Positions 1 through 64,000 of a stretch of 64,000 bases of DNA are shown here, one piece after another. How positions within the stretch are numbered: the first letter of the stretch is position 1; each line of letters begins with the position of its first letter. The stretch comes from Ectothiorhodospira haloalkaliphila ATCC 51935 (GTDB lineage: Bacteria; Pseudomonadota; Gammaproteobacteria; Ectothiorhodospirales; Ectothiorhodospiraceae): assembly GCF_000633935.1 (NCBI RefSeq), contig NZ_KK214998.1, positions 944,010 through 1,008,009 on the forward strand, read 5' to 3'. Below the pieces are notes generated by a model, which searched no databases, was not told the origin of the DNA, and was given only the letters and a program-made list of their open reading frames with translations. The position numbers and the translations under genes were made by a program.

Positions 1-1
1 G

Positions 2-676
2 CGACCGGCTGAAAACCAAGGCTCGGTCGGGGTGGATCTGGGGGTCTCGGCACTGGCCACGCTCTCGACGGGAGACACCATCACCGGCCCAAAGGCGCAT
101 ACCGCCCTGCTCAAGCGACTCCGGCGGGTATCACGCAGCCTGTCGCGCAAGCAAAAAGGTTCCAGCAACCGGAACAAGGCCAAGGCGAAACTGGCACGGC
201 TGCATGCCCGCATTGCCAACATCCGGTCCGATGCCTTGCACAAACTCACGTCTGATCTGACCCGTCGGTTTCATACCATCGGCATCGAGGATCTGAATGT
301 GTGCGGCATGATGGCGAACCGGCATCTGGCCCGCTCCATTGCTGACATGAGCTTTCATGAGTGCCGTCGGCAACTGGAGTACAAGGCAGATCAGCGGGGT
401 GGGCAGGTGGTGGTGGCCGACCGCTGGTTCCCCAGCAGCAAAATGTGTTCGGTTTGTGGAGCGGTGCAGAAGGCAATGCCGCTATCCACGCGGCAGTGGA
501 TTTGCCCGGACTGTGGCGTACACCACGACCGGGATGTGAATGCGGCAAGAAATCTTGCCCATTACGCCGTGAGTTCCACGGTGTCAGCCTGTGGAGAGGA
601 AGGCGCTGGCTCAGGTCGCAAGACCGGAGTGAAACCGGCCTCTGTGAAGCAGGAAATCAGCACTGAACCGGTTTAG
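2..676 (+). CDS. tnpB: TnpB-type RNA-guided nuclease of an IS200/IS605 element, 5' end outside window
   Basis: The reading frame is open from base 2, so the N-terminus lies upstream of the window. Visible in order are the RuvC-I aspartate (GVDLGV), the RuvC-II glutamate (GIEDLNV), a zinc-finger pair (CSVCG and CPDCG) and the RuvC-III aspartate (DRDVNAARN). This is the C-terminal two thirds of TnpB, the accessory nuclease of IS200/IS605-family elements, which uses a guide RNA made from the element's right end. All three acidic positions are kept, so the visible part is not obviously dead. No tnpA is seen next to it, and no clear right-end hairpin follows the stop. It differs from the second TnpB at 8.8-9.6 kb. 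Confidence 0.85.
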   Translation, partial: RPAENQGSVGVDLGVSALATLSTGDTITGPKAHTALLKRLRRVSRSLSRKQKGSSNRNKAKAKLARLHARIANIRSDALHKLTSDLTRRFHTIGIEDLNVCGMMANRHLARSIADMSFHECRRQLEYKADQRGGQVVVADRWFPSSKMCSVCGAVQKAMPLSTRQWICPDCGVHHDRDVNAARNLAHYAVSSTVSACGEEGAGSGRKTGVKPASVKQEISTEPV

Positions 677-759
677 ATGCTTCTGAATAGGTTTGGGTAG
701 GTATGATGGAACGGTTTGAGCAGTTCAGCATAAGGGGCTATTTTCAGAGGTAAAAGACA

Positions 760-1077
760 ATGGCAAAACAGTACCGCAGTGAAGCCCTGGCATCGATTCA
801 CGAAACCATGGAGGCCCTGCACGAGGTCGGCGCCATCGACAAGCAGACCATGCGTGACTTCGATGACGCATGCCTTGCCCCAGTCAAACCACTTCCACCA
901 GAAGAGATCCGCGCCTTGCGTGAACGTGAGCATCTATCCCAGCCCGTTTTCGCACGTTACCTCAACGTCAGCAAGAATCTGGTATCCGACTGGGAGCGCG
1001 GTGTGAAGCGCCCTGGGGGACCTGCTTTGCGTCTACTGACGGTGATCGAGAAAAAAGGTATTCAAGCCATCATCTAG
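760..1077 (+). CDS. XRE/HigA-family antitoxin-like regulator without a visible toxin
   Basis: A 105-residue protein with a short N-terminal helical part and a C-terminal helix-turn-helix (LSQPVFARYLNVSKNLVSDW), typical of HigA/NadS-type antitoxins that pair with RelE/HigB toxins. In that family the toxin gene usually lies just upstream. Here the upstream 83 bases contain only a very short ORF and then the transposon-derived tnpB fragment, so the toxin seems to have been lost. A ribosome-binding sequence (AGAGG) precedes the ATG. The function as a DNA-binding repressor is inferred from the family. Confidence 0.75.
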   Translation: MAKQYRSEALASIHETMEALHEVGAIDKQTMRDFDDACLAPVKPLPPEEIRALREREHLSQPVFARYLNVSKNLVSDWERGVKRPGGPALRLLTVIEKKGIQAII

Positions 1078-1099
1078 AGGCAGAACTCATCTGGAGCAC

Positions 1100-1334
1100 A
1101 TGCACCTCTTTCTGCCTGCCTCGGTTGGCCTGCACCTGCTGGATTTTGACCTGTTCACCCACAGCGAGGCCGAACGCCGGCAAGCTGTGTGGCGCTTTGA
1201 GATGCGCGATGAAACCCAGCCGGAGGTTACGCCGGGGAACATTGTTACGTCCCGCACTGATCCCGCTTGCCACCCGGGCCGCTGTCGGACTGGATCACCT
1301 TCTTCAAGCACTGGCAGGAGAACCTGACCATCGT
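1100..1334 (+). pseudogene. Frameshifted fragment of an Rpn/PDDEXK_2-family transposase-like nuclease
   Basis: Two frames together show family signatures. The first reads LLDFDLF then an RxEMRDETQPEV-like segment, and the second reads PLSDWITFFKHWQE; both match the conserved middle of Rpn/PD-(D/E)XK_2 proteins (pattern LDFxLF...FxLRexetge...LxeWlxFlk). A stop and a frame change separate the two near base 1258. The N-terminal catalytic part is missing. It reads as a relic of a mobile-element-associated nuclease. Bases after about 1335 up to the next promoter show nothing recognisable. Confidence 0.55.
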
Positions 1335-1472
1335 TCGGCGTCGTGGGGCAGGCACGCTTGACCCCGATCATTCCGTCACCAGGGACAGCGCCTCGACATC
1401 CAGCCACCTCAAGACCACACGCCACACCTCCGAGGCCATGAGCAACCCAGCAGGCTTGGTGATCGAGCGATG

Positions 1473-1496
1473 TAGTACGTATAATAGAGCGTACTA
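1473..1496 (+). promoter_or_regulatory. Probable self-regulated promoter/operator of the Phd-RelE pair
   Basis: A 7-bp inverted repeat (TAGTACG ... CGTACTA) with a ten-base centre encloses a perfect TATAAT at 1480-1485. An operator overlapping the -10 box is the normal layout for autorepressed toxin-antitoxin operons. The antitoxin ATG follows 27 bases later with a GGAGG ribosome-binding site. Confidence 0.6.
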
Positions 1497-1522
1497 TATT
1501 ACACCTCCCACGGAGGATCGCG

Positions 1523-1813
1523 ATGGCATCCCTATTGGATCGTCCTGAAGATGCAGTCTCTGCCACATCCATGGCACGAGGTTTCAGCGCTCATCTCAAG
1601 GAAGTATCGGCCCGGCAGACCGACAGGCTTGTCATCTTCAAGGATAATAAGCCCGTTGCGGTAATGATGAATGTTCAGGCGTATCAAGACCTTGTCGATG
1701 AACTCGAAGATCTGCGCATCGAAGCTGTGGCACGGGATCGGTTAACCACTTATGAGGCCGACCAGGCCATCTCTCATGAAGATATGCGGTCCCTTTTCGA
1801 GCAAGGCGACTGA
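1523..1813 (+). CDS. Phd/YefM-family antitoxin
   Basis: A 96-residue protein with the Phd/YefM pattern: an N-terminal DNA-binding fold (SATSMARGFSAHLKEV, then DRLVIFKDNKPVAVMM) and an acidic C-terminal tail that would bind the toxin. The start is set by the ATG that follows GGAGG. The downstream toxin begins 3 bases after its stop, so the pair is one operon. It is expected to repress its own promoter through the palindrome that overlaps the -10 box. Confidence 0.85.
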   Translation: MASLLDRPEDAVSATSMARGFSAHLKEVSARQTDRLVIFKDNKPVAVMMNVQAYQDLVDELEDLRIEAVARDRLTTYEADQAISHEDMRSLFEQGD

Positions 1814-1816
1814 CCC

Positions 1817-2104
1817 GTGACATGGAAGGTGATCTACCATCCGGGCGTCCGGCAAGACTTGGCGCGATTGGGTTCGGCTGCTGCCAAACGGGTTCTTGAT
1901 GTTATTGAGGAGCGTATCCGTGATGGCGAACCCGAAAAGCTGGGAAAGCCACTGCGTGGCACCTTGGCCGGTTGCCGACGAATCCGAACGGGCAATACTC
2001 GAATCGTGTACAGGGTGGATGGAAACGCCGTCCAGGTGCTGATCATTGCTGTGGGTGCGAGACGTGACGAGGAGGCCTACAAGCTCGCCGACCAACGTGT
2101 TTGA
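1817..2104 (+). CDS. RelE/ParE-family toxin
   Basis: A 95-residue protein from a GTG start, three bases after the antitoxin stop. The pattern is typical of RelE/ParE toxins: an N-terminal helix pair (VIYHPGVRQDLARL), then LGKPLRGTLAGCRRIRTGNTR and the final strand IVYRVDGNAVQVLII. RelE members cut mRNA on the ribosome and ParE members poison gyrase; the sequence alone does not decide between them. No frameshift is seen. Confidence 0.85.
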   Translation: MTWKVIYHPGVRQDLARLGSAAAKRVLDVIEERIRDGEPEKLGKPLRGTLAGCRRIRTGNTRIVYRVDGNAVQVLIIAVGARRDEEAYKLADQRV

Positions 2105-2131
2105 ACAAAACCACAAAGAACGGACACCCCC

Positions 2132-2587
2132 TCACACCCCCAGCTCCGCCACCTGCCTCTGCGAAATCACATGCCCCCGGGCCGCGGCCCGGGTGATCCA
2201 CGATAGCCCCAGCGACTCGTCGGCCTCCACGCCCTCGCCGCGGATGTAGCAACGCCCGAGCCAGTGCATGGCGTCCGGGTCTTCCCGTTTTGCGGCCTGC
2301 TCCAGCCAGTGGAGGGCCCGCTCCGGCTGGCCGGCCTGCAATAGCATCAGGCCCAGTTCTCCTTGCGCCAGGGGCTCGCCGTTGTCTGCCCGACGGATGA
2401 GATCCATGTCCTCTTCGCTCAGCGACATGCCGATGTCATCCATCAGGCCTTCCAGGGGGACCTGGGTGCGGCCCAGGGGCTCGTCCTTGTTCTTCTTGGC
2501 GATGGCGCCTGTGGCGATGCGCCGCCACAGGGTGCGTCGGCTCAGGCCGGTGAGGAAGATGGCGGTTTTCAGGGTGACCAGGTGCAT
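2132..2587 (-). CDS. Sel1-repeat protein with N-terminal helix-turn-helix-like segment
   Basis: A 151-residue protein. Residues 8-28 (FLTGLSRRTLWRRIATGAI) look like a small helix-turn-helix. Residues about 75-145 carry two Sel1-type helical repeats (GELGLMLLQAGQPERALHWLEQAA, then DAMHWLGRCYIRGEGV). It begins 4 bases after the stop of the pilX-like gene on the same strand, so it is probably the last gene of the minor-pilin operon. Its role is unknown; Sel1 repeats usually mediate protein contacts. In many gammaproteobacteria pilY1 occupies the position after pilX, and none is seen here. Confidence 0.7.
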   Translation of the reverse strand: MHLVTLKTAIFLTGLSRRTLWRRIATGAIAKKNKDEPLGRTQVPLEGLMDDIGMSLSEEDMDLIRRADNGEPLAQGELGLMLLQAGQPERALHWLEQAAKREDPDAMHWLGRCYIRGEGVEADESLGLSWITRAAARGHVISQRQVAELGV

Positions 2588-2591
2588 GGTG

Positions 2592-3806
2592 TCAGGTGTC
2601 CGTGTTCACGACCTCTTTCCAGGTTACCACCCTCGGCGCGCTCAGCGGACTGCCCCACAGGCCGTGGTCGCGCAGGTTTTCCAGGGCCTGGGAGCTGTAT
2701 TTCAGGCTGAAGTTGCCACCCAGGTCGGCGTCGACAGCATCTTCATTGCCGGTGAGGGAGATGATGGAGCCAAAGACATTGGCCGTTCCCGACCCCGATG
2801 ACAGGCGGGCACCGTCCCGCAGGATGATCAACCCTTCGAAGGTCATGGTGCCGTTGGCGGGGAAGATTTCGATATCTCCCGACACGATGAGGATGCCAGC
2901 CCCGTGGGTGTTGCCACTCAGCCGGATGCTGCCGGTGCCGGTCACATGGCTGACGGTCGGCGCACTGCGGCTGCCGAGATACTGGGAAATATCCTTGTTC
3001 GTGCTGTCGGCATTGACGTCGATTGGTTGCGTATCAGAACGGCTGACCAGAGCATCGGCATATTGATTCCAGTCGTTGGCGCTCACACCGCCGGTGCTCA
3101 CGCTGGCATCGGTCTGGCGCAAGGGCGGGTCGCCCTGGATCTGATCCGGGCGATTGTTGCCAGCCTGATTCCCGGTGCCGATGGCATCGCTGGCGTTATT
3201 ACCGATGAGGTAGATGCCGGCCTTATCGCCGGAGCGGTCGTCCACTTTCTCGCTCTTGCAGTCGTTACCCGTACAGGCGTCTTCCACAGGCACTTTCCAG
3301 TCGCGGCCATCATAGTAGATGGCGCTCCCGCTGTTGGAGCCAGTACGGGTGGTGCAGTCAGCGCCGTAGCAGGTGTAGGCAGACTCGGGCGTTGGCCCGC
3401 CCAGTCCGCGGTCCAGTTCCACTTCCACGATGCGCTGGGTGCCGGTGGCGATGATTTCCCCCTGGATGCGCACACGGGCGATGCCGCCCTGGTAGCTCAG
3501 GTCCGCCAGGCGCCAGGCGACCACTTGGCCGTTGCCCAGGAAGCGGTCATGGTCGCCAATGGCCTTCACGCTCTCTTCGCTGTCGCCCCAGTGGGCAAAG
3601 GAGGCGTCGCGCAGCATTCCCAGCACTTCACTCATGCCGGTTTCCGCCGCCATGAAGGCCTCGGTGGTCTGTTTCTGGTTGCCGGCAACACGCTCCTGGA
3701 TGAAACTGCCGTTCATGCCGGCCACGCCGATGAGGGTGGCCATGGCCAGGATGATGAGGCTGACCACCAGGACGGTGCCGCGTTGTCTGTCGTGTGGGTG
3801 GTTCAT
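2592..3806 (-). CDS. pilX: PilX-like type IV pilus minor pilin / assembly protein
   Basis: A 404-residue protein starting with a basic segment (HDRQRGTVLVVSLIILAMAT) that leads into one hydrophobic helix, followed by ERVAGNQKQTTEAFMAAETG, the hallmark of the PilX N-terminal domain. The large extracellular part is rich in Gly/Ser/Asp and ends in a beta-rich segment. PilX helps prime pilus assembly at the inner membrane. It is the third gene of pilV-pilW-pilX on the minus strand. It is longer than common PilX proteins and has a paralogue at 14.5-15.8 kb with a similar C-terminal half. Confidence 0.8.
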   Translation of the reverse strand: MNHPHDRQRGTVLVVSLIILAMATLIGVAGMNGSFIQERVAGNQKQTTEAFMAAETGMSEVLGMLRDASFAHWGDSEESVKAIGDHDRFLGNGQVVAWRLADLSYQGGIARVRIQGEIIATGTQRIVEVELDRGLGGPTPESAYTCYGADCTTRTGSNSGSAIYYDGRDWKVPVEDACTGNDCKSEKVDDRSGDKAGIYLIGNNASDAIGTGNQAGNNRPDQIQGDPPLRQTDASVSTGGVSANDWNQYADALVSRSDTQPIDVNADSTNKDISQYLGSRSAPTVSHVTGTGSIRLSGNTHGAGILIVSGDIEIFPANGTMTFEGLIILRDGARLSSGSGTANVFGSIISLTGNEDAVDADLGGNFSLKYSSQALENLRDHGLWGSPLSAPRVVTWKEVVNTDT

Positions 3807-3876
3807 GTTACTTCTCCTCGCCCCTGGCTTGGCCGGAGGCGGATGGGGCGCCGTCGCTTGTGTGCGGCGGCCGGTG

Positions 3877-4419
3877 TTACAGATTCCTGAGAATCGGGCC
3901 CCGCAGGGCTACCTGAAACGTGAATGAATGATGGCGGGCGGGCCCGCCTTCGCCAGCGCGACTGCTGAAGACAAGGGTGATCTCGGTGCCGATCACGTCG
4001 CCGTTGGCGTCGATCGAAACGAATGCATGTTCCGATCCGGGCTTGAGTCCTCGCGCAAGTTCTGGATCCGTTGAATTGCCTGCCGGGCCGCAGTGGAGGA
4101 TTCCGTTGTCCACATGATAGGTCACGGTGCTGCTGGTCCCGCTCACATCACAGACAGCCGAGTCGCGATCCCGCGTCACGGTGATGCCCTGGCCGTTGGA
4201 AACGATGTCGATGGCATCGGCTCCTCGGATATCGCGCACCATGAAGTCGGCCACAAAGCCGATGTTGTCCTGCAACTCACTGAACCGTTGACTCTCCCGG
4301 TAGGCGGCCTGGTTGCCCAGGAACACGTGGATGACACCGGCGGTGAGGATCAGCCCGATGACCAGGGCAACCATGAGTTCGACGAGGGAGAGGCCTGTCT
4401 GTTGGCTTGGGCGTCTCAT
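3877..4419 (-). CDS. pilW: PilW-like minor pilin
   Basis: A 180-residue protein with a prepilin-type N-terminus (QQTGLSLVELMVALVIGLIL); the glycine before LSLVE is the expected PilD cleavage site. The helix is followed by the PilW pattern HVFLGNQAAYRESQ. Two cysteines in the C-terminal domain could form a disulfide. Its ATG overlaps the stop of the pilV-like gene by one base (TGATG), indicating translational coupling. It is shorter than many PilW proteins (about 300 residues). Confidence 0.8.
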   Translation of the reverse strand: MRRPSQQTGLSLVELMVALVIGLILTAGVIHVFLGNQAAYRESQRFSELQDNIGFVADFMVRDIRGADAIDIVSNGQGITVTRDRDSAVCDVSGTSSTVTYHVDNGILHCGPAGNSTDPELARGLKPGSEHAFVSIDANGDVIGTEITLVFSSRAGEGGPARHHSFTFQVALRGPILRNL

Positions 4420-4898
4420 CAGGAACTCCCGTTGGTGATGTCCACGGGCAACCGCACCCGGTATTCGAATTGGGACTCGTCGCCCGGCTCATCAAAGCGA
4501 CCCTCTGACCAGCGCACGCTGATGAGGCACACGTTGTCGTTGTCGCAGGTGATGCTGGCGTCGCTCATGCCGGGCAGGGACACCGGGTAGTTCCCGTCCG
4601 CATCAGCACCCGCCTGGTGCTGCCAGTGATCCCGCCAGTCATCCCTGACCGCCTGAACATCCGCCTGGGTGAGTTCCCCGCCCTCCTCGGCCAGCTTGAT
4701 CCACAAACGCTCTCCCGCGTCGGCAGCAATCACGCTGGCCACGGTGCGCTGGTAGGCGGAGTGGGAGCTCTGCATCCCCAGCAACTGCAACCCCGCCAGG
4801 CCCAGCAGGCCAACGGAGAGCACCAGCAGAGCCACCAGGGCCTCAATGAGCGAGAAACCGGTTTGCAATGAGCGGGTTGTGTGCGGCATGTGCGTCAT
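4419..4898 (-). CDS. pilV: PilV-like minor pilin
   Basis: A 159-residue protein with a class III prepilin signal (LQTGFSLIEALVALLVLSVG), cut after the glycine, and the PilV pattern GLLGLAGLQLLGMQSSHSAY. It is first in the minus-strand minor-pilin operon. The start could also be the second ATG three codons in. A cysteine pair (CDNDNVC) lies in the globular part. Confidence 0.8.
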   Translation of the reverse strand: MTHMPHTTRSLQTGFSLIEALVALLVLSVGLLGLAGLQLLGMQSSHSAYQRTVASVIAADAGERLWIKLAEEGGELTQADVQAVRDDWRDHWQHQAGADADGNYPVSLPGMSDASITCDNDNVCLISVRWSEGRFDEPGDESQFEYRVRLPVDITNGSS

Positions 4899-5286
4899 GG
4901 TGTGGGCGTCCTCTCGATACTATGACTGATGATACGCCTCGGCATTACATGCGGGCCGCCGGGTGGTGGGATTTGGGGGATGGATCACAGAGGGGATTGC
5001 TGGGTGCGTTGGGGTGGGTTGGGGGTGATCATTTGGCGTTGCAACTTGTCGGTGAAACTCTACCGCTCAGTTTCGGTTGGGCTCGCGGCTGCTCCCCTCT
5101 CCCGCGAGCGGGAGAGGGGCTGGGGGTGAGGGCCGGACGTAGCCGGGGGCATTGGCACAGGAAACGACCTCTCCTTGCGTCGGTGACACACATAAACCCG
5201 TGCCACCGTTTTGGATCAAGCTGTGCCGTTTGGACAGAAAGCATCACGAAACGCCCGTTCATCCCGGATAAGGAACCGCTTATGGG
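4899..5286. other. Non-coding spacer between pilV and the pilin gene
   Basis: About 390 bases without a convincing gene, between divergent pilin genes. It contains the perfect inverted repeat at 5094-5119 and, at its right edge, the sigma-54 site of the pilin gene. The small ORFs here have no family features. Confidence 0.5.
5094..5119. repeat. Perfect 12-bp inverted repeat of the CTCTCCCGCGAG type
   Basis: The arms (CCCCTCTCCCGC and its exact complement) are separated by two bases. A partial copy of the same motif (CCCCTCTCCCGCGAG) is found near 23.95 kb, in another intergenic gap. It looks like a dispersed intergenic repeat rather than a terminator, since no T-run follows. Confidence 0.6.
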
Positions 5287-5303
5287 TTGGCCCGGGATCT
5301 GCA
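5287..5303 (+). promoter_or_regulatory. Sigma-54 promoter of the pilin gene
   Basis: TTGGCCCGGGATCTGCA fits the RpoN consensus TGGCACG-N4-TTGCA closely: GG at 5289-5290 and GC at 5301-5302 are exactly 12 bases apart. It lies about 75 bases before the pilin ATG. Major type IV pilins in Pseudomonas and relatives are driven by RpoN with PilR. Confidence 0.65.
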
Positions 5304-5379
5304 ATATCCCTCCTGCGTGAGGCCGGGATGACTGGCCTTGGAACGATGGAATGACTTTCTAAAGACGAGGTGTTTCGTG

Positions 5380-5868
5380 ATGCAGAAACAACAGGGTTTT
5401 ACTTTGATTGAACTGATGATCGTGGTGGCGATTATTGGGATTTTGGCGGCTATTGCGATTCCGCAGTATCAGAATTACACGGCTCGAGCACAGGCAGCCG
5501 AGGCTTTATCCGTAACCTCCGGCGTGAGATCAGATATTGGTGAACTCGTCTCACTCGGACGAAATGGAGATATTGCTGGCTTAGTTCCCGACGCGAATAA
5601 AGGAGACCTATCCGGCCGTTATGTAGCTGAAGTCACCACTGCCAACACCGGCATTACCGTTAAGTTCCAGGATAGTGGAGTATCTAACCAAATCGCCGGT
5701 GAGAGCATGCTTCTCTTCGCTCTAGGCTCTGATGGCAAGAAAATCACAGATCTTGCCCCAGATAATAATGCGCCAAGCTCTATCCATGGCTGGGGGTGTG
5801 AATGGACAGGCACCGGTACGAGTGCCAACTTGCTACCTGGCGGTTGCCGTCATACCGATCCTACCTGA
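5380..5868 (+). CDS. pilA: Type IVa pilin
   Basis: A 162-residue prepilin. The short leader MQKQQG is followed by [20 protein letters not shown], so PilD would cut after the glycine, leaving N-methyl-Phe and Glu5. [13 protein letters not shown] is typical of the alpha-1 helix. Two cysteines near the C-terminus (WGCEW, GGCRH) form the usual D-loop. The ATG at 5380 was chosen over the upstream TTG because it gives the canonical six-residue leader and has GAGG upstream. It has a sigma-54 promoter and a terminator 160 bases after the stop, so it is probably monocistronic and the major pilin. Confidence 0.88.
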
Positions 5869-5883
5869 GGAAGGGACTGACTG

Positions 5884-6200
5884 AGGGACAGGCAGCAGCA
5901 AGGGACAGGCATTTTTGTTAGAAGGTAAGGCATGGGACAAGGGACAGGCACTCTTGACCATCCCTCTCTCAAGGTAAGAGACAGGCACTTTTCTTGACCT
6001 AGCCCTTCCCTAGACAGCAACACCCTGACCCCGGCCCCGTGCCGGGGTTTCTTTTTTTGTCGGCAGTCGGTGAGAAACGATCAAGGGACAAGGGACAGGC
6101 ACTCTTGACCATCCCGCTCAGCTTTTCGTCACATAGCCGTTATGTTCACCCCCCCCCGTCCAGGGGAGGGAGCAAGGGACAGGCACTCTTGACCATCGCA
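5884..6200. repeat. Cluster of GGGACAGGCACT-type repeats
   Basis: At least five copies of the core AGGGACAGGCACTCTTGACC or shorter versions occur at about 5884, 5900, 5940, 5981, 6090 and 6175, all in the same orientation. Further copies occur at 8362, 10697 and 12443. The array surrounds the pilin terminator and adjoins the Y1 transposase, so it is probably the satellite repeat mobilised by it. Confidence 0.65.
6029..6058 (+). terminator. Rho-independent terminator
   Basis: A perfect 7-bp GC stem (CCCCGGC / GCCGGGG) with a five-base loop is followed by TTTCTTTTTTT. It is the best intrinsic terminator in the window and would end the pilin transcript. Confidence 0.85.
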
Positions 6201-6385
6201 GTCAGTCTTTCGCCCCCTAGCCGTTATGTTCAACACCCACCCGCCGCGCTGGCGACCCTTTCCCCACCTGGGAATGCGCTTCCAGCCCCGAATTTCCCCG
6301 CCATCTTTCTCGAAGCATGAAAGGCGCCCACGCGCCAGCCTCGACACCTCGCCGCCGCACGGGAAAAGTCGTTCAGGAAAGCCGC
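6172..6385. repeat. About 215-bp repeat flanking the Y1 transposase, copy 1
   Basis: The block runs from GCAAGGGACAGGCACTC through TAGCCGTTATGTTCAAC and CTTTCCCCACCTGGGAATG to the end of the transposase gene. A solo copy with about 90% visible identity lies at 8361-8580 without any transposase, and a shortened copy at 10695-10790 adjoins the second transposase. Confidence 0.75.
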
Positions 6386-7340
6386 TCAGGCCACTGATCG
6401 TCGCCGCTGGTGCCGGTACACAGCCTCAAACCGCGTACTCTGCTCCAGCCACTGATCCGAGGTGATGCCCAGGCGCTGCAGGATGGGGGGGCTGCGTGTT
6501 GGCAATGGCGCCCTTCTTCCTCGGATCGATGGCCCGCCCGGTGTCGTCCACCAGGGCCAGATAATCCTCGAACGCGAACGGAATGCCGGTCTGCCCTTCT
6601 TGCACGAACGCGCCCTCGAAATGCAGCAGCGGCTTCACCTTGCCATCGAACCGCAACAGGGCATCCAGCTGCATCTGCTCGCGCACGGCCTGCGCCAGGT
6701 TGAACCGGGGCGAGATCCGTTCCCGGATGCTGGTGTGTTCCGAGACCTCCGGGGTGGCCGCCATCCCGGCCCGCACCGGGTTGAGATCCACATAGGCCAT
6801 GCAACTGAGCAGCGCCGCCTCGGTGCGCAGCGCCTGGGACTTGAACCGCGCCTCCCAGAAATGCCCGCTGCAGCCATCCTCCCGGTTGGCCTGGCGGGCA
6901 ATGGGCTCGTTCAGGCACTTCATGAACCAGCTCAGGTCCGCCAGTCGCCGCCGGTAACACTGGGCAAATTCCGCCACCTGGGTCAGCTCGTAGCTTTCCT
7001 GCGACGCGCCGGCCAGATACCGCTGGACCAGCAGTGGCCCCTTGAACAGGCAGCTCCAGCGCCGCAGCACCTCGTCATCAGACCAGCGCTCGGCGTGCCT
7101 CGGCTCCAGCTTGACCACCAGGTGGTAATGGTTGGACATGACCGCGTAGGCGGCCACCTCCACGGCGAACAGGGAGGCCAGCAGCCGGATCCGATCTTCG
7201 ATCCATTGCCGGCGGTGGTCAAAGCACTTGCCAGTGGCGTGATCCTGTCCGCACAGGAAGGTGCGACGCACACAGCGCAAGACCACGTGGTAGTAAGGGG
7301 TCTCGGTGACCGATATCTGTTGGCAACGGGGGCGTGGCAT
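6386..7340 (-). CDS. REP-associated Y1 transposase (RAYT), frameshifted near the C-terminus
   Basis: The protein opens MPRPRCQQISVTETPYYHVV and has the HUH motif in MSNHYHLVV, the C-terminal HFWEARFKSQAL and YVDLNPVRA. This is the Y1_Tnp family linked to REP-type repeats. At 6485-6491 a run of seven G (C on the coding strand) shifts the frame. With one base fewer it would continue ILQRLGIT...RFEAVYRHQRRRSVA to the stop at 6386, matching the second copy at 10.8-11.6 kb. As read, the uninterrupted ORF instead ends at 6426. The flanks carry the satellite repeat described separately. Confidence 0.8.
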
Positions 7341-7586
7341 GTGTCCCTCCTGGACGATGGTTCAACGGCTGAGTCCATGAGCCGGTGTCGCGGCAGATTA
7401 GCGCAGGGGTGTTCTGCAGTGGTCTTGGTGGCAGGTCGGCATCAGCCGGACTGTAAGCCAACCCGCCGCGAAGCAGGGAAGGTCGTTTGTGAAAACGATC
7501 CGGCCAGGCAACCGTAACTCGGGAATCCTCGTTCACGGCGAGGAGGACGTCAAACCCGCAGACAAAATCATCTTACAGTGTTCCCC
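7341..7586. other. Non-coding gap upstream of the transposase
   Basis: The first 30 bases are shared with the flank of the second transposase copy (GTGTCCCTCCTGGACGATGG). I see nothing recognisable in the rest. Confidence 0.4.
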
Positions 7587-7826
7587 TCACGCCACCTGCT
7601 GGGAGGGGACTTCCAGCATGGCGGCAATGCTCAGATGGTAGTCAATATCCGGCCACTCAATACCTGTAGCGTCGCAGATAAACTGGTAGTGACGTAATTC
7701 CTTGACAGAGGCCTGCTCAAGCTCTGGATACCAGCTCAGTGGTGTCGAGATACGCCGACCATCACTCAGCTCGACATGAAGGAAATGGTCGTCAAAATGA
7801 ACTTCCCTACCTCCCAAACCATGCAT
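7587..7826 (-). CDS. DUF2442-family protein
   Basis: A 79-residue protein with the DUF2442 pattern: DHFLHVELSDGRRISTPLSWYPEL, then GIEWPDIDYHLSIAAML. It overlaps the 3' end of the DUF4160 gene by 20 bases. DUF4160-DUF2442 neighbours are common and have been suggested to behave like toxin-antitoxin pairs; here that is inference from gene layout only. Confidence 0.75.
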   Translation of the reverse strand: MHGLGGREVHFDDHFLHVELSDGRRISTPLSWYPELEQASVKELRHYQFICDATGIEWPDIDYHLSIAAMLEVPSQQVA

Positions 7827-8037
7827 TCCACACCTCCAGAAATTGCCGTCTATGCAAGCTCAAAAGTTCGAGACACTCCTTGAGTTCTTGCTTCTTGAGC
7901 GTTGAATATACCACCACGCTGGTTTCCATTTCGATCTTGGCCCAGCCGTCAGACTTCATCACATGCACGTGCGCTGGCCGATGCTCATTCGCATAGAAAA
8001 AGAATTTGAACCCTTTTTCGTTCAATAAGGTCGGCAT
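7807..8037 (-). CDS. DUF4160-family protein
   Basis: A 76-residue protein with the DUF4160 signature: GFKFFFYANEHRPAHVHV near the start and SDGWAKIEMET after it. The ATG at 8037 (MPTLLNEKG) was preferred to one five codons upstream because it matches the family start and overlaps the stop of the upstream antitoxin-like frame (TGATG). It is in one operon with DUF2442. The biochemical role is not known. Confidence 0.75.
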   Translation of the reverse strand: MPTLLNEKGFKFFFYANEHRPAHVHVMKSDGWAKIEMETSVVVYSTLKKQELKECLELLSLHRRQFLEVWNAWFGR

Positions 8038-8282
8038 CAACTTAGTTTCCACCTGGAATCCGGCACCGTGTCGATAACGCCACCCTGGAAAAGTATAGGA
8101 GGCACCTTCGCCGGGTGTCGCCGGGACGATGAGGCTTGGACCTTCACCGCCAATACATCCTCGGGCGGATCCTCCATTAATACGATCACCTTCACGTGGC
8201 GATTCATCAGCTTCTCAAACTGCGGAATCCGGATGAACGCGCTTTTGATATCCGTCTCGAACTCTACCGCGTAAATATGACA
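8037..8282 (-). pseudogene. Antitoxin-like reading frame lacking a start codon
   Basis: The minus strand encodes HIYAVEFETDIKSAFIRIP, then LMNRHVKVIVLMEDPPED and ILFQGGVIDTVPDSRW. This is the pattern of small AbrB/VapB-like antitoxins (N-terminal beta-rich domain, C-terminal GDI...W tail). The frame is open back to an upstream TAG but contains no ATG, GTG or TTG before the conserved part, so the start has been lost or an unusual ATT start is used (AAGG lies six bases upstream of ATT). Its stop overlaps the DUF4160 start. Confidence 0.5.
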
Positions 8283-8360
8283 CCTTAAGCAAGCAGGGGA
8301 TAACCACGCACCACGAGGATAGCACGACTACCGCCTCAGGGCGGCGGAGCAAGACGAGAA

Positions 8361-8580
8361 GGCAAGGGACAGGCAGTCTTGACCATCGTGGTCAGCCTTT
8401 CGTCCCCTAGCCGTTATGTTCAACGCCCACCCGCCCCGCTGGCGACCCTTTCCCCACCTGGGAATGCGCTTCCAGCCTCGAATTTCCCCGCCATCTGGCT
8501 GAGAGCACGAACCGCGCCCACGCGCCAACCTCGGCACCTCACCGCCGCATGGTAAAAGTCGGTCAGGAAAGCCCCTCAGG
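8361..8580. repeat. Solo copy of the transposase-flanking repeat
   Basis: It matches 6172-6385 along its length (GCAAGGGACAGGCAGTC, TAGCCGTTATGTTCAAC, CTTTCCCCACCTGGGAATG, AAGTCGGTCAGGAAAGCCCC) but has no transposase attached. Its right end supplies the start codon and first residues of the following antitoxin gene. Confidence 0.75.
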
Positions 8581-8782
8581 CCGCCTACCAGACAGTCGTC
8601 GCCAGGAGGTGATAGATTTCGTGACGTTCTTGGAACAGCGGTATGGGGTTTCGCCTCCAAGTGAACAGGTGGATTGGCCAGAACAAGAGTTCCGGGCCAT
8701 GAGTATTGAACAATCCATGCGAGGCCTGGAGGACGAACCGGATCTTTATTCCGACGATGATCTCAAGGAGCGCTGGCGGTGA
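8549..8782 (+). CDS. DUF2281-like antitoxin whose N-terminus comes from a repeat
   Basis: A 77-residue ORF. From residue 13 it reads LPDSRRQEVIDFVTFLEQRY, the DUF2281/VapB-type pattern (LPxxxrqEVldFveFL). The first dozen residues (MVKVGQESPSGR) are encoded by the inserted satellite repeat. The original start is therefore gone, and whether this chimera is translated is unknown. A GTG overlapping its stop (GTGA) begins VKRS, a normal start for the partner PIN toxin, but an IS200/IS605 end follows after four codons, so the toxin is destroyed. Confidence 0.6.
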   Translation: MVKVGQESPSGRLPDSRRQEVIDFVTFLEQRYGVSPPSEQVDWPEQEFRAMSIEQSMRGLEDEPDLYSDDDLKERWR

Positions 8783-8834
8783 AGCGCTCTGTTGACATCC
8801 TCCCCGGCCCGAAGGTCGGAGATTCCTACGGCGC

Positions 8835-9647
8835 TCAGTTCGCTGATGCGATTTGAGTCGCTTCGGTGGGTTCCTGCTTCATCGGGGCTGCCGTGCCTAC
8901 ACCGAGGTGTGGGTGCGGCCTTACATCCCCTCCACAGGCCATGACGGCATGCCCTGCCGCCAATACATTGTTGGCTGCATTCACATCGGCATGAGCCGTG
9001 TGACCGCAGGCAACACATTTGAATCGGGCCTGGGTCTTGCGGTTGGCCTTGTCCGCATGACCACAAGCCGGACACATCCGGCTGGTGTTGCGTGGATTCA
9101 CCGCAATGACCATTCCACCGCGCCATGTCTGCTTATATTCAAGCTGGCGTCGGAACTCGGCCCATCCCTGATCCAGAATGGATCGGTTCAGGCCCGATTT
9201 GGCCCGGACATTTCGCCCCGGCAGATGGACCGTGCCTGCTGCCGACTTGGACATATTCCGTACCTGCAAGTCCTCTATCACAACGACTGCGTGGTTTTGG
9301 CTGATCGCGGTCGAGGTCTTGTGCAGGAAGTCGCGGCGGGCATGGCCGATGCGGGTGTGAATGCGCTGGATACGGGCTTTGGCCTTTTTCCAGTTATTGC
9401 TGAATTTGACCTTGCGACTCATCGCCCGTTGAGCCCGCGCCAGTTGCCGCTGGCGCTTTTTGAGGGCATGCGCCGGGGCAATGATCTCGCCGCTGGAGAG
9501 GGCGGCGAAGCAGGCCACCCCCATATCCATGCCGACGATGCTGCGAGCCGGGTGGCGGGGATCTTCGATCTCCTGCCGCGCCTGGATGGATACATGCCAG
9601 CGCCCGCCCGAGAGGGAGACGGTGACATTGCGAACCTCGCCCACCAC
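8835..9647 (-). pseudogene. tnpB: N-terminally truncated TnpB
   Basis: The 270 residues include RuvC-I (GMDMGVACFA), RuvC-II (VVIEDLQV), a zinc finger (CPACG, CVACG) and RuvC-III (HADVNAANN). Full-length TnpB has about 100 more residues at the N-terminus; here a TAG lies just upstream of the frame, next to the truncated tnpA. The nuclease core is intact but the N-terminal RNA-binding part is missing. Confidence 0.75.
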
Positions 9648-9655
9648 CTTGGCCT

Positions 9656-9943
9656 ATGGGCAAGGTCTGCACCGACTTCGAGGCACAACTGATCGAGATG
9701 GACGGCGAGGACGATCATGTGCATCTGCTGGTGGAGTATCCGCCCAAGGTGGCCGTCTCGAACCTCGTGAACAGCCTCAAGGGCGTCTCCAGCCGTCTGC
9801 TTCGCAAGGAGCGCCCGGATATCGAGAAACGCTACTGGAAGGGCAGCGTGCTGTGGTCGCCGTCCTACTTCGCATCCTCCTGCGGCGGCGCGCCGACCTC
9901 CATCGTGCGCCAGTACATCGAGCAGCAGCAGACACCTCACTGA
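9656..9943 (+). pseudogene. tnpA: N-terminally truncated TnpA (Y1 transposase of IS200 type)
   Basis: It retains the HUH motif (DHVHLLVEYPP), KGVSSRLLRKE, YWKGSVLWSPSYF and the catalytic tyrosine region (VRQYIEQQQ). About 40 N-terminal residues normally starting before GxxxEcNGexDHVHLL are absent, because the frame runs straight into the truncated tnpB. Probably inactive. Confidence 0.75.
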
Positions 9944-9950
9944 AACCCAA

Positions 9951-9998
9951 GGACGGCTACGCCGTCCGCGCTATCCTTCCCCGCCCTGAACGGCGGGG
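9951..9998. repeat. Paired hairpins at the IS200/IS605 end
   Basis: GGACGGC-TAC-GCCGTCC at 9951-9967 and CCCCGCC-CTGAAC-GGCGGGG at 9979-9998, both with perfect stems. Such imperfect palindromes are the TnpA recognition sites of IS605-family ends. Confidence 0.65.
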
Positions 9999-10094
9999 CT
10001 TGTCGCGCGCTGGGTCAGACTAGCGCGGAGCGAGGCGCTGGCAAAGGCGTGCCTGCTGTTTGCTGCGACGTCTAAAATTACGTACACTCCGAGC

Positions 10095-10409
10095 ATGCAA
10101 ACACTGATTTTCATGGGCTCCAGTCGCGAGGATATCCGGGGTTTTCCGGAGGGGGCGCGGAGGGAGCTTGGGCGACAGTTGCTTCGTATTCAGCATGGAC
10201 TGGACCCCGATAACTGGAAGCCGATGAAGACTGTGGGCAAAGGTGTGCGCGAGGTGCGGGTCAATGTTAAGGGCCAGTTCCGGGTCCTTTATGTCACAAA
10301 CATTGGTAACGCTGTGTATGTATTGCATGCCTTCCAGAAAAAGGCGCAGAAGACCAGCCCGAAGGATATCGAGTTGGGACAGCGCAGGTACAGGCAAATC
10401 GGGTGCTGA
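10095..10409 (+). CDS. higB: RelE/HigB-type toxin (phage Gp49-like)
   Basis: A 104-residue protein with GFPEGARRELGRQLLRIQHG, then MKTVGKGVREVRV and FRVLYVTNIGNAVYVLHAF, the signature of the HigB/Gp49-like toxin group. These are ribosome-dependent mRNA endonucleases. The antitoxin gene starts two bases after the stop, giving the inverted toxin-first order typical of higBA. A TAAAAT sequence about 20 bases upstream could be the -10 box. Confidence 0.85.
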   Translation: MQTLIFMGSSREDIRGFPEGARRELGRQLLRIQHGLDPDNWKPMKTVGKGVREVRVNVKGQFRVLYVTNIGNAVYVLHAFQKKAQKTSPKDIELGQRRYRQIGC

Positions 10410-10410
10410 T

Positions 10411-10692
10411 ATGGACGAAAAGATGACAGTGAGCTGTGGCAACGTTTTTGAGGATTTAGGATTCTCGCCGGAGGATGCTGCGGCAATGCAAGTAAGGGAA
10501 ACTCTTTTGATCGCGTTGGAGAAAGAACTGCGCAAACGCGGCAAGACGCAGCGGGAGCTGGCAGCAGAGTTAGGGGTGTCACGCAGCCGAATTTCCGAGG
10601 TGCTGCATCACAAGACCGACCGCTTTAGCGCTGACAAACTGGTGGGCCTGCTGCACCGAGCGGGTAAGCGTGTGGAGTTGCGGATTGACTGA
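10411..10692 (+). CDS. higA: XRE-family antitoxin of the HigB-like toxin
   Basis: A 93-residue protein from the ATG at 10411 (MDEKMTVSCGNVFEDLGF). It carries a helix-turn-helix (KTQRELAAELGVSRSRISEV) and a C-terminal FSADKLVGLLHRAGKRVEL, matching the XRE antitoxin that accompanies Gp49-like toxins. A longer in-frame start exists upstream but overlaps the toxin gene and lacks family similarity. It probably autoregulates the operon. Confidence 0.85.
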   Translation: MDEKMTVSCGNVFEDLGFSPEDAAAMQVRETLLIALEKELRKRGKTQRELAAELGVSRSRISEVLHHKTDRFSADKLVGLLHRAGKRVELRID

Positions 10693-10694
10693 GC

Positions 10695-10790
10695 AGAGCA
10701 AGGGACTGGCACTCTTGACTGACGAGGTCCACCCGCCCCGTTGGCATCCTTTCGCCGCCGCATGGGAAAAGTCGGTCAGAAAAGCCCCTC
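10695..10790. repeat. Shortened copy of the transposase-flanking repeat
   Basis: GCAAGGGACTGGCACTC at 10695 and AAGTCGGTCAGAAAAGCCCC near 10770 match the outer and inner ends of the 215-bp block; about 110 central bases are missing. It adjoins the second Y1 transposase copy. Confidence 0.65.
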
Positions 10791-11590
10791 AGGCCACTGA
10801 TCGTCGCCGCTGCCGTCGGTACACGGCCTCAAACCGCGTACTCTGCTCCAGCCACTGATCCGAGGTGATGCCCAGACGCTGCAGGATGGGCGGCAGCTGG
10901 TCTGCCTGCTCTACCGCCCCCAGTGGGAGCCGGCCTGCCGGCGATGCGTTGCACCAGCAGCGCCCGGGCCAGCCCATGCGCCCACTGCCTTCGCGGGCGA
11001 GGCCCGCTCCCACATGATGCAGATGGACTCCCTGCCCCATCTGCTCGCGCACGGCCTGCGCCAGGTTGAACCGGGGCGTGATCCGTTTCCGGATGCTGGT
11101 GTGCGCCCAGGCCTCCGGGGTGGCCGCCATCCCGGTTGGCCTGGCGGGCAATGGGCTCGTTCAGGCACTTCATGAACCAGCTCAGGTCCGCCAGTCGCCG
11201 CCGGTAACACTGGGCAAATTCTGCCACCTGGCTCAGCTCGTAGCTTTCCTGCGACGCGCCGGCCAGATACCGCTGAACCAGCAGTGGCCCTTTGAACAGG
11301 CAGCTCCAGCGCCGTAGCACCTCGTCATCGGACCAGCGCTCGGCTTGGGTCGGTTCCAGCTTGACCACCAGGTGGTAATGGTTGGACATGACCGCGTAGG
11401 CGGCCACCTCCACGGCGAACAAGGACGCCAGCAGTCGGATACGATCTTCGATCCATTGTCGGCGGTGTTCAAAGCTCTTGCCGGTGGCGTGATCCTGCCC
11501 ACTCAGGAAAGTGCGCCGCACGCAGCGCGAGACGACGTGGTAGTAAGGGGTCTCGGTGACCGATATCTGCTGGCAACGGGGGCGCGGCAT
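10789..11590 (-). pseudogene. Second REP-associated Y1 transposase, degenerate
   Basis: The N-terminal 150 residues are nearly identical to the copy at 6.4-7.3 kb (MPRPRCQQISVTETPYYHVV, MSNHYHLVV). After EPIARQANR about 119 bases are deleted between short TCCCGG repeats, removing HFWEARF...YVDLNPVRA and shifting the frame. A REP pair (10923-11013) replaces part of the C-terminal region. The last 30 residues (ILQRLGITSDQWLEQS...) are in the correct frame. Not functional. Confidence 0.85.
10923..11013. repeat. REP pair inside the transposase pseudogene
   Basis: GTGGGAGCCGGCCTGCCGGC at 10923 and its inverted relative GCCTTCGCGGGCGAGGCCCG (ending CTCCCAC at 11013) face each other. The second unit is repeated near-identically at 13807-13833. 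The GTGGGAGC...GCCTTCGC form resembles REP sequences of pseudomonads. Confidence 0.65.
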
Positions 11591-11683
11591 GTGTCCCTCC
11601 TGGACGATGGTTAACCGGCCAGATCCATGGGCCGTGGAACGACAGCCTACCGCGAGGTAGGAGGCCAGGCCCGAATCAACTGA

Positions 11684-12109
11684 TCAAGCCCCGTGCTTCC
11701 AGGGGTCGATCACTTCGACACCGCAGCCCGTGAAATCGGTCACGTTGCGGGTCGCGATGGCGGCGCCATGAGCACGTGCCGTGGCGGCGATCTGGCAGTC
11801 CGGGAAGCTGATCGGCCGACCGGCGGCGCGGCGGTCGACGAAGATGGTAGCAAAGGCTTGCGCTGCGACGCTGTCAAAGGGCAGAACCCGGCCCGCGAAG
11901 TCCTCGGTGATCATGGCGTCGATTTCGGCGATCAATCGACTGCGTCGTTTGCCCTCGGACATCACCGCTGCCCCGCGCCGCAGTTCGGCCTCTCCCACCG
12001 CGCTGATATGAAGCACTGCAGTGTCTTGTACCCCGAACCAGGCTAGAACAGCCGGGGCGGGGTTTGGACGCATCAGCTCCGAGATCACATTCGTGTCGAT
12101 CAGGATCAT
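11684..12109 (-). CDS. VapC/FitB-family PIN-domain toxin
   Basis: A 141-residue protein with the PIN acidic residues: ILIDTNVISELMR at the start, E in VGEAELRRG, and D in SFPDCQIAATA near residue 100, followed by TRNVTDF. PIN toxins cut RNA in a Mg-dependent way. It follows its antitoxin by 12 bases on the same strand. No damage is seen. Confidence 0.88.
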   Translation of the reverse strand: MILIDTNVISELMRPNPAPAVLAWFGVQDTAVLHISAVGEAELRRGAAVMSEGKRRSRLIAEIDAMITEDFAGRVLPFDSVAAQAFATIFVDRRAAGRPISFPDCQIAATARAHGAAIATRNVTDFTGCGVEVIDPWKHGA

Positions 12110-12121
12110 TGCCGGTCCGCT

Positions 12122-12364
12122 TTAGTCGAACCGTAGCGGTTCCGGCATCGGTTCCCGCGGCGGCAATGGGAGATCCACCCCACCGAGCGCCGCGAACCGG
12201 CGGTGGATAGTCTCGCCGAGGTTCTTGGGCGCCACCGGCTTACCGATGGCCTGGCGCAGGATTTCCCGCGCTTCCTCCTCCATCGACCGGTCATGTTGGG
12301 CCGCGCGCATGCGCAGGCGACGCTTCAGACCCTCGTCGAGATTACGAATTGTGATACTGGCCAT
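12122..12364 (-). CDS. FitA-type ribbon-helix-helix antitoxin
   Basis: From the ATG at 12364 the protein begins MASITIRNLDEGLKRRLRMR, then AQHDRSMEEEAREILRQAIG, the FitA/VapB ribbon-helix-helix pattern; the C-terminal proline-rich tail would bind the PIN toxin. An upstream in-frame ATG adds five non-conserved residues and was not chosen. It is the first gene of the pair and probably represses its own promoter. Confidence 0.85.
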   Translation of the reverse strand: MASITIRNLDEGLKRRLRMRAAQHDRSMEEEAREILRQAIGKPVAPKNLGETIHRRFAALGGVDLPLPPREPMPEPLRFD

Positions 12365-12528
12365 GGCACTCTCCATCAAGCTCTCTTAAGATTAATCTTT
12401 GATTGCATTGATATCAACTCACCCAGCTGGACCAGGAGCGAGGGACAGGCACTCTTGACCGCCCCCCACAGCAACATTTTCTAGCGGTTGCTGCTTAATC
12501 CGTGTCCGCTGCGACTTGACCAGAACAC

Positions 12529-13692
12529 TCAGGAATGGATCCACTTACGGCACAGTTCTGGAACCTGATATCGAGTGCTTCGGCCTCCTGCCGATAACTT
12601 CACCAGGCAGCCCTTCTCGACAAGCCCGGCAAGATGGCGGGTGGCAGTGGCCTTACTCACCTTGGCCACTTTCTGATACTGCGAAGCACTGATGCCTTGC
12701 TCAAATCCCCTTTCCCCTCCATCAAGCAACCGGTTCAGCACTTTTGCCTGCTCGGGGAGCAGGCCAGCCGTCCCGAAGCGCTGCCAGAAGCAGGCTTTGG
12801 CCAGTGTCCGCTCAGCCTGATCAATTACGTTCAGCAACGTGGCATTCAGGGTATCCAGGAACCAGACAAGCCAGGTCGTCAGGTCCGGCTTTCCACGTTG
12901 GCTCTCCTCGAGATGGCGATAGTAATCGGCTCGGCGCTCCAGGATGGCTGCGGACATGGCATACAAGCGAATCCCTTGCTGGTCCGCCTGCGCCAGGGCG
13001 CGATCGGCGATGGCCCGGGCGATACGCCCGTTGCCGTCTTCAAACGGGTGCAGCGTCACGAACCAGAAGTGGGACAGGCCTGCCCGCACGAGAGGGTCCA
13101 TCCCGGGGTCATGGCGGCTGGACTCGAACCATTGGAGGAATTGGTCAACCTCGCGCTCCAGGCGTTCTCGGGGCGGGGCCTCAAAATGCACCTTGGGGCG
13201 GTCAATGCGGCCCGAGACCACCTGCATCGGCTCCACCCCTCGCCATTGGCCGGGGCGCAGCGTTGTAAGAGAGGCTTCCGCATCAGGGAACAGCCATCGA
13301 TGCCATTGAAATAGTCTTTCCGCATCCAGCGGTGAATCCGGTTTGAGGGTGGCATCCAGCATCAACTCTGCCAGGCCTTCGGAGCGCGGTGAAGGGGGCC
13401 CGCCAGGCTCCTGCACACCAAGGCGCCGGGCCAGCGATGAGCGTACCGACGCAACATTCAGGCGCTCACCTTCGATGGCCGAGGAGGTCACAATGTTCTC
13501 CAATAGCGTGTCCAGGGCGGCACTCGCCTCGGCCTCCGGATCATCTGCGGGCAACAGGGCCTCCGACCGCCCCAGCAAGATGCCAAGCCCCCTCCAGCAC
13601 TTCTGAAGCCGAGGCTGAACCTCAGCTACTTCCCAGGTAAAGCAGGGCCAATCGGGATGTTGCCAGATCCACTTGGGGGCTTGATCGGTCAT
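12529..13692 (-). CDS. Fic-family AMP-transferase
   Basis: A 387-residue protein. The catalytic Fic motif HPFEDGNGRIAR lies near residue 225, with the invariant His and the Mg/ATP-binding segment. An inhibitory helix motif (SSAIEGE near residue 72) of the class II type (S/TxxxEG/N) precedes it, so the enzyme should be self-inhibited. The N-terminal part (WIWQHPDWPCFTW) matches DUF4172 and the C-terminus looks like a winged helix (SASQYQKVAKVSKATATRHL). It would AMPylate a target protein; the target is unknown. It stands alone, next to toxin-antitoxin genes. Confidence 0.88.
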   Translation of the reverse strand: MTDQAPKWIWQHPDWPCFTWEVAEVQPRLQKCWRGLGILLGRSEALLPADDPEAEASAALDTLLENIVTSSAIEGERLNVASVRSSLARRLGVQEPGGPPSPRSEGLAELMLDATLKPDSPLDAERLFQWHRWLFPDAEASLTTLRPGQWRGVEPMQVVSGRIDRPKVHFEAPPRERLEREVDQFLQWFESSRHDPGMDPLVRAGLSHFWFVTLHPFEDGNGRIARAIADRALAQADQQGIRLYAMSAAILERRADYYRHLEESQRGKPDLTTWLVWFLDTLNATLLNVIDQAERTLAKACFWQRFGTAGLLPEQAKVLNRLLDGGERGFEQGISASQYQKVAKVSKATATRHLAGLVEKGCLVKLSAGGRSTRYQVPELCRKWIHS

Positions 13693-13806
13693 TTATTCGG
13701 CTCATGATGTGAGCTGAAAGAATGGCCCTTTTCGGCTCAGTGGGCAAGCAAGGAAGCCTTGGGATTTCGGGTGATGCGCCATCAGCAGCCAGGCCATGTG
13801 CCCACC

Positions 13807-13833
13807 GCCTTCGCGGGCGAGGCCCGCTCCCAC
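13807..13833. repeat. REP unit
   Basis: GCCTTCGCGGGCGAGGCCCG followed by CTCCCAC; the core GCGGGC-GAG-GCCCGC is a perfect hairpin. It is nearly identical to the unit at 10987-11013. Confidence 0.65.
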
Positions 13834-13923
13834 ATGAAAATGGGGATCGTCACCTGTATTGCTCTGTGAGTGACAACGTCCCCGGGAACCCGCGACAATG
13901 GATCCGACTCCAATTCCCATACG

Positions 13924-14475
13924 ATGAAGTGGATACGCGGGGCTTCGCGGATGAACCAGGCACCCCCCGGCCGCCGGGCCGGTTTGATCATGTTGACCCT
14001 GTTCTGGGTGCTGGCCCTGGGGACGGGCACGTGGGTGTATCAGGGGGTGCTGGATGGTCAGCGCAATCCCAATACGCACCTTGTGCACAGCCTTGGCGAT
14101 GGGGATGGCAGCGTTACCCTGGAGCGCAACCGGGCGGGGCATTTTGTGGCCACGGGCCGGATCAATGGGGAGCCTGTGGATTTCCTTCTGGATACCGGCG
14201 CCACTTATGTGGCCTTGCCTGCGCATCTGGCAGAGCGACTTGGTCTGCCTCGGGAGCATCGGGCCACGTTCAACACGGCCAATGGGCGCGTTCAGGGGCA
14301 TCTCACCACGCTGGATGATGTGAGACTGGGAGACCTGTCCGCCCGCGGGGTGCGCGGCGCCATCACGCCAGGGCTGGAGGGGGATTTTGCCTTGCTGGGA
14401 ATGAGCTACCTGGGGCGTTTTGATATCCAGATCCGTGGTTCCACGATGGTGTTGCAGACACCCGAGCGGCGCTGA
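13924..14475 (+). CDS. Membrane-anchored retropepsin-like aspartic protease
   Basis: The protein has one hydrophobic anchor near the N-terminus (LIMLTLFWVLALGTGTWVYQG), then a clan AA protease domain with the catalytic DTGATYVALP motif around residue 92 and LLGMSYLGRFDIQI near the end. This matches the bacterial TIGR02281-type single-domain aspartic proteases, which act as dimers on the periplasmic side. The start may be the ATG at 13924 or one at 13951; both keep the anchor. No operon partner. Confidence 0.8.
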   Translation: MKWIRGASRMNQAPPGRRAGLIMLTLFWVLALGTGTWVYQGVLDGQRNPNTHLVHSLGDGDGSVTLERNRAGHFVATGRINGEPVDFLLDTGATYVALPAHLAERLGLPREHRATFNTANGRVQGHLTTLDDVRLGDLSARGVRGAITPGLEGDFALLGMSYLGRFDIQIRGSTMVLQTPERR

Positions 14476-14522
14476 TGGGGCTCCCCGAAGGCGGCCCCTT
14501 CTCCCACCGAATTCCATTCCAT

Positions 14523-15836
14523 TTACATCAACTCCCGCCAGGCGGTGATCTGTGGATGCTCGAAGGCGGCGTCCCACAGTCCGTGTTCACGCAGATTGTC
14601 CAGGGCTTCGGGGCTGTAGCGGATGTTGATGTTGCCGGAGAGGTCGTCGAATAAGTTGCCATCGTCGCCGGCCAGGGAAACCACCGAGCCGAAGATATTC
14701 ACTGAGGCCTCATCGGCATTCAAGTGCGCGCCTTCGAGCAGGATCACCAAACCCTCGAAGGTGATTGAATTACCGGTACCTGGGTCAAGCCGGACGTCAT
14801 CGGAAATCACCAGAATACCCGCGCCATGCATATCCCCGCTCAGGCCAATCCTGCCCCCTCCTTCCACATGATGAATACGCGGGGACTCACGGTTGCCCAT
14901 GAAGTCCTGAACGTACACAGAGCCCACCGAACCACCATACTCAGTAGGGGAGCGGTCGTTGATCAAGGGTCCGCCATCAGCGTCAAGCTGAACGTGCTTT
15001 CGCTCCGGGTGCGTCAGGAGCTGGTCCACGTAACTCTTCCAGTCACTGGCGCGCGTGCCGGAGGGGTTCCCACCCCCCGTGCTCACCCCCTCGCTGACCA
15101 TGACGGGAGCAGGTTCGCCATGAATCCGTTCCGACGTCGTCTCCACAGAGCGCGGGCCCTCCGCAGTGGCGTTTGCGTCTCCCAGCACCAGGTAAAGCCC
15201 TGTGACGGGAAGCGCTTCGGCCAACGCCTCTGGCAGGTTCTCGGGAGGATCGCTCGGACATGAACCCGATGTGCAGACATAGCCATCATCACTGCTGGGC
15301 AACGGCCAGATCCGGCCATCGAAGAGCAAGTCAAAATTGTCGCTCTGGACAACGACATCATCGTCGTCCACGGCACACGCAGCCCCAAAGCAATGATAGG
15401 CCCCCTCAGGATGAGGCCCGCCGAGGCCGGTCTCCAGGGTGATCTCAAGGGTGCGCCGGGCGGCGGTGTTGCCCACGCCGCCCACGACCTGCACGGTCAT
15501 CGCACTGCCGCTGGCTTCGGGAGCCTGAGCAAGCCACCACTGGGCCGGATGCTCGCCAGTGACATCATGCGGGCCCATGCCGCCGAGATCTTCAAGCAAC
15601 ACGTCAGGATCCAGTCGGTTCAGATTCTTGTAGCTGAGGCGAGAATTGGCGAGCACCTCGGCCACCCCCGTCTCGGCCGCCATGAAAGCATCGGTGCCCT
15701 GCTTCTGATTACCGGCAATGCGCTCCTGAAGGTGGGCCGACGTCATCCCGCTCACGCCGATCAGCGTGGCCAGTGACAGCATCACCAATGAAACAATCAG
15801 GACCGCTCCCTGCTCCTTGGCGGGTCTGTAGCGCAT
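14523..15836 (-). CDS. Second PilX-like pilus assembly protein, orphan
   Basis: A 437-residue protein with a PilX N-terminus (EQGAVLIVSLVMLSLATLIG, then ERIAGNQKQGTDAFMAAETG). The C-terminal half is parallel to the first PilX: HGAGILVISDDV, TFEGLVILLEGAHL, FGSVVSLAGDD, LREHGLW. Unlike the first copy it has no pilV or pilW next to it. It probably arose by duplication and divergence. The middle region is acidic and low in conservation. Confidence 0.78.
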   Translation of the reverse strand: MRYRPAKEQGAVLIVSLVMLSLATLIGVSGMTSAHLQERIAGNQKQGTDAFMAAETGVAEVLANSRLSYKNLNRLDPDVLLEDLGGMGPHDVTGEHPAQWWLAQAPEASGSAMTVQVVGGVGNTAARRTLEITLETGLGGPHPEGAYHCFGAACAVDDDDVVVQSDNFDLLFDGRIWPLPSSDDGYVCTSGSCPSDPPENLPEALAEALPVTGLYLVLGDANATAEGPRSVETTSERIHGEPAPVMVSEGVSTGGGNPSGTRASDWKSYVDQLLTHPERKHVQLDADGGPLINDRSPTEYGGSVGSVYVQDFMGNRESPRIHHVEGGGRIGLSGDMHGAGILVISDDVRLDPGTGNSITFEGLVILLEGAHLNADEASVNIFGSVVSLAGDDGNLFDDLSGNINIRYSPEALDNLREHGLWDAAFEHPQITAWRELM

Positions 15837-16015
15837 GAGGACCTCCTATCCCTGTATCGACAATGTGTTTCCCGATTAAAGCGCTCATCCAGCCGACAAA
15901 CAGCGTACTAGTTCAAATTTTCCGCAATCGGCGCCACCCGTTGGGGAAACGCCCAGGCGGCGCCCCAACATCAAGAGCGTTATACTCTCCCCCCATTTTC
16001 CAGAAGGAGCACCCT

Positions 16016-16732
16016 ATGCGACCCAGCGGCCGCGCCCCGGATCAGTTGCGACCCATCCGTTTCACCCGGGGGTTCACCTCCCATGCCGAAGGCTCGGTGC
16101 TGGTGGAGTATGGCAATACACGGGTGATCTGCACTGCCTCGGTGAGCGATCGGGTGCCCCCGTTCCTCAAGGGCAAGGGGCGCGGCTGGGTGACGGCGGA
16201 ATACGGCATGCTGCCCCGGGCCACCCATGATCGGGTACCCCGCGAGGCGGCCCGGGGCAAGCAGGGGGGGCGTACGGTGGAAATCCAGCGCCTGATCGGT
16301 CGCAGCCTGCGGGCGGCCGTGAACCTGGAGGCCCTGGGTGAGCGTCAGATCACCGTGGACTGCGACGTGATCCAGGCCGACGGCGGCACCCGCACCGCCT
16401 CCATCAGTGGCGGTTACGTGGCCCTGGTGGACGCCATTACTGCCCTCAAGGCCAAGGGCCAGATCAAGCGCGATCCGCTGTTTGGCAGCGTGGCGGCGGT
16501 GTCCGCAGGCATTTACAAGGGCACGCCGGTGCTGGACCTGGATTACCCGGAGGACTCCGAAGCCGAGACCGACATGAATGTGGTGATGAACGAGGCCGGT
16601 GGGTTCATCGAGGTGCAGGGCACGGCAGAGGGCCACGCCTTCCGCCCGGAGGAGTTGCAGGCCATGCTGGAGCTGGCCCAGAAGGGTATCGGCGAGATCA
16701 TCACCGCACAGCAGGCGGCGCTGGCGCTGTAA
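16016..16732 (+). CDS. rph: Ribonuclease PH
   Basis: A 238-residue protein starting [20 protein letters not shown], with [35 protein letters not shown] and [16 protein letters not shown]. RNase PH trims the 3' end of tRNA precursors using phosphate. The ATG at 16016 was chosen because AAGGAG precedes it by six bases and it gives the family's usual length; the frame upstream is not conserved. It lies 32 bases before rdgB, a common gene order. Confidence 0.95.
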
Positions 16733-16764
16733 GCGTCGCCCACCTTGATCACGGGAGACTGAAA

Positions 16765-17355
16765 ATGAAGATTGTGCTGGCCACCGGCAATCAGGGCAAG
16801 GTTCGGGAATTCGCGCAACTGCTGGCCCAAAGCGGCCACGAGGTGGTGCCCCAGTCGGACTTTCAGGTGCCCGAGGCCGAGGAGACGGGCCTGAGCTTTG
16901 TGGAGAACGCCATCCTCAAGGCCCGCAACGCCGCCGCCCACACCGGCCTGCCCGCCATGGCCGATGACTCGGGCATCGAGGTGGACGCCCTGGACGGTGC
17001 GCCGGGTATCTATTCCGCCCGCTATGCCGGCCCCAATGCCTCGGCCGAGGAGAACAACGTCAAGCTGCTCAAGGCCGTGCGGGAGATCCCCGCATCGGGA
17101 CGCATTGCCCGCTTTCGCTGCGTGATCGCCTTTTTGCGCCACGCCGAGGACCCCTCCCCCATCATCGCCGAGGGCAGCTGGGAGGGCATGATCGCGCCGG
17201 GTCCCGCCGGTGATGGCGGACATGGCTACGACCCCATCTTCCTGGATGCCGAACTGGGCATGACGGCGGCGCAGATGAGCGGCGACGAGAAGAACCGCCG
17301 CAGCCATCGGGGTGAGGCACTGCGGGCCTTCCTGGCACGACTGGAGGCCGTGTAG
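16765..17355 (+). CDS. rdgB: XTP/dITP diphosphatase (RdgB/HAM1)
   Basis: A 196-residue protein with the HAM1 signatures: VLATGNQGKVREFAQLL at the N-terminus, TGLSFVENAILKARNAA, MADDSGIEVDALDGAPGIYS and GHGYDPIFLD. It removes non-canonical purine triphosphates such as dITP and XTP from the nucleotide pool. It follows rph and precedes hemW with 25 bases between; the three are probably co-transcribed. Confidence 0.95.
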   Translation: MKIVLATGNQGKVREFAQLLAQSGHEVVPQSDFQVPEAEETGLSFVENAILKARNAAAHTGLPAMADDSGIEVDALDGAPGIYSARYAGPNASAEENNVKLLKAVREIPASGRIARFRCVIAFLRHAEDPSPIIAEGSWEGMIAPGPAGDGGHGYDPIFLDAELGMTAAQMSGDEKNRRSHRGEALRAFLARLEAV

Positions 17356-17380
17356 GGCGCTGGCCCGAGTGCATCCACTG

Positions 17381-18544
17381 ATGTTCGCCTCGCTGCCCGC
17401 GCCGCCGTTGTCCTTGTACATCCACCTGCCCTGGTGTGTGCGCAAATGCCCCTATTGCGACTTCAACTCCCATGCGGCGGACTCCGTCCCCGAGTCTGAC
17501 TATGTGGATGCCTTGATCGCCGACCTGGAGGCGGACCTGCCGCTGGTATGGGGGCGGAGGCTGGAGAGCATATTCCTGGGGGGCGGCACCCCCAGCTTGT
17601 TCAGCCCGGAGGCCATTGACCGTCTGCTGAGCGCCATCCGCGCCCGGCTCACCTGCCGGCCGGGGATCGAAATCTCCATGGAGGCCAATCCCGGCACGGT
17701 GGAACAGGACCGCTTCCGGGGCTATCGCGAGGCCGGGGTGAACCGGCTCTCCATTGGGGTGCAAAGCTTCGATGATGGGCTGCTTCAACGGCTGGAGCGG
17801 ATTCACACCGGGGATGAGGCCCATGGCGCCGTGGCGGCGGCTCGTGCAGCGGGCTTTGACAACCTGAATCTGGACCTGATGTTCGGGCTGCCGAACCAGA
17901 CCCTGGATCAGGCCCTGAAGGATCTGGACACGGCCCTGGCGCTCGGGCCTGAACACCTAAGTTGGTATGAACTGACCCTGGAGCCCAATACGCGTTTTGC
18001 CAGCCACCCACCCATGCTGCCCGATGAAGACACCCAGTGGGACATGCAGCAAGCGGGGGATGAGCGACTCCGGGTGGCAGGTTACGCCCATTACGAAGTA
18101 TCGGCCCATGCCCTGCCTGGGCGGCAATGCATCCACAACCTGAACTACTGGCACTTTGGGGATTACCTGGGCATCGGCGCCGGCGCCCATGGCAAGCTTA
18201 CCCTGCCTGGCGAGGGGCGCATCCTGCGCCGCTGGAAGCAGCGTCAGCCCCAGGCGTTCATGGACGAGGCCCGAGCGGGATCTGCTGTCGCCGGGGAGCG
18301 CGCCCTCACGGTGGCGGACGCGGCCTTTGAATTCATGCTCAATGGGCTACGCTTGAGGAACGGGGTTGCGGTGGAGATGTTCACCGCCCACACCGGGCTC
18401 ACACCGGAGGTGCTGGAGCCGGCCCGTGGCCGGGCGGTGGAGAGGGGGTTGCTGGCGAACCATGCTGATCGGCTGGTGGCCACAGAGTTGGGGCGGCGGT
18501 ATCTCAACGATCTGGTGGGGATGTTTTTGGAGGATCAACCATGA
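17381..18544 (+). CDS. hemW: HemW-like radical SAM heme chaperone
   Basis: The protein has LYIHLPWCVRKCPYCDFNSH, giving the radical SAM CxxxCxxC motif, then IFLGGGTPSLF, EANPGTVE and RLSIGVQSF. Methionines and the C-terminal winged helix (LMLNGLRLRNG-like) match HemW rather than true coproporphyrinogen oxidase HemN: the cysteine of the extended CxxxCxxCxC motif is absent (F follows YCD). The ATG at 17381 was preferred to an upstream frame start overlapping rdgB. It overlaps the next gene by four bases (ATGA). Confidence 0.9.
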   Translation: MFASLPAPPLSLYIHLPWCVRKCPYCDFNSHAADSVPESDYVDALIADLEADLPLVWGRRLESIFLGGGTPSLFSPEAIDRLLSAIRARLTCRPGIEISMEANPGTVEQDRFRGYREAGVNRLSIGVQSFDDGLLQRLERIHTGDEAHGAVAAARAAGFDNLNLDLMFGLPNQTLDQALKDLDTALALGPEHLSWYELTLEPNTRFASHPPMLPDEDTQWDMQQAGDERLRVAGYAHYEVSAHALPGRQCIHNLNYWHFGDYLGIGAGAHGKLTLPGEGRILRRWKQRQPQAFMDEARAGSAVAGERALTVADAAFEFMLNGLRLRNGVAVEMFTAHTGLTPEVLEPARGRAVERGLLANHADRLVATELGRRYLNDLVGMFLEDQP

Positions 18545-18735
18545 CCCATCCGCTCGAATTCATCACCACCCAATGCCCCCACTGCGGCGAGACATTTGAA
18601 ACGCGCGTGGACATCCTGGAGCTGGGCGACAGCTATGTGGAGGACTGCCCCACTTGCTGCAGCCCCATCGAATTCCATATCCAGGAAACCATGGATGGCG
18701 AACTGGAAGTCACCGTGCGTCGCGAAAACGACTGA
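18541..18735 (+). CDS. CPXCG-motif cysteine-rich small protein
   Basis: A 64-residue protein with two CxxC pairs: TTQCPHCGETFET and VEDCPTCCSPIEFHI, predicting a zinc ribbon. It matches the CPXCG-type family found in gammaproteobacteria. Its start overlaps the hemW stop, so it is translationally coupled. The function is not known. It is convergent with the lipoate ligase-DUF116 gene, three bases away. Confidence 0.85.
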   Translation: MTHPLEFITTQCPHCGETFETRVDILELGDSYVEDCPTCCSPIEFHIQETMDGELEVTVRREND

Positions 18736-18738
18736 GCC

Positions 18739-20310
18739 TCAGGGCTTGCCAGGCATCTTCGGCACCCACACCATCACCTTCTCCAGCAGCTCGCCATCCA
18801 GTTGGGCCTCGGCCGTGAAACGCCCTGCATAGGCCTCGTCCTCCTGCCCCAGTTCGTAACAGTTGGAACCGCTGATATCCATGAGCACCGCCGGTATGCC
18901 CGCATTGCGAAAGGCGTGGATGCGCTTGAGGTAAAAGTGGCTGCAGCACATGCCCACGTACGCGGGCTCACCCCGGGCCTGCATTTGCTCCAGCACCTCA
19001 CACAGATGCTCGAAACGGGTGATGGTCACCACTTCCAGCCCACGCTCCCGGGCCAGGCGGTAGGCCTCGCCCACCTCGCAGGCACCGCATTCCGGACAGC
19101 CATCCTCGTGACGCCAGCGGCACCAGCCCGGCTTGGCGCAATAGGGCACCAGCATCACCGTGGCCCGATCCAGGATCTGCCTTGCGGTCTCGTTGCCACT
19201 CACCCGATGCACCATCAAACGATTGGCCTGCCAGTTGGACAACCCCAGGGCCTGCTCGGAGCGGCGTCCCAGGGCCAGGCGCAGCAACAGCGACAACTCA
19301 TCGGGCCCAAAACCCGGCGTCTGCCCCGCGTCGGTTCGAAGGCGCCGGATCAGGCGCACCTCGGCGGCATCCATGGGCGCACCGGTAATGGCATCCGCCA
19401 GGGAGTCGAACAGGTCGGCCGGCGAAACATGCACGGCGCCGGCAAACACGGCCTGCTCGATCACACGACCCTCTGCATCCGGTGTGACGCGCAGGTGCAG
19501 CACGCCGCCGGCGGTGGGCAAGAAGGCCTCCCAGCGATCCTGGCGCTGATCGGACCAGTCTTCCTGAAGGGCCGGATTCACTGCAGGAGGAGGCCTGCCC
19601 TGATCCAGCGCCATCCAGCGGTCCGGCGGCGCGGCCACTGGCTCCAGGGCCAGTTCCTTCATCAGTGCCTGGGATACCGCCGCCTTGGCCGCTTCCATCT
19701 CCGGGGCGTCGCCCGGGAAATCCCGCAGGGTGATGAAGCGCTGCCGGGCACTGAGGATGCCCTGACTGCTGAGCTTTTCCCGGGGGGCGCGCAGTACCTT
19801 GAGCAGCACTTCGGTATCCAGGTCTTCCAGCAGGACCGCCTGGTAGAGCACCGACTCGGCATCCATGGCCAGAAAACCGGACCCCAGCTTGCGGCCGTCC
19901 ACTTCCAGGTCGTTGGGAAACGCCGTGCGCGCGGGCACGCCCAGGCTTTGCAGGGCGCGGGCCAGGGCCCGGTTGAGACGGGCCATGAGCGCGGTGAGGG
20001 TATCACCCTCTCCCAGCCAGTGCCGGGGCAGGGTCAGGCTCAGGCAGCATTGTGCCGGGGCCAGGTACAGGGCCCCGCCGCCGGTGAGGCGACGCACCAC
20101 GGGGATGCCGACCTGGGCACAGTACTGCTCGCGCACCGCGTGGCACGCGGCCTCGAAGCGGCCCAGGCTGGCGGTGGGCTGGTAGCGATGAAACCGCAGC
20201 CGCGCCTCATCCTCGGCCACGCAGCCCTCCAGATGGAGACGGTCCCGCGCGGCCTGCACGGAACCCGGCGCGGCCGGCTCGCTCCACACCCGGCAGGGCC
20301 GGGTGCTCAT
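18739..20310 (-). CDS. Lipoate-protein ligase A domain fused to a DUF116 domain
   Basis: A 523-residue fusion. Residues 1-340 are a BPL/LplA ligase: RFHRYQPTASLGRFEAA, VVRRLTGGGALYL, NDLEVDGRKLGS (with the catalytic lysine), then an LplA C-terminal-like part. Residues about 385-500 match DUF116: VMLVPYCAKPGWCRW, GCPECGACEVGEAYRLA, CCSHFYLKRIHAF and GSNCYELGQEDEAYAG, with at least seven cysteines. It is last in a tight operon after two radical SAM proteins, UbiU and UbiV. A role in attaching or handling lipoate or octanoate is inferred; the cysteine-rich domain could bind metal. Confidence 0.85.
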   Translation of the reverse strand: MSTRPCRVWSEPAAPGSVQAARDRLHLEGCVAEDEARLRFHRYQPTASLGRFEAACHAVREQYCAQVGIPVVRRLTGGGALYLAPAQCCLSLTLPRHWLGEGDTLTALMARLNRALARALQSLGVPARTAFPNDLEVDGRKLGSGFLAMDAESVLYQAVLLEDLDTEVLLKVLRAPREKLSSQGILSARQRFITLRDFPGDAPEMEAAKAAVSQALMKELALEPVAAPPDRWMALDQGRPPPAVNPALQEDWSDQRQDRWEAFLPTAGGVLHLRVTPDAEGRVIEQAVFAGAVHVSPADLFDSLADAITGAPMDAAEVRLIRRLRTDAGQTPGFGPDELSLLLRLALGRRSEQALGLSNWQANRLMVHRVSGNETARQILDRATVMLVPYCAKPGWCRWRHEDGCPECGACEVGEAYRLARERGLEVVTITRFEHLCEVLEQMQARGEPAYVGMCCSHFYLKRIHAFRNAGIPAVLMDISGSNCYELGQEDEAYAGRFTAEAQLDGELLEKVMVWVPKMPGKP

Positions 20311-21200
20311 GCCGATAAGCTCTCCTGCCAGTTCATGCCGGCCTCGCCCTTCCAGTAACCGTTGGAGAACCGCGGATACAGGTCCCTGATCTGTTCCATG
20401 GCTTGGGCGGACGAGCGGGTACCCTCAACGCAGTCGCGGAAGGCCTGGATCACCTGCTCGGTGCCCTCGGGTTCAGGGGAGATGCGCAGCACTTCCACGC
20501 CCATGTCCAGCAACTCCGGCACGGCTTCGATGAGGTTGCACGGGTCGGCAGATTGCAATTCGATGCCGTTGATGGTGAGAAAGCCCTTGCCGTCCTGGGT
20601 GGACATGGACAGACCGCCGGGGTAATCGATGCAGGCCAGTTCGCAGCTGTCCTTGGGCAGGTTGCGGGCCCGGGCGGTGAAACAGCGGGCGGAGAAGGCC
20701 AGAGGCAAACGCCCGAAGCCCCACACCTCGGTCTCCAGCCCCTCGGGCCGGGCCGCGTGCATGGCCGCGAGGATGTCCCGGGACAGTTCCACGGGCATCA
20801 CCCAGCGCACGGCACCCACGTCGGCCAGTTCCTTGAGGGTGCCGGCGTTATAGGTGTTGATGTGAGGACCGGCCACGAAGGGCTTGCCCATGGACAGGCC
20901 CAGGCCGGTGGCATCGTTGGCCTCGATCATGTAGCGGCCGTTGTTCACCAGGCGTTCCAGGGCCAGGCGCTCGGATTCCGCCTCCATGAGGGCCAGGGTG
21001 GACATGACCACCGTCTTGCCAGACTCGCTCAGGCGATCGGCCAGTTCCAGCCAGTCAGCGGCGCGCAACTCGCGGCGCTTGGAGCACACCGTCTCGCCCA
21101 GGTAGACGATATCCACGGGTGCGGTTTCGATGGCCTTGTAGAAGTCCATGACCCGTTCGCGGGGCCAGTAGTATGGAATCGGTCCCAGAGAAAGTTTCAT
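20307..21200 (-). CDS. ubiV: UbiV-like U32-family protein for O2-independent ubiquinone hydroxylation
   Basis: A 297-residue U32-family protein. It starts MKLSLGPIPYYWPRERVMDF, has VYLGETVCSKRRELR, and a second cysteine group (ARCFTARARNLPKDSCELAC). The four cysteines match the [4Fe-4S] ligands of UbiV. With UbiU it hydroxylates the ubiquinone ring without oxygen, using prephenate in E. coli. It overlaps ubiU by four bases and the lipoate ligase gene by four bases. Confidence 0.88.
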   Translation of the reverse strand: MKLSLGPIPYYWPRERVMDFYKAIETAPVDIVYLGETVCSKRRELRAADWLELADRLSESGKTVVMSTLALMEAESERLALERLVNNGRYMIEANDATGLGLSMGKPFVAGPHINTYNAGTLKELADVGAVRWVMPVELSRDILAAMHAARPEGLETEVWGFGRLPLAFSARCFTARARNLPKDSCELACIDYPGGLSMSTQDGKGFLTINGIELQSADPCNLIEAVPELLDMGVEVLRISPEPEGTEQVIQAFRDCVEGTRSSAQAMEQIRDLYPRFSNGYWKGEAGMNWQESLSA

Positions 21201-22213
21201 TGCCAGGCTCTATGCAAGGCACCCAGGGTCTGGGTGCGTCCTTCGGACATGCCGGCGAGCTGCTCGGCCCATTCCGGCTTCGGCTTGTAATTGTCGGGGT
21301 TGGCATGCACTGCATCCAGGGCCTGACGCATCACCTGCGTGGCCTTGCCCACGTAGGCAGGGCTGCGCTGGCGGCCTTCCAGCTTGATGGCCTTCACTCC
21401 CGCTTTCATCAGATCGGGCAGGATGTCCAGGGTGCTCAGGCTGGTGGGTTCCTCGATGGCGTACACGGTGTCCTGGCCATCGCCCACGTGATAGCGGCCC
21501 TTGCAGATCACCGGGTAACCGGCGCTCTCGCCTTCCCGGAAGGTGTCGATGAGCACGCCGTTGAGACGGGCCTCGCGGCCGCGCTCGGTCTCGATCCAGC
21601 GTACCGAGTGGGCCGGGGAACAGGCCCCCTTGGTGTTGGGAGAGTCGCCGGTGGCATAAGAGGACAGCATGCAGCGCCCTTCCACCATCACGCACAGGCT
21701 GCCAAAACCGAACACCTCGATATCCACCTTGGTGCGCTCGATCACCTGGGCCACCTGGGACAGGGACAGCACCCGGGGCAGCACGGCGCGACGCACGCCA
21801 TAGCGGTCGTGGTAGAAGTTGAGGGCCTCGGCGGTGGTGGCCGAGCCCTGCACGGACAGGTGCAGGGTGAGATCGGGATGGTTGTCGGCGGCGTGACGCA
21901 TCAGGCCCAGATCCGCCAGGATGACGGCGTCCACACCCTCGGCGGCAGCGGCGTCCACTGCCTCGGTGGCGGCCTTCCAGATATCCGGTTGCGGATAGGT
22001 GTTCAGGGCCATGTACACCTTGGTGCCCTTGCCGTGCGCATAGGCGATGCCCTTGGCCAGGGCCTTGCGATCGAAGTTCAGGCCCGGAAAGTTACGGGCA
22101 TTGGTCTCGCCGCGCAGGCTCAGGTAGACGGCGTCGGCGCCGTGGTCCACCGCCGTGCGCAGCGCGGGCAGGCCGCCGGCAGGGCAGACCAGCTCCATAC
22201 GTTGTGGGTTCAT
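21197..22213 (-). CDS. ubiU: UbiU-like U32-family protein
   Basis: A 338-residue protein from the ATG at 22213 (MNPQRMELVCPAGGLPALR). It has DAVYLSLRGETNARNF, SVQGSATTAEAL, and cysteines in GSLCVMVEGRC, KGACSP and YPVICKGRYH, matching the [4Fe-4S]-binding set of UbiU. The longer upstream frame overlaps the radical SAM gene and is not conserved. It forms the heterodimer with UbiV for anaerobic ubiquinone synthesis. Confidence 0.88.
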   Translation of the reverse strand: MNPQRMELVCPAGGLPALRTAVDHGADAVYLSLRGETNARNFPGLNFDRKALAKGIAYAHGKGTKVYMALNTYPQPDIWKAATEAVDAAAAEGVDAVILADLGLMRHAADNHPDLTLHLSVQGSATTAEALNFYHDRYGVRRAVLPRVLSLSQVAQVIERTKVDIEVFGFGSLCVMVEGRCMLSSYATGDSPNTKGACSPAHSVRWIETERGREARLNGVLIDTFREGESAGYPVICKGRYHVGDGQDTVYAIEEPTSLSTLDILPDLMKAGVKAIKLEGRQRSPAYVGKATQVMRQALDAVHANPDNYKPKPEWAEQLAGMSEGRTQTLGALHRAWQ

Positions 22214-23169
22214 CAACAACTCTCCTGGGTTCCGGGAAGGTGACTGTCTGGGTAGGGATGGCGCGCACCCTGGCGGGTGCCCCGGCGCGTGAGTTCCTGT
22301 TCGATGCCGTTGATCGCGTTCCATTTGCTGGCGCACCACTCGGGGGCCAGCAGCAGGGGTTCGCGGGCGGTGGCCGTGAGGCGGTGGAACACCACCTCCG
22401 GCGGGGTCATCTCGATGAGGTCGGCGGCGGTGTTCACGTATTCGTTCAAGGTCCAGGGGCGGTAGTCCCCGTTGCGCCACAGGCGGGCCAGCTGGGTACC
22501 ACGCACCACATGCAGGGGGTGCAGCTTGAGGCCGTCGGTGCCTTCGTTGAGCACCCGGCTGAGGGTTTCCCGCTGGTGCCAGGGGGTCTCGCCGGGCAGG
22601 CCGTGGATCAGGTGGGTACACACCAGCAGGCCCCGGCTGCGGGCGCGGTTCACGGCGTCCTTGTATTCGCCAAAGCCATGACCGCGATTGACGCGGTTGA
22701 GGGTCTCGTCAAAGGCGGACTGCAGGCCCAGTTCCAGCCAGATGAGGTAGCCCTGATCCTGGTAGGCGCACAGCAGGTCCAGCACCTTGTCGGGCACGCA
22801 GTCGGGGCGGGTGCCAATGGCCAGGCCCACCACGCCGGGTTGTTCCAGGGCGGCGTCATAGAGATGCTTGAGGCGGTCCACCTCGGCATAGGTGTTGGTG
22901 TAGGCCTGGAAATAGGCCAGATACAGGCTGGCGCCATTGCGCCGGACGATGACCTCGCGCCCTTCGCGCAGCTGGCGGGCCACCTCACCGCCGTCCTGGC
23001 CCTGGGGGGCAAAGCTGTCGTTGTTGCAGAAGGCGCAGCCACCGCGACCCCGGGTGCCGTCCATGTTGGGACAGACGAACCCGGCACTCACGGTGAGCTT
23101 GTGCACCCGCTGGCCGAAACGGGCCTTGAGGTCGCGGCCCAGGGTGTTGACGCGGTCACTCAGTCCCAC
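22213..23169 (-). CDS. TIGR01212/YhcC-family radical SAM protein
   Basis: A 318-residue protein starting MGLSDRVNTLGRDLKARFGQ. The cluster-binding region is VCPNMDGTRGRGGCAFCNN, followed by YFQAYTNTYA, GTRPDCVPD, ELGLQSAFDETLNRVNRGH and HLIHGLPGET. This is the YhcC family, of unknown substrate. Its stop overlaps the ubiU start by one base. Its place in the operon suggests a link to quinone or lipoate metabolism. Confidence 0.85.
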   Translation of the reverse strand: MGLSDRVNTLGRDLKARFGQRVHKLTVSAGFVCPNMDGTRGRGGCAFCNNDSFAPQGQDGGEVARQLREGREVIVRRNGASLYLAYFQAYTNTYAEVDRLKHLYDAALEQPGVVGLAIGTRPDCVPDKVLDLLCAYQDQGYLIWLELGLQSAFDETLNRVNRGHGFGEYKDAVNRARSRGLLVCTHLIHGLPGETPWHQRETLSRVLNEGTDGLKLHPLHVVRGTQLARLWRNGDYRPWTLNEYVNTAADLIEMTPPEVVFHRLTATAREPLLLAPEWCASKWNAINGIEQELTRRGTRQGARHPYPDSHLPGTQESC

Positions 23170-23172
23170 GGG

Positions 23173-23802
23173 TCAGCCCACCTGGTCCAGCACGCGCCGA
23201 CGGAACCCCACGCCCAGATCCCGGGCGATGGCTTCGCAGGCGGCGATGTCCACGCCGGCCAGACCGTCGACGGCGGTAAGGGTCACCTCGGGCACGTGGG
23301 CCCGGGCCTTGCGGGCAAAGTCCAGCAGGGCGGCATGGGCACCGGGAAGTTTGGGGCGGCAGTGGCGCTCGTAGGTGAGTTCATCCTGGGCATTCAAGGA
23401 GATGGACAGGGCATCGATGCAGCCGGCCATCTCCGGGGTCACGTCCCGACCATGCACCAGGCTGGCCAGTCCGTCGGTATTGATGCGCACGCAACGGGCA
23501 CCCCGCGTCTTGATGTCGCGGGCCACTTCCAGGATGTCATCCAGACGCAGGGTGGGCTCGCCCAGGCCGCAGAAGACCACCGCCTCCCACTGGACCGGAT
23601 CGCCCACGGCCTCGATCATCTCGGCCACGGTGGGGTCGGCCTGCAGGCGCAGGTCGTAGCCCTGCACGTCCCAGGTCCGGTTGTACTTGGGGCAGAAGGC
23701 GCAGCGCAGGGTGCAGCGGTGGGTCACATTCAGGTAACGGCGCCCGTGTAACGTGTAGCCCACCACGCGCTCGGCGTCATGGTGGTTGGCCGTTTGTTGC
23801 AT
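23173..23802 (-). CDS. Radical SAM protein, TatD-linked type
   Basis: A 209-residue single-domain radical SAM protein. It has LNVTHRCTLRCAFCPKYNRTW (CxxxCxxC), VVFCGLGEPTLRLDDILE and the SAM-binding LSISLNAQDELTY. The short length and the GLGEPT pattern fit the TatD-linked radical SAM group, though no tatD is near. It is first in the five-gene operon and three bases before the next start. The substrate is unknown. Confidence 0.8.
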   Translation of the reverse strand: MQQTANHHDAERVVGYTLHGRRYLNVTHRCTLRCAFCPKYNRTWDVQGYDLRLQADPTVAEMIEAVGDPVQWEAVVFCGLGEPTLRLDDILEVARDIKTRGARCVRINTDGLASLVHGRDVTPEMAGCIDALSISLNAQDELTYERHCRPKLPGAHAALLDFARKARAHVPEVTLTAVDGLAGVDIAACEAIARDLGVGFRRRVLDQVG

Positions 23803-23966
23803 GTCGTTTAGAACCTCTGTGGCATGCGGTCCGGGCGGCTGAAAACCCGCCCCGCCGACCGCGGCGCAGGTGTGCCGGGAAAGCCTACATTAAACCTCAA
23901 GTATGGGGGCGCTGTCATGCCCCGTGCCCGCCTGTCCTCACCCCAACCCCTCTCCCGCGAGCACAA

Positions 23967-24533
23967 TCAGGTCCTGGGCAACGTCACCCCCCGCTGCCCC
24001 TGATACTTCCCGCCCCGATCCTTGTAGGACACATCACAAATCTCATCCGACTCCAGAAACAGCATCTGCGCCACGCCTTCGTTGGCATAAATCCGCGCCG
24101 GCAGCGGCGTGGTATTGGAAAACTCCAACGTCACATGCCCCTCCCACTCCGGTTCCAAGGGCGTTACATTTACAATTAATCCGCATCTTGCGTACGTGCT
24201 TTTTCCGAGGCAAATGGTCAGGATTGAGCGTGGAATACGAAAGTATTCAAGGGTATGCGCCAGCGCAAAGGAATTGGGTGGGATGATGCAGACATCCGAC
24301 TTCACGTCCACGAAGCTGCGCTCGTCGAAGTGTTTGGGGTCGACGATGGTGGAGTTGATGTTGGTGAACACCTTGAATTCGTCCGCGCAGCGTACGTCGT
24401 AGCCGTAGCTGGAGGTGCCGTAGGAGATGATGCGTTCATTCCCGGCATAGCGCACCTGGCCTGGCTCGAAGGGCTCGATCATGCCGTGTTCTTCCGCCAT
24501 GCGGCGGATCCAGTGGTCGGATTTGATGGGCAT
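23967..24533 (-). CDS. dcd: dCTP deaminase
   Basis: A 188-residue protein starting [20 protein letters not shown], with [34 protein letters not shown] and [20 protein letters not shown]. It deaminates dCTP to dUTP for thymidylate synthesis. It sits three bases after apbC on the same strand, a frequent pair in gammaproteobacteria. Confidence 0.95.
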
Positions 24534-24536
24534 GGG

Positions 24537-25628
24537 TCAGCTGTTCTGGATGACGATGTTGGGAAACTTGGAACTGAAGTCCTTGGCCTGGGTGGCCAGG
24601 CGTGCAGCGGAGCGGCGGGCGATCTCCCGGTAGATCTCGGCCACGCGACCCTCGGGGTCGGCCACCACGGTGGGATTGCCGCCGTCCACCTGCTCGCGGA
24701 TGTGCATGTCCAGCGGCAAGGCACCCAGGAACTCGGCGCCGTACTCCTCGGCCATGCGCTCGCCGCCGCCCTGACCGAAGATATGCTCCTCGTGACCGCA
24801 GTTGGAGCAGATGTGGATGCTCATGTTTTCCACCACGCCCAGCACCGGCACGTCCACCTTTTCGAACATCTTCAGGCCCTTGCGGGCATCCAGCAGGGCG
24901 ATGTCCTGCGGGGTGGTGACGATGATGGCGCCGCTCACCGGGATCTTCTGGGCCAGGGTGAGCTGGGTGTCGCCGGTGCCCGGGGGCAGGTCGATGATCA
25001 GGTAATCCAGCTCCGCCCAGTTGGTGTCGCGCAGCAACTGTTCCAGGGCCTGGGTGACCATGGGGCCGCGCCAGATCATGGGCGTGTCCTCTTCGATGAG
25101 GAAGCCGATGGACATGGCCTGCAGACCATGATTTTCCATGGGTTGCATGGTCTTGCCATCCTTGGTCTCCGGCTTGCCGGAAATGCCCAGCATGCGCGGC
25201 TGACTGGGGCCGTAGATGTCGGCGTCCAGGATGCCCACGGTGGCGCCTTCGGCCTTCAGGGCCAGGGCCAGGTTGACGGCGGTGGTGGACTTGCCCACGC
25301 CACCTTTGCCGGAGGCCACGGCGATGATGTTCTTGATGCCTTCCAGGGGCTTGAGGGTGCGCTGCACCGCATGAGCGACGATACGGGTGGCGATGTTCAC
25401 CGTCACCTGACCAACGCCATCGATGGCCTTGAGCTTGTCCTCCACCAGACGCGTGAGCTCGCCATGCCAGCCCGCCGCCGGGTAACCCAGGCTCAGCTGC
25501 ACGGTCACCGCGCTGCCCTCCACCTGGATGTCCTTCACCGCGTTGGCGGACATCAGATCCTTGTCCAGGTACGGGTCCTGGATCTCCTTCAGAGCCGTTT
25601 CGATCTTGAGCCGCGACACTTCCGCCAT
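24537..25628 (-). CDS. apbC: Mrp/ApbC-type iron-sulfur cluster carrier ATPase
   Basis: A 363-residue protein. Residues 1-80 form the MIP18/DUF59 domain ([18 protein letters not shown]). The Walker A is [17 protein letters not shown], followed by [29 protein letters not shown] and the C-terminal [12 protein letters not shown] with the CxxC that binds the cluster. It transfers [4Fe-4S] clusters to apoproteins. The start at 25628 is chosen over a longer frame by family fit. It is divergent from metG. Confidence 0.93.
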
Positions 25629-25768
25629 GTTCTTCACTCCGCAATCTTGCAATTCCCGGGATTCTACACGATGGCGGCCCGGCCCCAACCCCTCTGCCCA
25701 CCATGTCTTGCTGGTCCGTCCGCCGGGAAACTGTTAACTTCAATGGTTTTCCCCGCAGCGTTACGATC

Positions 25769-27796
25769 ATGACATCCGACACCCGCAACATCCTCGTCAC
25801 CAGCGCCCTGCCCTATGCCAATGGCCCCATCCACCTGGGGCATCTGGTGGAATACATCCAGACCGATATCTGGGTGCGGTTCCAGAAGACCCGCGGCCAT
25901 CGCTGCCTGTACGTGTGCGCCGACGACGCCCACGGCACGCCCATCATGCTCAAGGCCCGCAGCGAGGGCATCACGCCGGATGAACTCATCGAACGCATCG
26001 GCCAGGAGCACCGCACGGACTTCGCCGGCTTTCTGGTTGATTTCGACAACTACCACAGCACCCACTCCCCCGAGAACCGGCACTTCGCCGAACTCATCTA
26101 TGGCCGCCTGAAGGAAAAGGGGCACATTGCCCAGCGCACCATCCGCCAGGCCTACGACCCGGAGGCAGGCATGTTCCTGCCCGACCGCTTCATCAAGGGG
26201 GAATGCCCACGCTGCGGCGCCGCCGATCAGTATGGCGACTCCTGCGAGGCCTGCGGGGCCACCTACACCCCTACGGACCTGAAGAATCCGGTGTCTGCCA
26301 TCTCCGGCGCCACCCCGGTGGAGAGGGAGTCCGAACACTATTTCTTCCAGCTGGCCGACTTTCATCGCATGCTGCGGGACTGGACCGGCTCCGGCAGCCT
26401 GCAGGGGGAGATCCGCAACAAGCTGCGGGAGTGGTTCGAGGCCGGCCTGAATGACTGGGACATTTCCCGGGATGCCCCCTACTGGGGCTTCGAGATCCCC
26501 GATGCACCGGGCAAATTCTTCTATGTGTGGCTGGACGCCCCCATCGGCTACATGGCCAGCTTCCAGAACTACTGCGACCAGCACGGTCTGGACTTCAACG
26601 CCTGGTGGAACCCGGACAGCAACACGGAATTGCACCACTTCATCGGCAAGGACATCGCCTACTTCCATACCCTGTTCTGGCCGGCCATGCTGCATGGTGC
26701 CGGTTTCCGTGCCCCCACGGCGGTGCACTGCCACGGCTTTCTCACCGTGAACGGCCAGAAGATGTCCAAGTCCCGGGGCACCTTCATCAAGGCCAGCACA
26801 TACCTGGAGCACCTGCAGCCGGAATACCTGCGCTACTACTTTGCCGCCAAGCTGGGCCCCGGGGTGGACGACATCGACCTGTCCCTGGACGACTTCATCG
26901 CCCGGGTGAACAGCGACCTGGTGGGCAAGGTGGTGAACATCGCCTCCCGCTGCGCCGGGTTCATTCACAAGCGTTTCGAGGGACGTCTGGCGGAGGAACT
27001 GCCCGATCCGGACCTGTATGACCGCTTCCGTCGCGCCGGTGACGAAATCGCCGGCCTGTATGAGCGCCGCGAGTTCGGTCAGGCCATGCGGGTGATCATG
27101 TCCCTGGCAGACACCGCCAACCAGTATGTGGATGAGCAAAAGCCCTGGGTGCTGGCCAAGCAGGAGGACACCCTGCCCCAGGTGCAGGGCATCTGCACCC
27201 AGGGGATCAACCTGTTCCGCGTGCTGATGACCTACCTCAAGCCGGTACTGCCGGCCATGGCCGAACGGGCCGAGTCCTTCCTGGATGTGGAACCGCTGAC
27301 CTGGGATGCGGTGGCCAAGCCCCTGACCGGAACGCGTATCAAGCCCTACGAGCCGCTGATGACCCGGGTGGACCCAGAGGCCGTCAAGGCCCTGCTGGAG
27401 GCCTCCAAGGAGAGCCTGGAGCCCACGGCCTCAAAACCGGCTGGCCCACTGGCGAAGGACCCGATCCGTGACGAGATCAGCTTTGATGATTTCGCCAAGG
27501 TGGATCTGCGCATTGCCCGCATCGCTCAGGCTGAGCATGTAAAGGGGGCGGACAAGCTGCTGCGTCTCACCCTGGACCTGGGTGGCGAGACGCGGCAGGT
27601 GTTTGCGGGCATCAAGTCGGCCTACGACCCGGCGGACCTGGAAGGCCGACTGACAGTCATGGTGGCCAACCTGGCGCCGCGCAAGATGAAGTTTGGTGTC
27701 TCGGAGGGGATGGTGCTGGCGGCTGGTCCGGGGGGCAAGGATCTGTTCATCCTGTCACCGGATGATGGGGCCGAGCCGGGGATGCGGGTGAAGTAA
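25769..27796 (+). CDS. metG: Methionyl-tRNA synthetase
   Basis: A 675-residue class I synthetase with the HIGH-type motif ([15 protein letters not shown]), a zinc knuckle ([19 protein letters not shown]), KMSKSRGTF, and a C-terminal tRNA-binding domain ([20 protein letters not shown]). The ATG at 25769 begins [19 protein letters not shown], matching the family. The gene is divergent from apbC and complete. Confidence 0.95.
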
Positions 27797-27797
27797 T

Positions 27798-28016
27798 TCA
27801 CCCTGCGGCCACCGGCAGCGGATGATCAAAACGGGGCTGCGAGGGGAACGCCGCGCCGGTCCCCGCCCCCTGCCGGGAACGGGACTGGCGTACGCCGTCC
27901 AGTTCTGCCTCCACCTTTTTGAGCTCCCGCTCCAGACTCACCATCCGCCGACGCAGGGCCGCCTCGCGTTGGATGGTGCTGTATTCCTGCCCGGATACTG
28001 TATTTGCGTGGCTCAT
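27798..28016 (-). CDS. Small coiled-coil protein of unknown function
   Basis: A 72-residue ORF, convergent with metG (one base apart). The middle (REAALRRRMVSLERELKKVEAELDGVR) should form a coiled coil; the last 25 residues are low complexity. GAGGTG lies seven bases before the ATG. No family recognised; the ribosome-binding site is the main support. Confidence 0.5.
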   Translation of the reverse strand: MSHANTVSGQEYSTIQREAALRRRMVSLERELKKVEAELDGVRQSRSRQGAGTGAAFPSQPRFDHPLPVAAG

Positions 28017-28194
28017 GACGGGTCACCTCTTGCGTTTTATCAAAAATGACGACCCAAACCTAGCAGTCCGATAGACTCCTTTGAAAGAATATTAAATTCT
28101 TCATCAATCACCCCAGGGCATAAACCCCTCCCCCAGGATAAGCCGATGCCGGCGTGACGGATCCGACGCCATCGGCACCCAAGAGCCCTCGCCC

Positions 28195-29169
28195 ATGAAA
28201 CTCCAGCAATTCCGCTACCTGCAGGCCATCGTCGAGAATAACCTCAACGTCACCGAGGCGGCCGAAAGGCTGTTCACCTCCCAGCCTGGGGTGAGCAAGC
28301 AGATCAAGTTGCTGGAAGAGGAACTGGGTCTGGAGATCTTCCATCGTAGCGGCAAGCATTTCAGCCACGTCACACCAGCGGGACAGAAGATCCTTGCCAG
28401 GGCGGAGAATATCCTCCGGGAGGTGGAGAATATTCGCGCCATCGCCGAGGAGTTCGGTGACGAGGCGCGGGGCACCCTGAGTATTGCCACCACCCACACC
28501 CAGGCCCGTTACTTCCTGCCACCGCTGATCAAGCGCTTTCGCGAGCGCTACCCCCAGGTGCATCTGCTGATTCATCAGGGCAACCCGGAACAGATTGCCC
28601 AGATGGCCGCCTCGGGCCAGGTGGATTTCGCCATCGCCACCGAGGCCATCGCCCTGCACCGGGAACTGATCATGGTGCCGGCATACCGGTGGCTTCATGG
28701 CGTGGTGGTAACGCCAGGACATCCCCTGACGAAGATGGAGTCGCTCACCCTGAAGGCAGTGGCCGAACATCCCATCGTCACCTATGTGCATGGCTTTACC
28801 GGCCGCGGCCAGCTGGAGCAGGACTTTCAGAAACAGGGGCTCACCCCGGAGGTCGTGCTGAGCGCAGCAGACTCGGACGTGATCAAGACCTATGTGCGGC
28901 TGGGGCTGGGGGCAGGCATCATCGCCCACATGGCCTTCGAGGAGGATACGGACACGGACCTGGTGTATCTGCCGGCGAACGGCCTGTTCAGCGAGCACAT
29001 CACCCGGGTAGGCTTCCGGCGGGGCATGTATCTGCGCAGTTATATGGGATACTTCATGTCGCTGATCGCGCCACACCTGGACCAGCCCAGGCTGGAACAG
29101 GCCGTGTCGGCCCGAAATCAGGAGGACGTGGACGCCCTGTTCGCAGACGTGAGCCTGCCAGTGCATTGA
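28195..29169 (+). CDS. cysB: CysB-like LysR-family regulator, first copy
   Basis: A 324-residue protein starting MKLQQFRYLQAIVENNLNVT with the winged helix EAAERLFTSQPGVSKQIKLL. The effector domain shows CysB-type motifs: IATTHTQARYFLPP, QVDFAIATEAI and YVHGFTGRGQLEQDF. CysB activates sulfate assimilation genes in response to N-acetylserine. Here it lies next to a second such gene, not among sulfur genes. Confidence 0.88.
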   Translation: MKLQQFRYLQAIVENNLNVTEAAERLFTSQPGVSKQIKLLEEELGLEIFHRSGKHFSHVTPAGQKILARAENILREVENIRAIAEEFGDEARGTLSIATTHTQARYFLPPLIKRFRERYPQVHLLIHQGNPEQIAQMAASGQVDFAIATEAIALHRELIMVPAYRWLHGVVVTPGHPLTKMESLTLKAVAEHPIVTYVHGFTGRGQLEQDFQKQGLTPEVVLSAADSDVIKTYVRLGLGAGIIAHMAFEEDTDTDLVYLPANGLFSEHITRVGFRRGMYLRSYMGYFMSLIAPHLDQPRLEQAVSARNQEDVDALFADVSLPVH

Positions 29170-29275
29170 TCCCACGCCAACGGCACGCCATAACACAAAA
29201 TTATTTGCATATGTATAATTGCGGGATCATGTATTCCGCACGACCCGCATCACGGCGTCACAGGATCCCATTTTC

Positions 29276-30265
29276 ATGAAACTCCAGCAACTCCGCTATC
29301 TGCAGGCCATCGCCCGTTACAACCTCAACATCTCCGAGGCGGCGGACCGATTGATGACCTCACAGCCGGGCATCAGCAAGCAGATCCGCCTGCTGGAAGA
29401 GGAACTGGGCGTGCCGCTTTTCCAGCGCAACGGCAAGCACCTGTCGGGGATGACCCCGGTGGGGCGACGCATCCTGACCTACAGCGACACCATCCTGCGT
29501 GAGGTGGAAAACATCCGCAGCGCCGCCGAAGAGGCCCGGGACGAACAGGCCGGGGATCTGCGCATTGCCACCACCCATGCCCAGGCCCGCTACATCCTCC
29601 CCCCCATCGTGGACGCCTTCAAGCACCGCTTCCCCAAGGTGCGGGTGCAGATCCACCAGGGCACACCTCGCCAGATCGCCGAGATGCTCAGTCACGATGA
29701 GGTGGACTTCATCATCGGCACGGAGCCGCTGATCGCCTCCGGTCAGGTAATCATGCTGCCTGCGTATCGCTGGAGCCATTGCGTGGTGGTGCCCGCCGGA
29801 CACGAACTGGCCAAGGAAAAGGCCATTCCCCTGGAGCGCCTGGCAGACTACCCCATCGTCACCTACCTGGACGGCTTCAGCGGCCGCACCAAGATGGACG
29901 CGGACTTCCGTCGCGCCGGCCTCACACCGGATATCGTCCTCACCGCCGCCGATGCGGATGTCATCAAGACCTACGTGCGCCACGGCATGGGGGTGGGCAT
30001 CATTGCCCGCATCGCCCTGGAAGCAGGCAATGACGATGATCTGGTGCCCCTGGAGACGCAACCGGCCTTTTCCGAGAACATTACCCGCATCGGCTTTCGC
30101 CGCGGCGCCTGGATGCGCAGCTACATGTTCGACTTCATCACCCTGCTGGCCCCGCACCTCACCCATGAGCAGGTGGCCAGCGCCGTGCAGGAACTGGACC
30201 CGGAAGGCGTGGAGCGCCTGTTCGCCAATACCGACCTCCCCACCGGACAACCTGCCTGGTCCTGA
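29276..30265 (+). CDS. CysB-like LysR-family regulator, second copy
   Basis: From the ATG at 29276 the protein reads MKLQQLRYLQAIARYNLNIS and keeps the same layout as the upstream copy: SQPGISKQIRLLEEELG, IATTHAQARYILPPI, TYLDGFSGRTKMDADF and RIGFRRGAWMRSYM. The two are clearly paralogues in tandem, about 105 bases apart. An A/T-rich sequence near 29205 precedes this copy and may hold its own promoter. Divergent effector residues may mean different ligands. Confidence 0.88.
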   Translation: MKLQQLRYLQAIARYNLNISEAADRLMTSQPGISKQIRLLEEELGVPLFQRNGKHLSGMTPVGRRILTYSDTILREVENIRSAAEEARDEQAGDLRIATTHAQARYILPPIVDAFKHRFPKVRVQIHQGTPRQIAEMLSHDEVDFIIGTEPLIASGQVIMLPAYRWSHCVVVPAGHELAKEKAIPLERLADYPIVTYLDGFSGRTKMDADFRRAGLTPDIVLTAADADVIKTYVRHGMGVGIIARIALEAGNDDDLVPLETQPAFSENITRIGFRRGAWMRSYMFDFITLLAPHLTHEQVASAVQELDPEGVERLFANTDLPTGQPAWS

Positions 30266-30270
30266 GCCCG

Positions 30271-30390
30271 TGGGAGCGGCCCTCGGCCGCGAAGGCTTTC
30301 CCGCCAACCACCACGAGAATGTCCGACCCCCGATGTCAGCCGAAGAACCCGGCGACCGGGCTGTCCATTCGCGGCCAGGGGCCGCTCCCA
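30271..30390. repeat. Inverted pair of REP-like units
   Basis: TGGGAGCGGCCCTCGGCCGC at 30271 (then GAA) and its near-perfect complement ending CCGCTCCCA at 30390 face each other 74 bases apart. The transcript could fold into one long stem. It lies between the second cysB-like gene and mtnB, and no promoter is evident in it. Confidence 0.7.
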
Positions 30391-30466
30391 CCTGGCGCTG
30401 CGGGATGGACGCGCGTGTCACCCTCGCGTACATTAGCCGGCTGCTTTTCCCTATGATCCCACAGGT

Positions 30467-31093
30467 ATGGACGAACTTAACGAGCACCACGGTGACACGG
30501 CAGACGCATTGATCTCGGCGGCCCGGTTCTTCCACGAACGGGGCTGGATGCCAGCCACCGCCGGCAATCTCTCGGCGCGCCTGGATGATGATCGCATGCT
30601 GATCACCGAATCCGGCCAGCACAAGGGCCAACTGGGTCCGGACGGCCTGATGCTGGTGGACCTGGAAGGCAATGTATTGTCCCCCGACAAGCAGCCTTCA
30701 GCCGAGACCTTCCTGCACATCATCCTGTATCGCCGCTGGCCGCGGATCGGGGCCGTGATGCACACCCACTCGGTCAATGCCACCGTGCTCTCCCGCCTCG
30801 CCCAGGGCTCACAGATCCACCTGCGGGACTACGAGATCCTCACGGCCCTGCCGGAAGTGACCTCCCATGATGCCGAAGTGATTGTGCCAATCTTCGGCAA
30901 CGAGCAGGATATACCCCAACTGGCCGCCCGGGTGGATGAGCACATGACCCAGCACCCGGAACTACTGGGCTACCTCATCGAAGGCCACGGCTTTTACACC
31001 TGGGGCGAGGATGTGGCTCAGGCCCGGCACCATGTGGAAGCCTTCGAATTCCTGTTTGAGTGTGAACTGAACATGCGCAGACTGACCCCATGA
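30467..31093 (+). CDS. mtnB: Methylthioribulose-1-phosphate dehydratase
   Basis: A 208-residue class II aldolase-like protein with GWMPATAGNLSARL, the metal-binding HTHSVNATVLSRL and LIEGHGFYTWG. MtnB dehydrates methylthioribulose-1-phosphate in methionine salvage. It overlaps mtnC by four bases. Confidence 0.92.
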   Translation: MDELNEHHGDTADALISAARFFHERGWMPATAGNLSARLDDDRMLITESGQHKGQLGPDGLMLVDLEGNVLSPDKQPSAETFLHIILYRRWPRIGAVMHTHSVNATVLSRLAQGSQIHLRDYEILTALPEVTSHDAEVIVPIFGNEQDIPQLAARVDEHMTQHPELLGYLIEGHGFYTWGEDVAQARHHVEAFEFLFECELNMRRLTP

Positions 31094-31812
31094 CCCAAGC
31101 CATCCTCACCGATATCGAGGGAACGCTGTCCAGCCGTGCCTTCATCCGCGACGAGTTGTTCCCCTACGCGGCGCGCCGACTGCCCGGGTTTGTGCGTGAA
31201 CACAGCCGCGAGCCCGGGGTCAAACGCTTGCTGGCGGATGTGCGAGCCTATGCGGGCCGCTCGCTGAACGACGAGGCCCTGATCGAACGCATGCTGGCCT
31301 GGATGCAGGCGGATCAGAAGATCACACCACTCCAGGCCCTGCAGGGGCTGGTGTGGGAAGAAGGCTTTCAGCGCGGCGACTTCGCCGGCCATGTGTACGG
31401 CGATGCCGTGGACTGCCTGCGCGGCTGGCATGATCAGGGCCTGGCGCTGTACGTGTTCTCCTCCGGCTCCGCGCACAGCCAGCAGATGCTCCTGGGGCAC
31501 AGCCAGGCCGGCGACCTGCGCCCCCTGTTCACCGAACACTTTGATACCCGAGTGGGCGGCAAGAAGCAGATTGCCGCCTACAAGGCCATTGCCGAACGCA
31601 TCGGCGTGCCACCGGGGCAGATCCTCTTCCTGTCCGACACGGTGGACGAACTGGATGCCGCCGGGTCCGCCGGGCTGCGCACCACCTGCATCCGCCGCGC
31701 CGGCGACATGCGTGATGCCGGCGGGCACCCTCGTGCCGCGGACTTCCACGGGGTGGACGTGAATGGTGCCCCCAGTATCCGCCCGGTTGAAGCCGACCAT
31801 GCCGGTGATTGA
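31090..31812 (+). CDS. mtnC: Enolase-phosphatase E1
   Basis: A 240-residue HAD-superfamily protein with the nucleophile motif ILTDIEGTLSSRAF, VFSSGSAHSQQMLLGH and ILFLSDTVDELDAA. It enolises and dephosphorylates diketomethylthiopentyl-phosphate in methionine salvage. The acireductone dioxygenase gene (mtnD), often the next gene, is not here; rnfA follows directly. Confidence 0.92.
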   Translation: MTQAILTDIEGTLSSRAFIRDELFPYAARRLPGFVREHSREPGVKRLLADVRAYAGRSLNDEALIERMLAWMQADQKITPLQALQGLVWEEGFQRGDFAGHVYGDAVDCLRGWHDQGLALYVFSSGSAHSQQMLLGHSQAGDLRPLFTEHFDTRVGGKKQIAAYKAIAERIGVPPGQILFLSDTVDELDAAGSAGLRTTCIRRAGDMRDAGGHPRAADFHGVDVNGAPSIRPVEADHAGD

Positions 31813-31836
31813 TACTCGCCAGACGGTGGGAGATCC

Positions 31837-32415
31837 ATGTCCGAGTTAGCACTCATTCTGGTCAGCACGGTACTGGTCAACAACTTCGTCCTGGTGAAGT
31901 TCCTGGGCCTGTGCCCGTTCATGGGCGTCTCCCGCAAGGTGGAGACTGCCGCCGGCATGGGGTTGGCAACCACCTTCGTGCTCACCCTGTCGTCCGTGGT
32001 GAGTTTCCTGGTGAACGAGTACCTGCTGGCGCCGTTCGGTCTGGAATACCTGCGCACCATCGCTTTCATCCTGGTGATCGCGGCGGTGGTGCAGTTCACC
32101 GAGATGGTGGTGCACAAGACCAGCCCCCTGCTTTATAACGTTTTGGGGATCTTTCTGCCCCTGATCACCACTAACTGTGCAGTATTGGGCGTGGCGCTCC
32201 TGAACGTGCAGGAAATGCACGGCTTTGTGGATTCGGTGGTCTATGGCCTGGGTGCCGCCATCGGCTTCTCGGTGGTGCTGGTGCTGTTCGCGGCCATGCG
32301 CGAGCGCATCGCCGCCGCCGACGTACCCAAGCCGTTCAAGGGCAGCGCCATCGCCCTGGTGACTGCCGGACTCATGTCCCTGGCCTTTATGGGATTCATC
32401 GGTCTGGCCCCCTGA
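31837..32415 (+). CDS. rnfA: Rnf electron transport complex subunit A
   Basis: A 192-residue membrane protein with six hydrophobic segments, starting [20 protein letters not shown] and containing [19 protein letters not shown] and the conserved [12 protein letters not shown]. RnfA and RnfE share a [Fe-S] centre between them in the membrane. First gene of rnfABCDGE-nth. Confidence 0.95.
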
Positions 32416-32452
32416 GGCGCTCGCCGCGCCCCTTCAAGACAGGTAACCGCCT

Positions 32453-33034
32453 ATGCTAGCCGCCGTTCTTGTCATCAGTTCGCTGTCTGCCGTCTTCGGG
32501 CTCATCCTGGGGTATTCCGCCGTGCGTTTTCGCGTGGAAAGCGACCCGGTGGTCGAGCAGATCGACAACATGCTGCCGCAAACCCAGTGCGGTCAATGCG
32601 GCTTTCCCGGCTGCCGACCCTACGCCGAGGCCATCGCCGAGGGCACGGCAGACATCAATCTGTGCCCGCCCGGTGGCAACAATACGGTGCTGGCCCTGGC
32701 TGACCTGCTGGGCCGGGATGCCAAGCCCGTTGAAGGCGACGTGAAGGAAAAGGCGCGGGCAGTGATCGATGAGAACACCTGCATCGGCTGCACCCTGTGC
32801 CTGCAGGCCTGCCCGGTGGACGCCATCGTGGGCGCCCCCAAACAACTGCACACCGTGGTTGAGGCCCAATGCACCGGCTGTGAACTGTGCATCAGCCCCT
32901 GCCCGGTGGACTGCATCCAGATGGAGCCCATCCCCAGGGATCTGAGCAGCTGGAAGTGGCCCCTGCCCCTGGAGCGTCCTGACGGCCGTGTTCGCCTGGC
33001 GGATCTGGCTCAACAGTCGGCGCCTGGCGCCTGA
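32453..33034 (+). CDS. rnfB: Rnf complex subunit B (ferredoxin-type)
   Basis: A 193-residue protein with an N-terminal membrane helix, the CGQCGFPGC...LCPPGG four-cysteine cluster site, and two ferredoxin [4Fe-4S] motifs ([12 protein letters not shown] and [12 protein letters not shown]). It passes electrons between soluble ferredoxin or the NADH module and the membrane. Confidence 0.95.
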
Positions 33035-33073
33035 CCCCGGACCGATGCCCCGTTTCGGTTACAATCGCACCCG

Positions 33074-34708
33074 ATGACATCAACCCCACACAAACTCTGG
33101 CGTTTCAATGGCGGCCTCAAGCTGCCCGACCACAAGGCCGAGAGCACGCAAGAAACCGTGTTCAAGGCACCGCTGGCCGAGTACCTGACCCTGCCCCTGC
33201 GCCAGCACATCGGCGAGATGGCACAACCGGTGGTGAAGGCTGGCGACAAGGTCTACAAGGGCCAGATCATCGCCCGCTGCGACACTTATGTGGGCGCCCA
33301 CATCCACGCCCCCACCTCCGGTCGCGTGCGCGGCATCGAGGAACACCCGGTGCCGCACCCCTCCGGCCTCACCGCCCCCTGTGTGGTGATCGAAGTGGAC
33401 GGCGACGAGGACTGGGGCGAGCACCGCATGCCCCCCATCGAGGACCTGCAGAACCTGGATCCGGCTCGCCTGCGGCACCGGGTGCGCGAGGGTGGCCTTG
33501 TGGGCATGGGCGGCGCCGCCTTCCCCTCGGCGGTGAAGCTCAATCCCCGCCCGCAGCAGACCATCGACACCCTGGTGGTCAACGGCGCCGAGTGCGAACC
33601 CTACATCACCTGCGACGACATGCTCATGCGCACCCGCGCCGACGCGGTGATCCAGGGGCTGCTGCTGGTCAAGCGCACGCTGCAGCCCCGCCAGTGCCTC
33701 ATCGGCATCGAAGACAACAAGCCCGAGGCGCTGCGCGCCATGACCGAGGCCCTGGGGGGCGAGGAAAACGACAACATCCGCATCGTCGCAGTCCCCAGCA
33801 TCTACCCGGCCGGCGGCGAACGCCAGCTCATCCGGGTGCTCACCGGTCGCGAGGTGCCCAGCGAGGGCCTGCCGGCCGACGTGGGCGTGGTCTGTCATAA
33901 CGTGGGCACCCTGGCCAACATCTACCGGGCAGTGATCCGCGGCGAGCCCCTGATCTCCCGCATCGTCACCGTCACCGGCAGCGGCGTGCAGCGACCCCGC
34001 AATCTGCGGGTGCCCTTTGGCACCCCCATCAGCCATCTGGTAGCCCATGCCGGCGGCTACAGCGACGACGTGGAGCGGCTCATCATGGGCGGCCCCATGA
34101 TGGGGTTTGCCCTGGCCAGCGACCAGGTGCCCATCATCAAGGGCACCAACTGCATCCTGGCGGCCAAGGGCGAAGAGGTGGATCCGCCCGGGCCCGTGAT
34201 GCCCTGCATCCGCTGCGGCGAGTGCGTGCGCGTGTGCCCCGCCAACCTGCTGCCCCAGCAGCTTTACTGGTTCACCCGGGCGCGGGATTTCGACAAGGCC
34301 CAGGACTACAGCCTGTTCGACTGCATCGAGTGCGGCTGCTGCGCCCATGTGTGTCCCAGCAACATTCCCCTGGTGCAGTTCTACCGCTTCGCCAAGAACG
34401 AGATCTGGTCCCAGGAGCGGGAAAAGCAGGAGGCGGATGCCGCCCGGGTGCGTCATGAGATGCGTCAGGAACGCCTGGCCCGGGAAAAACGGGAAAAGGC
34501 CGAACGCATGAACCGCAAGAAGCAGGCCCTGAACGACAAACCCGCCGAAAACAAGGCCTCGGACACGGGCAGCGACCCCAAGAAGGCCGCGATCCAGGCC
34601 GCCCTGGAACGGGCTCAGGCGAAAAAGGCGGCCCAGGGTGCCGACACCACTCCGCCCGACCAGGGCAAGCCTCCCTCAGACACCCGGACACAGGAAAAAA
34701 CCCGGTGA
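33074..34708 (+). CDS. rnfC: Rnf complex subunit C (NADH-binding)
   Basis: A 544-residue protein. The NADH/FMN domain includes GMGGAAFPSAVKL and NGAECEPYITCDD; two [4Fe-4S] motifs follow (CIRCGECVRVCP and CIECGCCAHVCP). The last 100 residues are a charged, Lys/Glu/Ala-rich helical tail (REKREKAERMNRKKQAL), as in many gammaproteobacterial RnfC. Confidence 0.95.
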   Translation: MTSTPHKLWRFNGGLKLPDHKAESTQETVFKAPLAEYLTLPLRQHIGEMAQPVVKAGDKVYKGQIIARCDTYVGAHIHAPTSGRVRGIEEHPVPHPSGLTAPCVVIEVDGDEDWGEHRMPPIEDLQNLDPARLRHRVREGGLVGMGGAAFPSAVKLNPRPQQTIDTLVVNGAECEPYITCDDMLMRTRADAVIQGLLLVKRTLQPRQCLIGIEDNKPEALRAMTEALGGEENDNIRIVAVPSIYPAGGERQLIRVLTGREVPSEGLPADVGVVCHNVGTLANIYRAVIRGEPLISRIVTVTGSGVQRPRNLRVPFGTPISHLVAHAGGYSDDVERLIMGGPMMGFALASDQVPIIKGTNCILAAKGEEVDPPGPVMPCIRCGECVRVCPANLLPQQLYWFTRARDFDKAQDYSLFDCIECGCCAHVCPSNIPLVQFYRFAKNEIWSQEREKQEADAARVRHEMRQERLAREKREKAERMNRKKQALNDKPAENKASDTGSDPKKAAIQAALERAQAKKAAQGADTTPPDQGKPPSDTRTQEKTR

Positions 34709-34711
34709 ACC

Positions 34712-34770
34712 GCGGCCCGGTCGCCCCTGGATCCCGCGCCTTGGTGCGGGCCGGCGGGTGATCGGGCCGC
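34712..34770 (+). other. Nested stem-loop between rnfC and rnfD
   Basis: Outer stem GCGGCCCG (34712-34719) pairs with CGGGCCGC (34763-34770); an inner stem CCCGC/GCGGG lies at 34733-34750. No T-run follows. It may adjust the ratio of rnfC to rnfD expression. Predicted from sequence only. Confidence 0.45.
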
Positions 34771-34793
34771 CTCATTGAACAAGACGGCCACTG

Positions 34794-35840
34794 ATGCGCT
34801 TCAAGACCTTCACATCCCCCCACATGAGCCCGGCCCGCAGCGTCAACCGGGTCATGCGACAGGTACTGTATGCCCTGGTGCCCGGCACCGTGGCCATGGC
34901 CTGGTTCTTCGGCTGGGGGGTGCTGGTCAATGTCGTGCTGGCGGTCACCGTGGCCCTGGCCGCCGAGGCATTGATGCTGATGGCGCGCCGGCGCCCCGTG
35001 AAGCCCTTCGTCACCGACCTGTCGGCCGTGGTGGCCGGCTGGCTGTTTGCCCTGGCCGTGCCACCGCTCACCCCCTGGTGGATCACCCTGATCGGCGTGG
35101 GCTTTGCCATCGTGGTGGCCAAGCACCTGTATGGCGGCCTGGGCTACAACCCCTTCAATCCCGCCATGGTGGGTTACGTGGCGGTGGTGATCTCCTTCCC
35201 CCGGGAGATGACCCTGTGGCTGCCCCCCTCCACCCTGGCGGAGATGGCCTTCAGCCTGCCCCAGACCCTGCAAGCGATCTTCCTGGGGCAGCTGCCGGCG
35301 GGGCTCACCTGGGACATGATCACCGGCGCCACGCCGCTGGACCGCCTGCAGACAGAACTGGCCATGGATCGCAGCCTCAGCGATATCCAGGCCTCGCCCT
35401 TCTTCGGAGCCGTGGCTGGCCGCGGCTGGGAGTGGATCAACCTGTTCTTCCTGCTGGGCGGCCTGTGGCTGATCCGGCGACGGGTGATCACCTGGCATGT
35501 GCCGGTGGCCATGCTGGGATCGCTGGCGCTGATCTCCGGCCTGTTCTGGCTGATCAACCCGGAGGTGTACGCCTCCCCCCTGTTCCATCTGTTTAGCGGC
35601 GCGGCCATTCTGGGGGCCTTCTTCATCGCCACCGATCCGGTCTCGGGCAGCACCACCCCCATGGGGCGACTGGTGTTTGGTGCCGGTGTGGGCATCCTGG
35701 CCTACGTGATCCGCGCCTGGGGTGGGTATGCCGAGGGGGTGGCCTTCGCCATCCTGCTCATGAACATGATGGCGCCGACCATCGATCACTACACCCAGCC
35801 CAGGGTCTTCGGCAAGACCCCGGCGCGCAAGGAGGGCTGA
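34794..35840 (+). CDS. rnfD: Rnf complex subunit D (membrane flavoprotein)
   Basis: A 348-residue protein with about nine hydrophobic segments. The covalent FMN site is in TDPVSGSTTPMGRLVFGAG. GLGYNPFNPAMVGYVAVVI is also typical. It resembles NqrB and should be part of the ion-translocating path. Confidence 0.95.
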   Translation: MRFKTFTSPHMSPARSVNRVMRQVLYALVPGTVAMAWFFGWGVLVNVVLAVTVALAAEALMLMARRRPVKPFVTDLSAVVAGWLFALAVPPLTPWWITLIGVGFAIVVAKHLYGGLGYNPFNPAMVGYVAVVISFPREMTLWLPPSTLAEMAFSLPQTLQAIFLGQLPAGLTWDMITGATPLDRLQTELAMDRSLSDIQASPFFGAVAGRGWEWINLFFLLGGLWLIRRRVITWHVPVAMLGSLALISGLFWLINPEVYASPLFHLFSGAAILGAFFIATDPVSGSTTPMGRLVFGAGVGILAYVIRAWGGYAEGVAFAILLMNMMAPTIDHYTQPRVFGKTPARKEG

Positions 35841-35844
35841 GGGG

Positions 35845-36555
35845 ATGTCGCGCAACATCATCATCTCCACGGTCCTGCTGGCCCTGTTCGGCCTGGTGGG
35901 CACCGCCCTGGTGGCCCTCGTCTTCGAGGGCACACGGGAGCGCATCGACGCCAACATCGAGGCGGCCACCCTGGCCAGTCTCAACGAGATCCTGCCGGCG
36001 GACCGCTATGACAATGCCATCCTGGAGGACACCATCAAGCTCTCTGATCCCCTCCTGGGTGGAGACGACCGGCTGGTGTACCGGGCTCGCCGGGAGGGCG
36101 AACCAGTAGCGGCGGTGTTTTCGGTGGTGGCACGGGATGGTTATTCCGGCAATATCCACATTCTGGTGGGCGTAGAGGACGACGGCGATGTGGCCGGCGT
36201 GCGTGTGGTCAGTCACCGGGAAACACCGGGACTTGGGGATGATATCGAGGCGGCGCGTTCCGACTGGATCCTCGACTTTGACGGCCGCTCCCTGGGTGAC
36301 CCGCCCCAGGAGGACTGGGCGGTACGGCGCGATGGCGGTATCTTTGACCAGTTCACCGGTGCCACCGTGACCCCCCGGGCCGTGGTGCGGGCAGTGCGCA
36401 ATACCCTGATCTATTACGAGAACCATCGCGAACAGGTCTTCGAACCCTTGCCGGAGGCGCAACAACCCTCCGACGAAGAAGACGCCGCAATCGGCGACAG
36501 CGCCGACAACGACGAACCACACACTGATGCAGAGCGGGGCGAGATCGATGAGTGA
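35845..36555 (+). CDS. rnfG: Rnf complex subunit G (periplasmic flavoprotein)
   Basis: A 236-residue protein with one N-terminal membrane helix and an FMN-binding domain; [17 protein letters not shown] carries the threonine to which FMN is attached by a phosphoester. [15 protein letters not shown] is also conserved. It overlaps rnfE by eight bases. The acidic C-terminal tail is not conserved. Confidence 0.95.
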
Positions 36556-37240
36556 TGTTTCCTATCGCCGGATCATTGCTGATGGCTTCTGGTACAACAA
36601 CCCGGGACTGGTGCAGCTGCTGGGGCTGTGTCCGCTGCTGGCCATTTCCGGCACCGTGGTCAACTCCCTGGGCCTGGGCCTGGCCACCACCCTCACCCTG
36701 ATCGCCTCCAATCTGGCGGTCTCCACCATCCGCAACTGGGTGCGCCCCGAGATCCGCATCCCGGTCTACGTGCTCATCATCGCCTCGGTGGTCACCGCCA
36801 TCGAGCTGTCCATGAACGCCTATTTCCATGAGCTCTATCTGGTGCTCGGGATCTTCATCCCGCTGATCGTCACCAACTGCGCCATCATCGGTCGCGCCGA
36901 GGCCTTCGCCTCCAAGAACACACTGCCACGGGCCTTCGTGGACGGCCTGACCATGGGCCTGGGCTTCACGGCGGTGCTGGTGGCCCTGGGGGGCATGCGC
37001 GAGGCCCTGGGCCACGGCACCCTGTTCGACCAGGCCCACCTGATGTTCGGCGAGGCCGCACGCGGTCTCACCATCACCCTGGTGGAGGACTACCGGGGCT
37101 TTCTGCTGGCCATCCTGCCCCCCGGGGCCTTCATCGGCCTGGGCCTGCTGCTGGCCATGAAGAACTGGATCGACGATCGGCTGGAGCGCCGCCAGGCCCG
37201 GCGGCGCGAGGCGGTCACCCTGAAGGAGGCCGAGGCCTAG
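36548..37240 (+). CDS. rnfE: Rnf complex subunit E
   Basis: A 230-residue membrane protein homologous to RnfA. It starts [20 protein letters not shown] and has [20 protein letters not shown] and [19 protein letters not shown]. The ATG at 36548, within the end of rnfG, was chosen over one seven codons upstream by family fit. Confidence 0.95.
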
Positions 37241-37260
37241 GCCTGCCCTGCACACGCCCC

Positions 37261-37893
37261 ATGAACAACCAGAAACGCCGGGAAATCTTCACCCGCTGGC
37301 GTGACGCCAACCCGGAACCCACCACCGAACTGGACTACACCACCCCCTTCGAGCTGCTCATCGCCGTGATCCTCTCGGCGCAGGCCACCGACAAGGGGGT
37401 GAACAAGGCCACCGCCCGGCTGTTCCCGGTGGCCAATACCCCGGAGGCCATCCTGGCACTGGGGCTGGAGGGACTGAAGACCCATATCCGCACCATCGGG
37501 CTTTACAACGCCAAGGCGGAAAACATCCTCAAGACCTGCCGCATCCTGGTGGAACAGCACGGCGGCCAGGTGCCCAGGGAAAGGGCCGCCCTGGAGGCCC
37601 TGCCCGGCGTGGGCCGCAAGACGGCCAACGTGATCCTCAACACCGCCTTCGGCGAGCCCACCATTGCCGTGGATACCCACATCTTCCGGGTGGCCAACCG
37701 TACCGGCCTGGCCCCGGGCAAGACCCCGCTGGCGGTGGAACAGCGACTGCTCAAGGTGGTGCCCGCCGAGTTCCGTCGCGACGCCCATCACTGGCTGATC
37801 CTCCATGGCCGCTACACCTGTTTGGCACGCAGCCCCCGCTGTGGAACCTGCCTCATCGCGGACCTGTGTGATTACAAGGACAAAACCCCCTAA
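37261..37893 (+). CDS. nth: Endonuclease III
   Basis: A 210-residue DNA glycosylase/AP lyase with the helix-hairpin-helix LPGVGRKTANVILN (catalytic lysine), the catalytic Asp in VDTHIFRVANR and the C-terminal [4Fe-4S] motif CLARSPRCGTCLIADLC. It repairs oxidised pyrimidines. Its place after rnfE matches the order in many gammaproteobacteria. Confidence 0.96.
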   Translation: MNNQKRREIFTRWRDANPEPTTELDYTTPFELLIAVILSAQATDKGVNKATARLFPVANTPEAILALGLEGLKTHIRTIGLYNAKAENILKTCRILVEQHGGQVPRERAALEALPGVGRKTANVILNTAFGEPTIAVDTHIFRVANRTGLAPGKTPLAVEQRLLKVVPAEFRRDAHHWLILHGRYTCLARSPRCGTCLIADLCDYKDKTP

Positions 37894-38038
37894 GGGCACA
37901 TTCACCCGCCCGGCGGTCATGTCGACACATGGAGAAGTGCCGTGGTTTGTGCCACACTCCTCGGGTCAGATTTTGGTCAGGACTCTCCAGGATGCGAGAT
38001 TCGAGGGACAGACATAAACGCTCCGCGGCGGCCATGGC

Positions 38039-40333
38039 ATGAGCACCATCGACCCCCGGACGGAACGTACCCGGTTTCTCTACAACGGGTTGACCGCCTC
38101 ACTCCCGATCAGCCTGTTTGCGGGGGTGATACTGGCCTGGGTGCACTGGAGCCTGGTTTCGCCTGCCCTGATCCTGACCTGGCTCGCCCTTCTCGCGGGT
38201 GCCACGGCCCTGCGGGCCAGCCTGCTGTATCGATTCCGACGCGCCGAGCGCCAGGGACGGCAGCAGGGTCGAATCTGGCTGATCCGTTTTCGACGCGGCG
38301 CGCTGGCCATGGGGCTCGCCTGGGCCGCGGGCGCGGCAATCCTCAGCCAGTCCGGCGACACCCAGGCCCAGTTCTTCCTGGCCTTTGCCATGGCCGGCAT
38401 CAGCGCGGGCGTGATGATCGCCCTGGCCACGGACCGCCTCTCCGCTCTGCTGATCATCGGCCCCATGCTGCTCTCCCTGGGGCTCGCCCTGGTATTGCCG
38501 GGAGAGGGGCTATCCCCCATGGCCGGCGCCATCGTCCTGCTGTTCCTGCTCTTCGTGGCCCTCATGACCGGGCGCATTCAGGCGAGCTTCGAGGATAATT
38601 TCCGGCTGCGCCAGCAGGCGGAGTCGCAGCGGGCAGTCATTCGCGACAACGAACTGCGCTGGCGCTTTGCCCTGGAGAGCAGCGGCCAGGGCCTTTGGGA
38701 CTGGGACATGATCAGCGGCCATGTGTATTACGCCCCCCGCTGGGCCCGGATGCTGGGCCATGAGTCCGCGGAACTGGAACCGGTACTGGGCACCCGCGAG
38801 GGACGCATTCACCCGGATGACCGGATGAGCGTGCATGCCCAACTCAACGCTCACCTGCGCGGCGAAACCGCCCTCTACGAAGCGGAATACCGCATGCGCC
38901 ACCGGGAAGGCCACCACGTATGGGTGCACGACCGGGGGCAGGTGATCGAGCGCAATCCCAGCGGCAAGCCCGTCCGCATGATCGGCATCCAGGAGGATAT
39001 CTCCCGTCGCAAACGGGTGGAGCATTCACTGCACGAGGAGCGCCAGTTGTTTGCCACGGGCCCGGTGGCCTTGTTCATCTGGGAAGCTGTGGACACCGGG
39101 CGGGTCCTCTATGCCTCCGAAAATGTCCATGACCTGCTGGGCTACACCCGAATGGAACTGCAGGACCCGCGCTTTAACTATGTCGACCTGATACACCCGG
39201 AAGACATGGGGCGGGTGCTGAACGAACACCACGATCATGCCCGAAGCGGCGTCCGTCAGTTCGAACAATCCTACCGTTTGCGCCACAAGGGCGGGTATTA
39301 CCGCTGGTTCTACGATATCACCCGACCAGAACGGGACGAGGCTGGCCGAATACGCCGCATCCGCGGCTATGTGTTCGACCAGACCCGCCTCAAGGAGATG
39401 GAAACGGCCCTGGCGGACAGTGAGCGAAAGAATCGCGCGCTCCTGGAGGCCATGCCCGACCTGGTGCTTCGGTTCAACAGCGAGGGGCGCTACCTGGACT
39501 GGCACTCGGGCAACACCGCCCTGCTCTATGCGCAGCCGGACCGCTTCATTGGCAAGACCCTCACCCAGGTACTGCCGGAAGAGGCCGCCTGGGCGCTCTT
39601 CGAAGGCATTCATTCCGTGCTGCTCCATGGGCGGATGCGCCGCGTGGAATACAGTCTGGACATCGGCAACGCGACCCACCACTTCGAGGCCCGCCTGGTG
39701 AAACTCAATAACGACGAAGTGGTGGCGGTGGTGCGTGATGTCACCACCCAGAAGCAGGCGGCCGAGCGCATGGGTCAGCTGGCTTACTGCGATGCCCTCA
39801 CACAACTGCCCAACCGCCGCCTGCTGATGGAGAACATTCGCCATGCCATGGCGGCAGGGCAGCGCTCAGGGCAACACGGTGCCCTGTTGTTCCTGGATCT
39901 GGATCACTTCAAGGCCCTGAACGACACCTATGGGCACGCCGTCGGCGACCTCTTGCTTCAACAGGTTGCCGGGCGGTTACGCGAGGCCGTGCGGGAAGCG
40001 GATACGGTGGCCCGCCTCGGCGGGGACGAATTCGTGGTGATGCTGGAAGACCTGGAACTGATCGAGGAAGAGGCCCTGCAACAGGCCCGGCATGTGGGCC
40101 AGAAGATCCTGGATGCCCTGGGTCAGCCCTATGATCTGGAAGGCATGGAGTATCATTGCACCCCCAGCATCGGTATCACCCTGTTCCATGGCCGACGGCT
40201 GGATGTGGAGGAGCTGATGCGCCGGGCGGATCAGGCCATGTATCAGGTGAAGAAAACGGGGCGCAATGGCATGCATGTCTTCCATGCCAGCACCACCCGA
40301 CTACTGCAGTTCCCCACCCAGGACAGGCATTAG
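38039..40333 (+). CDS. Membrane-bound PAS-GGDEF diguanylate cyclase
   Basis: A 764-residue protein. Residues about 15-180 contain five or six hydrophobic segments. Three PAS-type domains follow (about 205-330, 335-455, 460-585), the first with the PAS_3/PAC pattern HPDDRMSVHAQL...IGIQEDISRRK. The GGDEF domain (about 590-755) has VARLGGDEFVV and an I-site (READ) five residues upstream, so it should make cyclic di-GMP and be product-inhibited. No EAL domain is present. The sensed signal is unknown. Confidence 0.9.
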   Translation: MSTIDPRTERTRFLYNGLTASLPISLFAGVILAWVHWSLVSPALILTWLALLAGATALRASLLYRFRRAERQGRQQGRIWLIRFRRGALAMGLAWAAGAAILSQSGDTQAQFFLAFAMAGISAGVMIALATDRLSALLIIGPMLLSLGLALVLPGEGLSPMAGAIVLLFLLFVALMTGRIQASFEDNFRLRQQAESQRAVIRDNELRWRFALESSGQGLWDWDMISGHVYYAPRWARMLGHESAELEPVLGTREGRIHPDDRMSVHAQLNAHLRGETALYEAEYRMRHREGHHVWVHDRGQVIERNPSGKPVRMIGIQEDISRRKRVEHSLHEERQLFATGPVALFIWEAVDTGRVLYASENVHDLLGYTRMELQDPRFNYVDLIHPEDMGRVLNEHHDHARSGVRQFEQSYRLRHKGGYYRWFYDITRPERDEAGRIRRIRGYVFDQTRLKEMETALADSERKNRALLEAMPDLVLRFNSEGRYLDWHSGNTALLYAQPDRFIGKTLTQVLPEEAAWALFEGIHSVLLHGRMRRVEYSLDIGNATHHFEARLVKLNNDEVVAVVRDVTTQKQAAERMGQLAYCDALTQLPNRRLLMENIRHAMAAGQRSGQHGALLFLDLDHFKALNDTYGHAVGDLLLQQVAGRLREAVREADTVARLGGDEFVVMLEDLELIEEEALQQARHVGQKILDALGQPYDLEGMEYHCTPSIGITLFHGRRLDVEELMRRADQAMYQVKKTGRNGMHVFHASTTRLLQFPTQDRH

Positions 40334-40339
40334 CCATGC

Positions 40340-41065
40340 TCAGGTGCGCTTGGCGGCCTCGCACTGCAGGTCCATGATGAAGCGGTTGAGCATCCGCTCT
40401 GCGCTCAGGCTCAGAAAACCGAACTCCAGACCCACCCGGTAGAGGTCATCCCGCCCGGTGTGGCGCTGCGCGTTGCGCAGCACAGCATCGATATCCCGCC
40501 AGCGATGGGGGCCTATCGCCAAGGACTGAACCACCACGGCGCTGCCCACCACCGGCAGCGGTTGCTCGTCGGGCTCCCAGTCCAACCCAATACCCTGGAT
40601 GGACAGGTCTACCGGCCGGCCCGTATGAAGAAACTCCTGACCCGTTTCCTCGTCGCGCTGAGTCCATATCACGCGTGCCTCCATGCTCAGGGGGATGTTC
40701 ATGCGAAAGGCGCCGCGGCGCTGGCGGTAATCCACCTCTTCGGGCCACTGACATACGAGGGCCTGCAGATCTCCATCCTGGATCAACCGCTCCAGAATCA
40801 CCTCAAAATACACCGGCACACCGCGCAGCGAGCCACGTACCCGCAGCGGCATGCCTGGCGCGAGCAGTTTGACCAACTCTTCGTTGTTGGGGGCCTCCAG
40901 GGCCAGCTTGCCGCTTTCCAGGTCGGTTTCCAGCATCTGGGTCACGCCCTGCAGACGCTTTGGTGTGCCCGTGAGGGTGAGCAGGGATCGGCCCTTGATC
41001 AGTTCCCGAAACAGGGAATGCTGACGGCGATGGTTGCGGATCAGGGTGGAGGCGGGATCGGACAT
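40340..41065 (-). CDS. PilZ-domain, YcgR-type cyclic-di-GMP receptor
   Basis: From the ATG at 41065 the protein starts MSDPASTLIRNHRRQHSLFR. The N-terminal half matches the YcgR flagellar-brake-like domain, and the PilZ domain has RQRRGAFRMNIPL (RxxxR) and RPVDLSIQGIGLDW (D/NxSxxG), the cyclic-di-GMP binding motifs. It is convergent with the cyclase gene (six bases apart), so the two form a synthesis and reading pair. A longer upstream frame is not conserved. Confidence 0.88.
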   Translation of the reverse strand: MSDPASTLIRNHRRQHSLFRELIKGRSLLTLTGTPKRLQGVTQMLETDLESGKLALEAPNNEELVKLLAPGMPLRVRGSLRGVPVYFEVILERLIQDGDLQALVCQWPEEVDYRQRRGAFRMNIPLSMEARVIWTQRDEETGQEFLHTGRPVDLSIQGIGLDWEPDEQPLPVVGSAVVVQSLAIGPHRWRDIDAVLRNAQRHTGRDDLYRVGLEFGFLSLSAERMLNRFIMDLQCEAAKRT

Positions 41066-41261
41066 GAAAAATTTGCCTGCTGGCAAAACGAGAGGGGCGA
41101 TCATGATAACATTCGCAACCTGATTCGGCCGCCCTGGACCGACGCGCCACCCTCCCCGTGACAGGAGTCGACCCACAAGGGGCAACCCGCTGGGCCGGGC
41201 ACGTGTCCGCACGGCGATCCAGACCCAGCCAATCGGGCACTTCTCCCGGACATTATCGCCG

Positions 41262-44018
41262 ATGCAACTGTGGCACGAACATTTTCAGCAGATCGTCGAG
41301 GAGGCCTCCGATGCCATCCTGCTGCTGGACACCAACGGCACCATCCGTTACGCGAACCCCGCCGCAGCCCGACTGTTCAGGCAGGCACGGGAGCAACTGG
41401 AAGGGTATGACTTCGGTTTCGTGGTGGTTCCCGACGAACCCACCGAGATCGAGATTCCGCATCGCCAAAAGGGCGTGATCTCCGTGGATGTGCGCACCGT
41501 GCCCATGCAGATGGGCGCGGATAGGGTCTCTGCGGTGTATTTGCGGGATGTGACGGATCGCAAGCGGGCCGAGCAGGCGGCTCGCGAAAAGGATGCCATC
41601 TTCGAGAATCTGCTGCAAAAGGTGCCGGATATCGCCATCCAGGGCTATTGCATGGACGGCAGCGTGTTCTACTGGAACAAGGCCAGCGAAACCATCTACG
41701 GCTACACCGCCCGGGAGGCGTTGCAGAGCAACCTGCTGGACCTGATCATTCCCGACACCATGAAGGCGCAGGCGCGCAAGGCACTGCGGGTGGTCAAGGC
41801 CGGCGGCCCCGCACCAGCCTCAGGCCCGCTCACCCTCAAGCGCAAGGACGGCACCCCGGTGCAGGTTTACTCCGTACACACCACCCTGGAAAGTGGCACG
41901 GATGACCTGCGCCTGTTTTGCATGGATGTGGACCTGACCGAGAAGAATCGCGATCAACTGCGCCTCCAGGAAGCCATCCAGGCCGGCAACATCGGCCTGT
42001 TCGACTGGGATCTCCATACCCAAAAGGTCTTCTACTCGCGGGAGTGGAAGCAGCAACTGGGTCATGAAGACCGGGAGATTGGCAATAGCTACGAGGAGTG
42101 GAGCACTCGCCTGCACCCGGAGGACAGACAAGCCTCCGAGCAACGTGTGCGCGAGTTCCTGGCCAACCCCCGAGGCCGCCTCGTCTACGAGACACGCATG
42201 CGGCACAAGGATGGTTCCTACCGCTGGATTCTCGCGCAGGCCTCGTTGATCCGGGGTGCCGACGGCCTGCCGGCCCGCATGGTGGGTTCCCACCTGGACA
42301 TCACCGAACGTCACGCCACGGAGGAGAGCCTGCAGCGCCTGGCCTTTGCGGTGGATCAAAGCCCGAGCATCGTGGTAATCACCGACACCCAGGGCCATAT
42401 CCAGTACGTCAACCACCAGTTCTGCAACGTCACGGGCTTTAGTCTCAAGGACGTCTCGGGCCTGTCTGCCCAGGATCTGGGCAGCACACATCCGCCTGGG
42501 ATCGAGGACAGCCGAGTGTTTTCCATCCTCTCCGAAGCGGGCCTTTGGGAAGGGCAATTCCGTAACGTCAAGAAAAACGGCGAAGTCTACTGGGAGCAGG
42601 CCTGCATCTATCCCATTCGCAATACTCAGGGGGAAATCACCCATTACATCAAGCTGGCCGAGGACATCACCGACAAGAAGCAGCTCAGTGAACGCCTGGA
42701 TTTCCTGGCCTTTCACGACCCGCTGACCGGCTTGCCCAATCGGGAACTGCTCATAGACCGCCTGACTCAGGCCATGGCCATGGCCCGCCGGGACCGCCAT
42801 GTCCTGGCGGTGGCCTTCCTGGACCTGGATGACTTCAAGGTGATCAACGATTCGCTAGGCCACGAACAAGGCGATGCATTACTGGTCCAGGTGTCGCAGC
42901 GACTGCGCGAGCACCTGCGCGAGGGGGATACGGTGGCCCGGTTCGGCGGTGACGAATTCCTGCTGCTGCTGAGCAACCTTCACAAGGCCCAGGACCTCAT
43001 CCCCGTGGTGGAACACCTGCAGGAAGCCTTCAGTCAGCCCTTCACCCTTGGGGATACCCCGGTGGTCATCAGCTTCAGCATCGGCATGGCCGTGTTCCCC
43101 CACGATAGCGAACGACCGGAGGAATTGATTCGCCATGCCGACGCCGCCATGCATCGAGCCAAGACCCAGGGGCGACGCTCCTACAACTTTTACACCCGGG
43201 AACTGGACGAGCAGCTTCAGGACCGCATGCAACTGGAACAGGCCATGCGCCAGGGTCTGGAGAACCAGGAGTTTTTCCTTTGCTACCAGCCCCGCGTGGA
43301 ACTGAGCACCGGCCGCATCATCAGCCTGGAGGCCCTGGTGCGCTGGAACCATCCGCAGTGGGGCCTGGTATCACCGGGCCGCTTCATCCCCCTGGCCGAG
43401 GAAACCGGCTTCATCCTGGCCCTGGGCCCGGAGGTGCTGCGTCTGGCCTGCCTGCAGATACGACAGTGGGATGAGCAAGGCATGCCCGCCGTGCCGGTGG
43501 CCATCAACCTGTCAGCCCGGGAGTTCCACCAGCCGGACATTCTGGAACGTACCCTCACCATATTGGAGCAGACGGGTGTCGAGCCGGCACGCATCGAGTT
43601 TGAAATCACCGAAAGCGCGGCCATGAGTTCCGTGGAGCGCACCATCGAAACCCTCGCGCTGATGAATGCCCGGGGCTTTCACTTCTCCATCGATGATTTC
43701 GGCACGGCCTACTCCTCGCTGAACTATCTCAAGCGTCTGCCGGTACAGGCCGTCAAGATCGATCAGTCATTCGTACTGGACCTGGAAGACAACCCCGAAC
43801 TGCATCCGGAGGACTCCGCCATCATCCGGGCCATCATCGGCCTGGGGCACACCCTGGGCCTGGAGGTGATAGCCGAAGGTGTGGAAACCCCGGCCCAGCG
43901 GGATTTCCTGATCCGGCACGATTGCCAGGTTGGCCAGGGTTTTCTGTTCAGCCCTGCCGTGCCCGGGGAACAGATCCGGTCGATGATGCTCAAGCAGGTG
44001 GCGCAGCGCCCGAAATAG
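41262..44018 (+). CDS. Multi-PAS GGDEF-EAL cyclic-di-GMP enzyme
   Basis: A 918-residue cytoplasmic protein with about four PAS domains (residues 1-490), a GGDEF domain with VARFGGDEFLL and an I-site REGD, and an EAL domain (about 670-915) with LEALVRWNHP, DDFGTAYSSLNYL and KIDQSFV. Both catalytic centres look intact, so it may make or degrade cyclic di-GMP. Its 3' end overlaps the convergent SulP gene by 29 bases. Confidence 0.9.
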   Translation: MQLWHEHFQQIVEEASDAILLLDTNGTIRYANPAAARLFRQAREQLEGYDFGFVVVPDEPTEIEIPHRQKGVISVDVRTVPMQMGADRVSAVYLRDVTDRKRAEQAAREKDAIFENLLQKVPDIAIQGYCMDGSVFYWNKASETIYGYTAREALQSNLLDLIIPDTMKAQARKALRVVKAGGPAPASGPLTLKRKDGTPVQVYSVHTTLESGTDDLRLFCMDVDLTEKNRDQLRLQEAIQAGNIGLFDWDLHTQKVFYSREWKQQLGHEDREIGNSYEEWSTRLHPEDRQASEQRVREFLANPRGRLVYETRMRHKDGSYRWILAQASLIRGADGLPARMVGSHLDITERHATEESLQRLAFAVDQSPSIVVITDTQGHIQYVNHQFCNVTGFSLKDVSGLSAQDLGSTHPPGIEDSRVFSILSEAGLWEGQFRNVKKNGEVYWEQACIYPIRNTQGEITHYIKLAEDITDKKQLSERLDFLAFHDPLTGLPNRELLIDRLTQAMAMARRDRHVLAVAFLDLDDFKVINDSLGHEQGDALLVQVSQRLREHLREGDTVARFGGDEFLLLLSNLHKAQDLIPVVEHLQEAFSQPFTLGDTPVVISFSIGMAVFPHDSERPEELIRHADAAMHRAKTQGRRSYNFYTRELDEQLQDRMQLEQAMRQGLENQEFFLCYQPRVELSTGRIISLEALVRWNHPQWGLVSPGRFIPLAEETGFILALGPEVLRLACLQIRQWDEQGMPAVPVAINLSAREFHQPDILERTLTILEQTGVEPARIEFEITESAAMSSVERTIETLALMNARGFHFSIDDFGTAYSSLNYLKRLPVQAVKIDQSFVLDLEDNPELHPEDSAIIRAIIGLGHTLGLEVIAEGVETPAQRDFLIRHDCQVGQGFLFSPAVPGEQIRSMMLKQVAQRPK

Positions 44019-45723
44019 GCTGTGGCCCAGGGCCTTGTTCATCCGGGCCGGATGACCCACCCCCGTTGATCGCCGCCAATGCCTTCTCCAGGGCCTGCTT
44101 GCGTTCATCCACCCAGCCGTCGGCCCCCACCAGTTCACCGAAGCCCAGCTTTTCCAGACGCTCCCTCGGCTGCCCCCGGGCACCCGCCACGAAGAGGGGC
44201 ACGTCGCGGTTCAACAGCCCCCTCAGGGCCGCATCCAGGGCCACCGAAGTGGTCACCCCCAGGTGGGGCACACGACTCAGATCCACCACCACGGCCTGGG
44301 CCGCCTCCAGCTTGTGCTGCTGTCCCCGGATGGAGGCCGCGGCCCCGAATACCAGCGGTCCGCTCAGGTGCAGCATCTTCACCCGCCCGCTCCCCAGGGC
44401 AAGCAGGGCACGCTCCTCGGTGGTGATGTCGCTGTCACTGGCATCATCGTCCCCCTCGCGGCTGGGTGGCAGGGTGCACACCCATTCCGACTGCACATCC
44501 GCCAGGCGGCGGATGGTGAGGATATTGGCCACGAACAGGCCGATGGCCACCGCCATGATCAGGTCCACGAACACGGTGACACCGATCACCCCATAGAGGA
44601 TGAAGGCCCCCTTGAGGGAGACACGGTGGGCCCGGCGCAGGAAACGCCAGTCGATGATGTCCACGCCCACCTTGACGGCAATCCCCGCCAGCACCGCCAG
44701 CGGGATGCTGGCGGTCAGGTCCGCGGCCCAGATCACCACCACCGCCAGCAAGGCCGCCCGCACCAACCCCGACAAGGCGGTGCGGCCGCCCGATTGGATA
44801 TTCACCACCGTGCCCATGGTGGCACCGGCACCCGGCAGACCGCCGAACAGGCCGGAGGCCATGTTGCCCAGGCCCTGGCCCACCAACTCCTTGTCCGAGT
44901 TGCTGTTCTTGCGGGTGAGGTTGGAGGCGATCACCGAGGTCAGCAGGGCATCCACCGAACCCAGCAGTGCCAGCACCAGGGCATCCACCACGATGATCTG
45001 CCACTGGGCAGCGCTGAACACCGGCAACTGCAGTTGCGGCAGCCCCGTGGGGATCTCGCCGATCACCCGCAGGTCCTGGTTGCCCAGCCAATAAACCGCC
45101 ACGGCCGTGCCCACCACCAGGGCCACCAGCGGCGCCGGGAGGAAGCGCTTGATCCGGGCCGGCATGAGAAACAGCACCGCCAGAGTCAATCCCGCCAGCA
45201 GCAACTCCCAGGGGTCGATGGCCCGCACCAGTTCCGGCAACGCGCTGAGGCTGCCGAGCACGCCGCCCTCCGGGGTGGCATGACCCAGCAACCCAGGAAA
45301 CTGCAAGATGATCAATATGATGCCGATGCCGGACATGAATCCGGAAACCACCGTATAGGGCATCATGGTCACGTAACGCCCCAGACGCATGGCACCAAAG
45401 GCGATCTGAAACACCCCAGTGAGCATGACCACCGTGAAGGCCATGGCCAGCCCCTGTTCCGGATCGGCGGCAATCAGCGAGGCGATCACGGCGGTAAAGA
45501 CCACCGTCATGGGCCCGGTGGGCTCGGAGATCAGGGTGGGCGTACCACCGAACAGGGCGGCGAACAGGCCGATGAGGACGGCACCATAGAGCCCCGCCTC
45601 GGCGCCGGCGCCGGAGGCAACACCAAAGGCCAGCGCCATGGGCAGTGCCACCACCGCCGCCGTCACACCGCCAAACAGATCGCCACGCAGATTATTGAGG
45701 CGGATCTCGTTGAATAATTGCAT
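43990..45723 (-). CDS. SulP-family anion transporter with STAS domain, likely bicarbonate uptake
   Basis: A 577-residue protein starting MQLFNEIRLNNLRGDLFGGV, with about ten hydrophobic segments (FGVASGAGAEAGLYGAVLIG, ISEPTGPMTVVFT, GLPGAGATMGTVVNIQSGGR) and a C-terminal STAS domain (LSGPLVFGAA, DLSRVPHLGVTTSVAL). The ATG at 45723 was chosen over a longer frame reaching into the inverted repeat; GGAG precedes it. Being divergent from the carboxysome operon suggests inorganic-carbon transport, as for BicA and other SulP proteins near carboxysomes; sulfate uptake is not excluded. Confidence 0.85.
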   Translation of the reverse strand: MQLFNEIRLNNLRGDLFGGVTAAVVALPMALAFGVASGAGAEAGLYGAVLIGLFAALFGGTPTLISEPTGPMTVVFTAVIASLIAADPEQGLAMAFTVVMLTGVFQIAFGAMRLGRYVTMMPYTVVSGFMSGIGIILIILQFPGLLGHATPEGGVLGSLSALPELVRAIDPWELLLAGLTLAVLFLMPARIKRFLPAPLVALVVGTAVAVYWLGNQDLRVIGEIPTGLPQLQLPVFSAAQWQIIVVDALVLALLGSVDALLTSVIASNLTRKNSNSDKELVGQGLGNMASGLFGGLPGAGATMGTVVNIQSGGRTALSGLVRAALLAVVVIWAADLTASIPLAVLAGIAVKVGVDIIDWRFLRRAHRVSLKGAFILYGVIGVTVFVDLIMAVAIGLFVANILTIRRLADVQSEWVCTLPPSREGDDDASDSDITTEERALLALGSGRVKMLHLSGPLVFGAAASIRGQQHKLEAAQAVVVDLSRVPHLGVTTSVALDAALRGLLNRDVPLFVAGARGQPRERLEKLGFGELVGADGWVDERKQALEKALAAINGGGSSGPDEQGPGPQPISGAAPPA

Positions 45724-45801
45724 CGCAGACTCCGCGTCGGGGACGGGTATCATTATCGACGCGCAATGACCGTGGCAATAATCGAAGTTTCCTAGGGAGG
45801 G

Positions 45802-45844
45802 CATCGACTGGCGTCTATAGGTTATCTATAGACGCCAGTCGATG
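45802..45844. promoter_or_regulatory. Perfect 19-bp inverted repeat in the SulP-cbbL divergent region
   Basis: CATCGACTGGCGTCTATAG (45802-45820) is followed by GTTAT and then its exact complement (45826-45844). No T-run follows on either strand, so it is not an ordinary terminator. Its position between the divergent starts suggests an operator or a strong RNA hairpin on both transcripts. The inner CTATAG-GTTAT-CTATAG part could suit a dimeric regulator. Confidence 0.7.
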
Positions 45845-45957
45845 GATACGATCGAAACAAATGATTTATTTCAATCCCCCCGCTTGGTGTAGCTTCTTGT
45901 GGAAAACGTATCTCCCGCCCTGCACGGCGGACAGGGCACACACCACAGGAGCCGACC

Positions 45958-47370
45958 ATGAGCAAGACGTACGACGCGGGCGTTAAAGAATACCGAGACA
46001 TGTACTGGACGCCGGACTATGTCCCCCTGGACACGGACCTGCTGGCCTGTTTCAAGGTGACCGGCCAGCCCGGCGTGCCGCGGGAAGAAGTGGCCGCTGC
46101 GGTGGCGGCAGAGTCCTCCACCGGCACCTGGAGTACCGTATGGTCGGAGCTGCTCACCGATCTGGAATTCTACAAGGGCCGCGCCTATCGCATCGAGGAC
46201 GTGCCTGGCGACAAGGAGTCCTTCTATACCTTCATCGCCTATCCCATAGATCTGTTCGAGGAAGGCTCCATCGTCAACGTGCTCACCTCCCTGGTGGGTA
46301 ACGTGTTCGGGTTCAAGGCGCTGCGTCACCTGCGACTGGAGGATATCCGCTTCCCCATCGCCTACGTCAAGACCTGCATGGGGCCGCCCAGCGGTATCCA
46401 GGTGGAGCGGGACAAGCTCAACAAGTATGGTCGTCCCCTGCTGGGCTGCACCATCAAGCCCAAGCTGGGACTCTCCGCCAAGAACTACGGCCGTGCCGTT
46501 TACGAGTGCCTGCGCGGCGGTCTGGACTTCACCAAGGACGACGAAAACGTGAACTCGCAGCCGTTCATGCGCTGGCAAAACCGCTTCGAGTTCGTGGCCG
46601 AGGCGGTGGCAGCCTCTCAGCAGGAGACCGGTGAACGCAAGGGGCATTACCTGAACGTGACCGCCCCCGATCCGGAAGAGATGTATGCCCGGGCCGAATT
46701 CGCCAAGGAACTGGGCCAGCCCATCATCATGCACGACTACATCACCGGCGGCTTCTGTGCCAACACCGGTCTGGCCAAGTGGTGCCGCAAGAACGGCATG
46801 CTGTTGCACATCCACCGGGCCATGCACGCCGTCATCGATCGTCATCCCAAGCACGGCATTCACTTCCGCGTACTGGCCAAGTGCCTTCGCCTCTCTGGCG
46901 GCGACCACCTGCACACCGGCACCGTGGTGGGCAAGCTGGAGGGGGATCGAGGCTCCACCCTGGGCTTCGTGGACCTGCTGCGTGAGTCCTTCATCCCGGA
47001 AGACCGCTCCCGGGGCATCTTCTTCGACCAGGACTGGGGCTCGCTGCCCGGCGTCTTCGCCGTGGCATCCGGCGGCATCCATGTGTGGCACATGCCGGCC
47101 CTGGTCACCATCTTTGGCGACGACTCGGTGCTGCAGTTCGGAGGCGGCACGCAGGGTCACCCCTGGGGCAACGCCGCCGGCGCTGCTGCCAACAGGGTGG
47201 CGCTGGAGGCCTGCGTCAAGGCCCGCAACGAAGGCCGGGAGATCGAGAAGGAGGCCCGCGATGTGCTCAGCGAGGCGGCCCGCCACAGTCCGGAACTGGC
47301 CATCGCCATGGAAACCTGGAAAGAGATCAAGTTCGAGTTCGAGACCGTGGACAAGCTGGACCAGGGCTGA
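45958..47370 (+). CDS. cbbL: Form IA RuBisCO large subunit
   Basis: A 470-residue protein starting [20 protein letters not shown]. Catalytic features are present: [20 protein letters not shown] (carbamylated lysine), [12 protein letters not shown], loop-6 region [17 protein letters not shown] and [20 protein letters not shown]. The sequence is of the proteobacterial form IA type packaged in alpha-carboxysomes. AGGAG lies six bases before the ATG. First gene of the cso operon. Confidence 0.97.
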
Positions 47371-47421
47371 TCCGCCCGGCTTTCACCGCAACCGGCCCAG
47401 ACGCAAAGAGGAACCTAGACC

Positions 47422-47766
47422 ATGCCATTCCAGAACACCATGGGTGACTACCAGACCCGCCAGACCCTGGAAACCTTCGGTTTCCTGCCTGCCCTCACTC
47501 AGGAGGAGATCTTCGATCAGATCGCCTATGTCATCGCCCAGGGCTGGACGCCCAGCATTGAGCACATCCACCCCAGTCAGGCCATGAACCACTACTGGCC
47601 CATGTGGAAGCTGCCGTTCTTCGGCAGTGTGGATCTGCAGCAGGTGGTCAACGAGCTGGAGGCCTGCCACCGAGCCTATCCTGATCACCACGTCCGCTTC
47701 ACCGGCTACGACAACTACACCCAGAGCCAGGGCTCGGCGTTTGTGGTGTTCGAGGGTCGTCGCTAA
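47422..47766 (+). CDS. cbbS: RuBisCO small subunit
   Basis: A 114-residue protein starting [20 protein letters not shown] with [18 protein letters not shown] and [20 protein letters not shown]. It completes the L8S8 enzyme. It lies 51 bases after cbbL and 29 bases before csoS2. Confidence 0.97.
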
Positions 47767-47795
47767 GACGCGGGTTCCAAGGCAGGGGGGTCATC

Positions 47796-50096
47796 ATGCC
47801 ACATCATGAGCAGCAGACATTGACCGGACGGGCAGCATCGCAGGCCCGCCGCCGGGCACAGGCCGCCGGAGGCAAGGCGGCCCTGGGCACATCGCGAAGC
47901 GATGGGCATACCCGTGCGTCGGCGACTGCCGCTGCACCCCAGGCACCGCAGCAGCCTGTGGTGCCGCCTGCGCCACGGCCAGAGCCTCCCGCTGGCCGAA
48001 GCGCCGCCCCGGCGTCACCTTCCCGACGCACCCGTGCAGGTGCGCAATCCCCCGCCTCCGATACCCGCGCCAAGGCGCAGGCGCGTCGCCAGGCTCTGGC
48101 CAGCGCCGGCAAGCGGGCGGACCGCTCTGCCGACCGCACTCGCCAGGACGTGGCTCCTTCCATGGCTCGTCCGGCCGGGGCTGGTGCGAAGCAGAATCCC
48201 GAACAGGGCGAATGTCGCTGCGGTGGTGCCTGTCGGGGTGAAAACCGCGACACCAAACACATGGGACAGGACCTGTCCCGGTCGACTCACGCGTCGGAGT
48301 CCGGTCAGTCCACGCGTGCCTCGGCAACCTCCATGGGCCGAAGCGACGCCAACGGCACCCGGCGTGGCAATGGTCGGCGGCGACCCACCGTGAATCAGCC
48401 CCAGGGCCGCCTTCAGGCCATGGCCCGCCGCCAGGCGCAGGCAGGACGTGGCAAGGCCGCCGCACACTCGCCTCCCTCGGCAGCGAGCCTGGCTCGCCAG
48501 GCCAACCCGCGGCTTTCGGGCCGTGAACTGGCCCAGGCAGTGCGTGATCAGCGCAGCCGCGCTGGCGGGGTGGGCACCCGCAAATCCGCCCCCACGGGGC
48601 GTCAGCGCCCGGCACCGTCCGGCGCGCAGGATCAGCCCTGGAAGGTGGGTGTGATGGAAACCGCCCATGGCCAGCACCTCACTGGCACCCGGGTGGGCCG
48701 TAGCCAGTCCGTCACCGGCGACGAGGCGAGCACCTGCCGAGCCGTCACCGGCACCGAATACCTGGGTGCCGAAATCTTTCGCGAGTTCTGCCAGACCGAG
48801 GCCCCACGCGGCCCCGTGAAGGTGGGACTCAGCAGTACCGGCGCCGGCTCCACAATCACCGGCAGCCGCACCGGCCGCTCGGAACGGGTGACCGGTAATG
48901 AATCCGGCAGTTGCACGGCCGTGACAGGCAATCAGTATCTGTCCGCGGAGCACTTTGGCACCTTTTGCGCCCCCGCTTCCGAGAGCACCGGCAGGAAAAA
49001 CCGGGGCCCAGCCAACCCGCCACCCAAGGTGGGTCAGTCCGAGACGCTGCATGGTCAGCACGTGACCGGCGCCCAGGTAGGTCGCAGCTCCCGCGTCACC
49101 GGCGACGAACCAGGCACCTGCCGGATGGTGACCGGGGATGAATACCTGGGTAGCGAACAGTACGAAACCTTCTGTGGCTCCCGACCGGAGCCTCTGGAAC
49201 CGGAGCGTACCGGCCAGTCCACCACCCTGGGTGGGCAGCGGGTATCGGGCACCCGCTCCGATCGTTCGAGCCGCGTCACTGGCAACGAGCCCGGCACCTG
49301 CAAGAGCGTGACCGGCACGCCCTACGCAGGGCTGGAACAGTCAGCGGCCTTCTGTGCCCCCAAGGAGCAGGAACGCATCACCGAGCGGGTGCATCCCCGG
49401 GCTTCGACCCCTGGCCCAAGGGCCACCGGCATCCAGCCGGGCATCGGTGGCGATGTCACCGGAGATGACAGGGGTGCGTGCGAGACCATCTCGGGCACAC
49501 CCTACCTGGGCGTGGACCAGTTCGCCGAGGCCTGTGATACCGCAGCCCTGCCGGGGCAGCCCGACTTTCCCCAGGCCCTGGATGGCGCACCCTGGCAGCA
49601 CTTCAGTGTGGCCTCACCGGCCCGCCAGGCCCATCAGACGCGCAGGAAGGATGGCGTAACGGGCACTGCCTACGAACAGGGTGGGCGCATTACCGGCCCC
49701 TTTGGCATGGCCGGCGGCAAGATCACCGGCACCGAGGAAGCACGCTTTGATCGCCGTACCCAGTTCGAGCCTGTGGCTCCGGCAGCCGGCATCGAGAACC
49801 TGGAGGAACAGCCCTCCGTGACCGCCGGGATGCGATCCCGGGTCACCGGTGAGGGTCAGTCCACCGGCACCCGCATCACTGGAGATGACTGGGAGCGTGG
49901 CGAACGCGTCACCGGCACGGAGGGCAGTTCCGCCCGCCGCCGCAATCCCACGCGAGCCGGGTCCGTGAGCGCCATGCCCAGTGTGGAACGCAAGCGTAAT
50001 GAAGACACGCCACCGCCCGTCAGCCGGGTGACCGGCGGCAGCGGCAACACAGACCGCGGCTCGCTGGTGACCTACTCCGGCGGCGCCCGCGGCTAA
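47796..50096 (+). CDS. csoS2: Carboxysome scaffold protein CsoS2
   Basis: A 766-residue, highly basic and disordered protein with the three CsoS2 regions. N-terminal repeats that bind RuBisCO appear four times (GRAASQARRRAQAAGGKAAL, RAKAQARRQALASAGKRAD, RLQAMARRQAQAGRGKAA, SGRELAQAVRDQRSRAGG). The middle holds four full and one weaker M-repeat, each ending VTG...YLG...FC with paired cysteines. The C-terminal part has further VTG/ITG motifs and ends SLVTYSGGARG. CsoS2 links RuBisCO to the shell. A cysteine-rich patch (ECRCGGACRG) lies near residue 140. Some CsoS2 genes use ribosomal frameshifting; I could not judge that here. Confidence 0.93.
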   Translation: MPHHEQQTLTGRAASQARRRAQAAGGKAALGTSRSDGHTRASATAAAPQAPQQPVVPPAPRPEPPAGRSAAPASPSRRTRAGAQSPASDTRAKAQARRQALASAGKRADRSADRTRQDVAPSMARPAGAGAKQNPEQGECRCGGACRGENRDTKHMGQDLSRSTHASESGQSTRASATSMGRSDANGTRRGNGRRRPTVNQPQGRLQAMARRQAQAGRGKAAAHSPPSAASLARQANPRLSGRELAQAVRDQRSRAGGVGTRKSAPTGRQRPAPSGAQDQPWKVGVMETAHGQHLTGTRVGRSQSVTGDEASTCRAVTGTEYLGAEIFREFCQTEAPRGPVKVGLSSTGAGSTITGSRTGRSERVTGNESGSCTAVTGNQYLSAEHFGTFCAPASESTGRKNRGPANPPPKVGQSETLHGQHVTGAQVGRSSRVTGDEPGTCRMVTGDEYLGSEQYETFCGSRPEPLEPERTGQSTTLGGQRVSGTRSDRSSRVTGNEPGTCKSVTGTPYAGLEQSAAFCAPKEQERITERVHPRASTPGPRATGIQPGIGGDVTGDDRGACETISGTPYLGVDQFAEACDTAALPGQPDFPQALDGAPWQHFSVASPARQAHQTRRKDGVTGTAYEQGGRITGPFGMAGGKITGTEEARFDRRTQFEPVAPAAGIENLEEQPSVTAGMRSRVTGEGQSTGTRITGDDWERGERVTGTEGSSARRRNPTRAGSVSAMPSVERKRNEDTPPPVSRVTGGSGNTDRGSLVTYSGGARG

Positions 50097-50131
50097 GACA
50101 GAACCAGGAACAGAGACAGCGAACCCACGAC

Positions 50132-51784
50132 ATGATTCGACGCCACGCACATCGCGATAACCTGATCTGGGCCTCGGGGGCCGGCGCCGCGCCGAGCCCG
50201 GCGGCCACGGTCGGGGATGCGCGCCAGGCGTCCCCCCGCAAGCCTGGGGGGTGGGAGCCTGCGCCCGCGGCCCCGCGTACCGAGGACACAGTCAGCCGCC
50301 CGTCCGTGCAGGACACCGCCCCCCTGGCGCCGAGCCGGGAGCGTCGTCCACCGCATCGGGCACGACGTCACGTGCCGGGCACAGTGACCCAACCGCATCC
50401 GCTGACAAACCGCTCGACCAACGAGCAACTGCGGACTTACGAGCAGGGCGTGCGAGCTGCCTTCGACCAGATCGTGCCCACACTCAAACAGATCTCTGCC
50501 CTGCACTGCGAGCCGGATTTCACCCAGCGGGCCCAGCAACTGGCGCAGCGGGAACTGGGTTTTGAGTTGCCCAACGGTATCCTGGACGATGCCTGGATCG
50601 CCGGCCTGGATCTGCGGCGCCTGTACGCCTGGTCGCTGTTCGAAACCTACCGGCGCATGGCCGATGACTTCTTTGCCCGCGACCCCCTGCGGGGTCGGGA
50701 GACGACGGCCTTTGACGAGTTCCTGCAGTCCTGCGGCTTTCACCTGATGGACATCACGCCCTGCGCCGATGGACGCCTGGCCCATGCCATCAGTTACGTG
50801 CTGCGCTTGCCCATCGGTGCGGTGCGCCGCAAATCCTACGCCGGCACCCTGTTCGACGTGGAGGAGACAGTGGAGAAATGGGTGGAGGTGGAACACCAGC
50901 GCTTCCGGGAGGGCCGGCCCAATACTGCCGATACCTCCACCCGCTATCTCAAGGTGGTGATGTACCACTTCAGCAGCCTTGACCCGGAACATCAGGGCTG
51001 CGCCGCCCACGGCTCCGACGATGGCCTGGCGGCCCGGGCCGGCCTGGAGCGGCTGCACCATTTCCGCCAGGCCATCGAAAACAGTTTCTGCTGCGGCGCC
51101 TCCGTGGCCCTGCTGCTGATCGGACTGGATACGGATACCGACGCGATCCGTGTGCACCTGCCGGATGAACGGGGCGAGATGGACCTGAACCAGTCGGTGG
51201 ATGCGCAAGCGCTGTATGACCAGACCCACAACCTCACGCCCGAGGCCGCCCGGCAGGGCATCCTGGAGGCAGTCTGTGCCGCCGCGCCGGACACCGCCGA
51301 TGAGGGCATGGTGCGCCTGGTGGCGCGCCTGGTGGAAAACAACCTGTCGCAGATCGAGTATGTGCGCACCCTGCAGGGGGGCGGCTACCCGGACGCGGGC
51401 CACGCTGAGCGCTTCATGGCCGTGGGTATCGGTTTTGAGGAAATCCAGCTGCGCAACCTGACCTATTTCGCCTACCTGCACACGGTGGAGGAAGGCGCGC
51501 CGGATCTGGACGTGGGCTGTCGCATCTTCGACGGTCTCAATGTGAGCCACGGCCTGCCCATCCCGGTGGTGGTGCGTTTTGACTACCACGGCCGCGTGCC
51601 GGGAGCCCGGGAGCGGGCCGTGGAGCGGGCACGCCGCCTGGATCGGGCGCTGGCAGATCGTTTCCGCGTCCGCGTCCAGCAAGGCCTGTTGCACCGCATG
51701 CTGGTGGTGCGGGACTGCGATGCAGGATCGGGGCTGGAAGTGGTGTCCACCTCCGTGGATCCGCAGCCGGCGGGAGGACACTGA
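50132..51784 (+). CDS. csoSCA: Carboxysomal carbonic anhydrase CsoSCA
   Basis: A 550-residue protein. The zinc site fits CsoSCA: Cys211 in TPCADGR (with the Asp-Arg pair), His279 in MYHFSSLDPE and Cys290 in HQGCAAHGSDD. The N-terminal 100 residues are disordered and may bind RuBisCO. It converts bicarbonate to CO2 inside the shell. The stop overlaps the csoS4A start (TGATG). Confidence 0.95.
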   Translation: MIRRHAHRDNLIWASGAGAAPSPAATVGDARQASPRKPGGWEPAPAAPRTEDTVSRPSVQDTAPLAPSRERRPPHRARRHVPGTVTQPHPLTNRSTNEQLRTYEQGVRAAFDQIVPTLKQISALHCEPDFTQRAQQLAQRELGFELPNGILDDAWIAGLDLRRLYAWSLFETYRRMADDFFARDPLRGRETTAFDEFLQSCGFHLMDITPCADGRLAHAISYVLRLPIGAVRRKSYAGTLFDVEETVEKWVEVEHQRFREGRPNTADTSTRYLKVVMYHFSSLDPEHQGCAAHGSDDGLAARAGLERLHHFRQAIENSFCCGASVALLLIGLDTDTDAIRVHLPDERGEMDLNQSVDAQALYDQTHNLTPEAARQGILEAVCAAAPDTADEGMVRLVARLVENNLSQIEYVRTLQGGGYPDAGHAERFMAVGIGFEEIQLRNLTYFAYLHTVEEGAPDLDVGCRIFDGLNVSHGLPIPVVVRFDYHGRVPGARERAVERARRLDRALADRFRVRVQQGLLHRMLVVRDCDAGSGLEVVSTSVDPQPAGGH

Positions 51785-52053
51785 TGAAGATCTGCCAGGT
51801 GGTGAGGCCGCTGGTGGCCACCAACCGGATCCCGGGCTTCGAACACAAGCATCTGCAGGTGGTACGCGATGGCAGCGCCCTGCAGGTGGCGGTGGATTCG
51901 GTGGGCTGCGTGCCCGGCGACTGGGTGATCTGTGTGGGCAGTTCTGCCGCCCGGGAGGCAGCAGGCAGCAAGGAGTTCCCCAGCGATCTGACCATCGTCG
52001 GGATCATTGATCACTGGCCGCCGCCGGAAGCAGCACCCGGCAGCGAGACCTAG
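51784..52053 (+). CDS. csoS4A: Carboxysome pentameric vertex protein CsoS4A
   Basis: An 89-residue EutN/CcmL-family protein: MKICQVVRPLVATNRIPGFE, LQVAVDSVGCVPGDWVICVG, SSAAREAAG and VGIIDHW. Pentamers of this family close shell vertices. Confidence 0.95.
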   Translation: MKICQVVRPLVATNRIPGFEHKHLQVVRDGSALQVAVDSVGCVPGDWVICVGSSAAREAAGSKEFPSDLTIVGIIDHWPPPEAAPGSET

Positions 52054-52063
52054 GAGGCAGGCC

Positions 52064-52315
52064 ATGGAGATTCAACAAGTGGAAGGGTCTTTGGTCTGCA
52101 CCCAGCGCGTCCCGGGGCTCCATCACGTGCATCTGAGGGTGCTGCGCGATGCCAGGGGCAAGCGCGTGGTGGCCACGGATCCGGTGGGCGCGAGCCCGGG
52201 TAACTGGGTGTTTGTGGTGAGCGGCTCCGCCGCCCGCTACGCCATGGGCGATGCCCGCATCCTCACCGATCTGACGGTGGGCGGGATCATCGACCACTGG
52301 GAACCGGACACATGA
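52064..52315 (+). CDS. csoS4B: Carboxysome pentameric vertex protein CsoS4B
   Basis: An 83-residue paralogue of CsoS4A: MEIQQVEGSLVCTQRVPGLH, VATDPVGASPGNWVFVVSGS and GGIIDHWEPDT. The ATG at 52064 follows AGGAGGC. Same vertex role; both copies are usual in alpha-carboxysome operons. Confidence 0.95.
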   Translation: MEIQQVEGSLVCTQRVPGLHHVHLRVLRDARGKRVVATDPVGASPGNWVFVVSGSAARYAMGDARILTDLTVGGIIDHWEPDT

Positions 52316-52343
52316 AAAATCGGGCCTTGAAATGGTTTAGAGC

Positions 52344-52446
52344 CCCCGCGGGCACCTTCGAGGCCGTTCGCAACCGCGGGGAATACCGGGCCGGGTAACC
52401 GCCCAATTGAATCAACAACAACCACTGAATCATCAACAACCACTGA
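52344..52446 (+). other. Structured leader between csoS4B and csoS1
   Basis: A perfect 8-bp stem (CCCCGCGG at 52344-52351, CCGCGGGG at 52374-52381) encloses a 22-base loop. It is followed by two direct copies of TCAACAAC...CCACTGA (52412-52428 and 52433-52446). There is no T-run. The 149-base gap is the largest within the shell genes and may raise csoS1 expression by RNA processing or an internal promoter. Confidence 0.45.
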
Positions 52447-52464
52447 GTCACTCGGAGAAGACAG

Positions 52465-52767
52465 ATGGCCCAAGAAAACTATGGTATTGCGCTGGGGATG
52501 ATTGAAACCCGCGGACTGGTGCCCGCCATCGAGGCGGCAGATGCCATGACGAAAGCCGCCGAAGTGCGACTGATCGGCCGCGAATTTGTCGGCGGGGGTT
52601 ATGTGACCGTGCTGGTGCGCGGCGAGACCGGGGCCGTGAACGCTGCGGTGCGCGCCGGGGCCGATGCCTGCGAACGAGTGGGTGACGGCCTGGTGGCAGC
52701 ACACATCATTGCCCGTCCGCACCGGGAAGTGGAACCCATCCTGAGCAAGGCCGAGCCTGGCGCCTGA
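52465..52767 (+). CDS. csoS1: Carboxysome hexameric shell protein CsoS1
   Basis: A 100-residue BMC-domain protein: [40 protein letters not shown] and [14 protein letters not shown]. Hexamers form the shell facets. Only one csoS1 gene is present in this operon, whereas many alpha-carboxysome operons have two or three in tandem. Confidence 0.95.
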
Positions 52768-52788
52768 ACCCCCTTTGCCTGAACCTGA

Positions 52789-52807
52789 GCCGCCCGATGC
52801 GGGCGGC
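52789..52807 (+). other. Perfect 8-bp hairpin after csoS1
   Basis: GCCGCCCG-ATG-CGGGCGGC with no following T-run, 22 bases after the csoS1 stop. It may protect the csoS1 transcript 3' end or reduce read-through into the accessory genes. Confidence 0.5.
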
Positions 52808-52821
52808 AGGGGTCATCAAGC

Positions 52822-53298
52822 ATGAGACAAACACGAGTCCATCCTCGTATTCTGGGTTACCTCGGGCGGGCGCTCAGCCTGGAGCTCTCGGCGGTGCAGC
52901 AGTACATGACCCAGGCCTCGCTGGTCGAGGCCTGGGGGCTGCCGGAGGCGGCCGCGCGCCTGCGGGAGGAAACGGTCGAGGAAATGCGCCACGCTGAGCT
53001 GATCACCCAAAGGATGCTGTCCCTGGGGGCAGCCCCCAATGCCTCGCAGTTACGACCCGCGGGCGTGGGGCGCACCCTGGTGGATCTGCTTCGTCAGGAC
53101 ACGATCCTGGAGGGCGAGATCATCGCCATCTACCAGGACGCCCTCACGTTCTGCCAGCGTGTGGGTGACGCGGATAACGGCGCCTTCTTTCAACGGCTGC
53201 TCCAGGAGGAACTGGCGCACGCCCATGACATCGAACACTGGCTGGCCTCCCTGGGGGTGCCCCGGCGCGGCCATGACAGTGACCGGATCTACTTCTGA
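52822..53298 (+). CDS. Ferritin-like protein of the carboxysome operon
   Basis: A 158-residue helical protein starting MRQTRVHPRILGYLGRALSL, with ELSAVQQYMTQASLVEAWG, EEMRHAELITQRMLSLG, EGEIIAIYQDAL and LLQEELAHAHDIEHWL. The Glu and ExxH residues of a bacterioferritin-like di-iron site are present. Bacterioferritin-like genes regularly follow csoS1 in alpha-carboxysome operons; the role there is unclear. Confidence 0.88.
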   Translation: MRQTRVHPRILGYLGRALSLELSAVQQYMTQASLVEAWGLPEAAARLREETVEEMRHAELITQRMLSLGAAPNASQLRPAGVGRTLVDLLRQDTILEGEIIAIYQDALTFCQRVGDADNGAFFQRLLQEELAHAHDIEHWLASLGVPRRGHDSDRIYF

Positions 53299-53313
53299 CG
53301 GGGGAGCGTGCAC

Positions 53314-53577
53314 ATGAACCCGGAATGGATCGAGCGACAGAAACCACCGCGACTGGAACGCCGGCTCGCCTTTGAGGATTATGAGGGCACTCGCCACTTT
53401 CTGGAGAAGGCGGCGGAGCTGTCCGAGCGCAGCGGCATCCACCCGGACATCAGCTTCGGGCGAACCTACGTCAACATCACCCTTCACGCCGAGGAAGGGG
53501 CCCAGGCCCTGAGCGAGGCGCAGAGGGACTTTGCCCGCGACCTGGATGCACTGGCGCCCACACAGGAGGATGCATGA
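53314..53577 (+). CDS. acRAF-like pterin dehydratase-fold RuBisCO chaperone
   Basis: An 87-residue protein of the PCD/DCoH fold: KPPRLERRLAFEDYEGTRHF, LSERSGIHPDISFGRTYVNI and TLHAEEGAQALSEAQRDFA. Carboxysome-linked members are assembly factors for form I RuBisCO and lack full dehydratase activity. The ATG at 53314 follows GGGGAG; an upstream GTG is less likely. Confidence 0.88.
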   Translation: MNPEWIERQKPPRLERRLAFEDYEGTRHFLEKAAELSERSGIHPDISFGRTYVNITLHAEEGAQALSEAQRDFARDLDALAPTQEDA

Positions 53578-53861
53578 GCCAATCACCCCCCCAGGAAAAA
53601 CCGGAATCCCCCGGACCGGCGACACAGACAGCCGCGCCGAAGGAATCCGACCCGAAAGAATCTGGTCAGGCATCGGCATCGAGCAGCCCTCCATCGCCTC
53701 CGGATAAACCCTCACCCGGGACCACCACGCCCCGAAAACCAGCCGCGACCAAGCGCCGCACCGGCACCCGGAGTCAAACCCCGCGCTCGTCGGCAACCAA
53801 ACGCAAGGAGGAGGAGGCACCGCCCGCCCTGCCCTCTCGCCCACGCGTCTGGCCCGACTGA
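53574..53861 (+). CDS. Small disordered protein in the carboxysome operon
   Basis: A 95-residue protein composed almost wholly of Pro, Ser, Thr, Lys, Glu and Ala (KRRTGTRSQTPRSSATKRKE near the C-terminus) and ending RPRVWPD. No domain is recognised. Its ATG overlaps the acRAF stop (ATGA), so it is translated with the operon. It could be a carboxysome-associated disordered factor; McdB proteins are also small and disordered, but no McdA ATPase gene lies here, so that name is not used. Confidence 0.65.
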   Translation: MSQSPPQEKPESPGPATQTAAPKESDPKESGQASASSSPPSPPDKPSPGTTTPRKPAATKRRTGTRSQTPRSSATKRKEEEAPPALPSRPRVWPD

Positions 53862-53884
53862 CCCGGGTCAGACGAGGAACGCCG

Positions 53885-54961
53885 ATGCCCCCTCGTGAAA
53901 CGTCCAGCAAGACGAAGTCCTCCAACGACAACGATGACCGGGACCATCCCAGTGGTCCCTCCGGCACCGCCAGCCGATTCATCCGCCACGCCACGCTACG
54001 GCAGATGCAGTTGCTGGAGGCCATCGTCCGCCTGGGGAGCTTCACCCGGGCAGCCGAGGAGATGTTCCTCACCCAGCCCACGGTCTCCATGCAGATCAAG
54101 AAGCTCTCCGACACCGTGGGCATGCCCCTGTTCGTCACCGTGGGCCGCCAGGTGGCGCCCACCGATGCGGGTCGGGAAGTCTATACCGCCGTCCGCACCA
54201 TCCTGCGCACGCTGAGCGATCTTGAGACCAAGCTGGCAGACCTGAAGGGCCTCAAGAGTGGTCGACTGCGACTGGCCGTGATCACCACCGCCAAGTATTT
54301 TGCCCCGGAAATCCTCGGGTCCTTCTGCGAAAAATTCCCGGGCATCGAGGTATCCCTCAAGATCACCAATCGCGAGAGCATCATTGAGCGCATGGTGGCC
54401 AACGAGGACGACCTGTACATCTTCGGTGAGCCCAAGACTGCCGGCATGGAGGTGGAGGCCACCTACCTGGCACCCAACCCCCTGGTGATCGTCGCCCGCA
54501 ACGATCACCCCCTCACCCAGGAAAAGCGCATTCCCCTGGAGCACCTGGCCGGGGAGAACTTCCTGCTTCGGGAGACCGGTTCAGGGATCCGCGATTCCCT
54601 GGTGCGGCGCTTCCAGGAAAAGGGCCTGCGCCCGCGGGTACGCATGGAGCTGGGCAGCAACGAGGCCATCAAGCACGCCATCGTGGCCGGCCTGGGCCTC
54701 TCGGCGCTGTCGCTGCATTCCCTGAATCTGGATTGGGGCGGGGGCCGCCTGGCCATGCTGGACGTGGAAGGCTTTCCCGTGGACCGGGCCTGGTATCTGG
54801 TGCATCCCAAGGGGCGGGAGCTGTCCACCCTGGCCCGCACCTTCCTGGCCTTTGCCATTGAGCAGGAACCGGAGATCCGCGCCACCCTGAACAAGACCTA
54901 CCAGGTCCTGCGTGCCGACAAACAGGCGATCCTGCTCCCGGAAGGAGAAGACAACCCATAG
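53885..54961 (+). CDS. cbbR: CbbR-like LysR-family regulator
   Basis: A 358-residue protein. After a disordered N-terminal stretch of about 35 residues it reads RHATLRQMQLLEAIVRLGSF and MFLTQPTVSMQIKKLSDTVG, the CbbR winged helix. The effector part (AVITTAKYFAPEILGSFCE, RETGSGIRDSLVRRF) matches CbbR/CmpR proteins, which respond to metabolites such as NADPH or RuBP. It lies downstream of the operon in the same direction rather than divergent from cbbL. It probably regulates cbbL and perhaps SulP. Confidence 0.85.
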   Translation: MPPRETSSKTKSSNDNDDRDHPSGPSGTASRFIRHATLRQMQLLEAIVRLGSFTRAAEEMFLTQPTVSMQIKKLSDTVGMPLFVTVGRQVAPTDAGREVYTAVRTILRTLSDLETKLADLKGLKSGRLRLAVITTAKYFAPEILGSFCEKFPGIEVSLKITNRESIIERMVANEDDLYIFGEPKTAGMEVEATYLAPNPLVIVARNDHPLTQEKRIPLEHLAGENFLLRETGSGIRDSLVRRFQEKGLRPRVRMELGSNEAIKHAIVAGLGLSALSLHSLNLDWGGGRLAMLDVEGFPVDRAWYLVHPKGRELSTLARTFLAFAIEQEPEIRATLNKTYQVLRADKQAILLPEGEDNP

Positions 54962-54993
54962 ACTCGAATTGATGAAAAATCCCCTCTGGAACG

Positions 54994-56151
54994 ATGAACG
55001 TCATTCATTCCAGTGCTATGCTCATGCCTCCCAAAACCCGGCCTGGGTCAAGACATGATCCCGGCTGGCATGTTTCATCCGGCAGGGCGAGCACGGCCAT
55101 TCAGATCCACACCCGACCCATCGACGAACGCATCGGCTGGCTCATTTCGCTGGCAGAAGCCCACAGCGAGGACTTTTGCAGTCCCGCAACCACCCTGGCC
55201 CGGCAGCGTTACCTGGCGCGTCATCCCACCCGCGTGATGGTGATGAAGTGCATGGACGGCCGCGTCCATATCCCCCATGCCACCCACACCCCACTGGGCA
55301 TCATTCAGCCCTTTCGCAGCCTGGGTGGTCGTTTTGACCTGGGCTGGCCTTACCTGGGAGAAGTGATCACTCATGCCGTGGAAAGCGCCACCCGTGCCGG
55401 CCACGGTGTGCTGCTGCTGATCACCTATCATTACTCGCGGGGCGATCACGCCCGGGGCTGTGCGGGCTTTGGCTGCGACACGACCGCCGCCATGGAGCAC
55501 ACGCAGGAGATCTGCGCCCAGGCAGAAGAGCTGTTCGGTGCCGACGGACAAAGCGTGTACCCACTGGTGTGCGGCTTCGAAACCGACAGCGACGCGCTGA
55601 TCATTCACAACCGCCGTGGCGATGCCCTGGATATCTCGTCGCTTTACCACGCCGATGCGGACGATCTGCCCCGACGCCTCCAGACCCTGTGCCCGGACAT
55701 GCCTGCTGGCTTCCAGCGGGATCTTCTGCCGCTACTGCTGGGCAACCTGGACCATGTGGACGCCCTGCGCGGTGCGGATCGGGAACTGGACATCCAGCAT
55801 CGGGAATGGGCCATCTGTGTGGGGCGCGGATTCGATTTCCTGCATCTACCCAATACGGCGCTGATCATCGGCCCTTATAATCCGGATCTTTCAGAGCCCA
55901 TTATCAAGGCTGCGGGCATCATTGCCGCCAACATGGCCGCAGGCCGCATCCCGGATGATGGTTTCCTGTTGCTGACCTCATCACCCTATGAACAGATGGG
56001 AGTGGACCGGGCCCGCGCCCGTCTGAAGTCGCGCTTTTTGTGCGAATTTGCGGCTCAGGTGATTGGCGAGGAGTTCCCGGACCTGGCCCGCCGCATGATT
56101 GCCCGGTCGGCCGTGGTGGACTGGCCTACACGGAGACTGGAGTTGTTGTAG
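54994..56151 (+). CDS. Free-standing CsoSCA-like carbonic anhydrase paralogue
   Basis: A 385-residue protein. The zinc and catalytic residues line up with CsoSCA: Cys86 in MKCMDGRVH (with the Asp-Arg pair), His146 in TYHYSRGDHA and Cys156 in RGCAGFGC. The His to Cys spacing is ten residues against eleven in the operon's CsoSCA. ESATRAGHGVLLLITYHYSR, CGFETDSDALIIHNRRGD and SSPYEQMGVDRARAR are well-formed segments. It lacks the long disordered N-terminus of CsoSCA and has no signal peptide, so it may be cytoplasmic. Start candidates are 54994, 55018 and 55024. Confidence 0.75.
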   Translation: MNVIHSSAMLMPPKTRPGSRHDPGWHVSSGRASTAIQIHTRPIDERIGWLISLAEAHSEDFCSPATTLARQRYLARHPTRVMVMKCMDGRVHIPHATHTPLGIIQPFRSLGGRFDLGWPYLGEVITHAVESATRAGHGVLLLITYHYSRGDHARGCAGFGCDTTAAMEHTQEICAQAEELFGADGQSVYPLVCGFETDSDALIIHNRRGDALDISSLYHADADDLPRRLQTLCPDMPAGFQRDLLPLLLGNLDHVDALRGADRELDIQHREWAICVGRGFDFLHLPNTALIIGPYNPDLSEPIIKAAGIIAANMAAGRIPDDGFLLLTSSPYEQMGVDRARARLKSRFLCEFAAQVIGEEFPDLARRMIARSAVVDWPTRRLELL

Positions 56152-56152
56152 G

Positions 56153-56192
56153 GCTTCACGCAAACGTCACGGCTTGTTCACCGGGCTGACAA
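56153..56192 (+). promoter_or_regulatory. Pho box array before the glycosyltransferase gene
   Basis: Four 7-mers at exact 11-bp spacing: GCTTCAC (56153), ACGTCAC (56164), TGTTCAC (56175) and CTGACAA (56186), compared with the PhoB half-site CTGTCAT/C. Ten bases after the last lies TAGCAT (56203-56208), a suitable -10 box. Confidence 0.65.
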
Positions 56193-56237
56193 CCAACCCG
56201 CCTAGCATCGGGGCAACCTGTCCACAGTGGAAGCCCC

Positions 56238-57479
56238 ATGCAGACTGCCCAACAAACCCGGGAAACTGAGACGACGACCCCAGGCGCGGCCGCGGAAGAG
56301 ACCGAACACCCCTACCTGGCCGCGGTGCCCAGGCAGCGACTGCGCATCGCCATGGTCACGGAAACCTTCCCTCCCGAGATCAATGGCGTGGCCCACACCC
56401 TGCACCAGATGGTGCACAGCATGCTGGAGCGCGGGCATGAGGTTCACCTGATCCGCCCGCGCCAGGGCAAGGGTGACCACGGCACCCTGGCCCCCCGGGA
56501 GGGGCTGCGTGAGCAACTCACCCACGGCCTGCCGATCCCCGGTTACCCCGGCCTGCATTTCGGCCTGCCTGCCCGTGGCGCCATCCGCAAGGCGTGGCGC
56601 GCCAACCCGCCGGACGTGATCTACGTGGCCACCGAAGGCCTGCTGGGCGGCTCCGTGCTGTCCGCGGCCCGGGCCATGGGTATCCCGGTGATCAGCGGCT
56701 TTCACACCAACTTCCACCGCTACAGCCAGTATTACGGCCTGGGGTTCCTGGCGCCGGCGATCAGCTGGTTCCTGCGTCGCTTCCATCACCGCACCCAGTG
56801 CACCCTGGTGCCTACCGACACCCTGGCTCAAGAGCTGCAGGAGCAGGGTTTTGGCACCTGCCGAGTCCTGGCCCGGGGTGTGGACACCCAGCTATTCAAC
56901 CCCGCCCGCCGTCGTCCTGACCTGCGCGCCCAATGGGGACTTGAGCCGGATGACCCAGCGGTGATCTACGTGGGCCGCCTGGCCGCGGAGAAGAATCTGC
57001 ACCTGGCCGTGGAGGCCTTTCGCGCCATGCAGGCCCGCCAGCCCCGGGCCCGATTCATTCTGGTGGGTGATGGACCGGCCGCCGCCGAACTGCGTGAACA
57101 GCACCCGGACCTGATCCTGGCGGGTGTGCACATCGGTGAGGATCTGGCGGGATATTACGCCAGCGGCGACATGTTCCTGTTCCCCTCCACCTCGGACACC
57201 TTCGGCAACGTGGTCCTGGAGGCCATGGCCTCGGGTCTGGCGGTGGTGTCCTACGACTATGCGGCGGGCCGCCAGCATCTGCGCCACGGCGAGAGTGGCA
57301 TGCTGGCCCGCTTCGATGACGCCGAACAGTTCAAGCAACTGGCCACCGAGCTGGTGGCCGATCCCCACACCTGGAGACGCCTGGGTACCCAGGCTCGCGC
57401 CGAGGCCGAGACGGTGGACTGGCGCTGTGAGCACGACCGGCTGGAAGCCCTGTTCCTTGAGTACGCCCAAGCCAAGTGA
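56238..57479 (+). CDS. GT4-family glycosyltransferase, probably a glycolipid synthase
   Basis: A 413-residue protein. The N-terminal Rossmann domain starts RLRIAMVTETFPPEINGVAH; the C-terminal one has VIYVGRLAAEKNLHLAVEAF and the nucleotide-sugar site FPSTSDTFGNVVLEAMASGL. This is the pattern of GT4 enzymes such as SqdX and mannosyl- or glucuronosyl-transferases acting on diacylglycerol. It lies directly after a Pho box array and is followed by a PAP2 phosphatase gene 10 bases later, suggesting synthesis of phosphate-free membrane lipids. Donor and acceptor are not determined. Confidence 0.8.
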   Translation: MQTAQQTRETETTTPGAAAEETEHPYLAAVPRQRLRIAMVTETFPPEINGVAHTLHQMVHSMLERGHEVHLIRPRQGKGDHGTLAPREGLREQLTHGLPIPGYPGLHFGLPARGAIRKAWRANPPDVIYVATEGLLGGSVLSAARAMGIPVISGFHTNFHRYSQYYGLGFLAPAISWFLRRFHHRTQCTLVPTDTLAQELQEQGFGTCRVLARGVDTQLFNPARRRPDLRAQWGLEPDDPAVIYVGRLAAEKNLHLAVEAFRAMQARQPRARFILVGDGPAAAELREQHPDLILAGVHIGEDLAGYYASGDMFLFPSTSDTFGNVVLEAMASGLAVVSYDYAAGRQHLRHGESGMLARFDDAEQFKQLATELVADPHTWRRLGTQARAEAETVDWRCEHDRLEALFLEYAQAK

Positions 57480-57489
57480 GGTGTTCCCC

Positions 57490-58008
57490 ATGCGCATGAT
57501 GCAGCGAATGACCGAAGCCGAACTGCCCCTTTGCCTGGCCTTCAACCGGGCCAATCACCAATGGCTGACCCATCGCACCTTTGCCATGGTCAGCCGCCTG
57601 GGCAACGGGGTGTTCTGGTATGTGCTGATGCTGGCCCTGCCCGTCATCCATGGCCTGTGGGCCCTGCAGGTGAGCCTGCACATGGCCCTGGTGGGCCTGC
57701 TCTGCCTGCCCATCTACAAGCTCCTGAAGCAGACCACGGTGCGCGACCGGCCCTACACACAGAACCAGGACATCCTGCAGAACGTGCCGGTCCTGGACCG
57801 TTTCAGCTTCCCCTCCGGCCATACCATGCACGCGGTGGCCTTCACCATCATCCTGGTGGCCTACCTGCCGGCCTGGGCCTGGCTGGTGGTGCCCTTCACG
57901 GTGATGATCGCCCTCTCCCGCCTGGTGCTGGGTCTGCATTATCCCAGCGACGTGCTGGCAGGCGCCGCCATTGGTGCCCTGGTCGCCAGTGCCAGCCTGA
58001 TGCTTTGA
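57490..58008 (+). CDS. PAP2-family membrane phosphatase
   Basis: A 172-residue protein with about five hydrophobic segments and the three PAP2 motifs: KQTTVRDRP, FSFPSGHTMHAV and SRLVLGLHYPSDVLAG. These enzymes dephosphorylate phosphatidic acid or undecaprenyl pyrophosphate. With the upstream glycosyltransferase in one operon, it could supply diacylglycerol. It is convergent with the pyruvate-kinase-like gene. Confidence 0.85.
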   Translation: MRMMQRMTEAELPLCLAFNRANHQWLTHRTFAMVSRLGNGVFWYVLMLALPVIHGLWALQVSLHMALVGLLCLPIYKLLKQTTVRDRPYTQNQDILQNVPVLDRFSFPSGHTMHAVAFTIILVAYLPAWAWLVVPFTVMIALSRLVLGLHYPSDVLAGAAIGALVASASLML

Positions 58009-58024
58009 CGGCCGGCCCCGCCCC

Positions 58025-59977
58025 TCAATCCGCACACAACCGAAGGGCTCGCAACTGCGAGCTCTTCTTGTGCTGGTGGGCCTGCATGCGCACCAGGATA
58101 TCGTTCAGGGTGTGCACCGCCTCCAGGATATAGGGCCCCTTGTTCAGCATGACGCATTCGGCCCGCCCGGCCATGGCCGCATCGGTGATCTCGGGGCGGG
58201 AGATGGTCCCGCTCCGGGCCAGGGTCTCCAGCACCTGAGTGGCCCAGATCACCGGCACATGGGCCGCCTCGCACAGCCACAGGATCTCCTCCTGGATCTC
58301 CGCCAGCCGCTCGCCCCCGATCTCCACGGCCAGATCCCCGCGGGCGATCATCACCCCCAGGCGGTGACGCCCCAGGGTGGCCAGGATGATCTCGGAGAGA
58401 TTCTCCAGGGCACGGCCCGTCTCGATCTTGGCCACCACCCCAAGCCCGGCGCCGCCACGCCGGGCCAGTTCATCCATGAGAACAACCATGTCCTGGCGGG
58501 ACTCCACGAAGGAGTAACCCACCAGATCCGCATGGGCCACCACGAAGTCCAGGTCCTTCATATCCTGGGGACTCAGCGGCGGCAGGTTCAGTCGAGCGCC
58601 GGGGAAGTTGAGACCCTTGTCCGCCCGAAGGCGACTGCCCTGGGGACGGCAATGGGTGATACGAACCATCACGCCGCTGGCATCCACCGACTCCACCCGG
58701 CCACCGATCTTGCCATCATCGATCCACACCGCCTGCCCCACTTCCAGCAGATCCAGCGCTTCGGGCGCGGAACAGGCGATCCGGGCGCAGCGTGCCAACC
58801 GCCCTTGATCATCCACCAGGGCCGGACGCCCCGGCACCGGGTCGCGGGTCAGGTGCAGCAGGGCGCCCTTGTAGAGGCGAATGTTGACCGGCTCCCGCGT
58901 CAGCCATCCCAGCCGCAGGGACAGCACCGGGCTTAGGTGCCCGTTGGCATCCGGGCGCTTGAGGACGAACTCGGTCTCGTCACTCACATAGGCCCCCTGG
59001 TCCAGGGTAGCCAGCCACCCTCCCTTGGGCAGGGGTTCCACCAGCCGAAGTACCCGGGCCTTGCCACGGGTATCGCGAAAGCGCAGTTCATCCACCGATT
59101 GCAGGCCATCCAGCGTCGCCTGGGGCAATGAGAAGGCATATTGGCCGCGTGCCTGCACCGGGTCCTGCCCCGTGCCTTCGGGCAGCAGGTGGACATGCGC
59201 GGGCTCCGTGACCCTGCCCAGCAGATTGCGGCGGGGCTTGATATGGGTGATGGCCGGCTTGAACTCCAGCGGGCCTGTGCGCAGCTTGTGGCCGCCCAGG
59301 TCCATGAGTACGGTGCACCGCCGCCCCAGTTGCGCCTCGGCGGCACGCAGGTGGCCGATCATGGCTGACCAGGCCTGGGCATCGTCGTGCGCGCAGTTGA
59401 TGCGCGCACAGTCCATGCCCTCCTCCATCAGTTCCATCACCAGTTGGGGATTCACCGCCGCCGCACTGGGCAGCGTGACCATGATGCGCACCTCCCGCGG
59501 ACCCGATGGCGGTCCGAAGAGCTGATCGGCATTGTCGCGCAGGGTGGTTGCACCCGTGTCGTAATCGATGGCGGGCTCGTCTTCCAGACCGGCCACCGGG
59601 CGCCCCGTCAGCTGCCCCAGCAAACGCGTGACCTGATTGATGCTCGCCAGCACATGGGCCTCGGTGCGCCCCAGGGAAGACAGCCCCTGACGGGCCAGGC
59701 CCCGCTGGATGGGGCGCAGATCCAGCGACCGGAAGGCAAGGTAATGGGCCAGGTTACGGGCCGAGAGCGGGACTTCGCCGGGGTAGTCCCGGGAGAACCT
59801 TTCCAGTCGTCGATGCGCCCCCAGCAGAACCTCGGTTCGCAGATTCTGCAGGCCAGCCATCAATGTCTCCAGTGAATCCACTGGGGGTGTGGCAGTTGCA
59901 CTTTGACCGGGGCCGGTTTCATCCATCGGGTGATCCAGAGCGGAGGGATGACTTTCTTCGGAAATGGAATCTTGCAT
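58025..59977 (-). CDS. Pyruvate-kinase-like protein with long N-terminal extension
   Basis: About 650 residues from the ATG at 59977 (MQDSISEESH). Residues about 25-155 form an extension unlike ordinary PK. The PK barrel then follows: IMVTLPSAAAVNPQLVMELM, DLGGHKLRTG, a large insertion, VVAKIETGRALENLSEIILA and MIARGDLAVEIG (Lys, Glu and Asp catalytic residues kept), then WATQVLETLARSGTISRPEI. The usual MLSGETA is MLNKGPY, and the C-terminal allosteric domain is absent. The start at 59977 is chosen because the promoter's transcription start should lie near 60031, past an upstream ATG at 60037. Confidence 0.75.
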   Translation of the reverse strand: MQDSISEESHPSALDHPMDETGPGQSATATPPVDSLETLMAGLQNLRTEVLLGAHRRLERFSRDYPGEVPLSARNLAHYLAFRSLDLRPIQRGLARQGLSSLGRTEAHVLASINQVTRLLGQLTGRPVAGLEDEPAIDYDTGATTLRDNADQLFGPPSGPREVRIMVTLPSAAAVNPQLVMELMEEGMDCARINCAHDDAQAWSAMIGHLRAAEAQLGRRCTVLMDLGGHKLRTGPLEFKPAITHIKPRRNLLGRVTEPAHVHLLPEGTGQDPVQARGQYAFSLPQATLDGLQSVDELRFRDTRGKARVLRLVEPLPKGGWLATLDQGAYVSDETEFVLKRPDANGHLSPVLSLRLGWLTREPVNIRLYKGALLHLTRDPVPGRPALVDDQGRLARCARIACSAPEALDLLEVGQAVWIDDGKIGGRVESVDASGVMVRITHCRPQGSRLRADKGLNFPGARLNLPPLSPQDMKDLDFVVAHADLVGYSFVESRQDMVVLMDELARRGGAGLGVVAKIETGRALENLSEIILATLGRHRLGVMIARGDLAVEIGGERLAEIQEEILWLCEAAHVPVIWATQVLETLARSGTISRPEITDAAMAGRAECVMLNKGPYILEAVHTLNDILVRMQAHQHKKSSQLRALRLCAD

Positions 59978-60053
59978 GGAGTCGGGGCCATGAGGGTCCG
60001 CCGGCGAGTGCGGACCGCGTTGGGAGTGAGACCCCATGAGATAACAGAAAGGC

Positions 60054-60071
60054 GTGACAGGCGCATGACAG
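60054..60071 (-). promoter_or_regulatory. Pho box of the pyruvate-kinase-like gene
   Basis: On the minus strand CTGTCAT, four bases, CTGTCAC: a perfect match to the PhoB half-sites at 11-bp spacing. Ten bases on lies TATCTC (60043-60038), a fair -10 box. Confidence 0.75.
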
Positions 60072-60084
60072 TGCCCGCCGGCCA

Positions 60085-60102
60085 TGGTCAAAAAAACGTC
60101 AT
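60085..60102 (+). promoter_or_regulatory. Pho box of the repeat lipoprotein gene
   Basis: TGGTCAA (60085), AAAA, ACGTCAT (60096), at 11-bp spacing. TAGCAT (60113-60118) lies ten bases downstream, the same -10 sequence and spacing as before the glycosyltransferase. It is back to back with the minus-strand Pho box of the neighbouring gene. Confidence 0.6.
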
Positions 60103-60176
60103 GATTCTACCTTAGCATGGACCGGATCACAGGCTCGCCCCTTTCGATCCCACTCCATACCGAGGACATCTGATCC

Positions 60177-60962
60177 ATGAAACATGCACGCACCGCCCTG
60201 TTCACGGCCCTGGCCGCCGCTCTCGTGGGAGCCGGCTGTCAGAGCACCCCATCCCCTGATGGATCCACGATGGACACCACCACTGCCCAGCAGACAGCCC
60301 CCGAGGCCGCCTTCTCGAAACCCGGCTTCCGGGTCCAGCTGGAGGATGGTCGACTGTGGGTGCTCAAGCAGGGCCAGGAAAAGCCGGATCGCCCGGTGAT
60401 ACTCATCGGCGCCGGCCCCCAGGGCATGACCCTGAAGGCCGTGGACCGCGAAACCGCTCTGGAATACGTGGCCGCCAAACCGGGCTTCGACGTCAGTGTT
60501 GAGGACGGGCGTCTGTGGGTACTTCGTGAAGGTCAGGAGAAGCCCGCCCGCCCCGTGATGCTGATCAATGCCGGTCCGCAGGGCATGACCCTGCGCGCGC
60601 ACGACCGCGAGACCGCCCTGGAATACCTGGCCACCAAGCCGGGCTTTGATGTCAGTGTGGAAGACGGGCGCCTGTGGGTGCTTCGGGAAGGTCAGGAGAA
60701 GCCCGCCCGCCCCGTGATGCTGATCAATGCCGGTCCGCAGGGCATGACCCTGCGCGCGCCTGATCGTGATACGGCCCTGGCCTACCTGGCCACGAAACCA
60801 GGCTACCGGGCGGAAGCCGAAGATGGCCGGGTCTGGATTCTCAAACCGGATCAGGAGAAGACCGGGAAGCACGTAGCCCGCATCGGCGCCGGCCCGCAGG
60901 GCGCCACCCTGCGCGGCGTGGACAGCGAAACCCTGGACCGTTACATGGCCTACCAGCCGTAA
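60177..60962 (+). CDS. Lipoprotein made of four exact 53-residue repeats
   Basis: A 261-residue protein with a lipoprotein signal (LFTALAAALVGAGC; Cys20 would be lipidated). After a short disordered linker it has four tandem units of exactly 53 residues (48-100, 101-153, 154-206, 207-259). Each contains a KPGF start, EDGRLWVL, GQEKPxRPVxLI and AGPQGMTL, then DRETALEYLA. Units 2 and 3 are nearly identical in DNA, a recent duplication. No known family is recognised. Under a Pho box, it may bind or sense something at the envelope. Confidence 0.8.
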   Translation: MKHARTALFTALAAALVGAGCQSTPSPDGSTMDTTTAQQTAPEAAFSKPGFRVQLEDGRLWVLKQGQEKPDRPVILIGAGPQGMTLKAVDRETALEYVAAKPGFDVSVEDGRLWVLREGQEKPARPVMLINAGPQGMTLRAHDRETALEYLATKPGFDVSVEDGRLWVLREGQEKPARPVMLINAGPQGMTLRAPDRDTALAYLATKPGYRAEAEDGRVWILKPDQEKTGKHVARIGAGPQGATLRGVDSETLDRYMAYQP

Positions 60963-60974
60963 ACGGCAAAAATG

Positions 60975-61003
60975 GATCAGGCCCGCAACGCGGGCCTGAT
61001 CCG
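60975..61003 (+). terminator. Bidirectional terminator-like hairpin
   Basis: A perfect 13-bp stem (GGATCAGGCCCGC, AAC loop, complement) follows the lipoprotein stop, with a weak GGGTTT tail. It lies between convergent genes and could serve both. Confidence 0.6.
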
Positions 61004-61065
61004 GGTTTGAAGCCCTCCCCCCGTCCATTCCGGAGGAAGGCAAACACCATCACCTGCACTTGCGA

Positions 61066-62868
61066 TCAGCGCATTCCACGTTCGCTGAAGGCCCGCTCCA
61101 GCCGCTCGTGCACCCGGTCACGGATGCTCTGCCCCAGGTTGGTTGGCTGGGAGACGCCACAATGGCGATTCCACATCACCGGCCGTTGCATGATCTCGAT
61201 GGCCTGAGCGGGCACGAAGGTGCGGCCCTCGCCACCACCTGCCAACGGGGAATGCACCACCAGACCTTCCAACTGGCAGGTGTCATCTCCGCGCTGCAGC
61301 ACATCGGTACCGTTCACAAGACGCCACTCACCCAGGGTGGCCCCCGTGTCATCCACGACGGCCTCGGGGAAGTGCTCCTGAACATCCACGAAAAGGCGCT
61401 GATTCAGACCGCTGGGATGGGTCAGCGAAAGATTCAGACGCATCGCCTTGCCCATGATCTGGCCGATATCCGCATTATCCACATAGCCGGTGGGAGCACC
61501 GGGGCCGTAGCTCCACAGGGGCACATCCTCCCCGGAGTGACCGTGGGTGGTCCAGCCGAAAATGGTGTGGTTGTCGTTGACCACCTTGATGATGGCCCGC
61601 TGCAGACCGCGGATGGACTGCTCATCGCGGATGGTCGCCAGGTCGTCATCCGACAAGTGGATATTCCAGTACTTGGCCACCGTGTCACGGATGTCGCCAT
61701 CAGACGGGTTTCTCGGCAGCTGCGCACTGAGGAAGTTGGCCGTCACCTGCATCCCCTGGAGGGGTTCGATCACCCGCTCGATGGAGGTACGGGTGTAGTT
61801 GCCACTGCTGGCCCAGTTACCCAGGGCGAGTGCACCGGTGTTGTGGTCAGGCATGACCACCACCATGGTCTGGCCGTCGCGCTTGGCAAAATCCAGAGCC
61901 AGGCCAACCGTATCGTCAAATTCCAGGAAATCCTGGAGATGATAGATGACGTCATTGGAGTGACCCGCCCAGTCAACCTGGCTCCCTTCCACCATCAGGA
62001 AGAAGCCATCCCGATCCTGGGACAGGATATCCAGGGCCTTGGCCGTCATCTCCGACAACGAGGGTTCCGCCAGGGCCTGTTCGTGCAGACTCACGTCATA
62101 GTCGTGGCCGTTTTCCCGCAGATACCGACGGTCCAGTTCCGGCATCATGCTGCTGGAAGCAAACAGGCCCCAGACGCGATCGGAATGGATGCCATGCAGG
62201 TCATCGGCATGGTCGATGACCTGATAACCGCGGTCGTGCAAGACCTGCCGGAGATTTTCGCCATCGTCCCGCGAGCCGCCCATGCTCCTGGGCAACAGGT
62301 GCCGGCTACCGCCCCCGAAGACCACATCCAGGTTCTGGTAGACCATGTGCTTCATGATCTCGTTCTCCTTGCCGCGGGCGTCCACGTGGGCCGTGTAGCT
62401 AGCCGGGGTGGCATGACTGATACGCGAGGTGGCCACCACCCCCGTGGCCTTGCCCGCCAATTGGGCCCCTTCCAGCAGCGTGGCCAGGGGACGGTATTCA
62501 AACCAATCCCAGTCCACTCCCTCGGGCAACTGGTAGTTGCTCAGGATATCGTAGCTACGCGGCGCCATGCCGATATGTGGCTCGGAGGTCTTGTAACCGG
62601 TGGCAAACGCGGTACCCGCCGCCGCCGAGCCGGTGATGACCGAGTTGGTCATGCTGGTATTCACCATGCCCGTGGCAATCTCATCCAATGCCAGGGGCTC
62701 GCCCCGATAGAGCCGCCCCAAGGTCACCACCGACTGGGACTGACCATCCGGTATCAACACAATCACGTTCTTGGGCATTGCGGCCTGAGCCGGAGCCATG
62801 GCCCAAACCAGGGCGACGGTGGTGACCACCGCCACGGTTGAAGATCGAAAACGCATTCGCACACCCAT
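61066..62868 (-). CDS. phoA: Periplasmic alkaline phosphatase, PhoA type
   Basis: About 600 residues with a Sec signal peptide (VAVVTTVALVWAMAPAQA). Active-site motifs are NVIVLIPDGQSQS (metal Asp), TNSVITGSAAAGTAFATGYK (Ser nucleophile), FLMVEGSQVDWAGHSND, VVMPDHNTG and GWTTHGHSGEDVPLWSYGP. It releases phosphate from organic esters in the periplasm. The start at 62868 (MGVRMRFRSS) was chosen; 62889 and 62856 are alternatives. A Pho box array lies about 150 bases upstream. Confidence 0.9.
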   Translation of the reverse strand: MGVRMRFRSSTVAVVTTVALVWAMAPAQAAMPKNVIVLIPDGQSQSVVTLGRLYRGEPLALDEIATGMVNTSMTNSVITGSAAAGTAFATGYKTSEPHIGMAPRSYDILSNYQLPEGVDWDWFEYRPLATLLEGAQLAGKATGVVATSRISHATPASYTAHVDARGKENEIMKHMVYQNLDVVFGGGSRHLLPRSMGGSRDDGENLRQVLHDRGYQVIDHADDLHGIHSDRVWGLFASSSMMPELDRRYLRENGHDYDVSLHEQALAEPSLSEMTAKALDILSQDRDGFFLMVEGSQVDWAGHSNDVIYHLQDFLEFDDTVGLALDFAKRDGQTMVVVMPDHNTGALALGNWASSGNYTRTSIERVIEPLQGMQVTANFLSAQLPRNPSDGDIRDTVAKYWNIHLSDDDLATIRDEQSIRGLQRAIIKVVNDNHTIFGWTTHGHSGEDVPLWSYGPGAPTGYVDNADIGQIMGKAMRLNLSLTHPSGLNQRLFVDVQEHFPEAVVDDTGATLGEWRLVNGTDVLQRGDDTCQLEGLVVHSPLAGGGEGRTFVPAQAIEIMQRPVMWNRHCGVSQPTNLGQSIRDRVHERLERAFSERGMR

Positions 62869-63020
62869 CACACACCACCTCTTCGACAATCGTCGTTCAG
62901 ATCACTGGAATCCGGATGGCCGAAACGGCCCCCGGAGGATGCCGCGCGGTGAACGCCGCCCCGTCCACTGCCATGGGGCAGTCACTCATCCACGCTGCAG
63001 GTCGACCCTATGGGTGCTAT

Positions 63021-63060
63021 ATGACGGGTAGGTTTTGAATGCTTGACACTCTATTGACAG
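63021..63060 (-). promoter_or_regulatory. Pho box array of the alkaline phosphatase gene
   Basis: Minus strand: CTGTCAA (63060-63054), GTGTCAA (63049-63043), a weak unit TCAAAAC, and CCGTCAT (63027-63021), all at 11-bp spacing. Ten bases on lies TAGGGT (63010-63005). The first unit overlaps the last codons of the sulfotransferase gene. Confidence 0.75.
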
Positions 63061-63764
63061 GTCACGGGAGTGCGAGCCACATCACATTTTCCGATGGAAC
63101 CGCGCAGATCTCCGCCGAGCGGATAATCCAGGGTCCTCATGTGATCTCCCAGATACCGGTCGAAGACCTCCAGTTGCGCCGGTGTCAATTCCCGCTGATA
63201 ACGATGCCGCGAGTCATCCCGCACGGTGTTGGAGCGGGCGATCTTGTAGTCGCCGCCGTGGAGGATGTCGAAGGTCTGGAAGGGGTAGAGTGTTTCGTGG
63301 GGCAGGTCCAGGTAGTTCATCAGGCCCGCCAGCGTGGCATCGGGCCTGGCCACCAGGTCTTCGTAGTGGATCCGATACCAGGGATCCGGATCATCGAGAT
63401 AGGTGTCGTAGATACGCCGCCAGCGCTTGAGCAGGCCCACGTCGATCCCCTCCTCCCTGCGACCCCGCCTCCAGAGCAGATAGGCATACCCCGACTCCAC
63501 GGAGGACAGATAGGCATCCCGAGGGTCTCGGGCCAGCCAGATACGTCGATCGTAGCGATCCCAGAGCCGCACGTGTCGCTGCAGATAAAGCAGGTCAACG
63601 GGCTTGATGCAGATCATGCCGGGTGGCTGCAGCCCCAGTGCAATGCGGACCAGTGCCCAGTTGGAACTGATGTCGCTGTAGGCACGGGCCTGGGAATGGC
63701 CAGAGAGGATGTGGGCCAGCAGGGTGCTGCCCGAACGCATGGAATAGCCGATGATGACTCGCAT
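63051..63764 (-). CDS. Sulfotransferase-family protein
   Basis: A 237-residue protein with PAPS-binding motifs: the 5' phosphosulfate loop GYSMRSGSTLLAHILSG and the 3' phosphate loop WLARDPRDAYLSSVESGYAY. This is the bacterial Stf0/sulfotransferase-3-like fold. The acceptor is unknown. Its stop coincides with the Pho box of the next gene, and a single CTGTCAT half-site lies about 50 bases before its own start. Confidence 0.8.
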   Translation of the reverse strand: MRVIIGYSMRSGSTLLAHILSGHSQARAYSDISSNWALVRIALGLQPPGMICIKPVDLLYLQRHVRLWDRYDRRIWLARDPRDAYLSSVESGYAYLLWRRGRREEGIDVGLLKRWRRIYDTYLDDPDPWYRIHYEDLVARPDATLAGLMNYLDLPHETLYPFQTFDILHGGDYKIARSNTVRDDSRHRYQRELTPAQLEVFDRYLGDHMRTLDYPLGGDLRGSIGKCDVARTPVTCQ

Positions 63765-63875
63765 GAGCGTGACACTCCTGAGTCGTGAACCAGCGACTCA
63801 GGGTAATGGCCCCACATGACAGCAGGATAAACCCGGCACCGCAAAAAGCGTTGCACTCACGCAACACCTGTGGTG

Positions 63876-63915
63876 ATTTCATCACAACTTCATGGTTTGT
63901 TCACGGCATTTTAAC
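63876..63915 (+). promoter_or_regulatory. Pho box array before the gene at the right edge
   Basis: ATTTCAT (63876), ACTTCAT (63887), TGTTCAC (63898) and the weak TTTTAAC (63909), all at 11-bp spacing. CATATT (63926-63931) follows ten bases after the last unit as a -10 box. Confidence 0.65.
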
Positions 63916-63992
63916 GCTGCACCGCCATATTTCTCCCCGGTTAGACAGGCTCGGGACAGCCTTTCCACTCATAGACTTGGGGAGTCATTCAC

Positions 63993-64000
63993 ATGCATCA
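63993..64000 (+). CDS. Start of a CDS cut by the window edge, probably phosphate-related
   Basis: ATGCATCA at the last eight bases, eight bases after a strong GGGGAG. The only evidence for its identity is the Pho box array and the neighbouring alkaline phosphatase; pstS would fit. Confidence 0.45.

Follow-up and report, generated by a model that had tools for sequence, protein, structure and literature searches.

A stretch of 64,000 nucleotides from the genome of Ectothiorhodospira haloalkaliphila (hereafter, the window) carries five arrays of PhoB-like half-sites in its last 7.85 kb. This raises the question of whether the genes behind these arrays form a phosphate-starvation island, and what a second pyruvate kinase would do in it. 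The classic enterobacterial Pho regulon consists of pstSCAB-phoU, phoA and a porin gene, with CTGTCAY-N4-CTGTCAY repeats at 11 bp. The locus resembles it in its 11-bp direct repeats, in the position of the -10 element ten bases downstream and in its core genes; by contrast, the arrays here have up to four units with degenerate half-sites, and lipid and glycolytic genes are part of the cluster. As originally predicted, all five arrays are present at the following coordinates and strands, in 11-bp steps and with a hexamer exactly 10 nt past the last unit, and TAGCAT occurs twice at identical spacing, in the glycosyltransferase (GT) and lipoprotein promoters. The accompanying claim that the units are PhoB-like held for the arrays in general, but those of phoA and the porin gene proved partly degenerate.

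56153–56192, + strand: PhoB-like array of the GT-PAP2 operon, four units (GCTTCAC/ACGTCAC/TGTTCAC/CTGACAA), matrix score 13.1
56203–56208, + strand: -10-like TAGCAT of the GT promoter, 10 nt past the array, identical in 6/6 aligned genus members
56238–57479, + strand: GT4-family glycosyltransferase (Pfam Glyco_trans_1_4, 8e-30)
57490–58008, + strand: PAP2-superfamily phosphatase (Pfam PAP2, 2e-22)
58025–59977, - strand: second pyruvate kinase, PRK14725/NF011314 family (724.9 bits, cut-off 642)
60038–60043, - strand: -10-like TATCTC of the kinase promoter, 10 nt past the array
60054–60071, - strand: PhoB-like array of the kinase gene, two units (CTGTCAT/CTGTCAC), matrix score 14.8
60085–60102, + strand: PhoB-like array of the lipoprotein gene, two units (TGGTCAA/ACGTCAT), matrix score 7.9
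60113–60118, + strand: -10-like TAGCAT of the lipoprotein promoter, 10 nt past the array
60177–60962, + strand: lipoprotein with four repeats of ~51 aa (DGRLWVL...GPQGMTLRA), from its translation and orthologues
61066–62889, - strand: alkaline phosphatase PhoA, start codon uncertain (Pfam Alk_phosphatase, 2.7e-76)
63005–63010, - strand: -10-like TAGGGT of the phoA promoter, 10 nt past the last unit
63021–63060, - strand: PhoB-like array of phoA (CTGTCAA/GTGTCAA/TCAAAAC/CCGTCAT), matrix score 10.4
63051–63764, - strand: sulfotransferase (domain match to Sulfotransfer_3)
63876–63915, + strand: PhoB-like array of the porin gene, four units (ATTTCAT/ACTTCAT/TGTTCAC/TTTTAAC), matrix score 12.9
63926–63931, + strand: -10-like CATATT of the porin promoter, 10 nt past the array, identical in 3/3
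63993–64000, + strand: start of a Porin_4 gene that runs past the window end (L009:7994-9088; Pfam Porin_4, 1.6e-41)

Scores come from a half-site matrix whose training set was 30 pstS promoters from the bacterial family, the species' own promoter included. The third phoA unit, TCAAAAC, scored -9.4 in half-site scoring and is no PhoB unit, so that the phoA array has a gap between its first two units and its last one; its score of 10.4 comes from the first two units only, with the hexamer at 63005–63010 excluded. Weak units also occur at the end of the porin array (0.5) and at the start of the lipoprotein array (2.8), and the hexamers of the kinase (TATCTC, -1.0) and phoA (TAGGGT, 0.1) promoters are poor. 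The five sites are the top five of the whole 64-kb window with this pstS-trained matrix (14.8, 13.1, 12.9, 10.4 and 7.9, with the sixth-best site at 3.1). With this independently trained matrix, the refuting condition set in the original prediction, scores no better than random, was not borne out. Under a Markov null, sites scoring at least 7.88 are expected at 0.33 per 64 kb and 0.04 in 7.85 kb, and the probability of at least five such sites is about 8e-10 in 7.85 kb and 2e-5 over the whole window. The reversed window, used as a control, contained no site of at least 6 and two of at least 4. Across the 3.45-Mb genome, ~18 chance sites of at least 7.88 are expected, and a single site alone is therefore not decisive genome-wide.

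The consensus CTGTCAYN4CTGTCAY, with up to two mismatches, gave 51 matches in the whole genome versus 35 in a backwards control, and this search being too blunt, we used the matrix instead. With filters off, the three best window matches of a 34-nt sequence-only model were three of the five arrays, and those of phoA and the porin gene were missed. On the genome, this model gave eight weak matches (E 0.13 to 9, with 150 of 696 candidates scored), at pstS, pstC, the kinase, the GT and four others, and the phoA, porin and lipoprotein sites were absent from these. The training set had contained the pstS and pstC sites, plus sites of kinase and GT relatives, and with its weak E-values the model served as a ranking only.

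We then considered array recurrence at orthologous loci, scoring arrays of at least 6 upstream of each gene in the fetched island stretches, our own locus included. Arrays preceded the GT gene in 12/13 cases (11/12 without G044, whose match is 27%), the kinase gene in 13/15, the lipoprotein gene in 6/7, phoA in 2/3, the porin gene in 2/4 and pstC in 9/11. Genes internal to operons had none (PAP2, 0/13; phoU, 0/11; pstB, 0/12; pstA, 0/11), and reversed sequence of the same stretches had none at any gene tested. Over all GT loci fetched, an array on the right strand was found in just 11/30, with 8 of those 11 in genomes that also carry the kinase; the GT genes of G002, G003 and G005 are on another contig and have no array there. 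Arrays and -10 boxes are kept between species in register, and the flanks vary. Downstream of the GT array, CTAGCATCGG is identical in 6/6 aligned genus members; TAGGGTCGACC and parts of the phoA half-sites are kept in G009, and the porin units and CATATT are largely kept in G007 and G009.

The proposed phosphate-starvation island is supported by the matrix ranks, by the conserved arrays, by the presence of PhoB in the genome (361.6 bits, cut-off 296.2) and by phoA and phoU-pstBACS. Past the window end lie the remainder of the porin gene, an OlsB-like gene and a PlcP-like gene, with phoU-pstBACS 3.9-10.7 kb beyond it. Counted from the GT promoter, the island extends ~19 kb as far as pstS, or ~29 kb at most when an OprP-type porin and a 5'-nucleotidase are included. 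Arrays are also found before pstS, pstC, an ABC transporter gene and, elsewhere in the genome, phoB (score 10.9). Genes for the GT, PAP2, kinase, OlsB-like and PlcP-like proteins and phoU-pst lie in one stretch in our genome and in G009, G038 and G029, and also in G007, which has only a piece of OlsB. From these comparisons of sequence, we consider it very probable that the locus is the left part of a PhoB-controlled phosphate (Pi)-scavenging and lipid-remodelling island, which is a known kind of system. Its proximity to a carboxysome locus, pointed out in the original prediction, may be incidental. Four genomes of another genus (G023, G029, G031 and G038) have the glycosyltransferase, PAP2, kinase, OlsB-like and PlcP-like genes together, and in the stretches fetched from them, which extend only ~0.4 to 4.9 kb beyond the glycosyltransferase gene on its upstream side, no counterpart of the carboxysome-type gene at 54994-56151 was found.

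The lipid-remodelling assignment rests on several proteins. The GT is likely a lipid (diacylglycerol) glycosyltransferase of the Agt type; its two best NCBIfam matches are lipid glycosyltransferases, far below cut-off (142.7 of 480 and 85.3 of 400 bits). The PAP2 gene is apparently in the same operon, and adjoins the GT gene in 12/13 stretches with both, the 13th (G044) having its 27% GT match elsewhere. The OlsB-like protein has an Acetyltransf_5 domain (6.7e-33) and is below the OlsB equivalog cut-offs (163.2 of 350 and 162.5 of 320 bits); its gene has an array in 2/8 loci (G038 and G029) and none in our genome. The PlcP-like protein is an LpxH-like Metallophos protein below the LpxH cut-offs (48 of 134 and 38.3 of 190.35); the array match here (12.1) falls mostly in the coding end of OlsB, and 5/7 loci lack it. 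Parallels exist in the PlcP-Agt systems of marine bacteria, Pseudomonas aeruginosa (PA3219-PA3218/PA0842) and Methylosinus, in which, according to the accessible parts of the reports, Pho boxes likewise precede the glycosyltransferase and PlcP-type metallophosphoesterase genes (PMC4796936, PMC8528852); the part available of a further description of plcP-agt mentions no Pho box (PMC9239053). Unlike in those systems, the GT gene here adjoins a PAP2 phosphatase gene, the PlcP-like gene adjoins the OlsB-like gene ~8 kb further on, and the island includes a pyruvate kinase and a repeat lipoprotein.

Two of the proteins had been described as poorly understood; one of these is a recognisable second pyruvate kinase and the other the repeat lipoprotein. 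The kinase scores above the NF011314/PRK14725 family cut-off and keeps the catalytic residues, and a canonical pyruvate kinase is encoded elsewhere in the genome (C4:1059022). We infer a start at 59977, in a frame open to 60091. The protein has no C-terminal allosteric domain: its barrel matches stop at 315 of 328 (Pfam) and 341 of 476 (TIGR01064), and it ends 12 to 38 residues past them. A structure model has a pLDDT of 88. All 56 kinase sequences compared share Arg192, Asn194, Lys517, Glu519, Arg546-Gly-Asp548 and Thr580, residues that we take to be catalytic in ordinary pyruvate kinases. Lys117 is tied to K+-independence of pyruvate kinases; this kinase has a lysine at the position that confers it, and is predicted to be K+-independent. 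The gene is accessory, being present in 22/77 genomes, our own included.

This second pyruvate kinase, with its Pho array, is the new element of the island. Within the bacterial family, 13/15 second-kinase loci have an array (the exceptions being G029 and G043), versus 0/30 canonical-kinase loci (30 of 52 matches fetched; Fisher 1.4e-9). G012 and G015 have the kinase array and no other island protein matched in the 16 kb fetched. In named genomes, arrays of at least 4 were found at 15/79 kinase loci, mostly of Proteobacteria, with none detectable at 64/79; the controls gave 0/79 for reversed sequence and 1/353 for other places. Arrays on the opposite strand at 9/15 kinase loci are as divergent promoters predict, and regulatory direction is therefore not proven. 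A limited literature search found no link of pyruvate kinase or the PRK14725 family to a Pho box or PhoB, and the accessible parts of PMC7244524, PMC12889132, PMC12604563, PMC6022917, PMC10345050, PMC8227402, PMC4448153 and PMC9947105 report no Pho box ahead of a pyruvate kinase gene. In the parts available, two of these papers describe related responses of pyruvate kinases of unnamed family: the pyruvate kinase and GAPDH proteins of Microcystis increase upon phosphorus depletion (PMC8227402), and pyk transcription differs between phosphate conditions in one Accumulibacter (PMC12604563).

In the mechanism we propose, phosphorylated PhoB would bind the arrays at low Pi, stand in for the -35 element and recruit sigma70. 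PhoA, the porins and Pst would scavenge Pi, while the PlcP-like enzyme and PAP2 would free membrane phosphate, yielding diacylglycerol for glycosylation by the GT4 enzyme, and the OlsB-like enzyme would start ornithine lipids. The PEP-to-pyruvate step would pass to a pyruvate kinase with no allosteric C-domain and with the lysine of K+-independence; our best guess is that this sustains carbon flow to pyruvate and yields ATP without using up free Pi at times when Pi limits oxidative phosphorylation. The same response would presumably include the lipoprotein as an envelope protein. We tentatively suggest, at somewhat less than even confidence, that such allosteric-domain-less, predicted K+-independent pyruvate kinases are recurrent phosphate-starvation enzymes in several bacterial phyla, freed from the usual allosteric control and switched by PhoB together with glyco- and ornithine-lipid replacement. 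Should PhoB control the kinase, the response of many bacteria to phosphate starvation would go beyond scavenging and lipid exchange to a planned change at the last step of glycolysis. This would tie phosphate stress to the supply of energy and the flow of carbon, particularly in bacteria that fix carbon. The limited search found no earlier phosphate context for PRK14725 kinases or for the repeat lipoprotein, and both would gain one; the kinase promoter array offers a precise test at the level of the promoter.

Kinase relatives in distant phyla adjoin pst, phoU, ppk, ppx or CHAD genes. These neighbours fit the phosphate-starvation reading, but some of them also bring in a different, rather unlikely role: that the kinase serves polyphosphate metabolism, by supplying ATP for polyphosphate or by using it, and not a Pi-sparing glycolytic switch. 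Neighbours at 80 named kinase loci include a CHAD protein at eight (all confirmed, five also with CYTH), Ppx at four (all confirmed) and PhoU at four, and PPK1 adjoins the kinase in L142; however, the recurrent neighbours within the bacterial family are lipid-remodelling genes, and the invariant residues are those presumed catalytic in ordinary pyruvate kinases. A polyphosphate role would touch only the function of the kinase and would leave the island reading intact. The array is also present at 6/8 of the CHAD-neighbour loci, and a sensor-kinase cluster is next to the kinase at 8/80 named loci, as often as the CHAD cluster. The pst genes lie near the kinase in Halorhodospira, Hymenobacter and Nitrospirales, and PhoA and a PlcP-like protein in L144.

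That the sites are bound not by PhoB but by another regulator of the OmpR family with similar direct repeats is improbable: the genome has two further full-length PhoB-model matches (211.3 and 183 bits), yet these are under the cut-off of 296.2, the matrix derives from pstS promoters, phoB, pstS and pstC share the arrangement, and phosphate genes make up many of those behind the arrays. Marginally less probable still is that the phosphate response is confined to the classic genes phoA, pst and the porin gene, and that the arrays of the kinase and lipoprotein genes are chance matches or by-products of the divergent arrangement; the weak lipoprotein site (7.9), the lack of an array at the G029 lipoprotein gene, which lies on another contig, and the 64/79 named kinase loci with no detectable array fit this, but it is at odds with the difference between second and canonical kinases, with the 15/79 named loci versus 1/353 controls, with the two kinase-array loci that have no other island gene found around them, and with the six genomes that share the lipoprotein array and its TAGCAT.

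The lipoprotein and sulfotransferase genes call for separate comment. Lipoprotein orthologues have two to four repeats, and TAGCAT precedes those in G007, G003, G005, G002 and G001. The repeats were modelled at a pLDDT of about 92; comparison with solved structures gave no significant match, which does not by itself make this a new fold. Assignment as an acylphosphatase was dropped (NCBIfam match of 31.2 of 98 bits). The sulfotransferase gene, whose 3' end the phoA array overlaps by 10 bp, has no array of its own in 2/2 loci, and its membership in the island is uncertain. It adjoins phoA in G009 and G001 as well, and its product might make the new glycolipids anionic.

We scanned the window with a PhoB half-site matrix that started from a consensus of the site and was trained on 30 pstS promoters from the same bacterial family, the own genome included; the accompanying -10 matrix was built from the pstS hexamers and the pstC and ABC-transporter hexamers of the own genome. 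None of the five arrays under test entered matrix training. These arrays, of 7-bp PhoB-like half-sites at 11-bp steps, are:

56153-56192, plus strand: array of the GT4 glycosyltransferase gene (GT)
60054-60071, minus strand: array of the second, PRK14725-family pyruvate kinase gene
60085-60102, plus strand: array of the repeat lipoprotein gene
63021-63060, minus strand: array of phoA
63876-63915, plus strand: array of the porin gene

They rank as the top five sites of the 64-kb window (in descending order of score 14.8, 13.1, 12.9, 10.4 and 7.9), and the sixth-best site scores only 3.1. Sequence reading and a script both reproduced the coordinates, strands, 11-bp steps and 10-nt gap to the hexamer of the original prediction, as well as the repeated TAGCAT at equal spacing (56203-56208 and 60113-60118). 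In three details the sites are weaker than predicted: the third phoA unit, TCAAAAC, is no match (-9.4), two units score poorly (the last of the porin array and the first of the lipoprotein array), and the hexamers TATCTC and TAGGGT are weak.

A second-order Markov null gives 0.33 sites scoring at least 7.88 per 64 kb, so that five in 7.85 kb have a probability of ~8e-10; taken over the entire window the probability is 2e-5. Because ~18 chance sites are expected genome-wide at that score, the argument is carried by clustering and conservation rather than by the score of any one site. We also used a 34-nt sequence-only model whose 35 training sites include those of the own pstS and pstC and, for the tested genes, sites from relatives. 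With 150 of 696 candidates scored, it gave at least eight matches in the own genome, all weak: the sites of pstS, pstC, GT and the kinase, three sites elsewhere, and contig position C4:1029734, which lies on the far side of the island where an EAL/GGDEF gene starts, inside its start region.

In alignments with relatives, arrays and -10 boxes are conserved and flanks variable. CTAGCATCGG is unchanged in the GT promoter of 6/6 genomes and CATATT in the porin promoter of 3/3; the pattern also holds for the divergent kinase/lipoprotein region in four genomes and for the phoA promoter in the own genome and relative G009, the latter with partial changes in the first of the own units. We also scanned two stretches of the own genome and 20 of relatives, 22 in all, for upstream arrays scoring at least 6. 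Such arrays precede GT at 12/13 loci (including G044, with just a 27% GT match), the kinase at 13/15 family loci (those of G008 and G042, too near contig ends, are not among the 15), the lipoprotein gene at 6/7, pstC at 9/11, phoA at 2/3, porin at 2/4, the OlsB-like gene at 2/8, the PlcP-like gene at 2/7 and, by construction, pstS at 9/9. By contrast, the control genes have none (PAP2 0/13, phoU 0/11, pstB 0/12, pstA 0/11), and reversed sequence gave no array for any gene. Opposite-strand arrays occur at 9/15 kinase and 7/7 lipoprotein loci, as expected of divergent promoters. Counting against conservation, just 11 of the 30 GT loci fetched have a right-strand array.

The original prediction was right about both the sites and a local Pho cluster, whose genes continue to the right of the window (fetched loci L009 and L010):

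Within the window: GT4 glycosyltransferase, PAP2 phosphatase, PRK14725 pyruvate kinase, repeat lipoprotein, PhoA, sulfotransferase
Right of the window: Porin_4 porin, OlsB-like acyltransferase, LpxH/PlcP-like metallophosphoesterase, MNT/HEPN pair
Right of the window: PhoU, PstB, PstA, PstC, PstS (PstB, PstA and PstC identified by inspection and from their position)
Right of the window: ABC transporter with 2-aminoethylphosphonate-like binding protein, OprP-type porin
Right of the window: lysophospholipase, 5'-nucleotidase

Arrays of the same design precede pstS (28.4), pstC (17.7), the ABC transporter (12.3) and phoB itself (10.9); that of the 5'-nucleotidase is borderline (7.4) and that of the OprP-type porin not convincing (4.0). 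GT, PAP2, kinase, OlsB-like, PlcP-like and phoU-pst genes share one stretch in the own genome, G009, G038 and G029. G007 has the same set with OlsB as a fragment only, G023 and G031 have the first five of these, with no pst in the stretches fetched, and the remaining relatives have parts of the set. In the second genus (G023, G029, G031, G038) the GT, PAP2, kinase, OlsB-like and PlcP-like proteins share 49-58% identity with their counterparts in the own genome. The GT, PlcP-like and OlsB-like proteins all score under the corresponding NCBIfam cut-offs, and their biochemical roles are putative.

The MNT/HEPN-type nucleotidyltransferase pair (L009:11018-11808) is flanked by the PlcP-like gene and phoU. 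The sulfotransferase gene (window 63051-63764) adjoins phoA in the own genome, G009 and G001, and has no array of its own. A 385-aa protein (window 54994-56151) weakly matches carboxysome shell carbonic anhydrase (32.6 vs cut-off 241 bits), the full CsoSCA lying separately at 50132-51784 (657.8 bits); the match of the 385-aa protein in G001 (63%) adjoins phoU (L123). In G038, an ArsJ-type glyceraldehyde-3-phosphate dehydrogenase gene (L126:9282-10295; 517.2 vs cut-off 450 bits) lies inside the island between the OlsB-like and PlcP-like genes, and possibly serves arsenate handling or as a second glycolytic enzyme of the island.

In E. coli PhoB promoters, PhoB takes the place of the -35 element, and the last array unit, 10 nt before the -10 hexamer, sits where PhoB would do so here. 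The observed array design, conservation and gene content are consistent with a model in which PhoB would bind the arrays and low phosphate would induce the genes, phospholipids would be exchanged for glyco- and ornithine lipids, and glycolysis would be switched. A Pho cluster as such is of an already known type. The island resembles the Pho-box-bearing PlcP-Agt systems for lipid remodelling (PMC4796936, PMC8528852) and the plcP-agt of Methylosinus (PMC9239053). What is apparently new is the presence in it of the repeat lipoprotein and of a second pyruvate kinase predicted to be phosphate-controlled.

The own genome encodes a canonical pyruvate kinase (C4:1059022; 532.9 bits) and the second kinase, which lacks the C-terminal domain. 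The latter is accessory, being found in 22/77 genomes and, in a phylum-wide draw, in 17/397 at E 1e-80 (nine above the family cut-off), the own genome included each time. In G012 and G015 the kinase has a Pho array, and the other island proteins matched nowhere in the 16 kb fetched around it. Canonical kinases of the same bacterial family have a Pho array at 0/30 loci (30 of 52 matches). Among kinase loci from named genomes (best 80 of 583; 79 scanned, one too short), 15/79 have an upstream array of at least 4. Of these 15, 14 are in records whose titles name Proteobacteria or a proteobacterial group, and the other is in Acidobacteria. Reversed sequence gave 0/79 and other places in the same loci 1/353. 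One named locus, L139, is from the same genome as G038.

Neighbours of the kinase at these best 80 of 583 loci include CHAD proteins (8/80; Pfam-confirmed 8/8, with CYTH in 5/8), Ppx (4/80, all confirmed) and PhoU (4/80); sensor kinases are as frequent as CHAD (8/80), all these being raw counts. An array is present as well at six of the eight loci with CHAD (L144, L155, L165, L176, L194, L197). Among the same best 80, pst genes lie near the kinase in Halorhodospira (L143), Hymenobacter (L177) and Nitrospirales (L184), PPK1 in L142, and PhoA with a PlcP-like protein in L144.

Residues that we take to be catalytic in pyruvate kinase are invariant across 56 aligned sequences. In this alignment the usual N-x-S-H motif has Ala for Ser, and the Lys of the D-L-A-G-P-K motif (231 in the own kinase), which we assigned by eye to position 117, is nearly invariant; Lys117 kinases are described as K+-independent (PMC5501398, PMC8835810). 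The predicted structure (pLDDT 88) may be read as a helical N-terminal domain and a barrel with an enlarged B-domain, the C-domain being absent, and all 50 Foldseek matches listed are pyruvate kinases. Literature searches, with subscription papers mostly outside their coverage, gave no report linking pyruvate kinase to Pho. Pyruvate kinase levels are reported to respond to phosphorus in Microcystis (PMC8227402) and Accumulibacter (PMC12604563), with neither family nor promoter given.

The lipoprotein, present in 11/47 family genomes including the own, has a signal peptide with a lipobox (by eye) followed by four ~51-residue repeats, each modelled as four strands and one helix (pLDDT ~92); a search of solved structures gave no significant match. 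There are two repeats in G009, G002 and G003, three in G005, and four in the own genome, G001, G008 and G029. In G029 the lipoprotein gene lacks an array and lies on a different contig from the kinase. In the close relative G007 (L106:1501-1926) the frame ends early, within the second repeat.

Elsewhere in the own genome, a strong two-unit array with -10 TAGGCT (C1:110834-110851, L237:1516-1533; score 18.0) lies within a reading frame that encodes a membrane protein, taken by eye for a Na/Pi cotransporter, and is possibly an intragenic PhoB site.
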